Source: Bordetella petrii (GTDB taxonomy: Bacteria; Pseudomonadota; Gammaproteobacteria; Burkholderiales; Burkholderiaceae_B). From it: a DNA stretch of 64,000 nt. The translations under genes were made by a program, and so were the position numbers. Below, piece after piece: positions 1-64,000 of the stretch. The notes beneath the pieces are model-generated. The model was not told where the DNA came from and did no database searches. It saw only the letters and a program-made list of their open reading frames with translations. The stretch lies in NCBI GenBank assembly GCA_017745595.1, contig WMBV01000022.1, forward strand, positions 1 to 64,000, written 5' to 3'. Position 1 is the stretch's first letter. Every line of letters begins with the position of its first letter.

Positions 1-117
1 TTGGCTGCGATCGATACCGTCGCCGCCCACGGCGAGTCATACTCCGCCTCATGATCCGACACCATTTGTACCGCCCGCGCCTTAACCTCGGGCGAAAAAC
101 TCTTTACTTTCTTCATG
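1..117 (-). CDS. IS3-family transposase OrfA, N-terminal part
   Basis: Reading from the ATG at 117 gives MKKVKSFSPEVKARAVQMV and continues to the window edge. This is the start of the HTH_Tnp_1 helix-turn-helix domain of IS3/IS911-type OrfA proteins, which bind the element ends. Only about 38 residues are in the window. In this family OrfA is normally joined to OrfB (DDE integrase domain) by programmed frameshifting, but that part is not visible. Confidence 0.8.
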
Positions 118-166
118 GCTCCATTCTCTCAAATGTCGGAGCCTCCGAGTTTCCCGGGGCGGTTCA
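1..166 (-). mobile_element. IS3-family insertion sequence, left-truncated by window edge
   Basis: The end of an IS3-type element lies at 151-166. Read on the minus strand it begins TGAACCGCCCCGGGAA, a TG-starting, GC-rich tip typical of IS3-family inverted repeats. It is followed by an orfA start. The rest of the element lies outside the window, so completeness and target duplication cannot be judged. The boundary at 166 is inferred from the TGAACC tip. Confidence 0.75.
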
Positions 167-182
167 AGACGACGGTGATATG

Positions 183-216
183 CAGGTGTCTGACTCCCGC
201 AGGGTGTCAGACACCG
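183..216. repeat. REPIN-like element R1, single arm
   Basis: One arm only: GGTGTCTGAC, a T, CCC-GCA-GGG, a T, then GTCAGACACC. It lies 17 bp beyond the IS3 tip and downstream of the DUF4168 gene. No convincing second arm follows; 222-237 carries only a short GCAGGC/GCCTGGC remnant. Confidence 0.85.
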
Positions 217-246
217 ACAGCAGGCACTGCCTGGCAGCCGTTCCGC

Positions 247-657
247 TTACTGCTGCGGGGCGCTGCCGGCGGGCGCCTGTTTCTGCACCATCGAGATGAC
301 GCGCTGGCGCAGTTGCGGGTCTTGTTCCACGGCCTGGCCGATGCCGTTGAATTCGTCGACGGTCAGGCCGTCGGCATTGACCATGCGCACCATCTTGTCG
401 TCGGCTTCGCGGTAAACCTTCTCGCGCGCGGCGTCGTCTTTGGCGGCCTGCAGCTTGGGCCGGTATTCCTCGGCCACCATGGCGACCTTCTGCGAGGCGC
501 TGGCGAATTTCTGCAGTTGCGCGTCCGAAGGCTGGATGGCGGGCTGGGCCTGGGCGGGTGGCTGCGCGGCCGGAGCGGCCTGCGCCAGCGCGGCGACGGG
601 CGACAGGCTCGCGGCGAGCAGGGCGGCGGCAAAGAAAGCGGGGGTCGAGCGCGGCAT
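247..657 (-). CDS. DUF4168 domain-containing exported protein
   Basis: A 136-residue protein with a Sec signal peptide (hydrophobic stretch about 7-24, likely cleavage after Ala-Leu-Ala at 25). An Ala/Pro/Gln-rich linker follows, then a DUF4168 domain at about 43-125. The domain shows the family pattern of a helical FASASQKVAMVAEEY segment and a GLTVDEFNGIGQAVEQDP segment. The mature protein should be periplasmic; the function of the family is unknown. The start is well supported by AAGGAGG 6-12 nt upstream of ATG. It is monocistronic. Confidence 0.8.
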   Translation of the reverse strand: MPRSTPAFFAAALLAASLSPVAALAQAAPAAQPPAQAQPAIQPSDAQLQKFASASQKVAMVAEEYRPKLQAAKDDAAREKVYREADDKMVRMVNADGLTVDEFNGIGQAVEQDPQLRQRVISMVQKQAPAGSAPQQ

Positions 658-791
658 GTAGCCTCCTTGATCGAGTGGGATAAGCGTATACCCGATGATG
701 ACAAGGCTGGGCCGCGCGGTTCAAGCGTTGCGATGTTTGCGCATGTGTCGCCGGCCTGGGGGCGCCGGGTTACCGAGCGTTTCAAGGGGGA

Positions 792-2069
792 TCAGGAATT
801 CAGCGCGCGGGCCCGCGCCTGCAGCAGTTCGCGCTCTTGGGCATTGCGCGCCATGCCGGCGGCGCGCAGGAATTCGGCGCGGGCCTCGTCGCGCCGGCCC
901 AGCCGCGCCAGCAGGTCGGCCCGCACGCTGGGCAGCAGGTGGTAATGGGCCAGGGCGGGTTCGGCGGCCAGGGCGTCGACCAGGGCCAGCCCCGCCTGGG
1001 GGCCCTGCGCCATGCTGACCGCCACGGCCCGGTTCAGCTCCACCACGGGCGAGGGCGCCACCCGGGCCAGTGCGTCGTATAGGGACACGATCCGCCGCCA
1101 GTCGGTGTCTTCGGGGCGGGCCGCGCGGGCGTGGCAAGCCGCCAGGGCCGCCTGCAGGGCGTAAAGGCCCGGCTCGGCGGCAAGCTGCTCGGCGCGTTGC
1201 AGCGCCGCCAGGCCGCGGCGTATCAGCAGGGGATCCCAGCGCGAGCGGTCCTGGTCCATCAGCAGCACGGGGCGGCCCGCGGCGTCCAGGCGGGCCGGCA
1301 GCCGCGAGGCCTGGATCTCGATCAGCGCCACCAGGCCATGGACTTCGCTCTCGCCAGGCGCCAGGCCGGCCAGGATGCGGCCCAGCCGCAGCGCTTCGTC
1401 GCACAGGGCCGGCCGCATCCAGTGGTCGCCGGCCGTGGCCGCATAGCCTTCGTTGAAGATCAGGTACACCACTTCCAGCACCGACGCCAGGCGCGCCGAC
1501 AGTTCGGCGCCGCGCGGCACCTCGAACGGCACGCCGGCTTCGCGCAAGGCGCGCTTGGCGCGCACGATGCGCTGGGCAATGGCGGGCTCGGCCATCAGGA
1601 AGGCGCGGGCGATCTCGTCGGTGCGCAGCCCGCCCACCAGCCGCAGCGTGAGCGCCACGCGGGCCTCGGTGGACAGCACGGGATGGCACGCGGTGAACAC
1701 CAGGCGCAGCAGGTCGTCGCCGATATCGTCCTGGCGGGCCGCGTCCAGGGCATCGACGAAGTCGGGCTCGACTCGCGCCTGCAGCGCGTCGAGCTCGTGG
1801 CCCATCTGCTCGTGCTTGCGGGCATGCAGGGACTCTTGACGCAGGCGGTCGAGCGCGCGGCGCTTGGCGGCGGTCATCAGCCAGGCCCCGGGGTTGTCGG
1901 GGATGCCGTCGCTCGGCCAGCGCTCCAGCGCCGTAACCAGGGCGTCCTGCGCCAGTTCCTCGGCCAGGCCCACGTCGCGCACCAGGCGCGCGACGTGGGC
2001 GATGACCTTGGCCGACTCGATGCGCCAGACGGCCTCGATGGCCTGGTGGACGGCATCGCGCGAACTCAT
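792..2069 (-). CDS. ECF42-type RNA polymerase sigma factor with C-terminal TPR-like extension
   Basis: A 425-residue extracytoplasmic-function sigma factor. Region 2 is at about 10-85 (VGLAEELAQDALVTALERWP, NPGAWLMTAAKRRALDRLR) and region 4 at about 115-170 (GLRTDEIARAFLMAEPAIAQ). A long alpha-helical extension follows to the C terminus and includes DQDRSRW, the conserved signature of the ECF42 group. ECF42 factors usually have no anti-sigma factor and sit beside DGPF/YCII genes, as here. The start ATG overlaps the stop of the upstream VOC gene (ATGA), implying translational coupling. It probably directs transcription of its own yciI-like operon. Confidence 0.9.
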   Translation of the reverse strand: MSSRDAVHQAIEAVWRIESAKVIAHVARLVRDVGLAEELAQDALVTALERWPSDGIPDNPGAWLMTAAKRRALDRLRQESLHARKHEQMGHELDALQARVEPDFVDALDAARQDDIGDDLLRLVFTACHPVLSTEARVALTLRLVGGLRTDEIARAFLMAEPAIAQRIVRAKRALREAGVPFEVPRGAELSARLASVLEVVYLIFNEGYAATAGDHWMRPALCDEALRLGRILAGLAPGESEVHGLVALIEIQASRLPARLDAAGRPVLLMDQDRSRWDPLLIRRGLAALQRAEQLAAEPGLYALQAALAACHARAARPEDTDWRRIVSLYDALARVAPSPVVELNRAVAVSMAQGPQAGLALVDALAAEPALAHYHLLPSVRADLLARLGRRDEARAEFLRAAGMARNAQERELLQARARALNS

Positions 2070-2476
2070 TGCTGCAGGATCTCGGCGTCGGGGTCCATAT
2101 ACGTCAGTTCCCAGATGTGGCCGTCGGGGTCTTCGAACGCATGCCCGTACATGAAGCCGTAGTCCAGCGGCGGACGCGGCACCGCGCCGCCGGCCGCCAC
2201 GGCGCGGGCGACCAGGTCATCGACTTCGGCGCGGCTTTCGCACGACAGGCAGACCAGCACTTCGGTGCTTTCTTTCGGGTCGCACAACGGCTTGTCGATG
2301 AAGGTCTTGAAGTAGTCGCGGGTGAGCAGCATGGCGTACAGGTTTTCGCCCAGTACCAGGCAGGCGGCGTTCTGGTCGGTGAAGCGCTTGTCGAAATCCA
2401 GTCCCAGCTGTTTGAAGAATGCCATGGAGCGGGGCAGGTCGGCTACGGCCAGGTTCACGAAGATCTGTTTGTGCAT
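2066..2476 (-). CDS. VOC family (glyoxalase/bleomycin-resistance fold) protein
   Basis: A 136-residue single-domain VOC protein. It has the N-terminal FVNLAVADLPRSMAFFKQLG strand-helix and the C-terminal FEDPDGHIWELTYMDP metal-site strand. The family covers metal-dependent lyases, dioxygenases and resistance proteins, and the substrate cannot be read from sequence. I start at the ATG at 2476 (MHKQIFVN); the reading frame continues upstream only through repeat R2. It lies between a yciI-like gene and the sigma gene, overlaps the latter by 4 nt, and so belongs to the ECF42 operon. Confidence 0.85.
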   Translation of the reverse strand: MHKQIFVNLAVADLPRSMAFFKQLGLDFDKRFTDQNAACLVLGENLYAMLLTRDYFKTFIDKPLCDPKESTEVLVCLSCESRAEVDDLVARAVAAGGAVPRPPLDYGFMYGHAFEDPDGHIWELTYMDPDAEILQQ

Positions 2477-2517
2477 GATGTAAGTCTCTTGGCGGAATGC
2501 AGGGAGGAGGGCTGCCG

Positions 2518-2599
2518 GGTGTCTGACTCCGAAGGTGTCAGACACCGTTGTAGCAGTCGTTGCGCATGTCGGTGTCTGACACCTTCGGAGTCAGACACC
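2518..2599. repeat. REPIN-like element R2, two arms
   Basis: Left arm 2518-2546 has the centre T-CC-GAA-GG-T. Right arm 2571-2599 is its exact inverse complement (A-CC-TTC-GG-A). The spacer is about 24 nt. The right arm supplies the stop codon of the yciI-like gene on the minus strand (2591-2593). Confidence 0.9.
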
Positions 2600-2980
2600 T
2601 GGGCCTCGGCGGGCCTGCGCCAGGTCTTCGGGTTCGTACAGGGGCCGCACTTCGATCTGGGCCGGTACCAGGGCGCCCATCGGGGCGGGGAAGCGGCGGG
2701 TCCATTCCAGTGCCTCGGCCCGCGAGCGGGCCTGGATGAGGGTGTAGCCGGCCACCAGTTCGCCGGTGGCGGCGAAGGGGCCGTCGATGATGCGGCGCTG
2801 GCCGTCGGCATAGCAGATGCGCCAGCCCGCCGAGCTGGGTTGCAGGCCGGCGGCGTCGAGCAGCGCGCCGGCACCGGCCAGCGCCTGGTTGTAGGCGCCC
2901 ATCTCGGCGAACAGGGCCGCATCGGGCAGGATGCCGGCCTCGGTGTCGGCGTTGGCTTTCACGATGATCATGAATCGCAT
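2591..2980 (-). CDS. YciI/DGPF family protein (first of two)
   Basis: A 129-residue protein of the YCII-related (DGPF) fold: MRFMIIVKANADTEAG at the start, then RRIIDGPFAATGELVAGYTL carrying the DGPF-like signature at about 67-86. These small ferredoxin-like-fold proteins are the constant partners of ECF42 sigma factors; their chemistry is not established. ATG at 2980 is chosen because GGAGATACC lies just upstream. The last residues (RRGPGV) and the stop are encoded inside repeat R2, so the C terminus has been reshaped by the repeat. Confidence 0.85.
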   Translation of the reverse strand: MRFMIIVKANADTEAGILPDAALFAEMGAYNQALAGAGALLDAAGLQPSSAGWRICYADGQRRIIDGPFAATGELVAGYTLIQARSRAEALEWTRRFPAPMGALVPAQIEVRPLYEPEDLAQARRGPGV

Positions 2981-3105
2981 GGCGGTATCTCCGGTCGGGT
3001 CGCGATCCGCCGGTGCGGCGGCGCTCGTGGCCACGACGGATGGCGCGCGCCCGGATCGACGGCGCGTTTGCCGATTCAGGGAAAACCCCTAGATGCGACG
3101 CCGCC

Positions 3106-3459
3106 TCAGGCGAAGCAGGGGCCCAGCTCGCGGACTTCGACGGTGCACCACTGCGCGGCGGGGCATTCGGCCGCGATTGCCACCGCTTCTGCGCGCGTAT
3201 CGCAGTTCAACAGGAAGAAGCCGCCGATCATTTCCTTGGCCTCGGCGTAGGGGCCGTCGAGCAGCCGTTGCCGCCCGTCGCGCACTTGCAGCTTCACGCC
3301 TTCGGCTTCCGACTTGAGCGATTGCGCGTCGCGCAGCAGGCCGCGCGCTTTCAGGTCGGCGGCGTAGCGCAGCATGCTGTCGTAGGCGGCGTGGCCGGCC
3401 TCGGGCGTGCGCTGGGCGCGCTGGCCTATGGGTTCGACGATGAGCAGCATGTAGGGCAT
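3106..3459 (-). CDS. YciI/DGPF family protein (second of two)
   Basis: A 117-residue YCII-family protein. MPYMLLIVEPIGQRA at the N terminus is followed by RQRLLDGPYAEAKEMIGGFF, the classic DGPF(A/Y)E-K signature, at about 62-81. It is probably the first gene of the ECF42 operon reading leftward (yciI, yciI, VOC, sigma). GGAGTTCCC precedes the ATG. About 125 bp separate it from the second yciI-like gene, enough room for a separate promoter there. Function inferred only from family. Confidence 0.85.
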   Translation of the reverse strand: MPYMLLIVEPIGQRAQRTPEAGHAAYDSMLRYAADLKARGLLRDAQSLKSEAEGVKLQVRDGRQRLLDGPYAEAKEMIGGFFLLNCDTRAEAVAIAAECPAAQWCTVEVRELGPCFA

Positions 3460-3584
3460 GGGAACTCCGCGGGGTAGAACGGGCGGACGGCGATCAGCCG
3501 AGTTTATCCGCCCCGCTTGCCCGAATGGAAGGCCCGCCGCGCCGTTCGGGTGTATTGTCGCCCTGTTGCCCCACGGAGATATTC

Positions 3585-4634
3585 ATGACCGCTACCCAGG
3601 AAAGCATCAACATGGCGCTTTTCTGCGACTTTGAAAACGTCGCATTGGGCGTGCGCGACGCCAACTACCAGAGATTCGATATCAAGCCGGTACTGGAACG
3701 CCTGCTGCTCAAGGGCAGCATCGTGGTCAAGAAGGCTTATTGCGACTGGGAACGCTATCGCGAATTCAAGGCCACCATGCACGAGGCCAATTTCGAGCTG
3801 ATCGAAATCCCGCATGTGCGGCAATCCGGCAAGAATTCGGCCGACATCCGGCTGGTGGTCGATGCGCTCGACCTTTGCTATACCAAGCTGCACGTCGATA
3901 CCTTCGTGATCATCAGCGGCGATTCCGATTTTTCGCCGCTGGTGTCCAAGCTGCGCGAGAACGCCAAGCAGGTGATCGGGGTGGGGGTGAAGCGCTCGAC
4001 GTCCGATTTGCTGATCGCCAATTGCGACGAATTCATTTTCTACGACGACCTGGTGCGCGAACGCCCGCGCGCCGAGCAGAAGGCCGGGGCCGCGCGCGAG
4101 GCGGCCGGCGCGGGCCGCCGCCACCACGACGACGACCCCAACCGCAAGGCCGAACTCGAGGCGCGCCGCGCGCAGGGCATCGAGATCGCGGTCGAGACCT
4201 TCGAAGATCTGGTCTCCGAGCGCGGCGACAGCGGCAAGATCTGGGCCTCGGTGCTGAAAGAGGCCATCAAGCGCAGGAAGCCCGATTTCAGCGAGTCGTA
4301 CTACGGCTTCCGCGCCTTCGGCAACCTGCTCGAAGAGGCCCAGGCGCGCGGCCTGCTGGCGTTCGGGCGCGACGAAAAATCGGGCGCATACGTCTATCGG
4401 GCCGCGCCGCCCGAACCGCCCGAGCCCGCGCGCGGCACCGCCGCCACCGGCCGCGCCCGCAAGACCAGCGCGCGCAAGAAGGCCGCGTCGAAAACCGAGG
4501 CGGCGATCGAGCGCACGGCCGAGATGCTGGAAGACTCGGTCGTGCCGCCCGCGGCCGCCGCCGAAGCCCCCGCCCCGGCCGCGCGCAAGTCCGCCACCCG
4601 CGCGCGGCGTCCGCGCAAGACCAGCGAGGCTTGA
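3585..4634 (+). CDS. NYN (PIN-like) domain protein with C-terminal OST-HTH/LOTUS domain
   Basis: A 349-residue protein. The NYN nuclease-like domain occupies about 10-160, with acidic motifs CDFENVALGV near the N terminus and VIISGDSDFSPLVSKLRE around 105-122. An OST-HTH/LOTUS domain is at about 190-275 (DLVSERGDSGKIWASVLKEA ... YGFRAFGNLLEEAQARGLL). The tail is low-complexity and rich in Lys, Arg, Ala and Pro. NYN domains are predicted metal-dependent RNases and LOTUS domains bind RNA, so an RNA-processing role is likely but unproven here. The start at 3585 is preceded by CGGAGAT; an upstream in-frame ATG at 3525 lacks such a site. Confidence 0.85.
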   Translation: MTATQESINMALFCDFENVALGVRDANYQRFDIKPVLERLLLKGSIVVKKAYCDWERYREFKATMHEANFELIEIPHVRQSGKNSADIRLVVDALDLCYTKLHVDTFVIISGDSDFSPLVSKLRENAKQVIGVGVKRSTSDLLIANCDEFIFYDDLVRERPRAEQKAGAAREAAGAGRRHHDDDPNRKAELEARRAQGIEIAVETFEDLVSERGDSGKIWASVLKEAIKRRKPDFSESYYGFRAFGNLLEEAQARGLLAFGRDEKSGAYVYRAAPPEPPEPARGTAATGRARKTSARKKAASKTEAAIERTAEMLEDSVVPPAAAAEAPAPAARKSATRARRPRKTSEA

Positions 4635-4660
4635 GCAGGAGCGGGCTCGGCATCGGGGTG

Positions 4661-4753
4661 CAGGTGTCTGACTCCCGCCAGGGTGTCAGACACCGAAGTG
4701 AGCAGAACGCCTCTCGCACAGCGGTGTCAGGCACCTGCGGAGCCTGACACCTG
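4661..4753. repeat. REPIN-like element R3, two arms
   Basis: Left arm has the usual foot and centre T-CCC-GCCA-GGG-T. The right arm has a variant foot, GGTGTCAGGC paired with GCCTGACACC, around A-CC-TGC-GG-A. Relative to the consensus the right foot carries two compensated base-pair changes (positions 7 and 9). It lies between the NYN gene and the ZIP gene. Confidence 0.88.
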
Positions 4754-4825
4754 CCGACCGGATAAACTCTGGCTTACCCCGGCTGATTTCCGGCGTAATT
4801 TCCGGCGTATCGACTTCGCAGCATC

Positions 4826-5755
4826 ATGAACCATACCGAGACTGTCGCGCGCGATTGGCGCGCCGCGTGGCTGGCCCAGGCTCAGGCCCGCCCGCTGGTG
4901 GCCCTGGGCCTGGCGGCGGCATCGGTGGCGGTGCTGGGCCTGCTGGCCTCGGGCCTTTACTACGGATTGACCGGGGTCGAACGCATTTACATCCGCTATG
5001 CCCTGCTGGGCGGTACCGCGGGCTTTGCCGCCACGGCGGTGGGCGCGCTGGCCGCCATCGGCCTGCGCACCATCCGGGCCCGCACCCAGGACATCATGCT
5101 GGGTTTCGCGGCGGGCATGATGCTGGCCGCCAGCGCTTTCTCGCTGATCCTGCCTGGCCTGGAAGCCGCGCAGGGCCTGGTGGGCGACGGCCCGGCGGCC
5201 GCCGGCGTCGTGGTGCTGGGGCTGGCGCTGGGCGTGCTGCTGATGCTGGGCCTGGATGTATTCACGCCGCACGAGCACGACAGCACCGGGCCCTGCGGGC
5301 CCGAGGCCGAGCGCCTTAACCGGGTCTGGCTGTTCGTGCTGGCCATCACGCTGCACAACCTGCCGGAAGGCATGGCGATTGGCGTAGGGTTCGCCAACGG
5401 CGACATGCAGGTCGGCATTCCACTGGCTTCGGCCATCTCCATCCAGGACATCCCCGAGGGCCTGGCCGTGGCCATGGCGCTGCGTGCCACCGGCCTGTCG
5501 CCGCTGCGGGCGGCGCTGGTGGCGGCGGCCTCGGGCCTGATGGAGCCGCTGGGGGCGCTGGTGGGGCTGGGCATGTCCAGCGGCCTGGCGCTGGCCTATC
5601 CGGTCAGCCTGGGCCTGGCCGCGGGCGCGATGATTTTCGTGGTGTCGCATGAGGTCATTCCGGAAACCCACCGCAACGGCCATCAAACGCCGGCCACGGT
5701 GGGCCTGATGGCGGGCTTCGCGGTGATGATGTTTCTCGATACAGCATTGGGGTAG
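4826..5755 (+). CDS. ZIP family divalent metal transporter
   Basis: A 309-residue inner-membrane protein with about eight hydrophobic segments. It carries the ZIP metal-site motifs HNLPEGMAIGVGF (TM4, about 175) and QDIPEGLAVAMAL (TM5, about 210). A later HEVIPETHRNGH motif follows. ZIP proteins of this GufA/ZupT-like type import Zn2+ or other divalent cations into the cytoplasm. A charged loop before TM4 (DVFTPHEHDSTGP) could bind metal. The SulP gene starts 5 nt after the stop, so the two are probably cotranscribed. Confidence 0.9.
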   Translation: MNHTETVARDWRAAWLAQAQARPLVALGLAAASVAVLGLLASGLYYGLTGVERIYIRYALLGGTAGFAATAVGALAAIGLRTIRARTQDIMLGFAAGMMLAASAFSLILPGLEAAQGLVGDGPAAAGVVVLGLALGVLLMLGLDVFTPHEHDSTGPCGPEAERLNRVWLFVLAITLHNLPEGMAIGVGFANGDMQVGIPLASAISIQDIPEGLAVAMALRATGLSPLRAALVAAASGLMEPLGALVGLGMSSGLALAYPVSLGLAAGAMIFVVSHEVIPETHRNGHQTPATVGLMAGFAVMMFLDTALG

Positions 5756-5760
5756 GCATT

Positions 5761-7470
5761 GTGATTGCATTGCGCGAGGCCCATCGGGCCGGTTTGTTCC
5801 AACGTCGGCACTGGCTGCCCAATATCGTGTCCGGCGTCATCGTGGGCGTGGTGGCCCTGCCGCTGGCCATGGCCTTTGCCATTGCCTCGGGGGTCAAGCC
5901 CGAACAGGGCCTGTACACGGCGATCGTGGCGGGGCTGCTGGTGTCGATGTTCGGCGGCAGCCGCGTGCAGATCGCCGGGCCCACCGGCGCGTTCATCGTC
6001 ATTCTGGCCGCCGTGGTGGCGGAGCACGGCGTGGCCGGGCTGCAGATCGCCACGCTGATGGCGGGCGTCATCCTGCTGCTGCTGGGCGTGGCGCGCATGG
6101 GCTCGGTGATCAAGTTCATTCCGGCGCCGGTCATCGTGGGTTTTACCGCGGGCATCGGGGTGATCATCTGGGTGGGCCAATGGAAAGATTTCTTCGGCCT
6201 GCCCCCGGTAAGCGGCGATCACTTCCACCAGAAACTCTGGCAGTTGCTGCAGGCCTTGCCGCAGTTCCACGGCGCGACCACCGCCCTGGCCGGGGTCAGC
6301 CTGGCCTTGCTCATCGTGTCGGCGCGCGTGCCGTACCTGAAGCGGGTGCCCGGGCCGCTGGTGGCGCTGGTGGTTGCCACCGTGCTGCAGGCGGTGTTCC
6401 GGTTCGACGGGGTGGCTACCATCGGCTCGGCCTTCGGCGGCGTGCCGCAAGGGCTGCCGTCATGGCAATGGCCCGAGGTGACGCTGGCGCGCGTCATCGA
6501 ACTGATCGGGCCCGCCTTCGCGATTGCGATGCTGGGCGCCATCGAATCCTTGCTGTCGGCGGTGGTGGCCGACGGCATGGCAGGCACCCGCCACCAATCG
6601 AACCAGGAACTGATCGGCCAGGGCATCGCCAATATCGCCGCGCCGCTGTTCGGCGGCATCGCCGCCACCGGCGCGATCGCGCGCACCGCCACCAATATCC
6701 GCAATGGCGGCACCAGCCCCCTGGCGGGCATGGTGCACGCGGCGACGCTGGTGGCCATTGTGGTCTTGCTGGCCCCGCTGGCCGAGAACGTGCCCCTGGC
6801 CGTGCTGGCGGCGATCCTGTTCGTGGTGGCCTGGAACATGAGCGACGCGCGGCATTTCGCCAAGATGCTGCGCCGCGCGCCGCGCGCCGACGTGATCATC
6901 CTGCTGGTCACGTTCCTGCTGACCGTGTTCGCCGACCTGGTGGTGGCGGTGAACATCGGCGTGATCCTGGCGACGCTGCATTTCCTGCGACGCATGGCCG
7001 CCAGTGTGGGCGTGCAGCCGGTCGAGGGCGACGAACTGCGCCACGAGCTGGCCGCCAGCGGCATCGCCGCGCTGCCCGACGGCGTGCTGGTCTATACGAT
7101 CGACGGCCCGCTGTTCTTTGCCGCGGTCGAGAATTTCGAGCACGCGCTGGCCAGCACGCACAGCGATCCGCGCGTGCTGGTCATACGCCTGCGCCGGGTG
7201 CCGTTCATCGACGTGACCGCCTTGCAGGTGCTGGAAGAAGTGATCACCCGCCTGCACCGGCGCGGCGTGCGGGTGCTGCTGGCCGAGGCCAATGCGCGGG
7301 TGCGCGGCAAGCTGCACAAGGCCTTGATCGACCAGTTGGTGGGGTCGGCGGCGATGTTCGACACCCTGGGGCAGGCGCTGGCCGCCTGCGGCGCGGTGCC
7401 GGCCGCCCCGGGCGATACCGGTGGCGGCCCGCTGGCCGGCGGCCACCAGGCCGGCGCGCCGGCTTCTTGA
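5761..7470 (+). CDS. SulP family inorganic anion transporter with STAS domain
   Basis: A 569-residue transporter. The membrane domain spans about 20-420 and opens with RRHWLPNIVSGVIVGVVALP and a SulP-typical FGGSRVQIAGPTGAF segment near 62-77. A cytoplasmic STAS domain is at about 440-550 (DGVLVYTIDGPLFFAAVENF). SulP proteins move sulfate, bicarbonate or dicarboxylates; the substrate is not evident. The start is GTG, 5 nt after the ZIP stop. The final about 25 residues are Gly/Ala/Pro-rich and probably disordered. Confidence 0.9.
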   Translation: MIALREAHRAGLFQRRHWLPNIVSGVIVGVVALPLAMAFAIASGVKPEQGLYTAIVAGLLVSMFGGSRVQIAGPTGAFIVILAAVVAEHGVAGLQIATLMAGVILLLLGVARMGSVIKFIPAPVIVGFTAGIGVIIWVGQWKDFFGLPPVSGDHFHQKLWQLLQALPQFHGATTALAGVSLALLIVSARVPYLKRVPGPLVALVVATVLQAVFRFDGVATIGSAFGGVPQGLPSWQWPEVTLARVIELIGPAFAIAMLGAIESLLSAVVADGMAGTRHQSNQELIGQGIANIAAPLFGGIAATGAIARTATNIRNGGTSPLAGMVHAATLVAIVVLLAPLAENVPLAVLAAILFVVAWNMSDARHFAKMLRRAPRADVIILLVTFLLTVFADLVVAVNIGVILATLHFLRRMAASVGVQPVEGDELRHELAASGIAALPDGVLVYTIDGPLFFAAVENFEHALASTHSDPRVLVIRLRRVPFIDVTALQVLEEVITRLHRRGVRVLLAEANARVRGKLHKALIDQLVGSAAMFDTLGQALAACGAVPAAPGDTGGGPLAGGHQAGAPAS

Positions 7471-7481
7471 GCCCTGGGAAA

Positions 7482-7510
7482 CCCGCGGCGCGCCGAATCG
7501 GCGCCGCGGG
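7482..7510. terminator. Hairpin between convergent genes (possible bidirectional terminator)
   Basis: CCCGCGGCGC (7482-7491) and GCGCCGCGGG (7501-7510) form a perfect 10-bp stem around a 9-nt loop, between the convergent sulP and DUF937 genes. There is no clear U-tract on either strand, so intrinsic termination is plausible but not certain. Confidence 0.5.
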
Positions 7511-7518
7511 CGGGTTGA

Positions 7519-8145
7519 TCAGCGGCGGCCGTTGAGCAAGCCGCCGCCGATCTGCAGCAGATCGTTCAGGCCGACCTGGCCGTCGCCGTCCTGGTCGAGC
7601 AGCGAGCCCAGCAGGCCGCCTCCCAGGCCGCCCTGCTGGCGCGCGGCGTCGCGTTCCTGGCCGAGCGTGGCGCCCAGGCTGCCCGCGTCCATATTGCCGC
7701 CCTGCATGCGCTGGGCCAGGAAGGCCATCACGATGGGGGCCAGCAGCTTGAGCAGGCTGGCGGCATTGTTGCCCCCCAGCCCCGTGGCCTGGCCCAGGTT
7801 GTCTTCGGCGCGTTGCCGGTTGTCGCCGAAGATGTGGCCCAGAATGGCGCCGCCGTCGGCCGGGCCCGAGGCGGCGTTGCCGCCGCCCAGCAGCCCGCCC
7901 AGCAGGCCGCCCAGGTCGATGTTGCCGGCAGCCGCGTGATCGCGCTGCAGCGCGCCGTACAGGGCCTGGGCCCCCTGCGGCTGGGCGGCATTGTGGCCCA
8001 GCGTGCCCAGCAGCATCGGCAGCGCGGCGCCGACGGCGTCGCGGGTCTGGGCGGCGTCGGTGCCCAGTTGCTGCGACAACTGTTGCATGGGCGCGCCCTG
8101 CAATTGCGCGAAAAGTTCGTCGGAAAGTGTGGCGGGGGAGTTCAT
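7519..8145 (-). CDS. DUF937 (YidB-like) protein with C-terminal EF-hand-like motif
   Basis: A 208-residue Gly/Ala/Gln/Leu-rich protein with no signal peptide. The DUF937/YidB-like part covers about 1-165 (helical QQLSQQLGTDAAQTRDAVGA and AASLLKLLAPIVMAFLAQRM). The C terminus has DQDGDGQVGLNDLL at about 187-200, matching an EF-hand/dockerin calcium loop (DxDxDGxxxxxD). The family's function is unknown. ATG at 8145 is chosen at the family-typical N terminus; the frame extends upstream without homology. It is a separate unit from the efflux gene upstream. Confidence 0.8.
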   Translation of the reverse strand: MNSPATLSDELFAQLQGAPMQQLSQQLGTDAAQTRDAVGAALPMLLGTLGHNAAQPQGAQALYGALQRDHAAAGNIDLGGLLGGLLGGGNAASGPADGGAILGHIFGDNRQRAEDNLGQATGLGGNNAASLLKLLAPIVMAFLAQRMQGGNMDAGSLGATLGQERDAARQQGGLGGGLLGSLLDQDGDGQVGLNDLLQIGGGLLNGRR

Positions 8146-8173
8146 GGCATTTTTTCCTGATGAACGGATGTGG

Positions 8174-9619
8174 TCAAAGCGTACCACCGGACGCGGCGGC
8201 CCGGGGCGCCGCGGGCGATGCGTTGCGCAGCAGCATTCCGCCCAGCAGCGCCGCGATGGCGGCGCAGATGGCCCCCAGCATGAAGGCAAGCTGGTAGCCG
8301 CTATTGAGCGCCTGGGGCAGCCCCGCGCCGGCCGCCGCGAGCGCATTGCTGCGGGCCGCCGCCAGGCTGGCCAGAATGGCCAGGCCCAGCGCACCGCCCA
8401 TCATGAACGCCGTATTGACGATGCCCGATGCCAGGCCCGATTCGTGCGGCGCAACGTCGTTCATGGCGGCCAGCAGCAGGGGGTTGAACGCGATGCCGGC
8501 GCCCAGGCCCAGCAGCAGCATGCCGGGCAGGATATGCAGGACGTAGTTGCCGTCGACGGGAGCCTGCGCGAACAGCGCCAGGCCCAGCGCCGCGATGCCC
8601 AGCCCGGCCGCAAGGGGCGCGCGCACGCCGAAGCGCAGCACCAGCTTGGCCGACACGCCCAGCGAGCAGACGGCCATGACCAGATTGCCGGGCAGGAACG
8701 CCAGGCCGACCTGCATGGCGCTGTAGCCCAGCACCAGCTGCATGTACAGCGCCGACATGAAAAACCACGCGAACATGGCGGCGGCCCACAGCACTCCCAC
8801 GCCGTTGGCCGTGGCCAGGTTGCGCAGCCGGAACAAGCCCAGCGGCATCAGCGGCGTCCGGGCCCGCGATTCGATGACCAGGAACGCCGCCAGCAGGACG
8901 GCCGCCAGGGCCAGCAGGCCCACCGACTGCGGCGACGTCCAGCCGGCTTCGTTGCCATTGACCACGGCGTACACCGCCAGCATCAGCGCCAGCGTCACGG
9001 TGGCCGCGCCCGCCACGTCGAGACGGGGCCCGCTGTCGGCGGCGCGTCCGCCTGGCAATAGCACCAGGCACAAGCCGAATACCGCCGCGCCGATGGGCAG
9101 GTTCACCAGGAAGATCCAGTGCCAGCTCAGGAAGCTGGTCAGCAGCCCGCCCAGCAGCACGCCCACGCTGCCGCCGCCCGCGCAGACAAAGCCGTAGACG
9201 CCCATGGCCCGGGCGCGTTCGGCGGGCTCGTGGAACAGGTTCATGATCAGCGACAGCGATACCGCCGACACCACGGCGCCGCCCAGGCCCTGCACCGCGC
9301 GCGCCGCCACCAGCAGTTCCTGGCTGCCCGCCACGCCGCAGGCCAGCGACGCCGCGGTGAACAGCGTCAGGCCCGCCAGGAACACGCGCCGCGCGCCGAA
9401 CAGGTCGCCCAGCCGGCCGCCCAGCAGCAGGAAGCCGCCGAAGGTCAGCATGTAGGCATTGACTACCCATACCAGGGCGGTCTCGGAAAACTGCAGATCG
9501 GTGCGGATCGAGGGCAGGGCCACGTTGACGATGGTGGTATCCAGCACGATCATCAGTACGCCCAGGCACAGCACCAGCAGTGCCAGCCAGCGTTGTCGGT
9601 CTTGAAGGGAATGCGGCAT
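8174..9619 (-). CDS. MFS transporter, DHA2 (EmrB/QacA) drug:H+ antiporter family
   Basis: A 481-residue protein with about 14 membrane segments. Motif D1-like LDTTIVNVALPSIRTDLQFS is at about 25-44, and GGRLGDLFGARRVFLAG (MFS motif A) near 66-82. AVQGLGGAVVSAVSLSLIMN (motif B region) follows. The family exports hydrophobic toxic compounds using the proton gradient. ATG at 9619 has a GGAG site; an alternative at 9649 overlaps the upstream stop (ATGA) and would add ten residues. It probably forms an operon with the PhnB-like gene. No regulator is adjacent. Confidence 0.9.
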   Translation of the reverse strand: MPHSLQDRQRWLALLVLCLGVLMIVLDTTIVNVALPSIRTDLQFSETALVWVVNAYMLTFGGFLLLGGRLGDLFGARRVFLAGLTLFTAASLACGVAGSQELLVAARAVQGLGGAVVSAVSLSLIMNLFHEPAERARAMGVYGFVCAGGGSVGVLLGGLLTSFLSWHWIFLVNLPIGAAVFGLCLVLLPGGRAADSGPRLDVAGAATVTLALMLAVYAVVNGNEAGWTSPQSVGLLALAAVLLAAFLVIESRARTPLMPLGLFRLRNLATANGVGVLWAAAMFAWFFMSALYMQLVLGYSAMQVGLAFLPGNLVMAVCSLGVSAKLVLRFGVRAPLAAGLGIAALGLALFAQAPVDGNYVLHILPGMLLLGLGAGIAFNPLLLAAMNDVAPHESGLASGIVNTAFMMGGALGLAILASLAAARSNALAAAGAGLPQALNSGYQLAFMLGAICAAIAALLGGMLLRNASPAAPRAAASGGTL

Positions 9620-9645
9620 GTAAAGGCTCCGTGCAGGGGCGCCGG

Positions 9646-10065
9646 TCATCCGGCGATCTGGCCGCCGTTGATCAGCCACGACGTACCGTAGCGGTCGGTC
9701 AGCGCGCCGAAGGCCTCGGCCCAGAAGGTCTTTTGCAGGGGCATGGTCACGGTGCCGCCTTCGGCCAGGCTGTTGAAAATGCGGGTCGCGTCGGACACCG
9801 TGGGAAACACCAGGGCCAGCGACACGCCTTGCTGGCCCTGGTAGGGCTCGTTGCCGGCGACGTCGGCCGCCATCAGGGTCTGGCCGTCGAGGCTGAGGCG
9901 GGCGTGCATGATGCGCTCTTGCATGCCGGGCGGGATGTCGGCGCCCTCGGGCGCCTGGCCGTAGGTCAGCATGGCCTCGATGCGGCCGCTGAGCGTGCGT
10001 TCGTAGAAGTGCAGGGCTTCGGCGCAATTGCCGTCGAACGTCAGGTAGGCGCAGAGTTGGGGCAT
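9646..10065 (-). CDS. PhnB-like VOC family protein
   Basis: A 139-residue VOC protein of the PhnB/DUF1338-like subgroup: MPQLCAYLTFDGNCAEALHF at the start, DGQTLMAADVAGNEPY in the middle and FGALTDRYGTSWLINGG at the end. These sequences resemble 3-demethylubiquinone-9 methyltransferase-like VOC proteins, named by fold and not activity. GGAGACTTCATC precedes the ATG. Its stop touches the efflux pump region downstream, so the two are likely cotranscribed. Substrate unknown. Confidence 0.85.
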   Translation of the reverse strand: MPQLCAYLTFDGNCAEALHFYERTLSGRIEAMLTYGQAPEGADIPPGMQERIMHARLSLDGQTLMAADVAGNEPYQGQQGVSLALVFPTVSDATRIFNSLAEGGTVTMPLQKTFWAEAFGALTDRYGTSWLINGGQIAG

Positions 10066-10169
10066 GATGAAGTCTCCGGTTGAGGCGGGCCGGCGGCGCA
10101 AGTGGCCGCCGACGCGCGCCGGGTGTTGTAATGGCGGTCGTGCCGATGAACTAGCAATGTAGCGTTACG

Positions 10170-11018
10170 ATGACCATCCAGATTAATGAAGAACTGCGAA
10201 CGTATATAGACCCGCTCAGCACTGACGAGTATGCCGCGCTCGAGCGCAGCCTGTTGGCCGAGGGCTGCCGCGATGCACTGGTGCTGTGGGGCGATGTGCT
10301 GGTCGACGGGCACAACCGCTACGAGTTGTGCCGCAAGCACGGTCTTGAGTTCAAAACCACACAGAATACCCGTTTTGTCTCGCTCGATGATGTCAAGTTG
10401 TGGATGATTGAAAACCACCTGGGCCGGCGCAGCGTGTCGGATTTCCAGCGCGGCGTCCTGGCGTTGCGCAAGAAAGAAATCCTGCAGGCGCGCAAGCAGG
10501 CCCGCCAGGCTCAGGCCGCGCAAGCGCCGGCGGCGGACGCGCCGGGCGCATCCACCGGGCCTGACGCGCAAGCGCCCGAGCCGGCGGCGGCGCTCAGCCG
10601 CCAGGCCCTGGCGCGCGCCGCGCGCGTCAGCAGCAACACCCTGGGCCAGATCGAGAAAATCCATAAAGCCGCCGCGCCCGAACTGGTGCGGGCCGTCAAG
10701 GCGGGCGATATCTCCATCAACGCCGCCGCCGCGGTGGCGGCCCTGCCGGCCGAACAGCAAGTGGCCGCCGCCGCCGAAGGACGCAAGGCGCTGCGCGAAC
10801 TGGCGCGCCAGGCCCGCCAGGCCAAGGCGGGCGGCCACGACGCCGACGGCGGCGCGCCGCCCGCCGCGGACGATGCCGCCGAGCACATCGACGACTACCC
10901 GGCCGAAGTGGCGCGCCTGCGCCGCCTGGTGGCCGCGCTGACCGACGAACGCGATGCATTGAAGAAAAAAGTCATGCACCTGACCGTGGCCCTGGCCGAG
11001 GCGCGCCACCAGGAATAG
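10170..11018 (+). CDS. ParB/Spo0J-like N-domain protein (orphan, no ParA)
   Basis: A 282-residue protein. The first about 95 residues resemble a ParB N-terminal domain (ALERSLLAEGCRDALVLWGD, DVLVDGHNRYELCRKHGLEF). An Ala/Gln-rich linker follows, then a helix-rich segment with a ParB-type HTH flavour (LARAARVSSNTLGQIEKIHK). The C-terminal coiled coil (RLRRLVAALTDERDALKKKV) has heptad spacing. Proteins of this kind are annotated as plasmid replication/partition-related. No parA, parS or replication gene is nearby. A DNA-binding role is inferred; a CTPase role cannot be claimed. Confidence 0.7.
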   Translation: MTIQINEELRTYIDPLSTDEYAALERSLLAEGCRDALVLWGDVLVDGHNRYELCRKHGLEFKTTQNTRFVSLDDVKLWMIENHLGRRSVSDFQRGVLALRKKEILQARKQARQAQAAQAPAADAPGASTGPDAQAPEPAAALSRQALARAARVSSNTLGQIEKIHKAAAPELVRAVKAGDISINAAAAVAALPAEQQVAAAAEGRKALRELARQARQAKAGGHDADGGAPPAADDAAEHIDDYPAEVARLRRLVAALTDERDALKKKVMHLTVALAEARHQE

Positions 11019-11040
11019 GCGTGCGGTTTGCAGGGGGTTG

Positions 11041-11130
11041 CAGGTGTCTGACTCCCGCAGGGTGTCAGACCGTAATGGGGATGATGGTGGCGCACATCGG
11101 TGTCTGACACCCTGCGGGAGTCAGACACCT
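11041..11130. repeat. REPIN-like element R4, two arms
   Basis: Left arm 11041-11071 has centre T-CCC-GCA-GGG-T but loses part of its 3' foot (GTCAGACCG in place of GTCAGACACCG). The right arm is full length with the matching A-CCC-TGC-GGG-A centre. It lies between convergent genes and provides the AlkB stop codon (11121-11123). Confidence 0.9.
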
Positions 11131-11792
11131 TGCGGATCTGGCGGCCCCGCCCGGCGGAAGGTCAGGTTGATGCGGGCCGCGCCCAGTTCAGGGTGGCGGG
11201 CGTCGGGCACGGGCAGCACGCCGTGGTAGCGCAGGCGGTCGGGGCCGCCCCAGGCCACCACGTCGCCGTGCCGCAGCGGCACGCGCCGGGCCTGGTCGCC
11301 GCGCCGGTGGCCGCCGAACAGGAAGACCGCCGCGATGCCCAGCGAGACCGACACGATGGGCGCGCCGAAATCCTGTTCGTTCTTGTCCTGGTGCAGGCTC
11401 ATGCGCGCGCCCGGTTCGTAGCGGTTGATCAGGCAGGCGTCGGGTCGGAACCCGGCGAAGCCGGCCTCTTGGGCGGCGGCTTGCGCCAGGCGCAGGAACG
11501 GCTGGGGCAGGGCGGGCCAGGGCAGGCCGGTTTGCGGGTCGCGGGACGTATAGCGGTAGCCGCGGCGGTCGGACGTCCAGCCCAGCGCGCCGCAGTTGCT
11601 CAGGGCCGCCGACATGCGGAATCCGCCCGGGGTTTCCATATGCCGCAGCGGCGCGGCGGCCAGCACGGCGTCCAGGGCGGGCAGCAGCGCCTCGACGTAC
11701 GGCAGGGCGCAGCCGCGCAGCAGCACCGCCGCCGGCCCCAGTTCGATGCGGGCGGGGGCCATGTCGTCGGCGGCGAACAATTCCAGATTCAT
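11121..11792 (-). CDS. alkB: Alpha-ketoglutarate-dependent DNA dioxygenase AlkB-like
   Basis: A 223-residue AlkB-family Fe(II)/2-oxoglutarate dioxygenase, which removes alkyl groups from 1-methyladenine and 3-methylcytosine in DNA. The facial triad is visible as LHQDKNEQD (His and Asp, about 130-140) and YHGVLPV (His, about 187). The 2OG-binding Arg is in GAARINLTFR near the C terminus; NRYEPGARMSLHQD is family-typical. It starts 19 nt after a second 2OG oxygenase gene, so both are probably one repair operon. The last residues PDPQGV and the stop come from repeat R4. Confidence 0.93.
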   Translation of the reverse strand: MNLELFAADDMAPARIELGPAAVLLRGCALPYVEALLPALDAVLAAAPLRHMETPGGFRMSAALSNCGALGWTSDRRGYRYTSRDPQTGLPWPALPQPFLRLAQAAAQEAGFAGFRPDACLINRYEPGARMSLHQDKNEQDFGAPIVSVSLGIAAVFLFGGHRRGDQARRVPLRHGDVVAWGGPDRLRYHGVLPVPDARHPELGAARINLTFRRAGPPDPQGV

Positions 11793-11811
11793 TGCGGGGC
11801 GCCGCGCGGCG

Positions 11812-12537
11812 TCATTGGGCGTCGTGGAAGATGATGCCCAGGGTGTAGCGCCGGCCCGAACGCACCTGGCTGACGCCATGGCGCTGGTTCACCCGGTAGT
11901 GGCCGCGGGTACCCCGCACCGGCCGGTGGTGCACGGCGAACACCACCGCATCGCCCTGCCGCAGCGGCACCACGTCGGCGCGCGACTGCATGCGCGGCCG
12001 CTGGGTCGTCAACACGAATTCGCCGCCGCCGAAGTCACGCTGCGGCTCGGACAGCAAGATGGCGACCTGCAGCGGAAATACGTGTTCGCCGTAAAGGTCT
12101 TGGTGCAGGCAGTTGTAGTCGCCCGGGCCGTAGGCCAGCAGCAGCGGCGTGGGGCGCCGCTGGCCGGCGGCATGGCAGCGCCGCAGGAATTGCGCGTGCC
12201 CGGCGGGAAAGCGCACATCGATGCCCATGGCCTCGTTCCAGCGGTTGGCCAGCGGCGCCAGGCGCGGGTACAGCGCGGCGCGCAACTGCGCAACCGGCTC
12301 GGGCAGGGGATACGCGTAGTACTTGTACTCGCCGCGCCCGAAGCCGTGCCGCGCCATCACCACGCGGCTGCGATAGCGCGCGTCGTCGTCGTAGCCGGCG
12401 GCCAGTGCCGTGCATTCGCCGGCCCCGAGCAGGGCGGGCATGATGGCGTAGCCGTCCTGGTCCAGCGCGGCTTCCAGGGCCGGCCAGTCCAGCGCGGCCA
12501 GGCGGCTGGCGGCCGGCGGGGTGTCGGTAGCGTTCAT
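11812..12537 (-). CDS. 2OG-Fe(II) oxygenase, PF09859-type (DNA alkylation damage-associated)
   Basis: A 241-residue Fe(II)/2OG oxygenase. CLHQDLYGEHVFPLQVAILL gives the HxD pair at about 140-144, and the distal His and Arg lie in the QRHGVSQVRSGRRYTLGIIF region. The pattern GYDDDARYRSRVVMARHGFG near the N terminus matches the PF09859 oxygenase group, often found beside or fused to alkylation-repair genes. It is the first gene of a pair with alkB. The start at 12537 precedes MNATDTPPAA. The substrate is unproven; alkylated DNA is inferred from context. Confidence 0.85.
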   Translation of the reverse strand: MNATDTPPAASRLAALDWPALEAALDQDGYAIMPALLGAGECTALAAGYDDDARYRSRVVMARHGFGRGEYKYYAYPLPEPVAQLRAALYPRLAPLANRWNEAMGIDVRFPAGHAQFLRRCHAAGQRRPTPLLLAYGPGDYNCLHQDLYGEHVFPLQVAILLSEPQRDFGGGEFVLTTQRPRMQSRADVVPLRQGDAVVFAVHHRPVRGTRGHYRVNQRHGVSQVRSGRRYTLGIIFHDAQ

Positions 12538-12599
12538 GGCCCCAGTGTAGGCGGCGTGCGGGCGGCCCTGCGCTCCGTCTTTTGCTGTGGAATTCGGGC

Positions 12600-12935
12600 T
12601 TAGCCGCAGCGCAGCGCGCTGATGGCGTCGCCGGCGTCCAGAATGATGTTCAGGCGCGTCGGGTTGTATTCCATGGTCATGACCTGGCCGGGACGCAGCA
12701 CCCGCAGCTGCGACGATTGCGAACGGCTGCGCGCGTCGTCGGCCACCGATTCGGAATACTTTTTGCCGACCAGGTCTTGTACGCGCTGGGCGTCGCAATC
12801 GGTCGATGGCGCGTCGCTGGACGGCGTGCCGGACCGCTCGGCGGCCGGCGCATCAGAGGCGGCGCGCTGGGTGCCGGACGTACCGCAGGCGGTGAGGCCG
12901 GCGACGAAGAGAACGGGGATCAGCTTGCGGATCAT
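12600..12935 (-). CDS. Lipoprotein with peptidase inhibitor I78 domain
   Basis: A 111-residue putative lipoprotein. The signal peptide ends in lipobox VAGLTAC (Cys at about 17). A Ser/Ala-rich linker follows, then an I78-type domain at about 47-111: CDAQRVQDLVGKKYSESVAD and GQVMTMEYNPTRLNIILD. I78 domains are small serine-protease inhibitors; here the protein would sit in the cell envelope, possibly guarding against periplasmic proteases. ATG at 12935 is preceded by AAGGAGTCCCC. It is monocistronic. Confidence 0.85.
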   Translation of the reverse strand: MIRKLIPVLFVAGLTACGTSGTQRAASDAPAAERSGTPSSDAPSTDCDAQRVQDLVGKKYSESVADDARSRSQSSQLRVLRPGQVMTMEYNPTRLNIILDAGDAISALRCG

Positions 12936-13036
12936 GGGGACTCCTTCGGGCAGGATGAACATCCATGATAGACCAGCTGGCCCGAGGTTTCGTTCACCGC
13001 CGCGGCCGACGCCGGTGGGCGTAGGGCCGGCGGCGG

Positions 13037-13056
13037 GGGCAGGCACGGGCCTGCCC
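13037..13056 (-). terminator. Hairpin immediately downstream of aroG-type gene
   Basis: GGGCAGGC and GCCTGCCC form an 8-bp stem with a 4-nt loop, 2 nt past the DAHP synthase stop. No U-tract follows, so it may be a mRNA 3'-end stabiliser or a weak terminator. Confidence 0.45.
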
Positions 13057-13057
13057 G

Positions 13058-14185
13058 TTAGCCCTGCTTGCGCGCGCGCCGCTGGCGCACGGCCTCGGCC
13101 AGGCCGGCCAGCACCGGTTCGGTTTGCGCCCAGCCCAGGCAGGCGTCGGTGATCGATACGCCGTGGCGCAGCGGCACGCCGGGTTTCAGGTCCTGGCGGC
13201 CTTCTTCCAGGTGGCTTTCGATCATGACTCCGATGATGCGCGATTCGCCCTGGGCCAGCTGGCTGGCCACGTCGCGCGCTACATCGACCTGGCGCTGGTG
13301 CGATTTGTTGGAATTGGCGTGCGAGCAGTCGATCATGACCTGTTCGCGCTGCCCGGCGGCCTGTAGCGAGGCGCAGCAGGCGGCGACGCTGGCGGCGTCG
13401 TAGTTGGGGCCTTGCTTGCCGCCGCGCAGGATCACGTGCGTATCGTCGTTGCCGCGTGTTTCGAAGATGGCGGCCATGCCCATTTTGGTCATGCCCATGA
13501 AGGCATGCCGGGCGCGCGCCGCCACGATGGCGTCGGCGGCCACCTGCATGCCGCCGTCGGTGCCGTTCTTGAAGCCCAGCGGGCAGCTGAGGCCCGAGGC
13601 CAGCTGGCGATGGCTGGGGCTTTCGGTGGTGCGCGCCCCGATGGCGCCCCAGGCGATCAGGTCGGCGATGTATTGGGGGCTGAGCAGGTCGAGGAACTCG
13701 GTGGCGATGGGCAGGCCCAGGCCGCCGATTTCGAGCAGCAGTTCGCGGGCCCGGCGCAGGCCTTCGTTGATGCGGAAGCTGCCGTCCAGGCGCGGGTCGT
13801 TGATATAGCCCTTCCAGCCCACCGTGGTGCGCGGTTTTTCGAAGTACACGCGCATTACCACCAGCAGGTCGTCGCGCCACGCGCGCGCCGCTTCTTTCAG
13901 GCGGGCGGCGTATTCCAGCGCCTGGCCGTGGTCGTGGATGGAACAGGGGCCTACCACGACCACCAGCCGGTCATCGCGGCCGTGCAGCACGTCGGCGATG
14001 CGGGCGCGCGCGTCTTCGACCACGGCCTGCGTGGCCGCCGGCACGGGCAATTCGTCTTGCAGCAGGGCCGGGGAAATCAGCGGGCGCACCGCGCCGATGC
14101 GGACGTCGTCGATACGGGTGGTGTCTTGGGTGGAATCGGCAAGGCCGGCTTCGCGGTCGTGCAGGGGGTCATCGATGTGGGTCAT
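13058..14185 (-). CDS. aroG: 3-deoxy-7-phosphoheptulonate synthase, class I (AroF/G/H type)
   Basis: A 375-residue DAHP synthase, which condenses phosphoenolpyruvate and erythrose 4-phosphate in the first step of the shikimate pathway. Class I signatures are present: VVVGPCSIHDHGQALEYA at about 70-87, YFEKPRTTVGWKGYINDP at about 112-130, SCPLGFKNGTDGG, and ILRGGKQGPNYDA near 250. Which aromatic amino acid inhibits it cannot be told from this reading; the aroG symbol is by family. ATG at 14185 begins MTHIDDPLHD. A hairpin follows the stop. Confidence 0.93.
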   Translation of the reverse strand: MTHIDDPLHDREAGLADSTQDTTRIDDVRIGAVRPLISPALLQDELPVPAATQAVVEDARARIADVLHGRDDRLVVVVGPCSIHDHGQALEYAARLKEAARAWRDDLLVVMRVYFEKPRTTVGWKGYINDPRLDGSFRINEGLRRARELLLEIGGLGLPIATEFLDLLSPQYIADLIAWGAIGARTTESPSHRQLASGLSCPLGFKNGTDGGMQVAADAIVAARARHAFMGMTKMGMAAIFETRGNDDTHVILRGGKQGPNYDAASVAACCASLQAAGQREQVMIDCSHANSNKSHQRQVDVARDVASQLAQGESRIIGVMIESHLEEGRQDLKPGVPLRHGVSITDACLGWAQTEPVLAGLAEAVRQRRARKQG

Positions 14186-14239
14186 GGCAAGTCTCGTATT
14201 GGCGGGGCTGCCGCATTATCGCACCGCGGCCGGCCGCGC

Positions 14240-14872
14240 TCAGCGCCGCGAGTCCAGCGCCATGTGGACCGCCAGGCCGGCCAGCACGGTGCCCATCAGC
14301 CAGCGCTGCGCCGCCAGCCACAGGGGGCGGGTGCCCAGGAAACCGGCGATCGAGCCGGCGGCCAGGGCGATCAGCGCGTTGATGCTGAGGCTGATCAGCA
14401 CCTGCGTGAAGCCCAGCGTCAGCGATTGCTGCAGCACGCTGCCGTGCCCGGGAACGATGAACTGGGGCAGCAGCGACAGGTATAGGATGGCGATCTTGGG
14501 GTTGAGCAGGTTGGTGACGAGCCCCATGGTAAACAGCTGGCGCGGGCTGCTGCGCGGCAACTGGCGCACCTGGAAGGGCGAGCGGCCGCCCGGGCGCAGC
14601 GCCTGCCAGGCCAGGTAGCCCAGATACAGCGCGCCGCCCAGGCGCAGCGCATCGTAGGCATAGGGCACCGCCATCAGCAGCGCGGTGATGCCCAGCGCGG
14701 CGCACAGCAGGTAGAAGACAAAGCCCACCGCCACGCCGCCCAGCGAGATCAGGCCCGCGCGCGGCCCCTGCGAGATCGAGCGCGAGATCAGATACACCAT
14801 GTTGGGGCCGGGGGTCAGCACCATGCCCAGCGATATCAGGGCAAAGGCCAGCAGGCTGGACAGTTCGGGCAT
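14240..14872 (-). CDS. LysE/RhtB family amino acid exporter
   Basis: A 210-residue membrane protein with about six hydrophobic segments and the LysE-family N-terminal signature ALISLGMVLTPGPNMVYLIS at about 8-27. TNLLNPKIAILYLSLLPQFI lies near the middle. The family exports amino acids or related metabolites using the proton gradient. GGGAGCC precedes ATG at 14872; an upstream ATG in frame (MRREPR) has no such site. It lies upstream of the DAHP synthase gene on the same strand but about 55 bp away; no functional link is evident. Confidence 0.88.
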   Translation of the reverse strand: MPELSSLLAFALISLGMVLTPGPNMVYLISRSISQGPRAGLISLGGVAVGFVFYLLCAALGITALLMAVPYAYDALRLGGALYLGYLAWQALRPGGRSPFQVRQLPRSSPRQLFTMGLVTNLLNPKIAILYLSLLPQFIVPGHGSVLQQSLTLGFTQVLISLSINALIALAAGSIAGFLGTRPLWLAAQRWLMGTVLAGLAVHMALDSRR

Positions 14873-14941
14873 GCGGGGCTCCCGGCGCAAGTAGTGGGTC
14901 GTCGCCGGGAGCGTACCGCAAATCTGTACCGCAACAGCCGC

Positions 14942-16300
14942 TTATTCTTGTACCGGCGTGCGCAGGGTGACGAATTCTTCGGCCGCCGTGGGGTGGATGC
15001 CGATGGTTTCGTCGAACACCTGCTTGGTGGCGCCGGCCTTCAGGGCCACGGCCAGGCCTTGCACGATTTCGCCGGCGTCCGGGCCCACCATGTGGCAGCC
15101 CAGCACGCGGTCGGTATCGGCATCCACCACCAGCTTCATCAGGGTTTTTTCCTGGTCGCCGGTCAGCGTCAGCTTCATGGGGCGGAAGCGGCTTTCGTAG
15201 CGCTTGACGCGGTGGCCGGCCTCGAGCGCCTGCTCGGTGGTCAGGCCCACGGTGCCGATATTCGGCAGGCTGAACACGGCGGTGGGAATCAGGTTGTAGT
15301 CGACCTTGCGATATTCCTCGGGGCGGAACAGCCGGCGCGCCACCGCCATGCCTTCGGCCAGCGCCACCGGCGTCAACGGCATGCGGCCGATGACGTCGCC
15401 CACCGCCAGGATCGACGGCTCGCTGCTGCGGTATTCGTCGTCGACGGCGATGAAGCCGTCGTCATTGAGCCGCACGCCGGTGTTTTCCAGGCCCAGGTTG
15501 TCCAGCATGGGGCGCCGGCCGGTGGCGTAGAACACGCAATCGGTCTCGATGACTTCGCCGTTTTTCAGGGTGGCCGCCAGGCTGCCGTCGGGGCGCTTGT
15601 CGATGCGCGCCACGTCGGCGTTGAAGCGCAGGTCGAGCCCCTTCTTGATGAGCTCGTCGCGCAGGTGCGCGCGCACGCCGCCGTCGAAGCCGCGCAGGAA
15701 TAGGTCGCGCCGGTACACCTGCACGGTGTGCGCGCCCAGGCCGTTGAAGATCGAGGCGAATTCCACGGCGATGTAGCCGCCGCCCACCACCAGCACGCGG
15801 CGCGGCAGGGTTTTCAGGAAGAAGGCCTCGTTCGAGGTGATGGCGTGCTCTTTGCCGGGAATGTCGGGAACCTGCGGCCAGCCGCCGGTGGCCACCAGGA
15901 TGTGCCGGGCCGTGCAGCGCTGGCCGTTGACTTCGACGGTATGGGCGTCCAGCAGGCGGGCGTGGCCTTCGTACAGGGTGACGCCGCTGCCCACCAGCAG
16001 GTTGCGGTAGATGCCGTTCAGGCGCTCGATTTCGCGGTTCTTGTTGGCGATCAGGGTGGGCCAGTCGAAGCCGGGCGTGCCGACCGTCCAGCCGTAGCCG
16101 GCGGCGTGCGCGAAGTCTTCGCGGTAGTGCGCGCCATACACCAGCAGTTTCTTGGGCACGCAGCCTACGTTGACGCACGTGCCGCCCAGGTAGCGGCTTT
16201 CGGCCACGGCCACGCGCGCGCCGAATCCCGCGGCGAAGCGCGCCGCGCGCACGCCGCCCGAGCCGGCGCCAATCACGAACAAATCAAAATCGAAAGCCAT
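14942..16300 (-). CDS. gor: Glutathione-disulfide reductase
   Basis: A 452-residue flavoprotein that reduces GSSG to GSH with NADPH in the cytoplasm. The FAD site is [20 protein letters not shown] at about 8-27. The redox-active disulfide is in [15 protein letters not shown] at about 38-52, and the NADPH fold is [20 protein letters not shown] at about 168-187. The Arg-rich segment [12 protein letters not shown] after it fits NADPH preference. The C-terminal dimer motif contains [12 protein letters not shown] with the catalytic His. All key residues are present. A GC-rich hairpin lies in the 5' leader. Confidence 0.95.
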
Positions 16301-16321
16301 CGCGGTCCCTTATGGTGCTGG

Positions 16322-16339
16322 GCGGCGCCGGGGCGCCGC
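16322..16339 (-). promoter_or_regulatory. GC hairpin in gor 5' leader
   Basis: GCGGCGCC and GGCGCCGC form an 8-bp stem with a 2-nt centre, 22 bp upstream of the gor start. Its core resembles the dctP-dctQ hairpin at 57089-57111. Role unknown; it could affect gor mRNA structure. Confidence 0.35.
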
Positions 16340-16485
16340 GCACAAATCTGACGAGACCCGTATTAAACCTCTAATCGGGCCGGCCCCGCAGGCGCTGGGC
16401 ACGCCGGCCGCGTATGGGATACATTCTGGCGAGGGCCGCGCCGCTGCGCGGACCGCGCGGGGGTGGTGCCCCGGTATGGAAACGC

Positions 16486-16782
16486 ATGCAGACTGAAGAC
16501 AGTTTTTTCGGCTCGGCCGGCGCGATGCTCGGCGAAGTCATCCGCGCCATCGTGGCGGGGCTGCGCTATGTGTTCGGCGGGCTGGGGTCGGCGCTGGGCG
16601 ATTTTTTCTCGGGCCTGGCCAGCGCGCTGGGCATGAGCCCCTCGGTGCTCAACTTCGCCTTGCTGGTGCTTGGCCTGGTACTGCTGTGGGCGGCCGTGAA
16701 GGCCTTTCTGGGGCGCGCCATCGTGGCCGGCATTTTCTGGCTGGTGCTGGCCATGCTGCTGCTGGGCGGCCTGATCGGCTAA
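16486..16782 (+). CDS. Small hypothetical membrane protein
   Basis: A 98-residue protein that I do not recognise as a named family. Two or three hydrophobic helices are visible: AIVAGLRYVFGGLGSALGDF (amphipathic), VLNFALLVLGLVLLWAAVKA, and VAGIFWLVLAMLLLGGLIG at the C terminus. I start at ATG 16486 (MQTEDSFFGS), 7 nt after a GGA; an upstream in-frame ATG at 16414 would add a basic, low-quality extension. It is divergent from gor and convergent with the MocR gene. Confidence 0.65.
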   Translation: MQTEDSFFGSAGAMLGEVIRAIVAGLRYVFGGLGSALGDFFSGLASALGMSPSVLNFALLVLGLVLLWAAVKAFLGRAIVAGIFWLVLAMLLLGGLIG

Positions 16783-16813
16783 AAAGTCAAAACCCACCCC
16801 CGAAGCCCCGCGC

Positions 16814-18265
16814 TCATCGCGGGCGGGCAGCCGCGATCACCTGCGCCAGGCGCCGGACCAGCGGTTCGAACAGTTCGGCCGAGGTGTTCCCGTAGCCCAG
16901 CACCAGGCCATTGTCCTGGCCGGTGGGCCGCAGCGCGAACGCCGACAGGGCGGCCGGGGCCAGCCCGGCACGGCGGGCCGCCGCCGCGATGGCGCGGTCA
17001 TCGTAAGCGGCCGGCAGGCGCAGCGTCAGGTGCAGGCCGCCATGGCCGCCCAGGACTTCGTGTTCGATCGGCAGATAGCGGGCCAGCGCGGCGCGCAGCG
17101 CCTGCTGCCGGTCGCGGTACAGGCGCCGCATGCGCCCCAGGTGGCGGGCGAACTGGCCGCTGTCCAGGAACGCGGCCAGGGCCAGTTGTTCGTGGCGGTG
17201 GCCGCCGCGCAGCAACTCGCGCACGGCCGTGTGCAACGGCCGGGCCAGGGCCGGCGGCAAGACCAGGAAGCCGATGCGCAGGGCCGGAAACATGGTCTTG
17301 CTGAACGTGCCCACGTACAGTACCGGCGCGTCGTCGGCCAGCCCCTGCATGGCCGGGATGGGTTCGCCATGATGACGGAATTCGCTGTCGTAGTCGTCTT
17401 CGATGATCCAGGCGCCGGCGCGGCGGGCGTGTTCCAGCAGTTGCAGGCGCCGCGCCGCGCCCAGCACCGCGCCGGTGGGGTACTGGTGCGAGGGCGTGGT
17501 GTAGATCAGGCGCGGCGCCCGCGAGCGCCACCAGTCCTCGGGCACGGCCAGCCCCTGCGTATCGACGCGCACCGGTACCACGCGCAGGTCGCCGGCCTGG
17601 AAGGCGGCCTTGGCGCCCCGGTAGCCGGGCTCTTCGACCCAGGCCGTGTCGCCCGGATTGCCCAGCAGGCGCACGCATAAGGCCAGCGCTTCTTGCGCGC
17701 CCTCGGTAATGACAACCTGCGCGGCGGTGCAGCGCACGCCGCGCGATACCCCCAGGTGCTGGGCGATGGCCTGGCGCAGCGCCGGCTCGCCGGCGGGGTC
17801 GCCGTACCCGAGCGTGGCCAGGGGCACGTCGCGCAGCACGCGGTCCAGGGCGCGGCGCCAGGCGCCCAATGGAAAATGGCTGAGCGCCGGCGTGCCGGGA
17901 CGCAGGGCCGAGCCCGCGTCGGCCTGCGGAGCCGATGGCGCAATGCGCGCCACCCGCCGGGCCGCCGGGGCGCAGGGCGGGGGCGCGGCGGCGCGCGAGG
18001 CGGCGGCCGGCGGCAGCGGCGCCACGCGGGTGCCTTGCCGGTCGGCGCGCACATAGCCTTCGGCCGTCAGCTGGGCATACGCCAGCAGCACGGTATTGCG
18101 CGAAACGCCCAGTTGTTCGGCCAGGACCCGCGATGCCGGCAGGCGGCTGCCGGGCGGCAGATGGCCATCCAGGATCGATTGCTTCAGGCGCTGCAGCAGT
18201 TGCCGCTGCAAGGTGTGGCGGCCCGCGGGAGCCGCCAGCGGGCTGTCGAGCAGGGTGGCGTCCAT
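16814..18265 (-). CDS. MocR/PdxR-type GntR-family regulator with aminotransferase-like domain
   Basis: A 483-residue regulator. The N-terminal winged HTH is at about 15-90 (GHLPPGSRLPASRVLAEQLG, SRNTVLLAYAQLTAEGYV). An Ala/Pro linker follows, then a fold-type I aminotransferase domain from about 115. PLP-site features include WIIEDDYDSEFRHHGEPIPA (Asp/Tyr) and VGTFSKTMFPALRIGF with the Schiff-base Lys near 325. MocR proteins sense PLP or amino-acid-PLP adducts. It is divergent from a GNAT gene with a 104-bp shared promoter region, so that acetyltransferase is a candidate target. Confidence 0.9.
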   Translation of the reverse strand: MDATLLDSPLAAPAGRHTLQRQLLQRLKQSILDGHLPPGSRLPASRVLAEQLGVSRNTVLLAYAQLTAEGYVRADRQGTRVAPLPPAAASRAAAPPPCAPAARRVARIAPSAPQADAGSALRPGTPALSHFPLGAWRRALDRVLRDVPLATLGYGDPAGEPALRQAIAQHLGVSRGVRCTAAQVVITEGAQEALALCVRLLGNPGDTAWVEEPGYRGAKAAFQAGDLRVVPVRVDTQGLAVPEDWWRSRAPRLIYTTPSHQYPTGAVLGAARRLQLLEHARRAGAWIIEDDYDSEFRHHGEPIPAMQGLADDAPVLYVGTFSKTMFPALRIGFLVLPPALARPLHTAVRELLRGGHRHEQLALAAFLDSGQFARHLGRMRRLYRDRQQALRAALARYLPIEHEVLGGHGGLHLTLRLPAAYDDRAIAAAARRAGLAPAALSAFALRPTGQDNGLVLGYGNTSAELFEPLVRRLAQVIAAARPR

Positions 18266-18369
18266 ATCCTGGCACCATGAAATAACGGGTCAATGGCGCT
18301 TTTTAGCATGCCACGGATCGGCTAGCGTACGGATGTTGCAACCGTGTTCATTCATGAGGATCTTTCGCC

Positions 18370-19083
18370 ATGTCCACCGCTTTGTCGCCGCAGCAGCCCG
18401 TCGGCCGGCCGATACCCAACTGGACCGCCCGCCCGCGTCCGCCGCGCGAGCCCCTGGCCGGCCATTACTGCCGCCTGGAACCGCTGGACGCGCAGCGCCA
18501 CGGGGCCGAGCTGCATGCCGCCTTCAGCCAGGCTCCCGACGGCAGCGACTGGACATACACCTATGCGGGGCCGTTTGCCGACGAGGCCAGCTACCTGGCC
18601 TATGCCCGCACGGCGCAGGCATCCGAAGACCCGCAGCATTTCGCCATCATCGACCTGGCCAGCGGCCGCGCCGTCGGCACTCTGGCGGCGATGCGCATCG
18701 ATCCGGCCAACGGCGTCATCGAGGTGGGCAGCGTGGCCTATTCGCGACGCCTGAAGCGCACACCGGCGGCCACCGAAGCGCAATACCTGCTGATGCGGCG
18801 CGCGTTCGACCAACTGGGCTACCGGCGCTATGAATGGAAGTGCGACAGCCTGAATGCCCCGTCGCGCGCCGCTGCCTTGCGGCTGGGTTTCCAGTTCGAA
18901 GGCATCTTCCGGCAGGCAGTGGTGTACAAGGGGCGCAACCGCGATACCGCCTGGTTCTCGATCATCGACGGCGAATGGCCCGCCGTGCGCGGCGGCCTGG
19001 AACAATGGCTGGCGCCGGACAACTTCGATGCGCAGGGCAAGCAGCGCCGGCGGCTGGCCGACCTGATCGCCGCCGCGCGCTGA
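18370..19083 (+). CDS. GNAT family N-acetyltransferase (RimJ/RimL-like)
   Basis: A 237-residue protein of the RimJ/RimL GNAT group (acetyltransf_3 type). HYCRLEPLDAQRHGAELHAA opens the domain, DLASGRAVGTLAAMRIDPAN and VIEVGSVAYSRRLKRTPAAT form the central strands with the acetyl-CoA loop. RYEWKCDSLNAPSRAAALRL and GFQFEGIFRQAVVYKGRNRD end the fold. It would acetylate an amine on a protein or small molecule; the acceptor is unknown. It is divergent from the MocR-type regulator, which may control it. Confidence 0.88.
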   Translation: MSTALSPQQPVGRPIPNWTARPRPPREPLAGHYCRLEPLDAQRHGAELHAAFSQAPDGSDWTYTYAGPFADEASYLAYARTAQASEDPQHFAIIDLASGRAVGTLAAMRIDPANGVIEVGSVAYSRRLKRTPAATEAQYLLMRRAFDQLGYRRYEWKCDSLNAPSRAAALRLGFQFEGIFRQAVVYKGRNRDTAWFSIIDGEWPAVRGGLEQWLAPDNFDAQGKQRRRLADLIAAAR

Positions 19084-19092
19084 CAGGTCGGC

Positions 19093-19170
19093 CAGGTGCC
19101 TGACACCGCTGTATGCGGAAAATCTCGGTCAAGCTTCGGTGTCTGACCCCCTGCGGGAGTCAGACACCTG
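19093..19170. repeat. REPIN-like element R5, degenerate left arm
   Basis: Only the inner half of the left arm remains (AGGTGCCTGACACCG). The right arm is full (GGTGTCTGAC-C-CCC-TGC-GGG-A-GTCAGACACC). The spacer around 19113-19137 is shared with element R12 at 52150-52172. It sits between convergent genes. Confidence 0.85.
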
Positions 19171-19195
19171 GCCTACGGAACCTGCCCCGCGGGAT

Positions 19196-20098
19196 TCAGG
19201 CCCGCGCCTTGGCGCGGATGACGATGAATATGCCCGCCATGACCAGGATGGCGCCCATCACGAAGGCGGCGTCCAGCGGTTCGTGCAGGATCAATACCCC
19301 GAAGGCCACGCCGAACAGCGGCGTCATGAACGACAGGATGGACAGGCGCGTGGCCAGGTAGCGGCGCAGCAGCCAGAACCAGACCAGCAGGCTGAACAGG
19401 GCGACTCCCAGGGTCTGGAACGCCAGGCTGGCCAGGGCGGCGGACGAGAACACCGCGTGCCCCTGGCCCGTGGCCCAGGCGAATAGCGGCAGCGCGACGC
19501 CCGCCACGGCCATCTGGTACAGCAGCGTCTTGGCGGCCGGTGTCTCGGACAGGCGCGTCTTGCGGATGGCGACGGTGGTGGCGCCCCATGATGCGCCGGC
19601 CAGCACGCCCAGCAGGTCGCCCAGCAGCATCGCGGGCGCCGCGACGGCCTGGCCGCGGCCCAGGAAGGCCACCGCGATGCCGATGAACGCCAGGGCCACC
19701 CCCAGCCACTGCGCCGGACGCAGCCGTTCTTCGGGCAGGGTCAGGTGCAGCCCCAGGGCGGTGAAGATGGGCGCGGTGTACAGGAACACCGACATGTGCG
19801 ACGCCGTGGTGTACAACAGGCCCTGCGCCACCAGCAGGAACTCGGCGGCGAACAGCGTGCCGGCGAACAGGCCCGGCGCCAGCGTGCCATCGGCGAACAC
19901 CGCGCGGCCCTCTTTGCGCAACACGACCCCGCCCAGCACCACGGCGGCGAACGCCGAGCGCAGCCCGATCTGCAGCGTGGGAGAAATATCGGCAGCCACC
20001 AGCTTGATGGCGATCTGCTGGAAGCCCCAGCACAGGCACAGCAGGATCATCAGGCCCGTGGCGCGGCCATCCAGCGGCAGGCGCGTGGCGGGCGGCAT
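19196..20098 (-). CDS. EamA/DMT family transporter
   Basis: A 300-residue membrane protein with ten predicted helices in two EamA repeats. The first repeat is LMILLCLCWGFQQIAIKLVA through TALGLHLTLPEERLRPAQWL; the second is LLGDLLGVLAGASWGATTVA through PLFGVAFGVLILHEPLDAAF. DMT proteins export or import metabolites; the substrate is unknown. ATG 20098 lies 5 nt past the stop of the thioredoxin-like gene, so the two are one transcription unit. Long upstream in-frame readings have no family match. Confidence 0.88.
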   Translation of the reverse strand: MPPATRLPLDGRATGLMILLCLCWGFQQIAIKLVAADISPTLQIGLRSAFAAVVLGGVVLRKEGRAVFADGTLAPGLFAGTLFAAEFLLVAQGLLYTTASHMSVFLYTAPIFTALGLHLTLPEERLRPAQWLGVALAFIGIAVAFLGRGQAVAAPAMLLGDLLGVLAGASWGATTVAIRKTRLSETPAAKTLLYQMAVAGVALPLFAWATGQGHAVFSSAALASLAFQTLGVALFSLLVWFWLLRRYLATRLSILSFMTPLFGVAFGVLILHEPLDAAFVMGAILVMAGIFIVIRAKARA

Positions 20099-20103
20099 CG
20101 GCG

Positions 20104-20439
20104 TCAGGGAAGCTCGGCCGGATAGCTGTCGAGCGCCAGGCCGATCTGCTGGCGCAAGTCCCAGTCGGCCAGCGATGCATTGACCGGCCCGTAGAAGGCG
20201 CCGTCGCGCACCAGAAACAGGGAAGGCAGGTGGAAGACTTCGTAGCGTTCGGTCAGGCCGCCGTTGTCGCCGGCGTCGATCCAGCACAGCCGTTCTACCG
20301 GCAGATCCAGTTGCGGCAGTTGCTCGCGGGCGATTTTGCAGGTGCCGCAGGTGCGGCTATGGAATACCAGCAATGACAGGCCCGGCGCGTCGAGCAGATA
20401 GCGGTCGGCGGTGCTGTCGGTCAGTTCGATCTGCTGCAT
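20104..20439 (-). CDS. Thioredoxin-like protein with CGTC active site
   Basis: A 111-residue thioredoxin-fold protein without signal peptide. LSLLVFHSRTCGTCKIAREQ carries the CxxC redox pair as Cys-Gly-Thr-Cys at about 34-37 instead of the usual Cys-Gly-Pro-Cys. The cis-Pro strand is YEVFHLPSLFLVRDGAFYGP. It is probably cytoplasmic; redox partners are unknown. ATG at 20439 (MQQIEL) fits the fold start, although no strong ribosome site is seen; 20478 is an alternative. It precedes the EamA gene closely. Confidence 0.82.
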   Translation of the reverse strand: MQQIELTDSTADRYLLDAPGLSLLVFHSRTCGTCKIAREQLPQLDLPVERLCWIDAGDNGGLTERYEVFHLPSLFLVRDGAFYGPVNASLADWDLRQQIGLALDSYPAELP

Positions 20440-20527
20440 GCGGCGGGCAAGAAGAGGGCGTGGAGGAATACCGGACAATAGCGCATTCGGGCGGCCAGGT
20501 GGCCAGGCAGGATCAAGGTGGTGAGGC

Positions 20528-20624
20528 CAGGTGTCTGACTCCCGCCAGGGTGTCAGACACCGAAGTATGCAGAGACCGGCGCAATACAGTGGTGTCTGAC
20601 ACCCTGGCGGGAGTCAGACACCTG
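20528..20624. repeat. REPIN-like element R6, two arms
   Basis: Left arm centre T-CCC-GCCA-GGG-T; right arm centre A-CCC-TGGC-GGG-A, the exact complement. The spacer is about 30 nt and begins CGAAGTATGCAGAG. It lies between two minus-strand genes. Confidence 0.9.
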
Positions 20625-20646
20625 GCGATAGACCTGGCGATAGCAG

Positions 20647-21921
20647 TCAGGCACCGGGCGCCAGGCTTCGATCCAGTTCCAGCACGGTTTCGTACAGCAC
20701 GCGCGTGCCGTCCAGCAATTGCGCCGGCTCGATCCATTCTTCGGGACAATGGCTGCGGCCGTCCAGGCAGGGGATGAACACCATGCCGATGGGGCCGGTG
20801 GGCGCCATATAGACCGCATCGTGTCCGGCGCCGCTGGGCAGGGGCATCGAGGCATAGCCCAGGCGGCTCGCCGCGGCTTCGATGGCCCGCATCACGCGCG
20901 GCGAGCAGGCGGTGGGATGGGCGCGGCTGACCGGCGCCACGCTGGCGGTGAGCCGCAGGGCGGCCAGGTCGCCGGCCAGCCCGGCCATCAGGGTTTCGGG
21001 AAAACGGTCGAGCACGGCATCGCTGTCGCTGCGCACTTCCAGCATCAGCTCGGCGCGGCCCGGCACCGCGTTGGCGGCGTTGGGAGTGATCTCGATGCGT
21101 CCCACGGTGGCCACCACATAGTGCGGATTGCCGCTGAGGCTGCTGGCCTGGCGGTGGGCGGCGTCGATGATGCGCGCGGCGCCCACCAGCGCGTCGCGGC
21201 GGATATCCATGGGCGTGGTGCCGGCGTGATCGGGCTGGCCCTGCACCGTGATCAGCACGCGGCGGATGCCCACGATATGGGTGACCACGCCGATGGGCAG
21301 CTGGCGGCTTTCCAGCACGGGGCCTTGTTCGATGTGCAGTTCCACGAACGCCGCCGTATCGCCGGGGCCGCGCAGCGGGGCCGCCAGGGCGGACGGGTCG
21401 CCGCCGATGCGCCGCAGGCCGTCGGCCAGGGTTTCGCCTTGCGGGTTGCGCGCCGCCAGCATGGCGGCGTCGAGCTGGCCGCACAGGGCGCGGCTGCCCA
21501 CGCACGAAATGCCGTAGTCGCTGGGCTCTTCGGACAGAAAGTCGATGACCTCGAACGGGTGTTCGAGCACGATGCCCTGTTCATGCAGGGTGCGGGCCAC
21601 CTCGATGCCGGCCAGCACGCCGATGATGCCGTCGAAGCGGCCGCCGCTCATGACGGTGTCGCAATGCGAACCGGTCACGATGGGCTTGCGTGCCGGATCG
21701 CGGCCGGCCCGGCGGCCCACCAGATTGCCGCCGGCGTCCAGGCTGACGGCCAGCCCGGCATCGGTGAACTCTTGCGCCAGCCATGCGCGCGCCTGTTCGA
21801 ACAGCGGCGTGAAGGCGCGGCGGGTCCAGGGAACATCGGGCAGGGTGTAGCGGGCAAGGGTTTCGACGCGCGACCAGAGGCGGTCGGCGTTCAGCGGAGG
21901 AAAAGTGGGGGGCATAGACAT
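20647..21921 (-). CDS. M20-family Zn-dependent amidohydrolase (N-carbamoyl-amino acid hydrolase / allantoate amidohydrolase type)
   Basis: A 424-residue M20/M28 hydantoinase-type amidase. Metal-site motifs are present: PIVTGSHCDTVMSGGRFDGI (His and Asp at about 85-97), VIDFLSEEPSDYG (Glu-Glu) and AFVELHIEQGPVLESRQLPI (His). C-terminal LPSGAGHDAVYMAPTGPIGM completes it. The family hydrolyses N-carbamoyl-L-amino acids, ureidoglycolate or allantoate in the cytoplasm. The exact substrate is not decidable here; no purine pathway gene adjoins it, though a ureidoglycolate lyase lies 5 kb away. Confidence 0.88.
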   Translation of the reverse strand: MSMPPTFPPLNADRLWSRVETLARYTLPDVPWTRRAFTPLFEQARAWLAQEFTDAGLAVSLDAGGNLVGRRAGRDPARKPIVTGSHCDTVMSGGRFDGIIGVLAGIEVARTLHEQGIVLEHPFEVIDFLSEEPSDYGISCVGSRALCGQLDAAMLAARNPQGETLADGLRRIGGDPSALAAPLRGPGDTAAFVELHIEQGPVLESRQLPIGVVTHIVGIRRVLITVQGQPDHAGTTPMDIRRDALVGAARIIDAAHRQASSLSGNPHYVVATVGRIEITPNAANAVPGRAELMLEVRSDSDAVLDRFPETLMAGLAGDLAALRLTASVAPVSRAHPTACSPRVMRAIEAAASRLGYASMPLPSGAGHDAVYMAPTGPIGMVFIPCLDGRSHCPEEWIEPAQLLDGTRVLYETVLELDRSLAPGA

Positions 21922-21984
21922 CCTGAATAAACATGCTGGGCGCGCACGGCAGTGCCGCAGGTGGGCACGCGACGCCTGGGCCGA

Positions 21985-23406
21985 TTATGGCATGGCGGCG
22001 CGTGCCGTCCGGGCCGGCGGCCGCAACGGGGGCGCCAGTCCGGCACGTTCGCGGCGCAGCCAGCGGCGCGTCATCAGTACGGCCACGACGCCCAGGCCGA
22101 TGGCCAGGCCGCTCCAGATGCCGACTCCGCGCCATCCGGCCCAGAAGGCCAGCGCGGCGCCGGCCGGCAGCCCCAGGCCCCAATAGCCGATGGCGGCGTA
22201 CAGCATCGGCACGCGCGTGTCGTGCAGGCCGCGCAGCATGCCGGCGCCCATGACCTGCGCCCCGTCGACGATCTGGAACACCGCGGCCACGGCCAGGTAT
22301 GACGAGGCCAGCGCCAGCAATCCGGCGTTGGCCGGGGTATGGATGTCGAAGAACGCCGCCAGCAGCCAGTGCGGCACGGTAATCATCAAGATCGCGGCGA
22401 TCACCATCGATCCCACGCCCAGTCCGTAGGCGGTCCAGCCGGCCCGCTGGATGGCGGCCGCGTTGCGGGCGCCATAGGCCAGGCCCACGCGCACGGTGGC
22501 GGCCTGGGCGATGCCGTAGGGCACCATGAAGCTGATGCTGGCGATCTGGATGGCCACCGCGTGCGCGGCCAGTTCCGCTTCGCCCAGCCAGCCCATCAGA
22601 AAAGCGGCGGCGTTGAAAATCGTGACTTCGAAGGCGGTGGCCGCCGCGATGGGCAGGCCCAGCTTCCACAAGGCCGCCAGCCGCCGGGAATCGGGCCGCC
22701 ATACGCCACCGAACAGGCGGTAGCGCCGGAAGCGGCGGTCGCGGGTAACGACGACGATCATGCCCACGAACAGCATCATGCTGGCCGATGCGCTGGCGAT
22801 GCCCGCGCCGATCAGGCCCAGGGGCGGAAAGCCCAGCTTGCCGAACACCAGCGCCCAGTCGGCCACCGCATTGAACAGGATGCCGGCCAACGCTACCCAC
22901 AGCGCCGAGCGCGGCCGCTGCAGCGCCGCCACGAACGAGCGCAGCACCAGGAAGCCCAGGAAAGGCGGCAGCCCCCACAGCAGGGCGCGCAGGTAGACGC
23001 CGGCCTGTGCGGCCAGTTCGGGCGGCTGGCGGATGGCCAGCAGTATGGCCTCGCCATGCCACAGGGCCAGACAGGCCGGCACCGAAATAATGACGGCGGT
23101 CCATAGCCCCTGCGCGACGGTGCGGCGCACTTCGCGCACCGAATGGCGGCGCGCGCCCAGTTCGCGCGCCACCATGGGCGCGGTGGCGGTCACCAGGCCC
23201 AGGGCGAAAAAGGCGAACGCGGCATACAGATTGGCGCCCAGCGCGCTGGCGGCGAGCGGTTGCGACCCCAGCCGCCCGATGAAGATCACGTCGGTGGCGG
23301 TCATGGCGATTTGCGCCAGGCTGGTCAGGACAAGGGGCAGGCTCAGCGCGAGCGTGGCGCGGATTTCCCGCGCCCACGCCGCGCCGGCGGTATTGATGTG
23401 CGACAT
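21985..23406 (-). CDS. MATE family efflux transporter (NorM-like)
   Basis: A 473-residue inner-membrane protein with 12 hydrophobic segments in two MatE halves. [20 protein letters not shown] and [20 protein letters not shown] open the first, and [20 protein letters not shown] and [20 protein letters not shown] mark the second. MATE pumps expel cationic drugs or metabolites in exchange for Na+ or H+. About 60 bp separate it from the M20 gene downstream. No regulator is visible beside it. Confidence 0.92.
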
Positions 23407-23701
23407 AGGGTTTCCGGCGTCAAGGCGGCATGATACGCCCTGCTTGGGGTTTTCCCTATAATGCCCGCGGGCCCGCGCCGGAAACCCGGCTTCCGCTCGC
23501 GTCGCGGCCCGACGGCGTGCCCCGTCCCCGCCCGTGCTGCTTTATCATTTATGGGGACGCAACTGACATACCATGTTTCATTCCTTGCGGCGCGGATTCG
23601 CAAGCGAGGCGTCCATGCAAGTAATATGACGCCACTGGTTCACATACTGATGCGGGCCCCTTGCGGGCCCGCATGATCTTTTACTCTAGGAGATGGGCCC
23701 G
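23407..23701 (+). promoter_or_regulatory. pckG upstream region with leader hairpin
   Basis: This 295-bp gap holds no recognised gene. It has a TATAAT at 23457-23462 without a clear -35. A short possible leader ORF starts at ATG 23573 (18 codons, MFHSLRRGFASEASMQVI). A strong hairpin lies at 23649-23673 (ATGCGGGCCC, loop CTTGC, GGGCCCGCAT) followed by GATCTTTT. The hairpin plus T-rich tail lies just before the pckG ribosome site AGGAG, suggesting termination or attenuation; this is inference. Confidence 0.45.
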
Positions 23702-25558
23702 ATGAATAAACCGTTCGACGGCGGGATCGCTACGCTCAATGTTCCCGCATACGTCAAGCACCAGGGGCTGATCGAATGGGTGGCGCGGATCGCCGCGCTC
23801 ACCAAGCCCGATCGTGTTGTCTGGTGTGACGGATCCCAAGAAGAATACGATCGTCTGTGCGAACAGATGGTGCAGTCGGGCATGCTGCGCCGCCTGAATC
23901 CGGCCAAGCGCGCCAACTCGTACCTGGCCTGCTCCGATCCCTCCGACGTCGCCCGCGTCGAAGACCGCACCTTCATCTGCTCCGAACGCGCCGAAGATGC
24001 CGGCCCCACCAACAACTGGGCCGACCCGGCCGAAATGCGCGCCACGCTCGACGGCCTGTTCGACGGCGCCATGCGCGGCCGCACCATGTACGTGGTGCCG
24101 TTCTCGATGGGCCCGCTGGGGTCCGATATCGCGCATATCGGCGTCGAACTGTCCGACAGCCCCTATGTGGTGGTGAACATGCGCATCATGACGCGCATGG
24201 GCCGCGCCGTATTCGACGTGCTGGGCGCCGACGGCGAGTTCGTGCCCTGCGTGCACAGCGTGGGCGCGCCGCTGGCCGAGGGCCAGGCCGACGTCGTGTG
24301 GCCGTGCAACCCCACCAAGTACATCGTGCACTATCCCGAAAGCCGCCAGATCTGGAGCTACGGCTCGGGCTACGGCGGCAACGCGCTGCTGGGCAAGAAA
24401 TGCTTCGCGCTGCGCATCGCGTCCACCATGGGGCGCGACCAGGGCTGGCTGGCCGAGCACATGCTGATCCTGGGCGTGACCTCGCCCAAGGGCCGCAAGT
24501 ACCACGTGGCGGCGGCGTTTCCGTCGGCCTGCGGCAAAACCAACTTCGCCATGCTGATCCCGCCGCAGGGCATGGACGGCTGGAAGGTGTCCACCATCGG
24601 CGACGACATCGCCTGGATCAAGCCGGGCGCCGATGGCCGCCTGCGCGCCATCAACCCCGAAGCCGGCTATTTCGGCGTGGCCCCGGGCACCAGCGAAAAA
24701 ACCAACTACAACGCCATGGCCACCCTGAAGGCCAACGTCATTTTCACCAACGTGGCGCTTACCGACGACGGCGATGTCTGGTGGGAAGGCATGACCGACA
24801 CCCCGCCGGATCACCTGATCGACTGGCAGGGCCAAGACTGGACCCCGCAGATCGCCAAGGAAACCGGCCGCAAGGCCGCCCACCCCAACGCGCGCTTCAC
24901 GGCCCCGGCCGCGCAGTGCCCGTCCATCGACCCCGAATGGGAAAACCCCGAAGGCGTGGTCATCGACGCGTTCATCTTCGGCGGGCGCCGTTCCACCACC
25001 GTGCCGCTGGTGACCGAGGCGCGCAATTGGGTCGAAGGGGTCTACATGGCCGCCACCATGGGGTCCGAGACCACCGCCGCCGCCGCCGGGCAGCAGGGCG
25101 TGGTGCGCCGCGACCCGTTCGCCATGCTGCCGTTCTGCGGCTACAACATGAGCGATTACTTCGGCCACTGGCTGAAGCTGGGCAAGCGCCTGCAAGACGC
25201 CGGCGCGGTGCTGCCGCGCATCTATTGCGTCAACTGGTTCCGCAAGGGCCCCGATGGCAAGTTCGTCTGGCCCGGCTTCGGCGACAACATGCGCGTGCTG
25301 AAATGGATGCTGGGCCGCATCGACGGCACGGCCGGCGGCGTCGAGCAGGTCTTCGGCGTGTCGCCCACGTACCAGGACATCGACTGGACCGGCCTGGAAT
25401 TCAGCCCCGACAAATTCCAGCAAGTGATCTCGGTCGACGCGGCTTCGTGGCGCGACGAACTGGCGCTGCACGACACGCTGTTCGAGAAACTGGCCGACCG
25501 CCTGCCGGGCGAACTGCCGGGAGTGAAGTCGTCCATTCAAGGCCGCCTGGCCGCCTGA
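23702..25558 (+). CDS. pckG: Phosphoenolpyruvate carboxykinase (GTP)
   Basis: A 618-residue GTP-dependent PEPCK, which converts oxaloacetate to phosphoenolpyruvate for gluconeogenesis. Signatures are [20 protein letters not shown] at about 135, the kinase-1a P-loop [20 protein letters not shown] at about 275-294 containing the hyper-reactive Cys, and [14 protein letters not shown] for metal binding. [20 protein letters not shown] (Arg and Tyr) follows. Length is normal for the bacterial enzyme. ATG 23702 is chosen over 23693 because AGGAG is properly spaced from it. A terminator-like hairpin lies in the leader. Confidence 0.97.
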
Positions 25559-25576
25559 GGCCAGCCTGGGCCAGGT

Positions 25577-25671
25577 AGGTGTCTGACTCCCGAAGGGTGT
25601 CAGACACCTAAGTGTGCGTAGGCCGTCTCAATATAGAACGGTGTCTGACACCCTTCGGGAGTCAGACACCT
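25577..25671. repeat. REPIN-like element R7, two arms
   Basis: Left arm centre T-CCC-GAA-GGG-T; right arm centre A-CCC-TTC-GGG-A, the exact complement. The spacer is about 32 nt (starts TAAGTGTGCGTAGG). It lies between pckG and the methyltransferase gene. Confidence 0.9.
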
Positions 25672-25698
25672 GCTGCCATCTCCAACCTTCCCGACCTC

Positions 25699-26328
25699 AT
25701 GCCCATGCGCCCCGACGACTTGCGCCACATCAGCGAGCAGACGCTGGCGCATTACAACGAACGCGCCGACAGCTTCGAGGCGGGCACGCGCGATCACGAC
25801 GTCAGCCAGAACATCGCCGCGCTGCTGCGCCACTTGCCGGGCGCGGGGCCGCACGACATCCTGGACCTGGGCTGCGGCCCGGGCCGCGACCTGAAAACCT
25901 TTGCCGCGCTCGGCCATCGCCCGGTGGGGCTGGACGGCGCCGAGCGCTTCGTGGCCATGGCCCGTCAGGCATCGGGCTGCGAGGTGTGGCAGCAGGACCT
26001 GCTGGCCCTGGACCTGCCCGCCGGCCGCTTCGACGGCGTCTACGCCAACGCGGTGCTGTTCCATGTGCCTACCCAGGAACTGCCGCGGGTGCTGCGGCAG
26101 TTGCGGGCCGCGCTGCGTGCCGGCGGCGCCTTGTTCTGCTCGAATCCGCGCGGCGACAACCAGGAAGGCTGGAACCGCGGCCGCTACGGCGCCTACCACG
26201 ACCTGGAAGCCTGGCGCGCCCTGATGGCCGGGGCGGGCTTTGACGAGCTCGAACATTACTACCGGCCCGACGGGCTGCCGCGCGAACAGCAGCCCTGGCT
26301 GGCCAGCGTCTGGCGCCCACGGCCGTGA
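25699..26328 (+). CDS. Class I SAM-dependent methyltransferase
   Basis: A 209-residue cytoplasmic methyltransferase. The Rossmann motif I is DILDLGCGPGRDLKTFAALG at about 53-72; GHRPVGLDGAERFVAMARQA carries the acidic ribose-binding residue. DGVYANAVLFHVPTQELPRV is motif IV/post-II and RAGGALFCSNPRGDNQEGW follows. The substrate is unknown. I start at ATG 25699 (MPMRPDDL), past repeat R7; longer readings run through the repeat. The downstream glycosylase gene begins with GTG overlapping its TGA, so the two are translationally coupled. Confidence 0.87.
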   Translation: MPMRPDDLRHISEQTLAHYNERADSFEAGTRDHDVSQNIAALLRHLPGAGPHDILDLGCGPGRDLKTFAALGHRPVGLDGAERFVAMARQASGCEVWQQDLLALDLPAGRFDGVYANAVLFHVPTQELPRVLRQLRAALRAGGALFCSNPRGDNQEGWNRGRYGAYHDLEAWRALMAGAGFDELEHYYRPDGLPREQQPWLASVWRPRP

Positions 26329-26858
26329 CCGCCGACATCGCCCGCGCCGCGCCGCCGCGGGTGCGCGGCTTTGCGCCGCTGGTGGGCGCGGCGCCGCGCG
26401 TGCTGGTGCTGGGCTCGATGCCGGGCGTCGCGTCGCTGCGCCAGCAGCAGTATTACGCGCATCCGCGCAATGCGTTCTGGCCGATAGCCGCGACGGTGTT
26501 CGATTTTGATGCCGAGGCGGCCTATGCGCGGCGCGTCGCGGCCCTGGCGGCGGCCGGCGTGGCGCTGTGGGACGTGCTGCAGGCCTGCGCGCGCCCCGGC
26601 AGCCTGGATGCCGACATCGACGAGGCCACGGCCGAGCCGAATGATTTCGACGCCTTCTTCCGCGCCCATCCCGGCATCGTGCGGGTGTGCTTCAACGGCG
26701 GCAAGGCGGCCGCCCTGTACCGGCGCCGCGTGCTGCCGCGGCTGGCGCATGCGCATGCCGTGCAATACCTGGACCTGCCTTCCACCAGCCCGGCCCACGC
26801 CGCCATGAGCCGGCAAGACAAGCTCGCCGCCTGGCGGCGGGCTCTGAGCGCGGCTTAG
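26325..26858 (+). CDS. DNA-deoxyinosine/uracil glycosylase family protein (UDG superfamily)
   Basis: A 177-residue UDG-superfamily protein. Motif 1 is APRVLVLGSMPGVASLRQQQ at about 24-43, followed by YYAHPRNAFWPIAATVF, the pattern of family-6 hypoxanthine-DNA glycosylases (HDG). RVCFNGGKAAALYRRR and QYLDLPSTSPAHAAMSRQDK form the later strand and the SP-motif loop. It likely removes deaminated bases such as hypoxanthine from DNA. The GTG start overlaps the preceding stop (GTGA). Activity is inferred from family. Confidence 0.87.
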   Translation: MTADIARAAPPRVRGFAPLVGAAPRVLVLGSMPGVASLRQQQYYAHPRNAFWPIAATVFDFDAEAAYARRVAALAAAGVALWDVLQACARPGSLDADIDEATAEPNDFDAFFRAHPGIVRVCFNGGKAAALYRRRVLPRLAHAHAVQYLDLPSTSPAHAAMSRQDKLAAWRRALSAA

Positions 26859-26872
26859 CGGCGCAGGCGCGG

Positions 26873-27412
26873 CTACGGGTGCGTCGGCGGCGATGGGCCG
26901 CCGGGCATCGCGGGCCCGGCGGGCCGCACCTGCCATGGGCCGCCGGGCGTGGCGACGATCTCGCAATCGACGGCCGGCCCGCGCCGCTCCAGGACAGCGA
27001 AATCGCCCGCGGCCAACGCCCATAGGGGGTGGTGCCAGATGCCGCGCCGCAACGTGATGCCGCAGCGGCCGTCGGCCAGGAACGCCCGCGCCGTGCGCGG
27101 ATCGGGGGCGTGCGGGCCCAAGGCCACCAGCACGACATAAGGCGTGCCGTGCAAGGGCAGGAAAGTCTGGCTGCCCAGCCGATGGCGCTCGAGCTCGCGC
27201 GCCATGAAGGGCAGGGCGCCGCCCTGGGCCCGGAACACGCTCAGCGAGGGGCTGCCCGCGTGGTCCACGATATCCGGATCCGGCATTTCGACGCGCAGCG
27301 ACGTGCCGGCGTTGATGGCGCGGCCCGCGCGTCCGGCGCTGCCGATCACGTCGCCGTACGGCTGGAAGGCCGCGGGCGTCAGGGGCTGCAGCGTCAGTTC
27401 CCGCGCGGCCAT
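26873..27412 (-). CDS. allA: Ureidoglycolate lyase (AllA family)
   Basis: A 179-residue protein of the ureidoglycolate hydrolase/lyase (PF04115) cupin-like family. It splits ureidoglycolate to glyoxylate and urea in purine/allantoin breakdown. TLQPLTPAAFQPYGDVIGSA opens the fold. RHRLGSQTFLPLHGTPYVVL and RGIWHHPLWALAAGDFAVLE carry the conserved segments. Its ATG overlaps the stop of the last liv gene (ATGA), so it is translated with the ABC transporter. The coupling suggests the transporter imports a ureide. The extreme C-terminal Gly/Pro tail is unusual. Confidence 0.87.
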   Translation of the reverse strand: MAARELTLQPLTPAAFQPYGDVIGSAGRAGRAINAGTSLRVEMPDPDIVDHAGSPSLSVFRAQGGALPFMARELERHRLGSQTFLPLHGTPYVVLVALGPHAPDPRTARAFLADGRCGITLRRGIWHHPLWALAAGDFAVLERRGPAVDCEIVATPGGPWQVRPAGPAMPGGPSPPTHP

Positions 27413-28145
27413 CAGAAGTTGATCCCCAGCCATTCCCGTACTTGCGCGTGCAGGTCGCCCGAAAACGCCTCGGGCGAACCCGATGCGGTGATCTCTCCCA
27501 GGCTGAGCACATAGACGTGATGGGACATCTGCACGACGCGGCGCACGTTGTGGTCGACCAGCAGGATGCCCATGCCGGACTGGGCGAAAGCCTGGATCCA
27601 CTTGAATATGTCCGCGGCGACCCGCGGGGCCAGCCCGATGCTGGGCTCGTCGATCAGGCAGACCCTGGGCCGGACCATGTACGCCTTGGCGAACCCAGCG
27701 ATTTCTGCTGCCCGCCCGACAGATTGCCGGCGCGCTCGCGCAGCTTTTCTTTCAGGGCGGGAAAGTGCTCCAGCGTCTCGGCGTAGCGCTGTTCTAGCCC
27801 GGCGCCGAACTGCCTGCGCCGGCCCTCCAGGGGCAGGCGCAGGTTGTCCGCCACGCTCAAGTAGGGGAACAGGCTGGACTCTTGCGGAATGTACCAAAGC
27901 CCCGCGTCGATCATGGTGTGGGGCGCCCGGCCCGAAATATCCTGGCCGGCCAGGGTCACGCGGCCGGACTTGGGCCTGAGGAACCCGCACAGCGTCTTCA
28001 TCAGGGTCGATTTGCCCGCGCCGTTCAGGCCGATCAGGCCGCTGATGCGGCCCGCCTGCACCGCCAGCGACACGTTGCGCAGCACGTCGATATCGCCCAG
28101 GTAGCCCGCCGTGACGTCTTCCATGGCTAGCAGGTTGTCAGCCAT
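27412..28145 (-). pseudogene. livF: LivF-like ABC ATPase, frameshifted (one base missing)
   Basis: Second ATPase of a branched-chain/amide-type ABC transporter. The N-terminal frame gives LIGLNGAGKSTLMKTLCGFL (Walker A) and NLSGGQQKSLG; the C-terminal frame resumes FAKAYMVRPRVCLIDEPSIG (Walker B) and ILLVDHNVRRVVQMSHHVYV (switch His). The two frames meet at about 27692-27697, and total length 734 nt is one base short of 245 codons. A deletion at the CCC run 27693-27695 (GGG on the coding strand) restores the usual LSGGQQK-x-x-FAKA. It is either a real inactivating mutation or a sequencing/assembly error. The start overlaps livG by 8 nt. Confidence 0.88.
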
Positions 28146-28875
28146 GGCCGGCCTCCGCGCTGTCGTCTTCGCCCAGGTAAGCCTCGATCACCGCCGGAGT
28201 ATTCAGCACTTCCTGCGTGGGGCCGTCGGCCAGCACTTTGCCCGCGTTCATGCAGACCGCGCGCGGGCACAGGTCGACCACCACCGGCATGTCGTGGCTG
28301 ACCAGGATGAATGTCTGGCCCTCGCCGTTGCGGCGCTGGATGAATGCCGACATGATTTCCTTCATCACGGGATGCACCGCCGCGAAAGGCTCGTCCAGCA
28401 AGGCGATGCGCGGCGGCGACATGAAGCAGGCGCCGAACTCCAGCAGCTTCTTTTGCCCGCCCGACAGTTGGCCGGCGTCCAGGTGCATCGACGCCGCCAG
28501 CCGTAATTCGTCGAGCAGTTGCAGCGCCCGCTCGCTGGCGCGGGCTTCGTCCAGGCCCATGGCCAGGCCGCACACCAGCAGATTGTCTAGGGCGCTGACC
28601 CGCGAGAAAACCCGGGTCATCTGGAACATGCGCTGTATGCCCAGGCGCGCGAGCCGGGTAGGGTTCAGGCCCGTGACCGCGCGTCCGTCCAGCAGGACCT
28701 GGCCGGCATCGGGGCGCAGGTGGCCGGACAGGACATTGAGCAAGGTCGTCTTGCCCGAGCCATTCGGGCCGATCAGCCCCAGCAGTTCTCCTTCTTCCAC
28801 GTCCATGCCCGCGTCGTCGACGGCGCGCAGACCGCCGAAGCGCTTCTGGATGCCGGTGATCCGCAGCAGCGCCAT
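28138..28875 (-). CDS. livG: LivG-like ABC transporter ATPase
   Basis: A 245-residue ATPase of the HAAT (branched-chain amino acid/urea/amide) family. Walker A is LIGPNGSGKTTLLNVLSGHL at about 34-53; RLARLGIQRMFQMTRVFSRV carries the Q-loop (though Phe-Gln is followed by Met-Thr, as common in LivG). LSGGQKKLLEFGACFM is the signature and RIALLDEPFAAVHPVMKEIM is Walker B. ILVSHDMPVVVDLCPRAVCM holds the switch His. ATG 28875 overlaps the permease stop (ATGA). It pairs with the frameshifted LivF. Confidence 0.92.
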   Translation of the reverse strand: MALLRITGIQKRFGGLRAVDDAGMDVEEGELLGLIGPNGSGKTTLLNVLSGHLRPDAGQVLLDGRAVTGLNPTRLARLGIQRMFQMTRVFSRVSALDNLLVCGLAMGLDEARASERALQLLDELRLAASMHLDAGQLSGGQKKLLEFGACFMSPPRIALLDEPFAAVHPVMKEIMSAFIQRRNGEGQTFILVSHDMPVVVDLCPRAVCMNAGKVLADGPTQEVLNTPAVIEAYLGEDDSAEAGHG

Positions 28876-29846
28876 CAGGCGCCTCCGGACGCGGCGGCGC
28901 GCCGCCGGGCGAGCAGGCCGCGCGCCAGCCCCCACAGGCCGGCGCGGAAGAAGCGGGCAAACACGATCACCAGCAGCGCGAACACGATCATCTGGATGTT
29001 GCCCACATCGCGCAGCATTTCGGACGCCACATAAACCAGCATCGCGCCCACCAGGGGCCCGACCAGGGTGCCCATGCCGCCGATGACTACCATGGCAATC
29101 ACCAGCCCGGTCTGAGCGATGATGCCCAGCTCGGGGCTGACCAGGCGCGCAAAGGTGCTGTACAGCCCGCCGGCAAAACCGCAGATGGCGCAGCTGACCA
29201 GGAAGGCCATGGTCTTGCAGCGCACCACATCGACGCCGCGGCTGGCCGCCCCGATTTCATCGTCGCGGATCGCCTGCAGGAAGCGCCCGGTGGGCGAGCG
29301 CAGCACCCCGTACACGATCAGCACCGTCGCGCAGAGCGCCGCCAGGAACAGGTAGTAGTACAGCGTGCGGTCGTCCACGATGCCCGGCACATTCAGGCCC
29401 TGGTCGCCGCGCGTGAAGTCGATCGAGTTGTAGATGACGAGGCGGGCGATCTCGGCGAACGACAAGGTGGTCAGCGCCAGGTAGGGCCCGGACAGCCGCA
29501 GCACGATGCGGCCCAGCACCAGGCCGATGGCGCCCGGCACGACGGCGGCCAGCGGCAGCCCGATCCACAGCGGCGCGTCCAGGTGGTATGCCAGCAGGCC
29601 GGTGGTATAGCCGCCCAGCATGGCGAACGCCGCGGGCGCCAGCGAGAATTGCCCGGCGTAGCCGGCCAGCAGGTTCCAGCCGCAAGACAGCATGGCAAAG
29701 TACATGCTGACGATCAGCACGCCCAGCCAGTAGGGCGATGAAATGCCCAGCGGCAGCAATGCCAGCACCGCCAGCACGGCGATGGACAGGCGCACTTCCT
29801 CGGCCAGCTTGTCGCGCAGGAAATTCGGGTGCCGCGGATAAGCCAT
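28875..29846 (-). CDS. livM: LivM-like ABC transporter permease
   Basis: A 323-residue permease with about nine hydrophobic segments. It carries GWNLLAGYAGQFSLAPAAFA at about 60-79, GPYLALTTLSFAEIARLVIY, and the EAA-like loop SAxSRGVDVVRCKTMAFLVS region (seen as IGAASRGVDVVRCKTMAFLV). VIGGMGTLVGPLVGAMLVYV ends the core. It forms the inner-membrane channel with LivH. ATG 29846 is preceded by GGGAGGT and overlaps the end of livH. The Arg/Ala-rich C-terminal tail is typical. Confidence 0.92.
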   Translation of the reverse strand: MAYPRHPNFLRDKLAEEVRLSIAVLAVLALLPLGISSPYWLGVLIVSMYFAMLSCGWNLLAGYAGQFSLAPAAFAMLGGYTTGLLAYHLDAPLWIGLPLAAVVPGAIGLVLGRIVLRLSGPYLALTTLSFAEIARLVIYNSIDFTRGDQGLNVPGIVDDRTLYYYLFLAALCATVLIVYGVLRSPTGRFLQAIRDDEIGAASRGVDVVRCKTMAFLVSCAICGFAGGLYSTFARLVSPELGIIAQTGLVIAMVVIGGMGTLVGPLVGAMLVYVASEMLRDVGNIQMIVFALLVIVFARFFRAGLWGLARGLLARRRAAASGGA

Positions 29847-29847
29847 G

Positions 29848-30738
29848 TCATACCTCCCGTGCCCGTTCGCCGAACAACCCATGAGGCCGGAACAACAGTA
29901 CCAGGATCAGGATTACCAGCCCGAACGTGTCGCGGTAGTCGTAAGACAGGTAGACCGCGCCGAAACTCTCCAGCACGCCCAGGCTCAGCGCCGCCACGAT
30001 GCTGCCCGGTATCGACCCCATGCCGCCGATCACCACGATGACGTACGACTTGATGGCGGGGAACAGGCCCACGTCCGGCGCGGGGTTGATGACCGGCGCG
30101 AGCAGGGCGCCGGCCAGCGCGGCCAGGATGCCCGAGGCCATGAAAATGATGCTGCTGGCGCGCGCGGTGTCGATGCCCGCGATCGAGGCGCCCAGCCGGT
30201 TCTGGGCCACCGCCTGGACCTGGCGGCCCCACAGCGAATACTTGATGAACACCGCCAGGCCTGCCAGCAGCACCATCGCCAGCGCCGCGGTGATCAGCTT
30301 CTGGCCGCTCATCATGAAGGGGCCGATGGCCATGCGGGTCACATCCGACAGCGACGGGCCGCGCATGGGGTAGGGGCCCACCACCTTGTCGACCAGGTTG
30401 ATCAGCAGCAATGACAGGCCGAAGGTGACCACCACGGCATACTCGTCTTTCATCAGGCCCCACGAACCGTACCCGGCGTACAGGGGGCGCATCAGCCAGC
30501 GTTCGGTGGCCCAGCCCAGCAGGGCCCCGGCGGCGGCGGCCAGCGGCAGGGCCAGCCAGGGCGAGATGCCCAGCACCAGCGATACCAGCGTATACGTATA
30601 GGCGCCGACCATGTAGAACTCGCCATGCGCGAAGTTCACGACTTTCAGGATGCCGAAGACCATGGTCAGGCCGACCGCCATCAATGCATAGAACAGGCCG
30701 ATGATCAGGCCATTGACGAACAAGTCCACTGCAAGCAC
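29848..30738 (-). CDS. livH: LivH-like ABC transporter permease
   Basis: A 296-residue permease with about eight hydrophobic segments. FVNGLIIGLFYALMAVGLTM and VFGILKVVNFAHGEFYMVGA at about 8-46 are LivH hallmarks. VAQNRLGASIAGIDTARASS is the EAA loop contacting the ATPase, and YVIVVIGGMGSIPGSIVAAL lies near the C terminus. It is the first permease gene of the operon reading leftward, about 75 bp after the binding-protein gene. Confidence 0.92.
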   Translation of the reverse strand: MLAVDLFVNGLIIGLFYALMAVGLTMVFGILKVVNFAHGEFYMVGAYTYTLVSLVLGISPWLALPLAAAAGALLGWATERWLMRPLYAGYGSWGLMKDEYAVVVTFGLSLLLINLVDKVVGPYPMRGPSLSDVTRMAIGPFMMSGQKLITAALAMVLLAGLAVFIKYSLWGRQVQAVAQNRLGASIAGIDTARASSIIFMASGILAALAGALLAPVINPAPDVGLFPAIKSYVIVVIGGMGSIPGSIVAALSLGVLESFGAVYLSYDYRDTFGLVILILVLLFRPHGLFGERAREV

Positions 30739-30814
30739 AGAAGGGCTCCCGTCGAAACCGGCGGGCCTGGCCCGCCGCGGCTTGGATGCTTGATTGCCTG
30801 TATTGCCCGGACGC

Positions 30815-32032
30815 CTATTTGGGAGGGCGGATCGCCTTGCCGATATCCAGCGGCTGCCCCGATGCCTGGATCAGCGTGGTCTTGCTGAGCGGCTGGTTGA
30901 TCTCGGTGAGCTGGTACGTGACATAAGGGATGTCGACCCATTGCTGAAACTTGTAGCCGGGCTCTTGCGAGAAGCTGAACTTGCCGCGCACCCCTTCGAA
31001 CTGCATGCCTTTCAGGGCCTTGATGATGGCGGCGCTGTCGGTCGATTTCGCCTGCTCGATGGCGCGCGCAATCAGCAGCACCGAATCGGCGGCCTGGAAG
31101 ATCAGGCGATTGGGCTCGGACTTGCTCTGCTGCTGGTAGATCTGCCCCACCTGCTTGCCGAGTTCCGGCATGGGCATCTTGGGATGGTACAGGCCGAACG
31201 CCAGCATGTACTTGCCGGCTTCTTTCACGTTCTGCCAGAAGTCGGGATAGTCGGCGATGCCGGCGCCGTCGTACAGCCACGTCTTGGCGCTGGGCGCCAC
31301 GCCTTGCTCGTACAGCTGGTTCATCAGGATATAGGCCGCCGGCGGCAGCATGATGTTCACCACCACATCCGGCGGATTGGCGCGCAGGGGCAGCACGGCG
31401 GGCGTGAAATCCTTGCCGGCGCGATCCAGTGCCACGTACTTGTAGTCCACCTGCGGAGCGGCCTTTTTCAGGAACTCGCCCAGCAGCTTGGCCTGGCCGA
31501 TGCCGTAGTCGGTGTTTTCCGCGAAGGCGACCACCCGCTTAACCTTCAGCGCGGCAATGGTATCGGCCATGGCCGAGGACACGCGCGTGTTGTAGTTGCC
31601 GGGGTTGAAGACTTCGGGGTAGCCCTTGGCGCGCACATCGTCGGACCAGCAGTTCGTGTTGACGTAGGGCACCTTGTAGCGATGCGCCACTTCGATTTCG
31701 GCCAGGCACACCGAGCTTTGGTGGCCGCCGGTAATCGCCACCACCTTGTCGCGGGCAATCAGCTTTTCGACGGCGGCCCGGCCTTTTTCCGGGATGCCCT
31801 GGTTGTCTTCATAGACGATCTTCAGGGGCCGGCCCAACACGCCGCCCTTGTCGTTGATGATCTTGGTGATGATTTCGATGCCGTCCTTGACCTGGGTGCC
31901 CTGCACGACCGAGCCGGGCGGCGACTGGGCAATGCTGACGCCTATGGCGATGGGGTCGGCGGCCAGCGCGGTGGCCGCGCCGATGGCAAGCAGGGTGGCA
32001 CACGAGGCGGCAACGAGGCGAGGCAGCTTCAT
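30815..32032 (-). CDS. ABC transporter substrate-binding protein, LivJ/amide-urea type
   Basis: A 405-residue periplasmic receptor of the peripla_BP_6 family. The signal peptide spans about 1-25 (LLAIGAATALAADPI). The mature domain opens IAIGVSIAQSPPGSVVQGTQ; GVLGRPLKIVYEDNQGIPEK and RDKVVAITGGHQSSVCLAEI follow the family pattern. Two Cys occur (VCLAEI, NTNCWSDD). Ligand is probably an amide, ureide or amino acid, by context with the amidase and ureidoglycolate lyase. ATG 32032 has AAGGAGAAG upstream. A 14-bp site shared with the amidase/gntR region lies at 32139. Confidence 0.9.
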   Translation of the reverse strand: MKLPRLVAASCATLLAIGAATALAADPIAIGVSIAQSPPGSVVQGTQVKDGIEIITKIINDKGGVLGRPLKIVYEDNQGIPEKGRAAVEKLIARDKVVAITGGHQSSVCLAEIEVAHRYKVPYVNTNCWSDDVRAKGYPEVFNPGNYNTRVSSAMADTIAALKVKRVVAFAENTDYGIGQAKLLGEFLKKAAPQVDYKYVALDRAGKDFTPAVLPLRANPPDVVVNIMLPPAAYILMNQLYEQGVAPSAKTWLYDGAGIADYPDFWQNVKEAGKYMLAFGLYHPKMPMPELGKQVGQIYQQQSKSEPNRLIFQAADSVLLIARAIEQAKSTDSAAIIKALKGMQFEGVRGKFSFSQEPGYKFQQWVDIPYVTYQLTEINQPLSKTTLIQASGQPLDIGKAIRPPK

Positions 32033-32138
32033 GGTGGACTTCTCCTTCAAGTACGGGCATGCGGCGGCGGGCGCCGGTTGTCATGGCTGGACGAACTGAG
32101 GGATACAAGACTCCAGCCGCTGTTTTAGTATTGTTCTG

Positions 32139-32152
32139 ACCGGTCTGACCAG
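32139..32152. promoter_or_regulatory. Putative GntR (FCD) operator upstream of liv operon
   Basis: ACCGGTCTGACCAG, extended on its left by CTG, lies about 107 bp before the liv binding-protein start. An identical 14-mer occurs at 33791-33804. The core reads TGGTCAGACC on the other strand, close to the TGGT-N-ACCA class of FCD-GntR operators. Confidence 0.6.
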
Positions 32153-32182
32153 CTAGGGGAAACGCCTAGCCGGCCGCGGGTT

Positions 32183-33736
32183 TCACGCGCCGGCGAGATA
32201 GCGGCCCGCCATCAGGGCCTCGATGCGGGCCGCGATGTCCAGCACGTGCCAGTCGGCGCCGCGCGCGCCCACCACTTGCAGGCTGATCGGCAGGCCGGCC
32301 GGGTTGGCGCCGCAGGGCAGGCTCAGAGCGGGCAACCCGGTCAGGTTGAAGGGCATGGTCAGCGCGGTAGCGGCCGTGTGCAGCGGATACTGGCGCCCGC
32401 CGATGGAGACGGCGCCGGCCCGATGGGCGGGCGGGGCCGTGCGCATGGTGGGGGTGACCAGGACATCGACCTGCGACAGCGCGGCGTCCATGGCCTGGGC
32501 CAGCGCGGCGCGTCCGCGTTGGGCGCGGGTGTACCAGATGGCCGGCAGGAACTGCCCGGCCTCGAGGCGGACGCGCACGTCTTCGCCCAGCGTGGCGGGG
32601 TGGCGCCGCAGCCGGTCCCAGTGCAGGTCGGTGGCCTCGCTGCACAAGGTAACGAACTGCAGGCCCGCGCTGGCTTCGATGCCCGCGATGTCGACCGGTA
32701 CCAGTTCGGCGCCGTCGCCGCGCAGCCGTTCCAGGGCGGCCTCGAGCGCGTTGGCCACGTCGTCGGCCAGCGGCTCGTAGAAATGGCGGCGCGGCACGCC
32801 GATGCGCCGGCCCGCCAGCGGCGCGGCATGGGCGCCGCGTGCCGGCTGGCCCGCCATGACGGCGTAGGCCAGCGCGGCGTCGGCGACGCTGGCCGCGATC
32901 GGCCCCAGGTGGTCGAGGCTGGCGCCCAGCGTCTGCGCGCCATCGCGCGGGATGGCGTCGAAGCTGGGCTTGAACCCCACCACGCCGCAGCACGCGGCCG
33001 GATAGCGGATCGAGCCGGCGGTATCGGTGCCGATGGCGATGCGGACGATGCCGGCCGCCACCGCGGCGGCCGAGCCGCCGCTGGATCCGCCGGGCGTGTG
33101 GCCGGGGTGGCGGGGGTTGCGCACGGCGCCGAAATGGGGGTTGGCGCTGGTGATGCCGTAGGCCAGCTCATGCAGATTGGTGGTGCCGATGATCAGTGCG
33201 CCGGCCTGGCGCAGGCGGGCCACCGCCAGCGCGTCGCGCGTCGCGGCGGCCGGCGCCGGGCCGCCGCTGCCGTTGGTTTGGGCGAAGCCCGCCACCGCCA
33301 TCAGGTCTTTGACGGCGATGGGCACGCGCATCAAGGGCAACGGGGCGCCGTCGCGCCGGGCCTGGCCGGCTTGCTCGGCCTGGCGCCGCAGCGCGGCTGC
33401 GTCGGCCAGCGAAATGAAGGCGTTCAGGTCGGCATGCTGGCGGGCTTGCGCCAGGGCCGCCAGCGCGGCATCGGCGTCTTGCGGGCCGGCCGCCGGGGGC
33501 GTCGGCGCGGCGGGCGCGGGCAAGGCATCCGCGGGCGGGGCCGCCGCGGGCGGCGCGCAGCGCGGCGCCAGGTATCCCAGGTCGGGCTCGGGCACCAGGG
33601 ACTCGATGGCCTGCAGTTCGGGCAGGTTGACCCGCAGGCGGTCCAGCCAGGCCTGCCGGCGCTCTGGATACGGATAGCCGTTTAATCCGGCCACGTCTTC
33701 GACAGTATCGGCAAAGCGTTCGAATAGCGCTTTCAT
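32183..33736 (-). CDS. Amidase signature family hydrolase with N-terminal helical extension
   Basis: A 517-residue amidase-signature enzyme hydrolysing a carboxamide or ureido bond in the cytoplasm. The catalytic triad is visible: Lys143 in VPIAVKDLMAVAGF, the cis-Ser in PGGSSGG (218/219) and nucleophile Ser242 in GTDTAGSIRYPAACCGVVGF. Residues 1-60 form a helical segment (PYPERRQAWLDRLRVNLPEL) followed by a Pro/Ala linker; this resembles the small AtzG-type partner fused to the AtzE-like amidase, a tentative comparison. It is transcribed toward the liv operon and divergent from a GntR regulator. Confidence 0.88.
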   Translation of the reverse strand: MKALFERFADTVEDVAGLNGYPYPERRQAWLDRLRVNLPELQAIESLVPEPDLGYLAPRCAPPAAAPPADALPAPAAPTPPAAGPQDADAALAALAQARQHADLNAFISLADAAALRRQAEQAGQARRDGAPLPLMRVPIAVKDLMAVAGFAQTNGSGGPAPAAATRDALAVARLRQAGALIIGTTNLHELAYGITSANPHFGAVRNPRHPGHTPGGSSGGSAAAVAAGIVRIAIGTDTAGSIRYPAACCGVVGFKPSFDAIPRDGAQTLGASLDHLGPIAASVADAALAYAVMAGQPARGAHAAPLAGRRIGVPRRHFYEPLADDVANALEAALERLRGDGAELVPVDIAGIEASAGLQFVTLCSEATDLHWDRLRRHPATLGEDVRVRLEAGQFLPAIWYTRAQRGRAALAQAMDAALSQVDVLVTPTMRTAPPAHRAGAVSIGGRQYPLHTAATALTMPFNLTGLPALSLPCGANPAGLPISLQVVGARGADWHVLDIAARIEALMAGRYLAGA

Positions 33737-33790
33737 GGCGGCAAGGGCAAGGAAGGCACGGACTAGGGAAGCAAGCGGCGCGGGGATTCA

Positions 33791-33804
33791 ACCGGTCTGA
33801 CCAG
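33791..33804. promoter_or_regulatory. Putative GntR operator between amidase and gntR genes
   Basis: ACCGGTCTGACCAG lies 55 bp from the amidase start and 73 bp before the GntR start. It is identical to 32139-32152, so the regulator likely controls both its own divergent promoter and the liv operon. Confidence 0.6.
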
Positions 33805-33876
33805 TTGATGCCATAATGCCCACCCAGGCAAACGCTGTCAACGCCGGCGCGCGAGCCAGCGCCGCAAGGAAGCACC

Positions 33877-34587
33877 ATGAATACTGTCGAACGCATCGCC
33901 CAGCAATTGCAGGTCCGGATCCGCCGCGGCGAATGGGCCGAGGCGCGGCGCTTGCCCGGCCAGCGCCAGCTTGCCGAACTGCTGGGGGTCAGCCGCGCCT
34001 CGCTGCGCGAAGCGATCACCATGCTGGAGGGGCTGGGGCTGCTGCGCAGCGAGGCCGGGCGCGGCGTGTTCATTGCCAGCCCCGGCGACAGCGGCCTGGG
34101 CAGCGCTTATGGCCGCTGGCGATTCCAGGGCCGCTATGCGTTGCGCGACGTGTACCTGGTGCGCTGCGAGCTGGAAGAGCTGGCGACGGCCCTGGCCACC
34201 GGCGTGGTGACCCGCCACGGGCTCGAGCGCTTGCGCGCCACGGTGGCGCAGATGGAAGGCGCCGCGGCCGATGGCGACCTGGTGCTCATGGCCGAGGGCG
34301 ACCACGCCTTCCATGCGGCCATTTACGAAATTGCCGGCAGTCCGCTGCTGCTGGACATTGCCGAAAGCATCGGCGACGTTGTTGAAGGCAGCCGGCAGGT
34401 GGCTTTTGCCGATCCGGCCCGGGTGCGGGAACCCATCCGCGAGCACCTGGCCATCATCGATGCCCTGGCCACGGGCGAACCTGAACAGGCGCGCCGCGCC
34501 ATGCGCGCGCATATCCGCCACGTTGCCGACCGCGCGGGCCTGGCGCTGGGCATTCCGCGCGCCAAGGCGTCGCGCCGCGCGGCCTAG
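33877..34587 (+). CDS. GntR-family transcriptional regulator, FadR/FCD subfamily
   Basis: A 236-residue regulator. The winged HTH is at about 5-75 (RRGEWAEARRLPGQRQLAEL, GVSRASLREAITMLEGLGLL). The FCD ligand domain is at about 95-220 with metal-binding style residues in DVYLVRCELEELATALATGV and GDHAFHAAIYEIAGSPLLLD. EHLAIIDALATGEPEQARRA follows. Ligand is probably an organic acid or amide related to the divergent amidase. The ATG has AAGGAAG upstream. The stop overlaps that of the convergent dehydrogenase gene. Confidence 0.92.
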   Translation: MNTVERIAQQLQVRIRRGEWAEARRLPGQRQLAELLGVSRASLREAITMLEGLGLLRSEAGRGVFIASPGDSGLGSAYGRWRFQGRYALRDVYLVRCELEELATALATGVVTRHGLERLRATVAQMEGAAADGDLVLMAEGDHAFHAAIYEIAGSPLLLDIAESIGDVVEGSRQVAFADPARVREPIREHLAIIDALATGEPEQARRAMRAHIRHVADRAGLALGIPRAKASRRAA

Positions 34588-35549
34588 GGCTCGATGGGCG
34601 GCAGCTCGCCGGCGATCAGCGCCAGCCCGGCGCGCAGCACGCGGTCGTAGCGGGCCCGCTCGGCCGCCATGGTTTCGGGCGTCCATTCATAAAAGCCCCG
34701 GCCGGCCTTCATGCCGTGGCGGCCGTCCTGCGCGCGTTCGGCCAGGCAGCGCGCGGGTTCGCTGCTGTTGCAGAACGACGGATACATCGTGGCGCCGGCC
34801 GCCGCGTGCACATCGATGCCGGCATGGTCGCGCTGCAACACCGGCCCCGCCGCCAGGAAGCGAAAGCCGAAGCCGAAGCGCACCGCGGCGTCCACGTCTT
34901 CGGGCGAGGCAATGCCGCGGTCGATCAGGTCGAAGGCCTCGCGCGACAAGGCGTGCTGCAGCCGGTTGGCCAGGAAGCCGGGCAGGTCTTTGCGCACCTT
35001 GACGGGCACCATGCCGCAGCGGCGCATGAAGGCGATCAGTGCGTCGGCGCACGCCATGTCGCTGGCTTCGCACAGCACCACTTCCACCAGCGGCACCAGG
35101 TGCGCGGGCATGAAGAAATGCAGGCCCAGCATGCGGCCGCGCGTGGCCAGGCCGTCGCCGATGGCGCCGATGGGAAAGCTGGAACTGTTGCTGGCCAGGA
35201 TGGCATGGGCCGGCGCGCGGCGCTCGAGCTCGGCGAACAGGGCCTGCTTCAGGTCCAGCCGTTCCGGAATGCATTCGATCACCAGCCCCACGCTGGGCCA
35301 GTCCACCTCGTCCAGGCCGGCCGCCACCTGTACCGGGCCGGCGGCCTCGGCGCGGCCAGCGGCGGCCAGGTTGCCCGCCACCCGCGCCGGCAGCGCGCCC
35401 GCGCGTGCCGCGTCGGGCTCTATCACCGTGGTGCGGCAGCGGGCGCGCGCCAGTACCACCGCCACATCGGCGCCCATGGTGCCGCCCCCCACCACGACGG
35501 CATGGGTGGCGGCGGGATTGGCCAGAAGGGCAGGCTGCGGTGCGTTCAT
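34584..35549 (-). CDS. 3-hydroxyacyl-CoA dehydrogenase family protein
   Basis: A 321-residue NAD-dependent L-3-hydroxyacyl-CoA dehydrogenase. The Rossmann motif is HAVVVGGGTMGADVAVVLAR at about 17-36. LILASNSSSFPIGAIGDG-like sequence (AILASNSSSFPIGAIGDGLA) and MLGLHFFMPAHLVPLVEVVL supply the catalytic Ser/His region; VKVRKDLPGFLANRLQHALS starts the C-terminal domain. It might act in fatty-acid or carnitine-type degradation. It is a stand-alone protein without hydratase domain. It is divergent from a LysR gene, with a 103-bp gap, and convergent with gntR. Confidence 0.88.
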   Translation of the reverse strand: MNAPQPALLANPAATHAVVVGGGTMGADVAVVLARARCRTTVIEPDAARAGALPARVAGNLAAAGRAEAAGPVQVAAGLDEVDWPSVGLVIECIPERLDLKQALFAELERRAPAHAILASNSSSFPIGAIGDGLATRGRMLGLHFFMPAHLVPLVEVVLCEASDMACADALIAFMRRCGMVPVKVRKDLPGFLANRLQHALSREAFDLIDRGIASPEDVDAAVRFGFGFRFLAAGPVLQRDHAGIDVHAAAGATMYPSFCNSSEPARCLAERAQDGRHGMKAGRGFYEWTPETMAAERARYDRVLRAGLALIAGELPPIEP

Positions 35550-35628
35550 GGTGATTCCTTATCGGTCGGGGATGGGCGCCAGTGTAGAGAAGGATGTTTG
35601 ATTGATGAATCAGATTCTTTGGATAGAA

Positions 35629-35647
35629 TGATCAAAAAATGAGATCA
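35629..35647. promoter_or_regulatory. Putative LysR binding site upstream of lysR
   Basis: TGATC-N9-GATCA, with an A-rich centre, sits 5 bp before the LysR start codon in the gap divergent from the dehydrogenase gene. A near copy (TGATC-N9-GATCG) lies at 38570-38588 before the Bug receptor gene. Dyads of this kind are typical of LysR sites; assignment is by inference. Confidence 0.5.
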
Positions 35648-35652
35648 ATAAG

Positions 35653-36576
35653 ATGAAAATCAATCTGTCGATGCGTGACGTCGAAACGGTGCTGGTGCTG
35701 GGGCGCACGCTCAATTTCCGGCAGGCGGCCGCGCAACTGCATCTGTCGCAATCGGCGCTGTCCACGCAGGTGCTGCGCATTGAAGAGGCACTGGCCGTGC
35801 GGCTGTTCGACCGCACCACCCGCACGGTGCGGCTGACCGCGGCGGGGCAGGTGTTCCTGCGGCAGGCGGCCAATCTGCAGGCGGCGTTTCGCGAAACCAT
35901 CGCCGCGGTGGGCGGCATTGCCCAGGCCGAGCGGGGCTCGGTAGCGGTGGCGGCCTTGCCGTCGGTGGCGGCGCGCATGCTGCCGCGCGTGCTGATGGCT
36001 TATCGCCAGGCCCATCCGCACGTGGCATTGAAAGTGCACGACACCTTGTCGGGCCCGGCCTTCGACCTGGTGCGCGCGGGCGAGGTCGACTTCGCCATTA
36101 CCGCGGCCGATCCGCAGCAGGCAGACCTGCACTACGTGCCCATGCTGTCCGACAGTTTCTTGCTGCTGATCCCGCAAGGCCATGCCCTGGCGCGGAGCAA
36201 GGGGCCGGTGCGCTGGGCCGACACCGTGGACGCGGCGCACGTGTCGATGGTGCATCCCAGCAGCGTGCGGCAGTATTCCGAATGGGCCTTCCTACAGAAC
36301 CGCATCCGCTTCCAGCCCGACTTCGAGGCCGAGCACCTGACCACCATCGTGGCCATGGTGGAATGCGGTTTCGGCGTGGCGGCCCTGCCGGCCATCGCCG
36401 CCGCGGCGGTCACTCATCGCGGCGTGGTCGAGCGGCCGCTGGTGGGGCCGGTGGCCGAACGCTCCATCGGCGTGGTCACGGCGCGCCACCGCAGCCTGTC
36501 GCCCGCCGCGCAGGCCCTGCTGGAACTGCTGCGGGTGGACCTGAACCGCCCCGGGGAAACCGAGGCAGGTGTCTGA
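35653..36576 (+). CDS. LysR-type transcriptional regulator
   Basis: A 307-residue LysR regulator. The wHTH is at about 5-65 (VLGRTLNFRQAAAQLHLSQS, ALSTQVLRIEEALAVRLFDR). The effector domain covers about 90-295 (GSVAVAALPSVAARMLPRVL, EVDFAITAADPQQADLHYVP). The effector is unknown. A TGATC-N9-GATCA dyad immediately upstream suggests autoregulation. The last residues EAGV and TGA stop come from repeat R8. It probably governs the IlvD/Edd dehydratase and Bug receptor genes 1-3 kb downstream, which share the dyad. Confidence 0.92.
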   Translation: MKINLSMRDVETVLVLGRTLNFRQAAAQLHLSQSALSTQVLRIEEALAVRLFDRTTRTVRLTAAGQVFLRQAANLQAAFRETIAAVGGIAQAERGSVAVAALPSVAARMLPRVLMAYRQAHPHVALKVHDTLSGPAFDLVRAGEVDFAITAADPQQADLHYVPMLSDSFLLLIPQGHALARSKGPVRWADTVDAAHVSMVHPSSVRQYSEWAFLQNRIRFQPDFEAEHLTTIVAMVECGFGVAALPAIAAAAVTHRGVVERPLVGPVAERSIGVVTARHRSLSPAAQALLELLRVDLNRPGETEAGV

Positions 36577-36667
36577 CTCCCGCGCAGCGGGTGTCAGACA
36601 CCGAAGGTAGCGGGATGCCCTGTGCATAACAGTGTCTGACACCCGCTGCGCGGGAGTCAGACACCTG
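36566..36667. repeat. REPIN-like element R8, two arms, longest apical stem
   Basis: Left arm centre T-CCCGC-GCA-GCGGG-T; right arm centre A-CCCGC-TGC-GCGGG-A, the exact complement. The apical stem is five base pairs, the longest of the family. It gives the LysR stop codon (36574-36576) and separates convergent genes. Confidence 0.9.
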
Positions 36668-36703
36668 CACCGCGAGTCAGGCACCCGCACCCATTTCGCC
36701 GCG

Positions 36704-38455
36704 TCAGCGCGGCGGCTTGCCGGGTACGGTTTCGCGCGCTTGCGGCGCGCGCAGGAAATCGAAATCGGCGCCCTGGTCGGCCTGGGTCACGCTTTGCAGG
36801 TACAGCTTCTGGTATCCGCGCTCGGCGCGCGGGCGCTCGATGGGTTGCGCGGCGGCGCGGCGCGCCAGCTCTTCATCGCTGACCAGCAAGGCGATTTCGC
36901 GCCGCTGCACCGACAGGCGGATGCGGTCGCCGTTGCACACATGGGCCAGCGGCCCGCCCACGGCCGCCTCGGGCGTGACGTGCAGCACGATGGTGCCCGC
37001 CGCCGTGCCGCTCATGCGGCCATCGGAGATGCGCACCATGTCCTTCACGCCGGCGCGCGCCAATTTGCGCGGGATCGGCATGTAGCCCGCTTCCGGCATG
37101 CCCGGTCCGCCCGTGGGCCCGATGCGCTTGAGCACCAGCACGTCGTCGGCGCGCACGTCCAGGGCCTCGTCGTCGATGCGCCGCGCCATGTCTTCGGCGT
37201 CTTCGAACACCACGGCGCGGCCCTCGTGCTCCATCAGGTCGGGATTGGCGGCCGACTGCTTGATGATGGCGCCGCCCGGCGCCAGATTGCCGCGCAGCAC
37301 GGCCAGGCCGCCGGCGGGGTAGATGGGCGTATCGAACGGACGGATCACGTCCTGCGCGAAGGCCGGCGCGGCGGCGTCGAGTTCTTCGCCCAGCGTGCGG
37401 CCCGAGACGGTCAGCGTGTCCAGGTGCAGCAGCGGGCGCAGTTCGCGCAACAGCGCGGGCATGCCGCCGGCCTTGTGGAAGTCTTCCATGTAGTGCTGGC
37501 CCGACGGCTTCAGGTCGACCAGCACCGGCGTTTCGCGGCTCAGGCGGTCCAGCCCGGCCAGGTCGATGTCGATGCCCAGCCGCCCGGCCATCGCCGTCAG
37601 GTGCACGATGCCGTTGGTGGAACCGCCGATGGCCAGCAGTACGCGCAAGGCGTTCTCGAAGGCCTTGCCGGTCAGGATGCGGTCGGGCGTCAGGCGGCTG
37701 GCCGCCATGGCCACGGCGGTGGTGCCGGTGCGCTCGGCCACGCGCACCCGGTCGGCGGTCACGGCCGGCGCCGAGGCGCCGCCGAACACCATGATGCCCA
37801 GGGCTTCGGCCAGGCACGCCATGGTGCTGGCCGTGCCCATGACCGAGCAGGTGCCGACGCTGGCCACCAGCTGGTTATTGACGTCGGCGATTTCGTCGGT
37901 GTCGATTTCTTCGGCGCGGTAGCGGCCCCAGTAGCGGCGGCAATCGGTACAGGCGCCCACGCGCTCGCCGCGGTGCGAGCCCGTCAGCATGGCGCCCGTC
38001 ACCAGTTCGATGGCGGGCACGCCGGCCGAGGCGGCGCCCATCAGCTGCGCGGGCACGGTCTTGTCGCAGCCGCCGATCAGCACCACCGCATCCATGGGCT
38101 GGGCGCGGATCATTTCTTCGGTGTCCATCGACATCAGGTTGCGCAGGTACATGCTGGTGGGCTGCGAAAAACTTTCGTGCACCGAGATGGTGGGAAAGTC
38201 CACCGGCAGCCCGCCGGCCAGCATGACGCCGCGCTTGACCGCTTCGATCAGTTGCGGCGCATTGCCGTGGCACGGGTTGTAGCTGCTGCCCGTGTTGACG
38301 ATGCCGATGACCGGGCGCGACAGCGCGTCGTCGGTATAGCCGGCGCCTTTGATGAAGGCCTTGCGCAAAAACAGCGAAAAGCCGGTATCGCCGTAGTTGG
38401 TCAGGCCCTTGCTCAGGCCGCTGGCGGGCGCGGCGGCGGGTTTCTTGGCAGCCAT
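36704..38455 (-). CDS. Dihydroxy-acid/sugar-acid dehydratase, IlvD/Edd family
   Basis: A 583-residue Fe-S dehydratase. Cluster and metal motifs include GSSYNPCHGNAPQLIEAVKR at about 52-71, VLIGGCDKTVPAQLMGAASA at about 125, and CTDCRRYWGRYRAEEIDTDE near 165. SVGTCSVMGTASTMACLAEA supplies another Cys. The family dehydrates dihydroxy-acids of branched-chain synthesis or pentonates/hexonates. Context (Bug receptor, LysR) points to a catabolic sugar-acid or related substrate and not ilvD itself; this is inference. It is divergent from the Bug receptor gene. Confidence 0.87.
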   Translation of the reverse strand: MAAKKPAAAPASGLSKGLTNYGDTGFSLFLRKAFIKGAGYTDDALSRPVIGIVNTGSSYNPCHGNAPQLIEAVKRGVMLAGGLPVDFPTISVHESFSQPTSMYLRNLMSMDTEEMIRAQPMDAVVLIGGCDKTVPAQLMGAASAGVPAIELVTGAMLTGSHRGERVGACTDCRRYWGRYRAEEIDTDEIADVNNQLVASVGTCSVMGTASTMACLAEALGIMVFGGASAPAVTADRVRVAERTGTTAVAMAASRLTPDRILTGKAFENALRVLLAIGGSTNGIVHLTAMAGRLGIDIDLAGLDRLSRETPVLVDLKPSGQHYMEDFHKAGGMPALLRELRPLLHLDTLTVSGRTLGEELDAAAPAFAQDVIRPFDTPIYPAGGLAVLRGNLAPGGAIIKQSAANPDLMEHEGRAVVFEDAEDMARRIDDEALDVRADDVLVLKRIGPTGGPGMPEAGYMPIPRKLARAGVKDMVRISDGRMSGTAAGTIVLHVTPEAAVGGPLAHVCNGDRIRLSVQRREIALLVSDEELARRAAAQPIERPRAERGYQKLYLQSVTQADQGADFDFLRAPQARETVPGKPPR

Positions 38456-38569
38456 GGTAGTTCCAATAATATTATTGATAATCTATGCTACGCATCATAT
38501 CCGCGCGGCACGACGGCGCGCAAGCGCGAGTTCGGGCGCGGGCCATGTCGTCGTGGGCGGGCGGGCTAT

Positions 38570-38588
38570 TGATCAAAAAAATAGATCG
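38570..38588. promoter_or_regulatory. Putative LysR site in ilvD-like/Bug divergent region
   Basis: TGATC, nine A/T-rich bases, then GATCG. It matches the dyad beside the LysR gene (35629-35647) in spacing and A-rich centre. It lies in the 238-bp gap between the dehydratase and Bug genes, a natural site for divergent control. Confidence 0.5.
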
Positions 38589-38693
38589 CTCAATAGAAAA
38601 GTTCTGATTCTTCTATCAGGATGCGGACCCTACACTCTGGGCGGCGCCGGGCGCCAGACTGAATCCCAACAACCATCCCGGCCAGGAGACTCC

Positions 38694-39698
38694 ATGTTGC
38701 CCTTCAACAAGCCCACGTCGGCGCGCCGCGCCTTTCTGGCATCCGCCCTGGCGCTGTGCGCCGGCTTCACCTGGCATGCCGCGCCCGCGGCAGCCGCGTA
38801 TCCCGAGCGCGCGGTGCGGCTGGTGGTGCCGTATCCGCCCGGCGGCGCCACCGACGTGATCGGCCGCGTGCTGGCGCAGGAACTGTCCACCGCGCTGGGC
38901 CAGCAGTTCGTGGTCGAGAACCGCGCGGGCGCGGCCGGCAATATCGGCGCCGACCAGGTCGCCAAGTCCGATCCCGACGGCTATACGCTGCTGATGGGCG
39001 CGCTGACCAGCCATTCGATCAATGCCGAACTCTACAAGGGCAGGGTGCCCTACGACATCGAAAAGAGCTTTGCCCCGGTGTCCATCGTGGGCACCGTGCC
39101 GCTGGTGTTCGTGGTGCATCCGTCGGTGCAGGCGCAATCGCTGCAGGAATTCATCGCGCTGGCCAAGGCCCGGCCGGGCTACCTGACCATGGCGTCGGCC
39201 GGCAACGGCTCGCCCCAGCATCTGGCCGCCGAGATGTTCAAGAGCATCGCGGGCGTGGACGTGCTGCACGTGCCGTACAAGGGCAGCGGCCCGGCCATGA
39301 CCGACCTGATGGGCGGCCAGGTCCTCAGCATGATCGAAACCGTGCCGGCCGCGCAGGGCCACGTCAAGGCCGGCAAGCTGCGCGCCCTGGCGGTGGCTTC
39401 CGAGCAGCGCGCCGAGGCGCTGCCCCAGGTGCCCACGACCGCCGAGGCGGGCCTGCCCAACTTCCAGGTCAGCTCGATGTTCGGCATCGTGGCGCCGGCC
39501 GGCACGCCCGCGCCGGTGCTGGAAGCCCTGAACGGCGCGCTGAAGCAGATCGTGGCCAAGCCCGAAGTGAAGGCGGCGCTGCTCAACCAGGGCGCGGTGG
39601 CCACCTGGACCACGCCGGCCGATGCCGCCGCGCGCATCGCCGCCGAACGCGCCAAATGGGCCAAGGTCATCAGCGACGCCGGCGTCAAGGCCGAGTAA
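38694..39698 (+). CDS. Bug-family periplasmic binding protein (TTT receptor)
   Basis: A 334-residue Bug/TctC solute receptor. A signal peptide of about 33 residues ends before YPERAVRLVVPYPPGGATDV, the family opening. ENRAGAAGNIGADQVAKSDP and DGYTLLMGALTSHSINAELY follow, and KSIAGVDVLHVPYKGSGPAM and the C-terminal half are normal. It would bind a carboxylated solute in the periplasm; no TctAB membrane partner is in this window. AGGAG lies 5 nt before ATG 38694. It is divergent from an IlvD/Edd dehydratase. Confidence 0.92.
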   Translation: MLPFNKPTSARRAFLASALALCAGFTWHAAPAAAAYPERAVRLVVPYPPGGATDVIGRVLAQELSTALGQQFVVENRAGAAGNIGADQVAKSDPDGYTLLMGALTSHSINAELYKGRVPYDIEKSFAPVSIVGTVPLVFVVHPSVQAQSLQEFIALAKARPGYLTMASAGNGSPQHLAAEMFKSIAGVDVLHVPYKGSGPAMTDLMGGQVLSMIETVPAAQGHVKAGKLRALAVASEQRAEALPQVPTTAEAGLPNFQVSSMFGIVAPAGTPAPVLEALNGALKQIVAKPEVKAALLNQGAVATWTTPADAAARIAAERAKWAKVISDAGVKAE

Positions 39699-39715
39699 GC
39701 AGGCGCGGGAGTTTG

Positions 39716-39790
39716 GGTGTCTGACTCCCCGCAGGGGTGTCAGACACCGAAGTCAGCCGCAAGGCTTTCAATAATTCGGTGTCAGGCGCA
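39716..39790. repeat. REPIN-like element R9, right arm truncated
   Basis: Left arm centre T-CCCC-GCA-GGGG-T, a four-pair apical stem. The spacer starts CGAAGTCAGCCGC. The right arm stops after GGTGTCAGGCGCAG. It sits between convergent genes. Confidence 0.87.
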
Positions 39791-39816
39791 GCGGCAAGCG
39801 GTGGCGTGTAGCCTGG

Positions 39817-41421
39817 CTAGCCGCGCCCCTGGCGCACCCGTTGCGCGCCTTTTTCGCCGATCAGGATGGTGGCCGCATTGGTGTTGGCCGACACCATCGC
39901 CGGCATGACCGATGCATCGATCACGCGCAGGCGGTCCAGGCCCCGCACGCGCAGTTCCGGGTCGACCACGGCGCCGGCGTCGCTGCCCATGCGGCAGGTG
40001 CCCGACACATGGAATACCGTGCCGCCGCGCTGGCGCGCGAATTCGGCCAGATCCCGCTCGCTCTGCAAGGATTCGCCCGGCATGTATTCCGGGCCGTCCA
40101 GGTATTCGCGGAACACCGGCTGGTGGTAGATATCGCGCAGCATGCGCAGGCCCGCCACCAGCACCTTGATGTCCCCGGGCTCGGTCAGGTAGTTGGACAC
40201 GATGCGCGGCGGCTGCAACGGGTCGGCCGAACGGATTTCTACCGTGCCGCGCGAATCGGGCCGGCATTGCGTGGCCGAGGCCGAGAACCCAGAAAACGCA
40301 TGCAGCGGATCGCCGGGCTTGTCCACCGACAGCGGCATTACGTTGAACAACACGTCGGCGCGGCCGTTGCGCGCATGTTCGGTGCAGACCATGCCGCCCA
40401 CCTGGCCGGCGCCCACCGTCAGCGGCCCGTCCTGGCCGAACAGCCAGCGCGCGCCGATGCGCGCCAGCTTCAGCGGATTGCGCACCTCGTCATTGAGCGA
40501 CAGCTTGTTCTTCACGCGCACGATGACGCGCGCCTGGTAGTGGTCTTGCAGGTTGCGCCCGACTTCCGGCGCGTCGACCTGCACGGCGATGCGGTGCTTG
40601 TGCAGCAGCGCCGCCGGCCCCACGCCGGACAGTTGCAGAATCTGCGGCGACTGCAGCGCGCCGGCCGCCAGGATGACCTCGCCGCGGGCATGCGCGCGCG
40701 CCTGCTGCCCGTCCTGCAGCCAGGCTACGCCGTGGCAGGCGCCGCGCTCGATCAGCAGCCGGGTGACGTGCGCGCCGGTGGTCACGGTAAGGTTGGGGCG
40801 GGCCCGCACCGGATGCAGGAAGGCCGTGGCCGCGCTGTCGCGCCAGCGGCCTTTCAGTGTCAGCTGGTAGGTGCCCAGCCCGCTGTCGACCGCCCCGTTG
40901 AAGTCGGGGCTGGACGGCAGGCCCGCCTGCGCGCCGGCCCGCAGCCAGGCGGCGCACAGCGGATGGTCGTTGCGCAGGTCCGATACGTGCAGTTCGCCGC
41001 TGCCGCCATGGTATTCGGTCTCGCCGCCCGCGTAGCATTCCGACTGCTTGAAAACCGGCAGTACCTCGCGATAGCTCCATCCGCGGGCGCCCAGGCGCGC
41101 CCAGTCGTCGTAATCGGCATGCTGGCCGCGTATGTAGATCAGCCCGTTGATCGAGCTGGACCCGCCCAGCACGCGGCCGCGCGGCCAGACAATCGCGCGG
41201 TTGCCGGTCTCGGGCTGCGGCTCGACGGCGAATTGCCACGAATAGCGCGGATCGTAGATCGACCGGAAATACCCCACCGGCAGCTTCAGCCAGAATCCCC
41301 GGTCGGCGCCGCCCGCCTCCAGCAACAGCACCCGGCAGGCGGGATCGGCGCTCAGCCGGTTGGCCAGCACGCAGCCCGCCGAGCCGGCCCCGACGATGAT
41401 GTAGTCATACTCAGCGCTCAT
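39817..41421 (-). CDS. GMC family FAD-dependent alcohol/choline dehydrogenase
   Basis: A 534-residue GMC oxidoreductase. The FAD fold is YDYIIVGAGSAGCVLANRLS at about 5-24. RAIVWPRGRVLGGSSSINGL and YIRGQHADYDDWARLGARGW follow as GMC signature 1. VILAAGALQSPQILQLSGVG is signature 2, and the C-terminal catalytic region includes GTVFHVSGTCRMGSDAGAVV (His) and MPAMVSANTNAATILIGEKG (Asn). Family members oxidise alcohols including choline and polyethylene glycol. The substrate is unknown; the enolase-family enzyme and ABC importer nearby suggest one catabolic set. Confidence 0.9.
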   Translation of the reverse strand: MSAEYDYIIVGAGSAGCVLANRLSADPACRVLLLEAGGADRGFWLKLPVGYFRSIYDPRYSWQFAVEPQPETGNRAIVWPRGRVLGGSSSINGLIYIRGQHADYDDWARLGARGWSYREVLPVFKQSECYAGGETEYHGGSGELHVSDLRNDHPLCAAWLRAGAQAGLPSSPDFNGAVDSGLGTYQLTLKGRWRDSAATAFLHPVRARPNLTVTTGAHVTRLLIERGACHGVAWLQDGQQARAHARGEVILAAGALQSPQILQLSGVGPAALLHKHRIAVQVDAPEVGRNLQDHYQARVIVRVKNKLSLNDEVRNPLKLARIGARWLFGQDGPLTVGAGQVGGMVCTEHARNGRADVLFNVMPLSVDKPGDPLHAFSGFSASATQCRPDSRGTVEIRSADPLQPPRIVSNYLTEPGDIKVLVAGLRMLRDIYHQPVFREYLDGPEYMPGESLQSERDLAEFARQRGGTVFHVSGTCRMGSDAGAVVDPELRVRGLDRLRVIDASVMPAMVSANTNAATILIGEKGAQRVRQGRG

Positions 41422-41434
41422 GGCCGGCGGCGTT

Positions 41435-42439
41435 TCAGCCCTTCACGACATCCAGATAGGGCTTGGGATCGAAGTACGTGCTGGCCGGCACCGGATTGGC
41501 GATATTGGCGGTCTGCACAAAGAAGTCGGTAACCTGCTGCAGCCACTTGGTGACGGTGCCGTCGGCATACTTGGGCCGCCACTCCGCCGACGTGAAGTAC
41601 TTCGATGCCTTGAACTGCTCTTTCAGGTCGGGCAGGGGCACTTCGGGGTAATGCTTTTTCTGCAGCACGGTCAGCGCGTCATCGGTATGCGACAGCAGGT
41701 GGTCATTGGCCTTTACCCAGCCCTTGATCAGCAGCTGGATCACTTTCAGGTTCTGGTCGTAATAGTCGTTGCGCGCCGCCCAGCCGCCCACGATGGCCGC
41801 CTCGGGATAAAACGCCGACGCGTCCACCAGCATGCGCGCGCCCTCGACCTTCTGCCGCACCGTGACGTCGAACGGCACCCACAGCGCCACGGCGGGCACC
41901 GCGCCCGAAATGAACGACGTCACCGCTTCGGTCATGCGCTGGTTGACGATCTGCACGTCCTTGCCTTCCTGCAGCTTGGCGCCTTGCAGCACGCGGTCCA
42001 GGAACACGTGGGCGGTGGTGCCGGCGGTGGTCGATATCTTCTTGCCCTTCAGGTCGGCCGCGCTCTTGATGCCGGAATCGCCGCGTACCCACAGCTGCGC
42101 GGTAGCGTATTCCACGTTGTTCACCAGGAACATCTTGCCCTGGCCGCGCGCCGGGAAGTTCGACACCACCGCGCCGGTGGACAGCACGTCGAGGCTGCCG
42201 CCTATCATGGCCTGGAACAGTTCCAGGCCCGTGGTGAACTTGATCATCTGCAGTTCCAGGCCCTGGTCGGCAAAGGCGCCGGTTTCCAGCCCCGTCCAGA
42301 TCTGGGCGTCGACGGCGGGCGTGTGCAGGTAGCCCACCCGCACCTTCTGCGCGGCGTGCGCGAGCATGGGCATGCCGATGCCCGACAAGGTCGCCGCCAG
42401 GGCGCCGGTCTTCAATAGGGTTCTGCGCTGCGGATTCAT
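41435..42439 (-). CDS. ABC transporter substrate-binding protein, NMT1/SsuA-TauA type
   Basis: A 334-residue periplasmic receptor. The N terminus RRTLLKTGALAATLSGIGMP has the twin-Arg and hydrophobic segment of a Tat or Sec signal. VRVGYLHTPAVDAQIWTGLE and GLELQMIKFTTGLELFQAMI are NMT1/THI5-like family openings; ADLKGKKISTTAGTTAHVFL follows. Relatives bind sulfonates, taurine, aromatics or pyrimidines. The ligand here is unknown. ATG 42439 has AAGGAACC upstream. It lies 34 bp after the ATPase stop and ends this transporter operon. Confidence 0.88.
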   Translation of the reverse strand: MNPQRRTLLKTGALAATLSGIGMPMLAHAAQKVRVGYLHTPAVDAQIWTGLETGAFADQGLELQMIKFTTGLELFQAMIGGSLDVLSTGAVVSNFPARGQGKMFLVNNVEYATAQLWVRGDSGIKSAADLKGKKISTTAGTTAHVFLDRVLQGAKLQEGKDVQIVNQRMTEAVTSFISGAVPAVALWVPFDVTVRQKVEGARMLVDASAFYPEAAIVGGWAARNDYYDQNLKVIQLLIKGWVKANDHLLSHTDDALTVLQKKHYPEVPLPDLKEQFKASKYFTSAEWRPKYADGTVTKWLQQVTDFFVQTANIANPVPASTYFDPKPYLDVVKG

Positions 42440-42473
42440 GGTAAGGGTTCCTTTCTTGCGATGAGGGCGACAA

Positions 42474-43289
42474 CTAATCGGCCAGGCGCACGACCTGGTT
42501 GGCTTGCCTGGCGTATTCCTCCATGACCAGGCTGCGTATCCGCGAACGCAGTTCGCCGAAACGCGGATCTTCGTGCAGGTTTTCGGCGCGCGGATAGCCG
42601 AACGGCACATCGATGACGGTGCGGATGCGCGCGGGCCGCGCCGTGACCACCACGATGCGCGACGACAGGTAGATGGCTTCTTCCACCGAATGGGTGATCA
42701 GCATCACGGTCTTGTCTTCCGCCAGCAGCACCTGCAGCAGCAGGTCTTGCATGGCCGAGCGGGTCTGGGCGTCCAGCGCGCCGAAGGGCTCGTCCATCAG
42801 CAGGAACTGCGGCTTGACCGCGTAGGCGCGCGCCAGCGCCAGCCGCTGCCGCATGCCGCCGGACAAGTGCTTGGGATGATGGTGCGCGAAATCGGCCAGC
42901 CCCATCAGCGTCATGTAGCGCTGGCAGATTTCATCGCGTTCGGCGCGGCCCACCTGGTTGGCGCGCAGCGTCAGCCCGAAGGCGATGTTTTCCTTCACGG
43001 TCAGCCACGGAAACACGCCGTATTCCTGGAAGATCACGCCGCGGTCCGGGCCCGGGCCGGTAATGGGCCGTCCGTCCAGCAGCACCTCTCCCTGGCTGGG
43101 CTGCACGAAGCCGGCCACGATGTTCATCATGGTGGTCTTGCCGCAACCCGACGGGCCGATGACCGACACGAACTCGCCCTGGTGGATGTCGTAGTCGATG
43201 CCGTCGATCACCCGCATCGGGCCATCGGCCGTGGGGTAGTCCACCGCGACGTTGCGAAAGCGGATGCGGGGCGGGGTGGTCGTGGTCAT
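42474..43289 (-). CDS. ABC transporter ATPase, SsuB/TauB type
   Basis: A 271-residue ATPase of the nitrate/sulfonate/taurine family. Walker A is VIGPSGCGKTTMMNIVAGFV at about 42-61. VIFQEYGVFPWLTVKENIAF has the Q-loop and the W-containing family motif. LSGGMRQRLALARAYAVKPQ is the signature and FLLMDEPFGALDAQTRSAMQ is Walker B and D-loop. VMLITHSVEEAIYLSSRIVV carries the switch His. ATG overlaps the permease stop (ATGA). Confidence 0.93.
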   Translation of the reverse strand: MTTTTPPRIRFRNVAVDYPTADGPMRVIDGIDYDIHQGEFVSVIGPSGCGKTTMMNIVAGFVQPSQGEVLLDGRPITGPGPDRGVIFQEYGVFPWLTVKENIAFGLTLRANQVGRAERDEICQRYMTLMGLADFAHHHPKHLSGGMRQRLALARAYAVKPQFLLMDEPFGALDAQTRSAMQDLLLQVLLAEDKTVMLITHSVEEAIYLSSRIVVVTARPARIRTVIDVPFGYPRAENLHEDPRFGELRSRIRSLVMEEYARQANQVVRLAD

Positions 43290-44053
43290 GCGATGCGCTC
43301 CTGCCAGGCCACCAGGCGGCGCGCCACGGCGCGCAGGATCAGGTCCATGACCAGGGCGATCAGCCCGATGCAGATGATGCCCACGTAGATGATGTCGAGC
43401 TGGAAAAACGACGAGGCATCCTGGATCAGCGCGCCCAGGCCCTGCTGCGCGGCGATCAGTTCCGACGCCACCAGCGTGGCCCAGGCCACGCCCAGCGCCA
43501 CGCGCAGGGCGGTCAGCATGTGCGGCACGGTCAGCGGCACGATCACTTTGCGGAAAATCTCGCCGTCGCTGGCGCCCAGGGTGCGCGAGACGCGCACATA
43601 AATGGGGTTGATCTGCGCGATGCCTTCGTACATGACGATGACGCCTGCGAAGAACGACGCATAGAAAAGAATGGCGATCTTGGCCGATTCGCCGATGCCG
43701 AAGTACACGATCACCAGCGGAATCAGCGCAATGGGGGGCAGGGCGCGGAAAAAATTGATGACCGGGTCGACGAAGCTGCGCACGCCTTTGTACCAGCCCA
43801 GCACGAAGCCCACCGGCACCGCCAGCACGATGCCCAGCGCCACGCCCAGCACCACCCGCTGCGTCGACATGAAGATGTCGTGCGGCAGCCGCGTTTGCAT
43901 CAGCGCCACGAATTTGGCCAGTACCTCGTGCGGGCTGGGCACCAGGGCCGGGCTGACCAGGCCGCTCAGGCGCACTCCATACCAGGCCAGCACAATCAGC
44001 ACCCACGGAGCCGCGATCAGTGCCGCGCGCCGGGTCAGGGAACGGTTACGCAA
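43286..44053 (-). CDS. ABC transporter permease, SsuC/TauC type
   Basis: A 255-residue permease with six membrane segments. FVDPVINFFRALPPIALIPL at about 92-111 and VIVYFGIGESAKIAILFYAS are family landmarks. VRVSRTLGASDGEIFRKVIV is the EAA motif contacting the ATPase. It is the first gene of the permease-ATPase-receptor operon and is divergent from a GntR gene, with a palindrome in between. Confidence 0.92.
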   Translation of the reverse strand: MRNRSLTRRAALIAAPWVLIVLAWYGVRLSGLVSPALVPSPHEVLAKFVALMQTRLPHDIFMSTQRVVLGVALGIVLAVPVGFVLGWYKGVRSFVDPVINFFRALPPIALIPLVIVYFGIGESAKIAILFYASFFAGVIVMYEGIAQINPIYVRVSRTLGASDGEIFRKVIVPLTVPHMLTALRVALGVAWATLVASELIAAQQGLGALIQDASSFFQLDIIYVGIICIGLIALVMDLILRAVARRLVAWQERIA

Positions 44054-44094
44054 AATGTCTCCTCCATCGCCACTCGATGGCGCTTGACCTTTTA

Positions 44095-44119
44095 ATGGTC
44101 AAATCGTACTGTAGACCAT
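44095..44119. promoter_or_regulatory. Palindrome between permease and GntR genes (putative operator)
   Basis: ATGGTC (44095-44100) and GACCAT (44114-44119) are exact inverted halves around a 13-bp centre, in the 98-bp divergent gap. Position and symmetry suit binding of a dimeric regulator, most simply the adjacent GntR protein. Confidence 0.5.
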
Positions 44120-44151
44120 ACGTTCAGCAAACAATATATGGCTATTTGTTT

Positions 44152-44877
44152 ATGGCTATCAACTTTCACGACAGCCCAATTCCACGCTATCTGCAGCTGG
44201 CCGACCTGATGCGCCAGCGCATCGCGCGCGGCATCTGGGAACAAGGCCAGAAAGTGCCCTCCCTGGAAGAGCTGGTGGCCGAGTTCGGCGTGGCGCGCGT
44301 CACGGTGCGCCAGGCCGTCGACGTGCTGACCCGCGAAGGGCTGGTGTCGCCGCAACAGGGGCGCGGCACCTTCGTCACCGGCTTGCCGCCCAACGACCGC
44401 TGGCTGCGGGTGCAGACCACGCTGGCCGAGCTGGCCAAGGTGTACCGCGACACCCAGCCCAAGATCGTCACCATTGACGAGTCCATCCATTCGGCGCCGC
44501 TGACCCCGCAAGACGGCATTCCCGCCGAGCGCTACATTTTCATGCGCCGCATCCACGAGCGCGCCGGCCAGCCGTATTGCGTCATCAACATCTACCTGGC
44601 CGAGCACATCTTCCGCCAGGATCCGGCCCGTTTCCGCAACGAAACCGTCATTCCGCTGCTGGTATCGATGCCCGGGGTGCACATCGCCCAGGCGCGCCAG
44701 GCGCTGACCATCAGCACGGCCGACACCGAAGTGGCGCAACAGCTGCAAGTGGCCGTCAACACGCCCATCGCCGAAGTGCGCCGGGTGTTTGTCGATGACG
44801 GCGGCCATGTCATCTACCTCAGCGAAGTCACGTACCGCGGCGACTTCATCCACGTCGAAATGAACCTGATCCCGTGA
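44152..44877 (+). CDS. GntR-family regulator, HutC/UTRA subfamily
   Basis: A 241-residue regulator. The wHTH is at about 6-75 (IARGIWEQGQKVPSLEELVA, GVARVTVRQAVDVLTREGLV, SPQQGRGTFVTGLPP). A UTRA ligand-binding domain is at about 95-235 (PAERYIFMRRIHERAGQPYC, NTPIAEVRRVFVDDGGHVIY). I start at ATG 44152 (MAINFHDSPIPRYLQL), matching the family N terminus. It is divergent from the ABC permease and directly followed by the enolase-family gene (9 bp), so it probably controls both. Confidence 0.9.
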   Translation: MAINFHDSPIPRYLQLADLMRQRIARGIWEQGQKVPSLEELVAEFGVARVTVRQAVDVLTREGLVSPQQGRGTFVTGLPPNDRWLRVQTTLAELAKVYRDTQPKIVTIDESIHSAPLTPQDGIPAERYIFMRRIHERAGQPYCVINIYLAEHIFRQDPARFRNETVIPLLVSMPGVHIAQARQALTISTADTEVAQQLQVAVNTPIAEVRRVFVDDGGHVIYLSEVTYRGDFIHVEMNLIP

Positions 44878-44885
44878 GGCCTGCC

Positions 44886-46028
44886 ATGGGCGATGCCAGC
44901 AGCGTGTATCCCGCCGAGCTCAGCGTGCACGTGCTGCGCTATCCGGTCCAGCAGCCGGTGCGCACCTCGTTCGGCATCATGCACGACCGCCCGGCGGTCT
45001 TCGTGCGCGTGCAAGACCGCGATGGCGCGCATGGCTGGGGCGAGATCTGGTGCAACTTCCCGGCCTGCGGGGCCGAGCACCGCGCGCGCCTGGTGGAAAC
45101 CGTGCTGCGGCCGCTGCTGCTGGGGCGCGCCTATGACGGGCCCGCGGCGGCCTGGGCCCATCTCACCGCGGCCACCGAGGTGCTGGCGCTGCAGGCCGGC
45201 GAGCCCGGGCCCCTGGCGCAGGCCATTGCCGGCGTCGACCTGGCGTTGTGGGACTTGTGCGCCCGCCGCGCGGGGCAGCCGCTGTGGGCGTACCTGGGTG
45301 GCGCCAGCGACCGCGTCCGGGTCTACGCCAGCGGCATCAATCCCGACGACCCCGGGCAGGTGGTGCAGCAGAAGCACCGCGAAGGCTACCGCGCCTTCAA
45401 GCTGAAGCTGGGCTTCGGCCACGAGCGCGACCTGCGCAATCTGCGGCAGGTGCGCCAGCTGCTGGGGCCCGGCGTGCCGCTGATGGCCGACGCCAACCAG
45501 GGCTGGAACGCGGCCGACGCGGCCACCATGGCGGCCGCCATGGGTGAACTGGATATTGCCTGGCTGGAAGAGCCGCTGCGCGCCGACCAGCCCCTGGCGC
45601 AGTGGCAGGCCCTGGCGCGCCAGTCGCCGGTGCCCCTGGCCGCCGGCGAGAACTGCCTGGGCGCCGACGCCTTCCGCGCCGTCATCGATGCGGGTTTCCT
45701 GCGGGTGGTACAGCCCGACCTGGCCAAGTGGGGCGGCATCTCGGGCTGCCTGCCGGTGATACGCGCGGTGCGCGCGGCCGGCTTGCGCTATTGCCCGCAT
45801 TACCTGGGCGCCGGCGTCGGCCTGATGGCCTCGGCGCACCTGCTGGCCGCCGTCGACGGCATGCGGCATGGCGGCCTGCTCGAGATCGATGCCAACGACA
45901 ACCCGCTGCGCACCCTGCTCAGCGCGCCGCTGCAGCAGCTGGAAGAGGGCGTGGCCTGCCTGGGCCACGCGCCGGGCATCGGGGTAGAGCCCGACCTGGC
46001 CGCGTTGCGGGCGCAATGCGCGGGCTGA
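44886..46028 (+). CDS. Enolase-superfamily enzyme (mandelate racemase / muconate lactonizing type)
   Basis: A 380-residue MR/MLE subgroup enzyme. The N-terminal cap covers about 1-125. The barrel shows GYRAFKLKLGFG (KxK catalytic Lys pair) near 165-176, PLMADANQGWNAADA (first metal Asp), IAWLEEPLRADQPL (Glu) and PLAAGENCLGADAF (Glu). VVQPDLAKWGGISG holds the Lys of the second side and CPHYLGAGVGLMAS follows. It forms an enolate by proton abstraction from an acid substrate; epimerase, dehydratase and lactonising roles are all possible. ATG 44886 has GAGG upstream; GTG 44874 overlapping the GntR stop is an alternative. Confidence 0.88.
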   Translation: MGDASSVYPAELSVHVLRYPVQQPVRTSFGIMHDRPAVFVRVQDRDGAHGWGEIWCNFPACGAEHRARLVETVLRPLLLGRAYDGPAAAWAHLTAATEVLALQAGEPGPLAQAIAGVDLALWDLCARRAGQPLWAYLGGASDRVRVYASGINPDDPGQVVQQKHREGYRAFKLKLGFGHERDLRNLRQVRQLLGPGVPLMADANQGWNAADAATMAAAMGELDIAWLEEPLRADQPLAQWQALARQSPVPLAAGENCLGADAFRAVIDAGFLRVVQPDLAKWGGISGCLPVIRAVRAAGLRYCPHYLGAGVGLMASAHLLAAVDGMRHGGLLEIDANDNPLRTLLSAPLQQLEEGVACLGHAPGIGVEPDLAALRAQCAG

Positions 46029-46047
46029 GGCCCGGCCAAGTCCCGGC

Positions 46048-46280
46048 CAGGTGTCTGACTCCGCAGGTGTCAGTGCTTCACCGCGGCTGCGCGACCCGCC
46101 CGGAACGAAAGATGCGGCTCGATCGGGGACGCCGTGGAGCCGGCTTTGCCGGTCCGCCGGCGTCGCCCCCTTGAGGGGGAAGCGCGCAGCGCTTCGGGGG
46201 TGGGACTTTCACTTCAGACACCGAAGCATGGCAAGACCGTCTCAACAGTACGATGTCTGACACCTGCGGAGTCAGACACC
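46048..46280. repeat. REPIN-like element R10, split by a 140-bp insertion
   Basis: Left arm begins at 46048 with centre T-CC-GCA-GG-T, then breaks after GTCAG. It resumes at 46214 with TCAGACACCGAAGCATGG, a spacer, and a right arm with A-CC-TGC-GG-A, the exact complement. Removing 46074-46217 leaves an ordinary element. Confidence 0.9.
46074..46213. repeat. 140-bp insertion with internal palindromes, flanked by TCAG duplication
   Basis: The insert sits between two TCAG copies (46070-46073 and 46214-46217), so it looks like a transposed or captured element with a 4-bp target duplication. It contains CCGGC-TTTG-CCGG, CCCCC-TTGA-GGGGG and AGCGC-GCAG-CGCT palindromes and no ORF. GC-rich segments like CCCCCTTGAGGGGGAAGC recur in betaproteobacterial intergenic DNA, from memory only. 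No clear terminal inverted repeat is seen. Confidence 0.75.
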
Positions 46281-46462
46281 CGCCCAGACCTGCCCAGTGC
46301 AGCCACCCACCGTCCATCCGATCCTTCAAGCGCTGGTGACAATGCGCATCCAGGTGCTACGCCGCCGGGGCGCGGGGCCCCGCATTCCACATAATTTGTC
46401 GCATTGTCGGCGCGGCCGGCCCGCTAGGATGGTTGCGGTTTTCTCAGCCTCGGGAGCACGCA

Positions 46463-46939
46463 ATGAAATTCGATCATCGGCATGTCATCGGCGCGGCCGC
46501 CATTGTCGCGGCGCAATGCATTGCGGCGGGCGCGCACGCGCAGCTGCTCGACGCGGTCAAGGGCCAGCTGGGCGGCGGCGCGCAGCAGGGCGCCGCCGCC
46601 GGCGCGGCCGGCAGCGCCGCGCAGGGCCTGGGGGGCGGGCTGTCGTTGTCGTCGCTCAGCGCCGGCAGCGCCGGCAACGCGGCCGGCGTGCTGGAGTTCT
46701 GCATGAAGAACAACTACCTGAACGGCGGCGATGCCCAGTCGGTGAAAGACCAACTGATGGGCAAGATCTCCGGCGGATCGGAAAAGGCCGAGTCCGATCC
46801 CGGCTACATGGACGGCGCGCAGGGCATCCTGAAGGGCAGCGACGGCAAGTCGGTAGACCTGAGCGGCGGTGGCCTGAAGGAAGAAATCACCCGCAAGGCC
46901 TGCGACCAGGTGCTGGCGCAGGGCAAGTCATTCCTGTAG
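46463..46939 (+). CDS. DUF2501 (YjjA-like) exported protein
   Basis: A 158-residue protein with a signal peptide of about 26 residues (IVAAQCIAAGAHA, then QLLDAVK). A Gly/Ala-rich region follows. The C-terminal DUF2501 core is GNAAGVLEFCMKNNYLNGGD, SVKDQLMGKISG and GLKEEITRKACDQVLAQGKS, with two conserved Cys that may form a disulfide in the periplasm. Function of the family is unknown. ATG 46463 has GGGAG upstream. Confidence 0.85.
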   Translation: MKFDHRHVIGAAAIVAAQCIAAGAHAQLLDAVKGQLGGGAQQGAAAGAAGSAAQGLGGGLSLSSLSAGSAGNAAGVLEFCMKNNYLNGGDAQSVKDQLMGKISGGSEKAESDPGYMDGAQGILKGSDGKSVDLSGGGLKEEITRKACDQVLAQGKSFL

Positions 46940-46972
46940 CGGTTGCGGGCAGCGGCCGCTGCCCGCGGACAT

Positions 46973-47305
46973 TCAGCTGTTGTCGCGGATGTCCTGCGTG
47001 GCGCCGTTCTGCTTGACCGATTCGATGCCGCCGTCGCGCGCGGCTTCGGTGCCGTACATCTGGCTGTTGCCTATGACCTGGTTGTTGGCGGCGCGCAGCG
47101 TGAAATAGAACTTGCCGTTCGAGGCCGTGGCCGAGTTGTAGCGCGACGCATCGCCGCTGTTTTTCTGCACCGACGCGATGCCGTTTTCGGCCGAGGCCTT
47201 GGCGGTGTACATCTCGCTGGACAGAATGGTTTCCCCATTGCCCGCCTTCAGGGCAAAGTGGAATTGTCCGTTACTTGCTTTTTTCAGTTCAAACCAACCT
47301 GCCAT
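46973..47305 (-). CDS. yegP: YegP-family protein with two DUF1508 repeats
   Basis: A 110-residue protein made of two tandem DUF1508 repeats. Repeat one is about 1-50 (GWFELKKASNGQFHFALKAG, GIASVQKNSGDA) and repeat two about 55-105 (SATASNGKFYFTLRAANNQV, GIESVKQNGATQ). It is cytoplasmic and probably a small binding or scaffold fold; the role is not known. It has an AGGAGTCCC site before ATG 47305. It is convergent with the DUF2501 gene, which ends 33 bp away. Confidence 0.88.
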   Translation of the reverse strand: MAGWFELKKASNGQFHFALKAGNGETILSSEMYTAKASAENGIASVQKNSGDASRYNSATASNGKFYFTLRAANNQVIGNSQMYGTEAARDGGIESVKQNGATQDIRDNS

Positions 47306-47449
47306 GGTGGGACTCCTTGGATTGAAGCGATGGACGGAACAAACCGCCCTGGCGGGCGGTGCGTCGTGCGCCAGGGTTTCCCGATCATAGGTAATGCCGC
47401 CGGTTTTGCCTAGGTTTATGCGGCCGGCGGGCCGGGTCTTTGCATTGTT

Positions 47450-48643
47450 TTAGGCGGCCTGGCCCAGCGCGCGGCGCTGCCGCTCGAGCGAAACCGACAG
47501 CAGCCACAGCATGAATCCGCCCAGCGCCAGCAGGGCGCCCACCCAGCCCGGCGAGCGCCAGCCATGGCCATGGGCCAACGCCAGCCCGCCCAGCCAGGGG
47601 CCCAGCGCATTGGCGGTATTGAACGCCGAATGGTTCAGGGCGGCGGCCAGGCCTTGCGCGTCGTCGGCCACGTCCATCAGGCGCGTCTGCAGCACGGTGC
47701 CCAGCGCCCCGCCCATGCCGACCAGCAGTACCGCCAGCGTGATGGTCCAGATATTGCCGATGCTGAACGTGAACAGGGCCAGCGCCGCGGCGCTGAAGAG
47801 CAGCAGCCCGCCGGCGGTGGGCATCAGGGCGCGGTCGGCGAACTTGGGTATGACCAGGTTGCCCAGCGTCATGCCGATGCCGAACACGCCCAGCACCAGC
47901 GGTACCGTATCGGGCGCCACGCCGGTGACGGTCAGCAGAATATCGGCCAGGTAGGTATACACGGCGAACAGGCCGCCGAACCCGATGGCGCCGATGCCCA
48001 GGGTGATCCACACCTGCGCGCGCCGCAACGCGCCCAGCTCGCGTAGCGGGCTGGCCCGCGGGTCGGCCGGCGTGGCGGGGGTAAACAGGGCCACCAGGGC
48101 CACGGTGAGCAGGCCGGTGCCGGCCACCAGGGCGAAGCCCCAGCGCCAGCCCACCGCGTGGCCCAGCCAGTTGGCCAGCGGCACGCCGATGATGGTGGCG
48201 ACCGTCAGTCCCAGGAACATGCGCCCCACCGCCTGGGTGCGGCAGTGTTCGGGAACCAGCGATACGGCCACCAGCGAGGCGACGCCGAAATACGCGCCGT
48301 GCGGCAGGCCGCTGAGAAAGCGCAGCGCCATCAGCCATTCGTAGCTGGGCGCGAAGGCGCACAGGCCGTTGAACAGCGCGAACATCGCCATCAGCAGAAT
48401 CAGCAGGGCGCGCCGCGGCAGGCGCGCGGCCGCCACGGTGATCAGCGGGGCGCCCACCACCACGCCCAGCGCGTAAGCGCTGATGACGTGGCCGGCGGTG
48501 GGGGCGTCGATATGCAGGCTGTGCGCGAAATACGGCAGCAAGCTCATCGTGGCGAATTCGGTGGTGCCGATGGCAAAAGCGCCGATGGCCAGCGCGAACA
48601 GCACCAGGCCGGGCGAACGAGGCCCGGAAACAGCGGTAGTCAT
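47450..48643 (-). CDS. MFS transporter, DHA1 (AraJ/NepI-like) family
   Basis: A 397-residue protein with 12 membrane segments. The start LVLFALAIGAFAIGTTEFAT is typical of sugar-efflux or nucleoside-efflux MFS pumps (SotB, AraJ, NepI). RFLSGLPHGAYFGVASLVAV lies in TM4-5. Family members export sugars, nucleosides or drugs. I start at ATG 48643 (MTTAVSG); a GTG at 48688 would add 15 residues. No regulator is adjacent. Confidence 0.9.
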   Translation of the reverse strand: MTTAVSGPRSPGLVLFALAIGAFAIGTTEFATMSLLPYFAHSLHIDAPTAGHVISAYALGVVVGAPLITVAAARLPRRALLILLMAMFALFNGLCAFAPSYEWLMALRFLSGLPHGAYFGVASLVAVSLVPEHCRTQAVGRMFLGLTVATIIGVPLANWLGHAVGWRWGFALVAGTGLLTVALVALFTPATPADPRASPLRELGALRRAQVWITLGIGAIGFGGLFAVYTYLADILLTVTGVAPDTVPLVLGVFGIGMTLGNLVIPKFADRALMPTAGGLLLFSAAALALFTFSIGNIWTITLAVLLVGMGGALGTVLQTRLMDVADDAQGLAAALNHSAFNTANALGPWLGGLALAHGHGWRSPGWVGALLALGGFMLWLLSVSLERQRRALGQAA

Positions 48644-48746
48644 GGGGAATACATCATGCGGAATGAGATCGCCCGTGAGCGGTGACACCCACGGGCGGCG
48701 AACGGAGCTATTGTAGCCGCCCGTTCATGACCGGACGGCGACAGGG

Positions 48747-49118
48747 TCAATCCGTCCGGCGGGCGAACACCCGCAGCCGGTGGCCGTCGGGGTCCAGGCC
48801 CACGAAAGTGTGGCCGATATCCAGGTCGGTGGGCGGCTGGGCGATCGGAATGCCGCGCTCGGTCCAGTCGGCGTGCAGGGCGCGCACCGCCTCGCGGCTG
48901 GCCACCGGGATGGCCAGCTCGCCCCCGCGTCCCGCCGAAATGGCGCGCGGGGTCACGGTCTGCCGCGCCCACAGCCCCAGCATCAGGCCGGAGTCCAGCT
49001 TGAATTTGGCGAAGCTGGGCGTGGCGTGCACCGGCGGCTTGTGCAGCAGTTCGGCGTAGAACCGGACACTGCGGTCCGGATTGTCGACATACAGAATGAT
49101 CAGGTTGGGATCGGTCAT
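48747..49118 (-). CDS. VOC family protein (glyoxalase-like)
   Basis: A 123-residue VOC protein. It starts LIILYVDNPDRSVRFYAELL and ends GHTFVGLDPDGHRLRVFARR, with DPDGHRLRV carrying the metal-site strand. Substrate unknown. GGAGCACTTTC precedes ATG 49118. It lies 103 bp upstream of the MFS gene start, on the same strand, so a shared transcript is possible. Confidence 0.85.
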   Translation of the reverse strand: MTDPNLIILYVDNPDRSVRFYAELLHKPPVHATPSFAKFKLDSGLMLGLWARQTVTPRAISAGRGGELAIPVASREAVRALHADWTERGIPIAQPPTDLDIGHTFVGLDPDGHRLRVFARRTD

Positions 49119-49224
49119 GAAAGTGCTCCGCGATGGCGATGCGCCCGCCGGGCGCGCACTGGGGCGCGGCGGCGTGCGCATCGTAAAGAGACATGCTGTC
49201 GGGGACGGCCGGCGGCGGGCGGCG

Positions 49225-51102
49225 CTAAGGCGGCGCCGTCACGCGCACGGCCTCGGGTTCCCGGCGGGGCTGGCCGCGCGCCCGCGGCAGCGCGGCGGGC
49301 GCTTCCAGCCCCGGCGTTTGCTCCAGCGCCTGCAATTCCAGCAGGCGGCGGTAGAGCCCGCCTGGGCGCCGCACCAGCTCGGCATGCTTGCCCGACTCGG
49401 CGATGCGGCCCTTGTCGAAGACCAGCAGGCGGTCCATGGCCCGCACCGTCGACAGCCGATGCGCTACCACCAGGGTGGTGCGGCCCGCCATCAGGCGCTC
49501 CATGGCTCGCTGGATCAGCGCCTCGCTTTCGCTATCCAGGCTGGAGGTGGCTTCGTCCAGGATCAGCACCGGCGCGTCGGCGAGGAAGGCACGCGCCAGC
49601 GCCACCCGCTGGCGCTCGCCGCCCGATAGTTTTACGCCGCGCTCGCCCACCAGCGTTTCATAGCCCTTGGGCAGGGCCATGATGAACTCGTGGGCACTGG
49701 CCAGCCGCGCCGCCTGCTCGATCTGGGCGCGGCTGGCGCCGGGCCGGGCATAGGCGATGTTCTCGGCCAGCGTGCGATGAAACAGCACCGGTTCCTGTTG
49801 CACGATGGCGATCTGGCTGCGCAGCGAGGCCTGCTGCACCTGGGCGATATCCTGCCCGTCGATCAGGATGCGCCCGGCATTGATGTCGTACAGGCGCTGG
49901 ATCAGCTTGATGAAGGTCGTCTTGCCCGACCCCGAATGACCCACCAGCCCCACGCGTTCCCCGGGCATGATGCGCACTGACAGGTCGTCGTACAGCGGCG
50001 TGATGTGCGCCCCGTAGCGGAAGGTTACGTGCTCGAAGCGGATTTCGCCGGGGCCGACCACCATGGGCCGCGCGCCGGGCACGTCCGCCACGCCCAGGGG
50101 CTGCGCGTGCAGCGCCACCAGTTCTTCCATATCGTTGACCGACCGCTGCAGGTTGCGGATATGCATGCCGATGTCGCGCAGGTAGCCTTGCAGAATAAAG
50201 AACATCGTCAGCGCGAAGGTAATGTCGCCGACACTGGCCTGGCCGCGCACCCACAGCAACAGCGCCGAACCCAGGATGGCGGCCTGCATGGCGGCCAGCA
50301 TCAGGCCCTGCACGCCGCCATTAACCGACCCGCGCACCCAGCCGCGCCGGGTGCGGTGCCGCCACTTGCTCAGTATCCAGCCCAGCCGGGCTTCTTCGCG
50401 CTGTTCGGCGCCGAAGGCCTTCACCACCGGGTTGCAGGTGATGGCGTCGGCCAGCACGCCGCCCAGGCGCGTGTCCCAGGCATTGCCCAGGCGGGCGGCG
50501 GGCGCCACGAAGCCCAGCGACAGCGCCGCGGTGACCAGTACGTACGCCAGCGAACCCAGGCCCACCACGGCGCCCATCACGGGCCAGTGCAGGCCCAGCA
50601 CCAGCGTGGCGCCCGCCAGCATGGCCACCGACGGCAGCAGGGCCACCAGCAGCGTGTCGTTCAGCAGGTCCAGCGACCACATGCCGCGGGTGATCTTGCG
50701 CACCGTCGAACCGGCAAAGCTGTTGGCATGCCAGTCTGTAGACAGGCGCTGCACGCGGTGAAACGCGCGCCCGGCGATTGCGCTCATCATCTTCAGCGTC
50801 AGGGCAATGATGTTGAAGTACACCATCTGCAGCAGCGCGGTGCTGGCCAGACCCAGCGCGGCCAGGGTCCAGAACGAGGCCGCGGCCTGATCCCAGGCCG
50901 GCGCGCCGCCGGCCACGCCGGAAGCCACGGCATCGATCAGGCGGCCGGCGTACAGGGGCGTCAGGACATCGGCGGCGGCCGACAGCAGCACCAGCGCCAC
51001 GATCAGCACAATGCGCCAGGGCTGCTCGCGCCAGTGCCGGAAAGTAAAACCCAGGACATCCTTGAAGGCCTGTCCGCGGAAATCGATTTTTCTTCGAGCC
51101 AT
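49225..51102 (-). CDS. ABC exporter half-transporter (fused membrane and ATPase domains)
   Basis: A 625-residue type IV ABC exporter. The membrane domain spans about 20-330 with six helices (IVLIVALVLLSAAADVLTPL opening TM1). The ATPase is at about 360-600: GLVGHSGSGKTTFIKLIQRL is Walker A, IAIVQQEPVLFHRTLAENIA is the Q-loop, KLSGGERQRVALARAFLADA the signature and VLILDEATSSLDSESEALIQ Walker B. LVVAHRLSTVRAMDRLLVFD has the switch His. It works as a dimer exporting lipids, drugs or peptides. The Pro/Arg-rich tail (about 605-625) is unusual. Confidence 0.93.
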   Translation of the reverse strand: MARRKIDFRGQAFKDVLGFTFRHWREQPWRIVLIVALVLLSAAADVLTPLYAGRLIDAVASGVAGGAPAWDQAAASFWTLAALGLASTALLQMVYFNIIALTLKMMSAIAGRAFHRVQRLSTDWHANSFAGSTVRKITRGMWSLDLLNDTLLVALLPSVAMLAGATLVLGLHWPVMGAVVGLGSLAYVLVTAALSLGFVAPAARLGNAWDTRLGGVLADAITCNPVVKAFGAEQREEARLGWILSKWRHRTRRGWVRGSVNGGVQGLMLAAMQAAILGSALLLWVRGQASVGDITFALTMFFILQGYLRDIGMHIRNLQRSVNDMEELVALHAQPLGVADVPGARPMVVGPGEIRFEHVTFRYGAHITPLYDDLSVRIMPGERVGLVGHSGSGKTTFIKLIQRLYDINAGRILIDGQDIAQVQQASLRSQIAIVQQEPVLFHRTLAENIAYARPGASRAQIEQAARLASAHEFIMALPKGYETLVGERGVKLSGGERQRVALARAFLADAPVLILDEATSSLDSESEALIQRAMERLMAGRTTLVVAHRLSTVRAMDRLLVFDKGRIAESGKHAELVRRPGGLYRRLLELQALEQTPGLEAPAALPRARGQPRREPEAVRVTAPP

Positions 51103-51288
51103 TTCTCACGGCCCGGCGCGGCAAGGCGCGCCGGGACTTCAGTCGGAATCAAAAAGGAACAGGCCACTGGGCGTGCGGGCGATCAGCCTGCATGCAAAAC
51201 CAAGAAGCCTGGAACGGGCGAGGGCCAACGCTGGGCGCGGATTTACGCGCCTGGTACGACTAGCGGGCGGCCCAGCGCCAGCGACGGA

Positions 51289-51339
51289 TCAAGCGCGTCG
51301 CGCGGCCACGCTGGGGAATGCGGTGCGAACTGCGGACAT
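51289..51339 (-). CDS. Possible 16-codon leader ORF upstream of ABC exporter
   Basis: ATG at 51339 is preceded by GGGAGG at good spacing and encodes MSAVRTAFPSVAARRA before TGA. It lies 186 bp upstream of the ABC exporter start on the same strand. A leader peptide is possible, but it has no family match and its codons are mostly Arg and Ala. The rest of 51103-51460 holds nothing else I can identify. Confidence 0.3.
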   Translation of the reverse strand: MSAVRTAFPSVAARRA

Positions 51340-51460
51340 CGGACGCCTCCCTGGTGGTTGAGTGAAGAAGATGGAAGAGATGGGTAAGAAAAAACCCGAA
51401 CGCGAATCTTATCAGGGCGCTCTCGGCGTTGGCAATATCCGCGCGTCGGGCCAGGACGGC

Positions 51461-51610
51461 CAGGAGTCAGGCTCCCAACAGGGTGCCTGACTCCGAGGCG
51501 TGCAGCCGAACCGGTAGGTGTCACGGGTCAGGTGTCTGACTCCCGCAGGGTGTCAGACACCGGTTAGGTTGCACGCCTCGGTGTTAGGCACCCTGCGGGA
51601 GCCAGACACT
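51461..51610. repeat. REPIN-like element R11, compound with an extra variant arm
   Basis: An extra arm at 51463-51494 has a re-paired foot, GGAGTCAGGC with GCCTGACTCC, around T-CCC-AACA-GGG-T. A normal arm follows at 51530-51560 (T-CCC-GCA-GGG-T) and a partly decayed right arm at 51580-51610 (A-CCC-TGC-GGG-A). A fragment GCAGACACCTGAG lies at 51617. Confidence 0.85.
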
Positions 51611-51681
51611 TAAACGCAGACACCTGAGCTGGGAACGCTATTTGCAGGGGCCGCACTTCTCGCCTTCCTCAGGAGCGCGCC

Positions 51682-51879
51682 ATGACCGACATTAACGATG
51701 TGCAAGCCGCCATGCGTTTGTGGCACGAAGCCCATACCGCGGTAATGGATTTCTACGAAGCGAACAATATCCTTGAACCCGACAAGTTCGAAGAATGGAT
51801 GGCGTTGCGGGCCGTGGAGGACAAGGTGCGCCGCCAGGCCGATACGCTGATCGAGCAGGCGCGCAGCCAGCCCGCCTAG
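51682..51879 (+). CDS. Small hypothetical protein, helical
   Basis: A 65-residue acidic protein that I do not recognise. It should be largely alpha-helical (DVQAAMRLWHEAHTAVMDFY, KFEEWMALRAVEDKVRRQAD). There is no signal peptide or membrane segment. AGGAGCGCGCC precedes the ATG, so translation is plausible. It is followed 37 bp later by a shortened VOC reading frame. Coding periodicity fits the neighbours. Confidence 0.65.
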   Translation: MTDINDVQAAMRLWHEAHTAVMDFYEANNILEPDKFEEWMALRAVEDKVRRQADTLIEQARSQPA

Positions 51880-51915
51880 GCCCGCCGGCCGGGGGCCGGC
51901 CGCAAGCGGCTTTCC

Positions 51916-52101
51916 ATGTATACCCACATACAGATCGGCGCGCGCGACTGGCCGCGCCTGGTCGCCTTCTATGACACGGTGCTGGCGCCGTTGGGCCAGC
52001 CCGGCCTGCGCACCTGGTACGCGCCGGATTTCTACGCGGCCTATTGCCGCGATCCGGAAGGCAACAAGCTGGCCTTCGTCTGCGCCGCCGGCTGCGTATA
52101 G
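51916..52101 (+). pseudogene. VOC-family remnant with internal deletion
   Basis: A 61-residue frame with a normal VOC beginning (YTHIQIGARDWPRLVAFYDT, VLAPLG) fused directly to a normal VOC ending (FYAAYCRDPEGNKLAFVCAA). About 60-65 middle residues expected of a 120-130-residue VOC protein are missing. The junction is in frame at about residue 28-30. It might still be translated, but a stable VOC fold is unlikely, so I call it a pseudogene. Confidence 0.65.
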
Positions 52102-52110
52102 GCTTTTCGG

Positions 52111-52250
52111 CAGGTGTCAGGCTCCGTAGGTGCCTGACACCGCTGCGTGCGGAAAATCTCGGTCAAGCTTCGGTGTCTGACACCCTGGCGGGAGTCAGAC
52201 GCCTGACGCCTTGGTAGAGCATCAGGCGCCTGGCGGAGGGTCAGGCACCA
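52111..52250. repeat. REPIN-like element R12, two arms plus decayed third arm
   Basis: Left arm has the variant foot GGTGTCAGGC/TGCCTGACACC around T-CC-GTA-GG-T. The spacer shares its core with R5. The right arm is at 52171-52203 (centre A-CCC-TGGC-GGG-A). A further decayed arm at 52222-52250 encodes the PdxY C terminus and stop. Confidence 0.83.
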
Positions 52251-53070
52251 GGGCCAGTTCTTCCCAGCCACGCCGGGCCGTGTCGCGCAATACGGCCAGC
52301 ACGTGCTGGCAGGCCTGTTCCACCGCCGTTTCAATGGCCACGCCCGCCAGCAGGTGGCCGGCCAGGCGTGCGGCGAACAGGTCGCCCACGCCCTTGGCGG
52401 AATTGGGCACCATTGCATGCGTGTACACGCGCCGCTGCGTGGGGGTGACCAGCGCCACGTGCAACTGGCCGGGCGGCCAGCTGCGCGGCGCCGCGCTGGT
52501 GACCACGACCCATTCGGTGCCGTTGCCCAGCAGCCGCGCGGCGGCGGCTTGCGTGTCGTCCAGCGTGGTCAGCGTATCGCCGGTAAGCAGTTCGAGTTCG
52601 AAATGATTGGGTGTCAGGCCATGCGCGCGCGGCAGCATCTGGGTGCGCCAGGCCTGGGTCAGGCGCGGATCGGTATAGACCCCGTGATCGAAGTCGCCGA
52701 TGACCGGGTCGACCTGCACCCGCAGGGCCGGATGGGCGCGCAGGGCATCGTCCAGCCAGTCGCCCAGCAGCGCGGCCTGTTCGGGGTCAGCCAGGAAACC
52801 CACCAGGATGGTCCGGGCCCGTGCCACGGCGCCGCGCGCCACCAGGTCGTGCAAATAGCCGGCGAACCAGTCGGCGGGCACGGTGCCGCCATGCAGGCTG
52901 GCATAGTGCGGCGTATTGCTGAGCAGCACCGTGGGCACCGCGGCCACGCGCAGGCCCATGGCCTGCAGCGTGGGCACGGCCGCGTTGTTGCCTACGTGGC
53001 CGTACACCACCTGCGACTGGATCGAGATGACGTCGATGGGCAGCGGTTGCGGCCCCGAAGGGGGATTCAT
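52222..53070 (-). CDS. pdxY: Pyridoxal kinase PdxY
   Basis: A 282-residue PfkB/ribokinase-fold kinase phosphorylating pyridoxal to PLP. VISIQSQVVYGHVGNNAAVP at about 14-33 is the family opening, VQVDPVIGDFDHGVYTDPRL the Asp-rich strand and LTPNHFELELLTGDTLTTLD follows. The anion hole and catalytic region VPNSAKGVGDLFAARLAGHL shows GVGDLF, the GxGD motif. Its ATG overlaps the yggS stop (ATGA), linking it to PLP homeostasis. The C-terminal VPDPPPGA and stop are coded by a decayed repeat arm. Confidence 0.92.
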   Translation of the reverse strand: MNPPSGPQPLPIDVISIQSQVVYGHVGNNAAVPTLQAMGLRVAAVPTVLLSNTPHYASLHGGTVPADWFAGYLHDLVARGAVARARTILVGFLADPEQAALLGDWLDDALRAHPALRVQVDPVIGDFDHGVYTDPRLTQAWRTQMLPRAHGLTPNHFELELLTGDTLTTLDDTQAAAARLLGNGTEWVVVTSAAPRSWPPGQLHVALVTPTQRRVYTHAMVPNSAKGVGDLFAARLAGHLLAGVAIETAVEQACQHVLAVLRDTARRGWEELALVPDPPPGA

Positions 53071-53849
53071 GGCCGCGAGCCGGCCTGCGCCAGGCCGGGC
53101 CAGTAGTGGCTGTCGGGCAGCGCGCGCGCGCCGAAAATGGCCTGGCCCACGCGCACCGTGGTGGCGCCTTCCTCGATGGCCAGCGCGTAGTCGCCCGACA
53201 TGCCCATCGACAGTTCATGCATGGCGACACCGGCCGGCGCGTCCTGGCGCAGACGGTCGCGCAGTTCGCGCAGGCGCACGAAGCAGGGCCGCACCTGGGC
53301 CGGGTCGGACGAGAACAGCGCCAGCGTCATCAGGCCGCGCACGCGCAGGCTGGCGTAAGCCGGCAGTTCGCGCACGAACGCGGCCGCCTGGTCGGGCGGC
53401 AGGCCGAATTTGCTGGCTTCGTTGGACGTGTTGATTTGCACGAAGACGTCGAGCCCGCGTCCTTCGGCCTGCAGGCGGCGGTCGAGCGCCTCGGCCACGC
53501 GCAGGCTGTCGAGGGCCTGGAATTCGCTGGCAAAGCGCGCCACCAGCTTGGCCTTGTTGGTTTGCAGGTGGCCGATGACGGCCCAGCGCAAATCGGGCAG
53601 GTCGGCCATGGCTTCCCATTTGGCATGCGCTTCCTGCACCTTGTTTTCGCCCAGTTCGCGGCAGCCGGCGGCGTAGGCCAGGCGGATGCGGGCTTCGTCG
53701 ACGGTTTTGCTGACCGGCAACAGGCGGACTTCGGCGGGGTCGCGGCCGGCGCGCCGGCAGGCGGCGGCGATGTGGTCGCGCACGCTGGCAAGATTGTGGC
53801 GGAAGTCGTCGAGCGACGTGGCGGTCGGGTAGGCAGGGTGTTCGGTCAT
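53067..53849 (-). CDS. yggS: YggS/PLPBP family PLP homeostasis protein
   Basis: A 260-residue alanine-racemase-like PLP-binding protein that buffers PLP. VRLLPVSKTVDEARIRLAYA contains the PLP Lys near 40. GCRELGENKVQEAHAKWEAM, LRWAVIGHLQTNKAKLVARF and HELSMGMSGDYALAIEEGAT are family landmarks. ATG 53849 (MTEHPAY) is chosen; the longer reading has no supporting site. It is the first gene of a two-gene unit with pdxY, so PLP buffering and synthesis are coupled. Confidence 0.93.
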   Translation of the reverse strand: MTEHPAYPTATSLDDFRHNLASVRDHIAAACRRAGRDPAEVRLLPVSKTVDEARIRLAYAAGCRELGENKVQEAHAKWEAMADLPDLRWAVIGHLQTNKAKLVARFASEFQALDSLRVAEALDRRLQAEGRGLDVFVQINTSNEASKFGLPPDQAAAFVRELPAYASLRVRGLMTLALFSSDPAQVRPCFVRLRELRDRLRQDAPAGVAMHELSMGMSGDYALAIEEGATTVRVGQAIFGARALPDSHYWPGLAQAGSRP

Positions 53850-53969
53850 GGTGGGGCAGTGGGCGGATCGGCGCTTGCTAGCATGCCGCAATTCCGGCCC
53901 AGCGTCGAGCCGGCCGGTCAAGCTTGCGCATCGGGATGGGTGCGCCAGGCGCGCCGCGTATAGCCCAGC

Positions 53970-54575
53970 TTACCGCGCGGGGTAGGGCGATGCTTGCAGC
54001 AGTCCCGCCAAGTGCGCGCAGTTCAGCGCCAGTTCGCGGTTGGATTGCGCGGTCTTGTCGGGGGTGGCGGGCAGGTCCTGGTAGTCGGTCTTGTGCATGG
54101 CCTCGCCCACCCAATAGGTGCCCGCGCTGGCGGGCAGCGTGAAGCCCACGTCGCTCAGCGCCTGGAACAGTTCGGCGCAGACATGGTGCGCGCCGTCTTC
54201 GTTGCCCACCACGGCCACGCCGGCCACCCGGCCATAGGGGGCGGTGCGTCCGCCGTCGTCCAGTTCGCCCAGGAACGCGTCCATGCGTTCCAGCACCCGC
54301 TGGCATACGCTGGACGGATGGCCCAGCCAGATCGGCGTGCCCAGCACGAGAATGTCGGCCGCCAGGATGCGGCGGCGCAGCTCCGGCCATTCGTCGCCGG
54401 GCCCCTCGTCCGAGGTCACGCCCGGTGCAATGGCATGGTCCACCACGCGGACCAGGTCGCAGGCCACCCCCAGGCGGCGCAGCTCTTCGGCCACCTGGCC
54501 CAGCAGTTTTTCGCACGACGAGGCGGCCGGCGAGGGTTTCAGGGTGCAGTTGAGGGCGATGGCGGTCAGCGGCAT
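53970..54575 (-). CDS. NAD(P)H-dependent FMN reductase/flavodoxin family protein
   Basis: A 201-residue flavodoxin-fold protein. AIALNCTLKPSPAASSCEKL carries the phosphate loop at about 5-24. DILVLGTPIWLGHPSSVCQR and VAGVAVVGNEDGAHHVCAEL follow the NADPH-dependent FMN-reductase pattern. It is likely cytoplasmic; the electron acceptor is unknown. AAGGAACCG precedes ATG 54575. It is divergent from a LysR gene (150-bp gap). Confidence 0.85.
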   Translation of the reverse strand: MPLTAIALNCTLKPSPAASSCEKLLGQVAEELRRLGVACDLVRVVDHAIAPGVTSDEGPGDEWPELRRRILAADILVLGTPIWLGHPSSVCQRVLERMDAFLGELDDGGRTAPYGRVAGVAVVGNEDGAHHVCAELFQALSDVGFTLPASAGTYWVGEAMHKTDYQDLPATPDKTAQSNRELALNCAHLAGLLQASPYPAR

Positions 54576-54725
54576 GGCGGTTCCTTGCTTGGGCTCTCGC
54601 GCGGCCTCATGCCGCGCGCCTGTGCGGGCAGCAAAGCCCATGCCCGGCGCGCGGCCCGCCGGTCCCGCGCCGCGTTCATGGGATAATCGGCCTCTGCATG
54701 CGATGACAATTCTTCCAATATATCA

Positions 54726-55661
54726 ATGGGATACAAGCCTGCAATGCTGCCCGACCTGACCTCGCTCGTCCTGCTACGCCATGCTGTCGAAACCCGCAGC
54801 CTGTCCAAGTCGGCGGAACGCATGCACATCACCCTGTCGGCCGCCAGCCGGCGCATATCGTTGCTAGAGCACCAGTTCGGCATCGAATTCTTCGGCCGCC
54901 CGCCGGGCGGCGGGGTCGAGCCCACACCGGCCGGGGCCATCATGGCCAAAGGCGTCGACAAGGTGCTGCAAGAGGTATACCGCATGCAGCAGGAACTGGC
55001 CGAATATGTGGGCGGCATACGCGGCAGCGTGCGCCTGTTCGTCAATACCACGGCCATGGCCCAGGGCCTGCCCGAAGAGCTGGCGCGCTTTTCCGCGGCG
55101 CGCCCGCAGATCAAGATCGAGGTGCGCGAACGGCGCAGCGCCGACATTCCCACGTTCATCCACGAAGGCGCCGGCGACATCGGCTTGGTGATGGAAGGCG
55201 CCGTGCTCGACGGGCTGGCCGTGCGCGAATACAAGCAAGACCGCCTGTGTGTCATCGTGCCGCTCGATCATGCTTTGCGCGCCGAACGCGTGGCGTTCGA
55301 AGAGCTGCTGGATTTCGATTTCATCGGGCTGGATACCAACGCGCTGCAAACCGAGCGCATGCTGTCGGCCGCCACGGTGCATGGCAAGAACCTGAAGCTG
55401 CGCGCGCAGACACAAAGCTTCGAAGCGCTGTGCCGCATGGTCGAAGCGGGCATGGGCATCGGCATGCTGTCCAGCGCGGCGGCCAAAAGCTATATCCCCA
55501 GCCTGCGCATCCGCATGATCGACGTCACCGACGCCTGGGTCGAACGCAAGATCCTGCTGTGCACGCGGCCGGGCGAGCTCGACGGCCCCGCCGAAGAACT
55601 GCTGTCTTTCCTGGTCAATTCGCAGATCGCCAGCGAACTGCGCGCCGAGCCGGGCGCCTGA
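54726..55661 (+). CDS. LysR-type transcriptional regulator of the TRAP cluster
   Basis: A 311-residue LysR regulator. The wHTH is at about 8-70 (RHAVETRSLSKSAERMHITL, SAASRRISLLEHQFGIEFFG). The effector domain covers about 95-300 (GSVRLFVNTTAMAQGLPEEL, GDIGLVMEGAVLDGLAVREY). ATG 54726 and 54744 are both possible. It stands upstream of the TRAP and catabolic genes with repeat R13 between, and probably controls them. The effector is unknown. Confidence 0.9.
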   Translation: MGYKPAMLPDLTSLVLLRHAVETRSLSKSAERMHITLSAASRRISLLEHQFGIEFFGRPPGGGVEPTPAGAIMAKGVDKVLQEVYRMQQELAEYVGGIRGSVRLFVNTTAMAQGLPEELARFSAARPQIKIEVRERRSADIPTFIHEGAGDIGLVMEGAVLDGLAVREYKQDRLCVIVPLDHALRAERVAFEELLDFDFIGLDTNALQTERMLSAATVHGKNLKLRAQTQSFEALCRMVEAGMGIGMLSSAAAKSYIPSLRIRMIDVTDAWVERKILLCTRPGELDGPAEELLSFLVNSQIASELRAEPGA

Positions 55662-55721
55662 TTCCGGCCGGCCGGGGCGCTGGCGTTTTCGCTGCTCGGT
55701 GGCTGGCGGCGCCTGTTTTCG

Positions 55722-55822
55722 TCGGTGTCCGACACCCTGCGGGAGTCAGACACCTGCTGATAGCGAATTACCACAGGCGCCAAGATACTAGGTGTCTGAC
55801 TCCCGTAGGGTGTTAGACACCG
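55722..55822. repeat. REPIN-like element R13, arms in reversed order
   Basis: The right-type arm comes first (55723-55755: A-CCC-TGC-GGG-A) and the left-type arm second (55790-55822: T-CCC-GTA-GGG-T). All other paired copies have the opposite order. The arm centres differ by one base. It lies between the LysR gene and dctP. Confidence 0.85.
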
Positions 55823-55905
55823 CGGTGTTCGAGCCGCTCGCCGGTTCGCCCCGGCCCGCGCCCAGGCCCTTGCGCTTTCGCCAACCCCGCTTGATGAAAT
55901 CGCAC

Positions 55906-55933
55906 TTGCCGGCTGTTTTCGCGCCGATATACT
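55906..55933 (+). promoter_or_regulatory. Candidate sigma70 promoter for TRAP operon
   Basis: TTGCCG (55906-55911) and TATACT (55928-55933) are 16 bp apart, about 140 bp before dctP. The remaining sequence from 55823 to 56075 shows only an untranslated-looking leader ending in the GGAGGAG ribosome site. Confidence 0.4.
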
Positions 55934-56075
55934 GCTTGCACTGGCAACGATCTCGAGCCTGTTGCGGTGCGGCCTGATCCGGGCACGCGCTTTCCCTGAA
56001 CGAACCCGCGATGGTGGAACACGTCTTCCGCCCGGGTCGGGTCGTGCCCGCAAAATGAAAACAACCGGAGGAGTC

Positions 56076-57080
56076 ATGAAGATCATCAATGCCCTGTTGC
56101 TGGGGTTGTCGACGGCGCTTGCCAGCCATGCGGCCTGCGCCCAGGAGTTCAAGTTCCGCTTCTCGGCGGATTCGGCCACCACCAACATCAAGGTGCAGGC
56201 CTTCCAGAAATGGGCCGATCTGGTCAAGGAAAAATCCGACGGCCGCATCTCTATCAGGGTGTATCCCAGCGCACAGCTGTACAACGATGTGAACGTCATT
56301 CCCGCGGTGGGCTCGGGCACGGTCGACATGGCCGCCCCGCCCAGCAGCTTGCTGACGTCCATCGTGCCCGAGTCGGCGGTGTTCGAGCTGCCGTCGCTGT
56401 GGGGCATCAGCTACGACCAATACCGCCAATTGCTGGCTGGCGGCTTCGGCCAGGAACTGGGCCGGCGGTTCGAAGAAAAACTCGGCGTCAAGATCCTGGG
56501 CTACTACAACATGGGCGCGTGGGTCTGGGGAACCACCCGGAAATCCTCGCTGATCCAGCAGCCGGCCGATTTCCGCGACAAAAAAATGCGGGTCGTGGGC
56601 AATCCGCTGGTCGAACAGACGCTGTCCGCCATGGGCGCGCAGCCCGTGCAAATGGCCTGGCCCGAGGTGCCCACGGCCCTGCTGCAAGGCGTGATCGACG
56701 GCCTGGAAACCACCATGTCGGGGCTGGATTCGGTCAAGGGCTGGGAACTGGTCGGCAATCTGACCTATTCCAACCACAAGTACACGCCGTACGTCGCCAT
56801 CATGAACATGCGTTCGTGGAAAAAACTGCCCGCCGACCTGCAGCAGGTGATGCTGGACACGATGGAAGAGTCGGTGCGCTGGCAGGATGCCGAGCTTGAA
56901 AAAATCAACCGGAACGCCATCGAGCGCTTCCGCGAAAAAGGCGTGCAGGTCAAGGAGCTGACCCCGGCAGAGGTGCGGCAGTTCGCCGAGGCGGCCGGCA
57001 AGGCCGAGCAGGCCTTCGTGCAGGCCGGCAAGCTGGAAAAAGCCGCCAAGCTGGCGCGCGAAAGCGCGGGCGTGCAGTAA
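56076..57080 (+). CDS. dctP: TRAP transporter solute-binding protein DctP
   Basis: A 334-residue periplasmic DctP receptor. Signal peptide about 1-24 (LLLGLSTALASHAACAQ). The mature part opens EFKFRFSADSATTNIKVQAF and contains GTVDMAAPPSSLLTSIVPES. FRDKKMRVVGNPLVEQTLSA includes the Arg that normally contacts a substrate carboxylate, and AMNMRSWKKLPAD-like sequence (IMNMRSWKKLPADLQQVMLD) follows. It feeds DctQM with an organic acid. GGAGGAGTC precedes ATG 56076. An intercistronic hairpin follows. Confidence 0.93.
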   Translation: MKIINALLLGLSTALASHAACAQEFKFRFSADSATTNIKVQAFQKWADLVKEKSDGRISIRVYPSAQLYNDVNVIPAVGSGTVDMAAPPSSLLTSIVPESAVFELPSLWGISYDQYRQLLAGGFGQELGRRFEEKLGVKILGYYNMGAWVWGTTRKSSLIQQPADFRDKKMRVVGNPLVEQTLSAMGAQPVQMAWPEVPTALLQGVIDGLETTMSGLDSVKGWELVGNLTYSNHKYTPYVAIMNMRSWKKLPADLQQVMLDTMEESVRWQDAELEKINRNAIERFREKGVQVKELTPAEVRQFAEAAGKAEQAFVQAGKLEKAAKLARESAGVQ

Positions 57081-57088
57081 CGACCGCC

Positions 57089-57111
57089 GCGCGGCGCCGG
57101 GGGCGCCGCGC
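57089..57111 (+). promoter_or_regulatory. Intercistronic hairpin between dctP and dctQ
   Basis: GCGCGGCGCC (57089-57098) and GGCGCCGCGC (57102-57111) make a perfect 10-bp stem around GGG. It starts 8 nt past the dctP stop and has no U-tract. Such hairpins can protect upstream mRNA and keep the receptor in excess over the membrane subunits. Confidence 0.5.
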
Positions 57112-57141
57112 ACCCATTAGCCAATTACCAAGGGGGCCGGC

Positions 57142-57597
57142 ATGGTGTCGGAAAATCTGCGCGACAAGGGCTTGATCCTGCTGGGCGCGATCGCCCTGGC
57201 CGCGACCGTGCTGGGCGTGCTGTCGGTGCTGTCGCGCTACCTGCTGGCCACGACGTTCAGCTTTTCGGATGAGATCGTGACGTACCTGATCGTCTGGGGC
57301 ACGCTGATCGCATTCGGCATCGGCGAATTCTCCAACGAACACCTGCGCGCCACGGTGCTGCTGGAACGCCTGTCGCCGCGATGGCAAACGGCGCTGGGCT
57401 GGGTGTCGTTCGGGGCGACGTTGTTGTTCGCGGTACTGCTGGTGGCGTACGGCGTCGAAATTGCCTGGCAGCGCCATCTGTTCAATGAAGTCTCGCCCAC
57501 CGTGTTGCGGTTTCCGCAATGGATCGCCCGGGCCGCCGTGCCGGCGGGCTTTCTGATTGCCATCGTGGCGCTGCTGTCCAGAATCAAACACAAATAA
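57142..57597 (+). CDS. dctQ: TRAP transporter small permease DctQ
   Basis: A 151-residue membrane protein with four hydrophobic segments: LILLGAIALAATVLGVLSVL, FSDEIVTYLIVWGTLIAFGI, TALGWVSFGATLLFAVLLVA and WIARAAVPAGFLIAIVALLS. FSDEIVTYLIVWGTLIAFG is the DctQ family motif. It pairs with the large subunit DctM in Na+-driven uptake. The next gene starts 13 nt after its stop. Confidence 0.9.
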   Translation: MVSENLRDKGLILLGAIALAATVLGVLSVLSRYLLATTFSFSDEIVTYLIVWGTLIAFGIGEFSNEHLRATVLLERLSPRWQTALGWVSFGATLLFAVLLVAYGVEIAWQRHLFNEVSPTVLRFPQWIARAAVPAGFLIAIVALLSRIKHK

Positions 57598-57610
57598 GCG
57601 GGGCTACGCC

Positions 57611-58888
57611 GTGATCGACTATCTGCCTATCGCGTTGCTGGTGGCGCTGCTCGCCATCGGCGCGCCGATTTATCTTTCGCTGGGCCTCAGTGCGCTGCTG
57701 GGCTTCTATATCGCCGACCTGCCGCTGATGGCTTCGGCCGAGATCGTGTACAACAGCCTGACGCCGTTCACGCTGATGGCCGTGCCTTTCTTCGTGATCA
57801 CCGCCAACCTGATGACCGCCGGCGGCATTTCCGACGCCCTGGTCAAGTTTGCGCGCGTGTGGGTGGGCCACCTGTGGGGCGGCCTGGGAGTGGCCACCAT
57901 CCTGGCCTGCGCGATTTTCTCGGCGATATCGGGGTCCAGCGTAGCCACCGCGCTGGCTATTGGATCGATTTCGATACCGGCCATGGTGGCCGCGGGATAC
58001 GAGCGTTCGTACGCGATGGGCGTCACGGCGGCGGGCGGCACGCTGGGTATCCTGATCCCGCCCAGCATTCCGCTGATTCTGTATGGCTTCATCACCGATC
58101 AATCCGTGGTGGCGCTGTTTTCGGCCACGCTGGTGCCCGGCCTGCTGGCGGTGGCCAGCCTGCTGATCTGCGCGATGCTGATCGCCAGGTTCAAGAATTA
58201 TCCGCGCCGGCCGCGCGCCGCGATGCCGGAACGCATCGCCGCCCTGAAAGAGGCGACACCCAGCCTGCTGCTGCCCGTGCTGATCCTGGGCGGCATCTAC
58301 GGGGGTATTTATACGCCGACCGAGGCCGCCATCGTGGCGGTGGTGTATTCGGTGCTGATCAGCCAGGTGTTCTACAAGAAAATGGGCTTCCTGGATATCT
58401 TGCGCATCATGGGCAAGTCGATGATAGACACCAGCGCGATCATGATCATCCTGGCCGCCGCCATGCTGCTGGGCCATTACCTGAGCATCGTCGAACTGGG
58501 TTTCCGGGTGGCCGACGCGGTCCAGGGGCTGGGCCTGCATCCGCTGCAGTTCAACCTGCTGATCATGGCCATTCTGCTGGTGCTGGGCATGTTCATGGAA
58601 GCCACCTCGATGCTGTTGATCATGGTGCCGATGCTGCTGCCCGCGATGGTGGCGCTGGGGGTGAACCCGGTGCATTTCGCCGTGCTGTTCGTCATCGCCA
58701 TGGAAATCGGGCTGATCACGCCGCCCATCGGCATGAACCTGTATGTGGTCACGCGCTCGGGCCAGGGCGCCTTGCAGGAAGCGATACGCGGCAGCGTACC
58801 CTATGTGGGCATGCTGATCCTGCTGGCGCTGCTGGTGCTGCTGATGCCCGCCACCGCGCTGTGGCTGCCGCAATGGCTGGGACGCTAG
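57611..58888 (+). CDS. dctM: TRAP transporter large permease DctM
   Basis: A 425-residue membrane protein with about 12 segments. It starts with GTG (VIDYLPIALLVALLAIGAPI). LMAVPFFVITANLMTAGGIS and CAIFSAISGSSVATALAIGS hold the Na+-site Ser/Thr region. GVTAAGGTLGILIPPSIPLI and VLFVIAMEIGLITPPIGMNL are family motifs. GTG is chosen because the frame then starts just after dctQ; the longer ATG reading would overlap dctQ by about 40 bp. Confidence 0.92.
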   Translation: MIDYLPIALLVALLAIGAPIYLSLGLSALLGFYIADLPLMASAEIVYNSLTPFTLMAVPFFVITANLMTAGGISDALVKFARVWVGHLWGGLGVATILACAIFSAISGSSVATALAIGSISIPAMVAAGYERSYAMGVTAAGGTLGILIPPSIPLILYGFITDQSVVALFSATLVPGLLAVASLLICAMLIARFKNYPRRPRAAMPERIAALKEATPSLLLPVLILGGIYGGIYTPTEAAIVAVVYSVLISQVFYKKMGFLDILRIMGKSMIDTSAIMIILAAAMLLGHYLSIVELGFRVADAVQGLGLHPLQFNLLIMAILLVLGMFMEATSMLLIMVPMLLPAMVALGVNPVHFAVLFVIAMEIGLITPPIGMNLYVVTRSGQGALQEAIRGSVPYVGMLILLALLVLLMPATALWLPQWLGR

Positions 58889-58937
58889 GCCGCGCCCTGG
58901 CCGCCGCGCAAACCCCGCCCTGTTCCGGAGTACCGAT

Positions 58938-59747
58938 ATGACGAATGCCTGCGATCCCTTCGAGCTGTACGCGCTGCGCTATGCCCGCCATCGCGGCCGC
59001 CTGGCAGAACACAACTATCTGGGTGGCGCCGATTTCCATGACGCCGATTCCGACCTGGACTATTACGTATGGGTGGCGCGCCGCGACGGCGAGGCCTATC
59101 TGGTCGATACCGGCTTCGGCCCCGACGCCGCGCGGGCGCGCGGCAGGGAACTGCTGATGCCGGTGGATGCCGCCCTGGGCCTGCTGGGCCTGGACGCGGC
59201 GCGCATCGAACACGTCATCATCACCCATCTGCATTATGACCACGCCGGCACGCTGGCTAACTTTCCGGCGGCCACCTTTCACCTGCAAGAGGCCGAGGCC
59301 GCCTATGCCACGGGGCGCTGCATGTGCCACGCGGCCCTGCGCCATCCTTTCGATGTCGAAGACATCGTCAGCTATGTGCGCACGTTGTACCAGGGGCGCG
59401 TGCGCTTTCACCAGGGTGCATCCGAAATCGCGCCGGGGCTGTCGGTGCACCGGGTCGGGGGGCACACCGACGGCCTGCAAGTGGTCCGTGTCTGGACCCG
59501 GCGCGGCTGGGTGGTGCTGGCTTCGGACGCCACCCACTTGTACGGCAATATTTCGCGCGATCATCCCTTTCCCGTGGTCTACAACGTGGGCGACATGCTC
59601 GAGGGCTACCGGGTGGTGCGCCAATTGGCCGATACGCCGCGGCACATCGTGCCGGGCCACGATCCCCAGGTGATGCAGCGCTATCCCGCGCCCAGCGACG
59701 CGCTGGCCGGCAAAGTGGTGCGGCTGGATGTGGCGCCCACAGAATGA
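58938..59747 (+). CDS. MBL-fold metallohydrolase (AHL lactonase-like)
   Basis: A 269-residue metallo-beta-lactamase-fold hydrolase. The core motif HVIITHLHYDHAGTLANFPA (HxHxDH) is at about 93-112. VHRVGGHTDGLQVVRVWTRR (His), VVLASDATHLYGNISRD (bridging Asp) and RHIVPGHDPQVMQRYPAPSD (last His) complete two zinc sites. It resembles AiiA-type N-acyl-homoserine-lactone hydrolases, but its place in a catabolic cluster makes a lactone or ester intermediate more likely. Position in the operon suggests cotranscription with dctM (49 bp apart). Confidence 0.9.
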   Translation: MTNACDPFELYALRYARHRGRLAEHNYLGGADFHDADSDLDYYVWVARRDGEAYLVDTGFGPDAARARGRELLMPVDAALGLLGLDAARIEHVIITHLHYDHAGTLANFPAATFHLQEAEAAYATGRCMCHAALRHPFDVEDIVSYVRTLYQGRVRFHQGASEIAPGLSVHRVGGHTDGLQVVRVWTRRGWVVLASDATHLYGNISRDHPFPVVYNVGDMLEGYRVVRQLADTPRHIVPGHDPQVMQRYPAPSDALAGKVVRLDVAPTE

Positions 59748-59817
59748 GCCGCCGGCCCGGCTGCCTGGCGCCGGGCCATCGCTTCCTTTTTTCTTCACCT
59801 CTTCAAGCGAGTGACCG

Positions 59818-60240
59818 ATGACCGCCGACCGACCCGACTACCGTCGCAACGAGAACTTCGAGAAAGGCCTGAAAATCCGCGAGGAACTGCTGGGCAAAGA
59901 AAAGATCGACACCGCGCTGTGGGGCGCCGATGCCTTCAACCAGCCGATGCAGCAACTGACGACGGAATACTGCTGGGGCGAGATCTGGAGCCGTCCGGGC
60001 TTGCCGCGCAAGACCCGCAGCCTGCTCAACATCGCCATGCTCAGCGCGCTGAACCGTTCCACCGAACTGGGCATCCATGTGCGCGCCGCCCTGAAAAACG
60101 ACTGCACGCCCGAAGAAATCCAGGAAGCCCTGCTGCAGGCGGCCGTATACGCCGGCGTGCCGGCGGGCGTGGAAGGGTTCCGCGTGGCCAGCCCCATCAT
60201 CAAGCAGTACCTGGCAGACGGACAAGAGGCACGCGCATGA
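59818..60240 (+). CDS. Carboxymuconolactone decarboxylase family protein
   Basis: A 140-residue AhpD-like CMD protein. NQPMQQLTTEYCWGEIWSRP, GLPRKTRSLLNIAMLSALNR and VRAALKNDCTPEEIQEALLQ are family segments. The Cys pattern is not the paired CxxC of AhpD (one Cys at TEYCWGE and one at KNDCTPEE), so a peroxidase role is unlikely. The family includes 4-carboxymuconolactone decarboxylase. Its stop overlaps the next start (ATGA). Confidence 0.9.
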   Translation: MTADRPDYRRNENFEKGLKIREELLGKEKIDTALWGADAFNQPMQQLTTEYCWGEIWSRPGLPRKTRSLLNIAMLSALNRSTELGIHVRAALKNDCTPEEIQEALLQAAVYAGVPAGVEGFRVASPIIKQYLADGQEARA

Positions 60241-61148
60241 ACAACGCTCAGCCAGTAGGTTTCGTCGGGCTGGGCAGCATGGGGGCCGAACTGGCCACCC
60301 GGCTGGCCCAGGCGGGGGTGCCGCTCGTCATTCATGATGCGCGGCCGCAGGCATACGAGCGCTTTGCCGGGCTGGACGCCGTGCCGGCGGCGTCGCCGGC
60401 CGACGTCGCGTCGCAATGCGAGATCGTCTGCGTCTGCCTGCCCACCCCCGAGATCGTGCGCCAGGTGGTGCTGGAGCCGGGCGGCCTGATCGAGGGCGGC
60501 CGCATGAAGCTGTACGTGGACATGTCCACCACCGGTCCCGCCATGGCCACGCAGGTTGCCGCCCGCCTGGCCGAACGCGGCGTGCAGGCGGTAGACGCGC
60601 CGGTCAGCGGCGGCGTGGCCGGGGCCCGGGCGGGCACGCTGGTGCTGATGGTGGCCGGCGCGCCCGAGGCGGTGGACGCGCTGTCCGGGCTGCTGGCGCT
60701 GGTGGGCAAGCCGCGCCTCATCGGCGGCTCGGTCGGGCAGGGACAGAGCATGAAGCTGATCAACAACCTCATGGCGGCCGCGCATCTGGCCCTGGCCGCC
60801 GAAGCCACGGTGCTGGGCGTCAAGGCGGGCCTGCGGCCCGAGATCGTGCTGGACACCTTGAATGCCGGGTCCGGCAAGAACTCGGCCACCGAAGACCGTT
60901 TTCCCAAGCATGTGCTGCCTCGCACTTTCAATAACGGTTTCGCCAATGCGCTGATGCGCAAAGACGTGAAGCTGTGCATGGAAATGGCCGAGCAATTGCA
61001 GGTGCCGTTATGGGTGGGCACCGCGGTGGACCGCCTGTGGATGCAAACCGTATTGCAGGTCGGCCCTCACGAAAATTCCACTACCATTGTGAAAACGCTG
61101 GAGCAGTGGACCGGCGTGCAAGTCGGGCAGGCATGCGCCGCTTCATAG
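60237..61148 (+). CDS. NAD(P)-dependent beta-hydroxyacid dehydrogenase (HIBDH/GarR family)
   Basis: A 303-residue beta-hydroxyacid dehydrogenase. The dinucleotide site is VGFVGLGSMGAELATRLAQA at about 7-26. VDAPVSGGVAGARAGTLVLM carries the SGG substrate motif near 120. GQGQSMKLINNLMAAAHLAL has the catalytic Lys. The family reduces or oxidises 3-hydroxyisobutyrate, tartronate semialdehyde or similar acids. ATG overlaps the preceding stop (ATGA), so it is cotranslated with the CMD gene. The substrate is unknown. Confidence 0.9.
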   Translation: MNNAQPVGFVGLGSMGAELATRLAQAGVPLVIHDARPQAYERFAGLDAVPAASPADVASQCEIVCVCLPTPEIVRQVVLEPGGLIEGGRMKLYVDMSTTGPAMATQVAARLAERGVQAVDAPVSGGVAGARAGTLVLMVAGAPEAVDALSGLLALVGKPRLIGGSVGQGQSMKLINNLMAAAHLALAAEATVLGVKAGLRPEIVLDTLNAGSGKNSATEDRFPKHVLPRTFNNGFANALMRKDVKLCMEMAEQLQVPLWVGTAVDRLWMQTVLQVGPHENSTTIVKTLEQWTGVQVGQACAAS

Positions 61149-61194
61149 CGGCGCGCGCCGGCGGCCACCCCATAACCAGAAAAAGGAAGACAAA

Positions 61195-62172
61195 ATGCTG
61201 ATGAAGTCTCTTGCCCGGGCCTGCCTGGGCCTCGCGGCCCTGTGCGGGCTGGCCGGCCACGCCGCGGCCGCCGACTGGCCGCGGCAATCCATCAACCTGG
61301 TGGTCGGATCGCCGCCGGGCGGCTCTACCGATTATCTGGCGCGCCTGCTGGCCGAGCCGCTGGGAGCCGAACTGGGCCAGCCCGTGGTGGTGGTGAACAA
61401 GCCCGGCGGTTCGGGCAATGTGGGCAACGGCTATGTGGCCAATGCCCAGCCCGACGGCTATACGCTGCTGTTCGGCTACAACGGCTACCTGGTCAGCAAC
61501 CCGCATTTGTTCAAGAACCTGGACCTGGATCCCACCAAGCGATTCACGCCCGTGGCCTTCGTGGCCAGCTCGCCGCAATTGCTGGTGATCAGCGGCAAGG
61601 CGCCGTTCCAGGACCTGCCCGGCCTGATCAAGTACGCCAAGGCCAACCCCGGCAAGCTGAACTACGCGTCGTCCGGGCAGGGGTCGATTCCGCACGTGGG
61701 CGCGGTCATGCTGGAACAGATCGCGGGTATTTCGATGGTGCACATCCCCTTCAAGGGAGCGGGCGATGCCATGCAGGCGGTGGCCGCCGGCACGGTCGAC
61801 TTCTATATCACCAGTCCCGCGGGCGCGATGGGGCAGGTAAAGGCCGGGCTGGCGAAGCCGGTGGCAGTATCCGGCGACAAGCGCCTGGACGCCTTGCCCG
61901 ATGTGCCGGCCACGGCCGAACTGGGCCTGCAAGACTACAGCGTGGGGTCCTGGTTTGCCATCTACGGGCCCGAGGGCCTGGATCCCGCCGTCGTGGCCAA
62001 GCTCAATGCGGCGTTCAACCGCGTGCTGGACACCGACAAGATCCGCCAGGGCGTGCTGAGCGCCGGCATGTACGTAGACACCATGACGCCCGACCAGCTC
62101 AAAACCTACACCGGCGCCGAGTTCGAGCGCTGGGGCGCGATCATCAAGCAGGCCGGCATCAAGCTGGACTGA
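61195..62172 (+). CDS. Bug-family periplasmic binding protein (TTT receptor)
   Basis: A 325-residue Bug/TctC receptor. Signal peptide about 1-23 (LARACLGLAALCGLAGHAAA). The mature part starts WPRQSINLVVGSPPGGSTDY and contains NKPGGSGNVGNGYVANAQPD and SMVHIPFKGAGDAMQAVAAG. It binds a carboxylate in the periplasm. The cluster already has a TRAP receptor, so two uptake classes coexist here; no TctAB genes follow. AAGGAAG precedes ATG 61195, with 61201 as alternative. Confidence 0.92.
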   Translation: MLMKSLARACLGLAALCGLAGHAAAADWPRQSINLVVGSPPGGSTDYLARLLAEPLGAELGQPVVVVNKPGGSGNVGNGYVANAQPDGYTLLFGYNGYLVSNPHLFKNLDLDPTKRFTPVAFVASSPQLLVISGKAPFQDLPGLIKYAKANPGKLNYASSGQGSIPHVGAVMLEQIAGISMVHIPFKGAGDAMQAVAAGTVDFYITSPAGAMGQVKAGLAKPVAVSGDKRLDALPDVPATAELGLQDYSVGSWFAIYGPEGLDPAVVAKLNAAFNRVLDTDKIRQGVLSAGMYVDTMTPDQLKTYTGAEFERWGAIIKQAGIKLD

Positions 62173-62183
62173 CCCCGGGGCCG

Positions 62184-62200
62184 GGCCGGCAAAACCGGCC
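62184..62200 (+). terminator. Hairpin after Bug receptor gene
   Basis: GGCCGG, loop CAAAA, CCGGCC forms a 6-bp stem 12 nt past the stop and abuts repeat R14. There is no U-tract; possible weak terminator or processing signal. Confidence 0.35.
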
Positions 62201-62292
62201 AGGTGTCTGACTCCCGCAGGGTGTCAGACACCGATATGGCTGGACCGCTTGCACACTGAGGTGTCCGACACCCTGCGGGAGTCGGACACCTG
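62200..62292. repeat. REPIN-like element R14, two arms with one compensated change
   Basis: Left arm is consensus with T-CCC-GCA-GGG-T. The right arm is GGTGTCCGAC / GTCGGACACC around A-CCC-TGC-GGG-A: foot pair 7 has changed from T:A to C:G on both sides. Spacer about 28 nt. Confidence 0.9.
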
Positions 62293-62316
62293 AATACAGC
62301 ACACAAGGAAAGCACG

Positions 62317-63255
62317 ATGGCAAAGGTATGTATTGTTGGATGCGGCGCGATGGGGTCCGTCTATGCCGGGCTGATGGCGGCGGCCGGACACGAAGTGCAT
62401 GCGGTCACGCCGTGGCAAGAGCACGTCGATGCGATCAATGCCCAGGGCTTGCGCGTGTCGGGCTACAGCGGCGACCGGGTGGCGCGGCTGGCCAGCGCGG
62501 CGGTGGACCCCGGTGCCGTGGGCCCGTGCGATCTGGTCATCATCGCCACCAAGGCGTTCGACGTCGAAGCGGCGGCGCGTTCCGTGGCGCCGCTGCTGCG
62601 CGCGGACACGGTGGTGCAGACCATCCAGAATGGCGTGGGCTCGCCCGAGCGCGTCGCCCGCTATGTCGATCCGGCGCAGCTGGCGGTGGGCGTGGTGGGC
62701 GGTTACGGGGCTTCGATTCCTGAGTGGGGGCACGTGCACCACAACGGCCTGGCCGTCACGTGGTTCGGCGCCTACGCGGGCCTGCCGCGCGAGCGCCTCG
62801 AGGCATCGGCCGACGTATGGCGCTCGTCGGGCTTCGACGTGGCCTTGCACGACGATGTCTCCAGCATGGTCTGGAAAAAAGTCATCATGAACGTCGCTTA
62901 TTCGGGCACCTCGGGGCTTACCGAGCTGACCATCGGCCAGATCATCGAACATCCCGAGGCCTGGCGCATCGCGTCCGGCTGCGCCCAGGAAGCCGTCGAC
63001 GTGGCGCGCAGCCTGGGCGTGGAACTGGGCCTGCCCGACCCCATCGCGCATGTGCGCGCCCTGGGCGGCAAGATTCCCGGCGCGCGGCCCTCGATGCTGC
63101 TCGACCTGCAGGCGGGGCGGCGCTGCGAGGTCGATGCCATCAACGGCGCCATCGTCCGGCTGGGCAAAGAACAGAAGGTGCCCACGCCCATCAACGACGT
63201 CGTGGTCGCGCTGATCCGCGCCAAAGAAGAGGCGGTCGTGCAAGCGGGCCAGTAG
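62317..63255 (+). CDS. 2-dehydropantoate 2-reductase family (PanE/ApbA-like) protein
   Basis: A 312-residue ketopantoate-reductase-type dehydrogenase. KVCIVGCGAMGSVYAGLMAA is the NAD(P) loop at about 3-22. DLVIIATKAFDVEAAARSVA and VVQTIQNGVGSPERVARYVD follow. The catalytic Lys is in SSMVWKKVIMNVAYSGTSGL, and GKIPGARPSMLLDLQAGRRC has the Ser/Glu substrate segment. The role may be catabolic rather than pantothenate synthesis, since it ends a transport cluster. ATG has AAGGAAAGC upstream. R14 separates it from the Bug gene. Confidence 0.87.
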   Translation: MAKVCIVGCGAMGSVYAGLMAAAGHEVHAVTPWQEHVDAINAQGLRVSGYSGDRVARLASAAVDPGAVGPCDLVIIATKAFDVEAAARSVAPLLRADTVVQTIQNGVGSPERVARYVDPAQLAVGVVGGYGASIPEWGHVHHNGLAVTWFGAYAGLPRERLEASADVWRSSGFDVALHDDVSSMVWKKVIMNVAYSGTSGLTELTIGQIIEHPEAWRIASGCAQEAVDVARSLGVELGLPDPIAHVRALGGKIPGARPSMLLDLQAGRRCEVDAINGAIVRLGKEQKVPTPINDVVVALIRAKEEAVVQAGQ

Positions 63256-63370
63256 CGCCGCGGGGTACGTACTTTTATATATATAAAAATGCTTAAAATG
63301 TATTTTCTTATATATATGAATAATGAAAGAATCGACTGAAACTCGATTCCTTCACGGTGCGTACCCCTCT
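63256..63370 (+). promoter_or_regulatory. AT-rich leader upstream of rhodanese gene
   Basis: Positions 63271-63335 are strikingly A+T-rich for this genome. They include TTTTATATATATAAAA at 63273-63288 and TTCTTATATATATGAA at 63304-63319, both self-complementary or nearly so. It is probably the promoter of the rhodanese gene; -10-like TATATA choices are many, so no single one is assigned. Confidence 0.45.
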
Positions 63371-64000
63371 ATGAAACCCTTTTCCCGCATGTTTGCCGCG
63401 GCGGCGCTCGCGGCCGGCGCCTCGTTCGGCGCGCAGGCCGCCGCGCCGCTGCTGACTCCCGCCGAATTGAACCAGGCGCGTTCGGACGCCGCCGTGCGCA
63501 TCATCGACATCCGGCCCGCGCAGCAGTATGCCGCCAACCACATTCCCGGCGCCGTTTCCGCCCCGTACGCGCAATGGCGCGGGCCGGCCGACAACCCGGG
63601 CCAGTTGCCGCCCGTGGACAAGCTGGCCGAGCTGGTCCGCGGCCTGGGCGTCGATAAAAGCGTGCATGCCGTGGTGGTGTCGTCGGGCGCCGACGCCACC
63701 GATTTCGGCAGTTCGGCGCGCGTGTACTGGACCCTGAAATACCTGGGCCTGTCCGAGCTGTCGATTCTCAATGGCGGGGTGCAGGCCTGGGCCGACGCCG
63801 GCCTGCCGCAAGACCAGGCGGTGCCCAGCGTGGCCGCCAGCAATTACCAGCCGGTGCTGGACCGTTCGCTGATCGCCACGCAAGAGCATGTCCTGGCGCA
63901 GATCGACAACCCGCGCGCGCAATTGGTGGACGCGCGTCCGTCGAACTTCTTCCGCGGCGAAGTCAAGGCGCCCACGGCCAAAGTGCCCGGCACCATCCAC
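63371..64000 (+). CDS. Rhodanese-domain sulfurtransferase, exported, truncated by window end
   Basis: At least 210 residues, open at the edge. A signal peptide spans about 1-24 (MFAAAALAAGASFGAQAAA). The first rhodanese domain begins LLTPAELNQARSDAAVRIID, with IRPAQQYAANHIPGAVSAPY as the CH2A-type pattern, and ILNGGVQAWADAGLPQD closing it. A second domain starts near NPRAQLVDARPSNFFRGE, so this is probably a tandem rhodanese of the SseA type acting in the periplasm. The catalytic Cys of the second domain lies outside the window; the first domain lacks a Cys at the expected loop (VVVSSGADAT). Confidence 0.85.
   Translation, partial: MKPFSRMFAAAALAAGASFGAQAAAPLLTPAELNQARSDAAVRIIDIRPAQQYAANHIPGAVSAPYAQWRGPADNPGQLPPVDKLAELVRGLGVDKSVHAVVVSSGADATDFGSSARVYWTLKYLGLSELSILNGGVQAWADAGLPQDQAVPSVAASNYQPVLDRSLIATQEHVLAQIDNPRAQLVDARPSNFFRGEVKAPTAKVPGTIH

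Follow-up and report, generated by a model that had tools for sequence, protein, structure and literature searches.

One finding stands at the centre of this analysis: a repeated non-coding element of 140 bp with shared outer ends is inserted exactly behind the tetranucleotide TCAG at several sites, one of them inside a REPIN of the window, that is, the whole 64,000-nt stretch of Bordetella petrii DNA analysed here. We read it, with a probability of roughly 0.6, as a TCAG-specific non-autonomous element whose hairpin module is retained as 3' UTR. Two results go beyond the preliminary description of the locus, namely the fit of the element's inner part to the published repeat BRE and its position behind stop codons.

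In the window, the 140 bp (TGCTTCACCG...GACTTTCACT) split the first REP unit of a REPIN at 46050-46280 (Table 1). The REP arm ends in ...GGTGTCAG, the REPIN continues with TCAGACACCG... on the far side, and a TCAG borders the insert at either end, which confirms the break where it had been placed before. The host qualifies as a REPIN through its paired inverted REP units and a RAYT in the genome. Its arms (46045-46073 and 46257-46285, 29 nt each) are 93% complementary, the DNA folding of 46045-46285 stands at z = -7.78 against shuffles, the window contains 26 instances of the arm pattern versus 0.53 expected (up to two mismatches), and a 74-base piece of this REPIN has at least 57 matches in its own genome. 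Removal of the insert and one TCAG (144 bp) from the interrupted unit of 231 bp gives, as had been predicted, a normal REPIN of 87 bp, inside the range of 82-93 bp spanned by 20 intact REPINs that were found by script with spacers of 15-60 nt permitted. The order proposed earlier, with the REPIN first and the element second, is well supported, because the restored 87-bp REPIN has a parallel at the locus L006, where the element has broken up a REPIN within the second REP and the REPIN of Bordetella sp. BOR01 at an apparently orthologous place (L194) has that REP whole.

Table 1. Positions of the inserted element, its parts and the interrupted REPIN in the window
Feature	Position	Strand	Basis
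Interrupted REPIN, left part (up to GGTGTCAG in the first REP unit)	46050..46073	+	Sequence, arm complementarity, arm-pattern count, REPIN lengths
Left-flank TCAG	46070..46073	+	Sequence; TCAG here in 13/16 copies judged complete
Insert, complete element copy, 140 bp	46074..46213	+	Sequence, genome matches, shared ends
Left module TG[CT]TTCACCGCG...	46074..46124	+	Matches extend into it in 5/61 genomes, all from one genus, with 14 candidates scored in each
Conserved hairpin core	46125..46204	- (strand on which the core follows stop codons elsewhere)	Aligned in 66 copies; fits BRE description
Palindrome A, long stem	46128..46164	.	Palindrome/hairpin analysis
Palindrome B, CCCCC-TTGA-GGGGG	46166..46179	.	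Palindrome/hairpin analysis; other copies have REPIN or 78-bp inserts close by
Palindrome C, AAGCGC-GCA-GCGCTT	46180..46194	.	Hairpin analysis
Right end ACTTTCACT	46205..46213	+	Comparison of copies
TCAG, right flank or element's right end	46214..46217	+	Sequence; TCAG in 15/16 copies judged complete
Remainder of interrupted REPIN	46214..46280	+	Sequence, arm complementarity, genome matches, REPIN lengths

A REPIN without the insert was looked for at the window locus, as the preliminary description had advised, and none was found among the relatives: BOR01, G001 and G002 have no REPIN there, and neither the window copy nor the copy L016 has a filled/empty pair among the relatives compared. A protein neighbouring the locus is 90% identical to one of BOR01. 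The orthologous intergenic region of G002 contains a different long palindromic repeat, GTCCGGGCAAGTGGTGTCGGCGC...GCGCCGACACCACTTGCCCGGAC (L123, G002:C1:198661-198957), and palindromic repeats resembling it appear in L158 and L195. A scan of 45900-46500 found no promoters or intrinsic terminators, and Rfam gave two sub-threshold hits, that of the insert scoring 12.6 bits against a cut-off of 44.

The insert holds the three palindromes described before. Its supposed lack of an ORF was right in substance; short ORFs run across it, and we take them as chance. The RNA fold of the insert alone is unexceptional (z = -1.28; 17/200 shuffles equally good).

The search for other genomic copies, also proposed earlier, gave at least 48 matches of the insert in its own genome at E ≤ 0.001, at no fewer than 40 places more than 400 bp apart, and the insert is not unique. 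Since 40 of 154 candidates were scored, these counts are lower bounds, as are all copy counts from our genome searches, in which limited numbers of candidates are scored. Among 61 genomes, with 14 candidates scored in each, 12 (own included) match the insert. Matches that reach its left end (query start at 15 or lower) occur in five genomes (G000, G001, G002, G003 and G008), every one of them in the window's genus; in the other seven, again with 14 candidates scored per genome, the core or core parts alone are matched. The core was matched in 6/6 genomes of the genus of G013 and in 0/10 of that of G009. Plasmid records gave four matches (two in Variovorax, one each in Diaphorobacter and Methylibium), covering 40-45% of the query, and phage records gave no match to the insert.

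Sixteen copies were judged complete by eye, namely L001, L002, L004, L006, L007, L008, L009, L013, L016, L017 and L019 of the own genome and L220, L229, L238, L240 and L243 from relatives; L010, with CGTATG on its left and CGTCAG on its right, is not among them, and two more, L221 and L244, could perhaps be added. In these 16 the left tetramer is TCAG in 13, TCAA in two and TCGG in one, with GTG frequently 5' of the left TCAG, and the right tetramer is TCAG in 15 and TCGG in one. Being nearly invariant there, TCAG may be both a required target and an element-borne end. Eight further copies carry TCAG or TCAA on the left and lack the right TCAG (L011, L023, L222, L225, L241, L242, L252 and L253), L010 lacks the left one, and by pattern 51/79 copies have no right TCAG. 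The preliminary description had made transposition with a TCAG duplication hinge on common boundaries: these are shared in the copies judged complete and differ in many copies that consist of the core only.

The ends can also be followed independently of the core. In the own genome the left-end pattern has 19 matches versus two for a reversed control (up to two mismatches), and seven of the 19 are absent from the genome match list of the insert. All seven have, by eye, a right-end-like sequence within about 200 bp (exact TTTCACTTCAG in two), and what lies between is a REPIN, a REP, a decayed core or nothing; read in this way, the ends of the element are kept and its middle is replaceable. In L161 (G002:C1:2149400-2150295), the orthologue of the L007 site, both ends are present and the core is mostly gone, either through an internal deletion or as a smaller form of the element.

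We compared the flanks of 25 copies, 14 from the own genome with four relatives and 11 from relatives with five genomes, the right-flank block of L006 being empty because of a contig end. For 9/25 copies the site is uninterrupted, with a single TCAG, in one or more relatives. The cleanest is L243, where BOR01 has TCAG-element-TCAG and 3/3 relatives have one TCAG within closely similar flanks. At L006 BOR01 has the single-TCAG empty site with an intact REP, and at L007 three relatives have such a site; the same is true of 2/2 relatives at L013, 3/4 at L220, at least 2/4 at L240, 1/2 at L019, and 1/4 at both L009 and L229. The remaining relatives at these nine sites show a sequence other than TCAG, cannot be aligned or hold a remnant of the element, some relatives lacking TCAG at the aligned place at L009, L019, L220, L229 and L240. 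At three sites relatives have CTAG, namely L004 (three relatives), L017 (3/4) and L002 (1/3, another having TCAG). On the gene's strand this is a TAG where the own genome has TGA, which leaves two readings, an earlier change of the codon or arrival of the TCA with the element. The other 13 comparisons gave no clear result because the intergenic DNA has diverged or one end of the copy has been lost. L238 has a REP half on its left and the end of the next gene on its right, the rest of the REPIN being missing. In the complete copies the tetranucleotide at the left target and the right end is fixed, and nine copies have exact empty sites; the exceptions are L002, L004, L010, L017 and the eight copies without the right TCAG.

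The earlier proposal of a MITE-like element with a 4-bp TCAG duplication has partial support. The element is repeated, non-coding, palindrome-rich and mobile, as the term implies, but terminal inverted repeats of the MITE type (about 15-30 bp) are absent, with nothing beyond AGTG/CACT at its ends. TCAG does stand on both sides, and the nine empty sites have it once; a duplication is nevertheless not established, given the near-invariance of TCAG, the CTAG sites, the eight copies without a right TCAG and L010 without a left one. A classical MITE, the relic of a DDE-type insertion sequence with a 4-bp target duplication and a preference for TCAG, would accommodate the paired and single TCAGs, and the one-sided changes to TCAA and TCGG resemble a decayed duplication. 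It is, however, at odds not only with the ends and with the CTAG in relatives at three sites, but also with the 16 complete copies, among which no flank pair has a different common 4-mer, and with the seven extra left ends, whose right-end remnant within about 200 bp leaves no room for a transposase (more diverged ends would escape the pattern). We regard a classical MITE as rather unlikely.

A second class of elements offers a parallel. Non-autonomous elements of the IS200/IS605 type, for example palindrome-associated transposable elements, have hairpins near their ends, no long inverted repeats, and a tetranucleotide that is fixed both next to the left end and at the right end. Our element appears to resemble them: its TCAG hardly varies on the left flank or at the right end, it lacks inverted repeats, and of its near-end hairpins the right one (46180-46194) is clear and the left one weak in the window copy. 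Unlike those systems, it came with no autonomous partner or enzyme: no partner was seen among the 19 left-end matches in the own genome (up to two mismatches), and no mobilising enzyme was identified, the sole Y1 gene found in that genome being the RAYT.

On the favoured reading of a TCAG-specific non-autonomous element, its form in petrii-like Bordetella would be a hairpin core flanked by the ends TG[CT]TTCACC (left) and GGACTTTCACT (right). Insertion would take place directly behind TCAG, leaving TCAG on both sides, and the target in the window would have been the TCAG in the REP arm of the REPIN. An enzyme acting in trans may recognise the ends in folded single-stranded form and take TCAG for its target, in the manner of IS200/IS605-type (HUH, Y1) transposition.

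Could the RAYT of the own genome move both the REPINs and the element? It is the only Y1 transposase found there (L041, G000:C36:41863-42195; NCBIfam REP_Tyr_transpos, 86.4 bits against a cut-off of 80), several REPINs of the window's family border its gene, and the element often sits in REP arms, a REP half forming the right flank in 8/80 copies. The ends of the element are not REPs, however, and the REPINs themselves follow a different rule, C and A preceding their ends in 31 and 33 of 39 flanks (CA before GGTGTC), with no preference for TCAG. For that reason the RAYT is a weaker candidate, and we hold a shared RAYT to be quite improbable. The REPIN/RAYT system, as presented by Bertels and Rainey (2011, PMC3116915), concerns palindromic mobile DNA that is non-autonomous and presumably moved in trans, and in this respect the insert is similar; it differs in that it does not consist of two inverted REPs, and in that the REPINs here show no TCAG preference (for REP classes, see PMC3733652).

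The reverse of the order found in the window also occurs. In L332 and L333 (G000:C4:109593 and G000:C44:165414) a REPIN lies in the middle of the element, whose outer ends are still there, and with the window this means that the element and REPINs nest in each other. The inner junctions of these two composites, in which the ends of the 140-bp element surround a REPIN, are alike, and the composite itself may therefore have moved. In L310 a REPIN is joined to an apparent core fragment. Several copies, from at least two genomes, contain yet another repeat, about 78 bp long and with the palindrome GGGAACAGTCCTTGAGGACTGTTCCC (and variants), in the core beside the CCCCC-TTGA-GGGGG hairpin (L013, L016, L018, L023, L037, L038, L040, L253 and L257).

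We turn now to the core. Its alignment, made without L237, L239 and L259, comprises 66 copies and 89 columns with a mean identity of 85%, and three hairpins fit it, 96.8% of cells being paired. Covariation is slight: five pairs are changed on both sides (shuffled mean 1.0; 0/500 shuffles reach five), while the covariation score is 0.035 versus 0.030 for a slid control, most pairs hardly vary and the covariation term of RNAalifold is almost nil.

The inner 80-85 bp or so, i.e., the core, is probably BRE, the Beta-proteobacterial repeat element of about 90 bp named by Hot et al. (2011, PMC3110155), the identification being made on the description by length, tandem order and hosts. The passages on BRE in that paper describe a tandem repeat, variable in number, of Bordetella and Comamonadaceae, with mobility regarded as possible and function not known. 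They give a length of 75-91 bp, with an example of 85 bp by coordinates (B. pertussis 3605317-3605401), and an intergenic location with some overlap of gene ends (PMC3110155). The likeness lies in the tandem core matches of 78-86 bp in G013 and in the partial matches on replicons of Variovorax, Diaphorobacter and Methylibium; by contrast, outer ends, a TCAG target, empty sites and a rule of placement at stop codons do not figure in those passages (PMC3110155). Among open-access full texts, the full name of BRE occurs in Hot et al. (2011) only, and no description of the 140-bp form was recognised in the literature, judged mostly on titles and abstract openings. In G013 the core occurs in tandem, five copies in one array and four in another (e.g., C1:4301558-4302156 and C1:3180375-3180717). 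Copies next to lexA in classical Bordetella would be a further mark of BRE. The gene lexA was found in three genomes, the nearest of the listed core matches lying about 10-14 kb off in G016 and G013, which may not be classical Bordetella.

That the element might be Bor-2 is only a guess, the comparison being by description. In Petrillo et al. (2008, PMC2267715), Bor-1 and Bor-2 are intergenic families, Bor-2 being an intergenic family of B. bronchiseptica with a 167-bp model and 17 members, six of full length.

The position of the core relative to genes was unexpected. A copy was counted as stop-proximal when the right edge of the core lay -15 to 25 nt from the stop of an inward-pointing, mechanically found ORF of at least 120 codons. 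Of 92 HMM rows, 80 were used (11 lacked the right end of the core and one an anchor), with L016 counted twice and orthologous copies in different genomes counted separately, so that rows are not independent. Overall 64/80 copies are stop-proximal. Outside REPs the figure for the own genome and four relatives is 62/72, all in one orientation and at distances of 0-19 nt, as against 0-13 of 71-72 for shifted anchors (-300 to -150 and 150 to 400 nt) and 9/72 for the left edge. The own genome alone gives 26/32 (shifted 0-4, left 4) and the four relatives 36/40 (shifted 0-9, left 5). A rough replicate, rough because it includes places already counted and inner tandem copies, found 39/67 rows stop-proximal at further loci (left edge 9, shifted 1-6). 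The window copy is not stop-proximal and sits in its REPIN behind a gene ending at 46028.

The stop codons differ with the right TCAG. Without it, 46/51 copies are stop-proximal (26 TGA, 12 TAA, 8 TAG), and with it 17/28, all at TGA (p = 0.003). Of the end-complete copies 9/15 are bound to stops, versus 54/64 of the others (p = 0.067), and a lesser tie to stops in the former was not upheld.

Under the favoured TCAG-specific insertion, copies landing behind stop codons would have been retained because their transcribed hairpins would act at the 3' end of the mRNA; alternatively, a TGA in the context CTGA may simply be a harmless target. Adjacency to all three stop types weighs against the favoured reading, as TCAG-specific insertion alone leaves it unexplained. 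The idea of CTGA as a target fails for the TAA and TAG cases, and the core-only copies therefore need functional selection or an older insertion rule.

A wider proposal, possible though doubtful, would make the whole a mobile 3' UTR with fixed ends and a replaceable middle, which inserts at TCAG, supplies many unrelated genes with hairpin 3' ends and nests mutually with REPINs. As TCAG is CTGA on the other strand, TGA stop codons would here be ready-made, harmless targets. An immobile element, propagated as 3'-UTR sequence through conversion and loss, with the TCAGs as points of short-homology deletion, is very improbable: the 62/72 stop-adjacent copies with TGA, TAA and TAG and the remnants in G002 and G008 at some compared sites would suit it, but the same ends recur at unrelated places, all compared relatives are empty at L243 and L013, and the insertion sites include a coding region (L009), a REP arm (L006) and a place upstream of a gene (L229).

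Hairpin repeats close to stop codons have a precedent in E. coli, where PMC12306157 reports REPs within 15 nt of stop codons (446/4,072; 260/496 as cited there) with a proposed effect on translation. The present element belongs to another sequence family, and here the 62/72 copies outside REPs lie within 19 nt. Its placement suggests that a mobile repeat is being retained to provide mRNA 3' ends, and if so, the mobility of small repeats would be linked to gene expression. Moreover, the mobility of BRE was only suggested in 2011; should the core be BRE, a testable insertion rule with exact ends now follows from the empty sites.

One further copy deserves mention. L009 (G000:C23:36477-36618) is an in-frame insertion in the N-terminal part of a lipoprotein-like gene; no stop interrupts the reading frame anywhere in the element, and the BOR01 counterpart of this gene (L166) is uninterrupted and without the element. 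The protein may be akin to a secretion-system lipoprotein.
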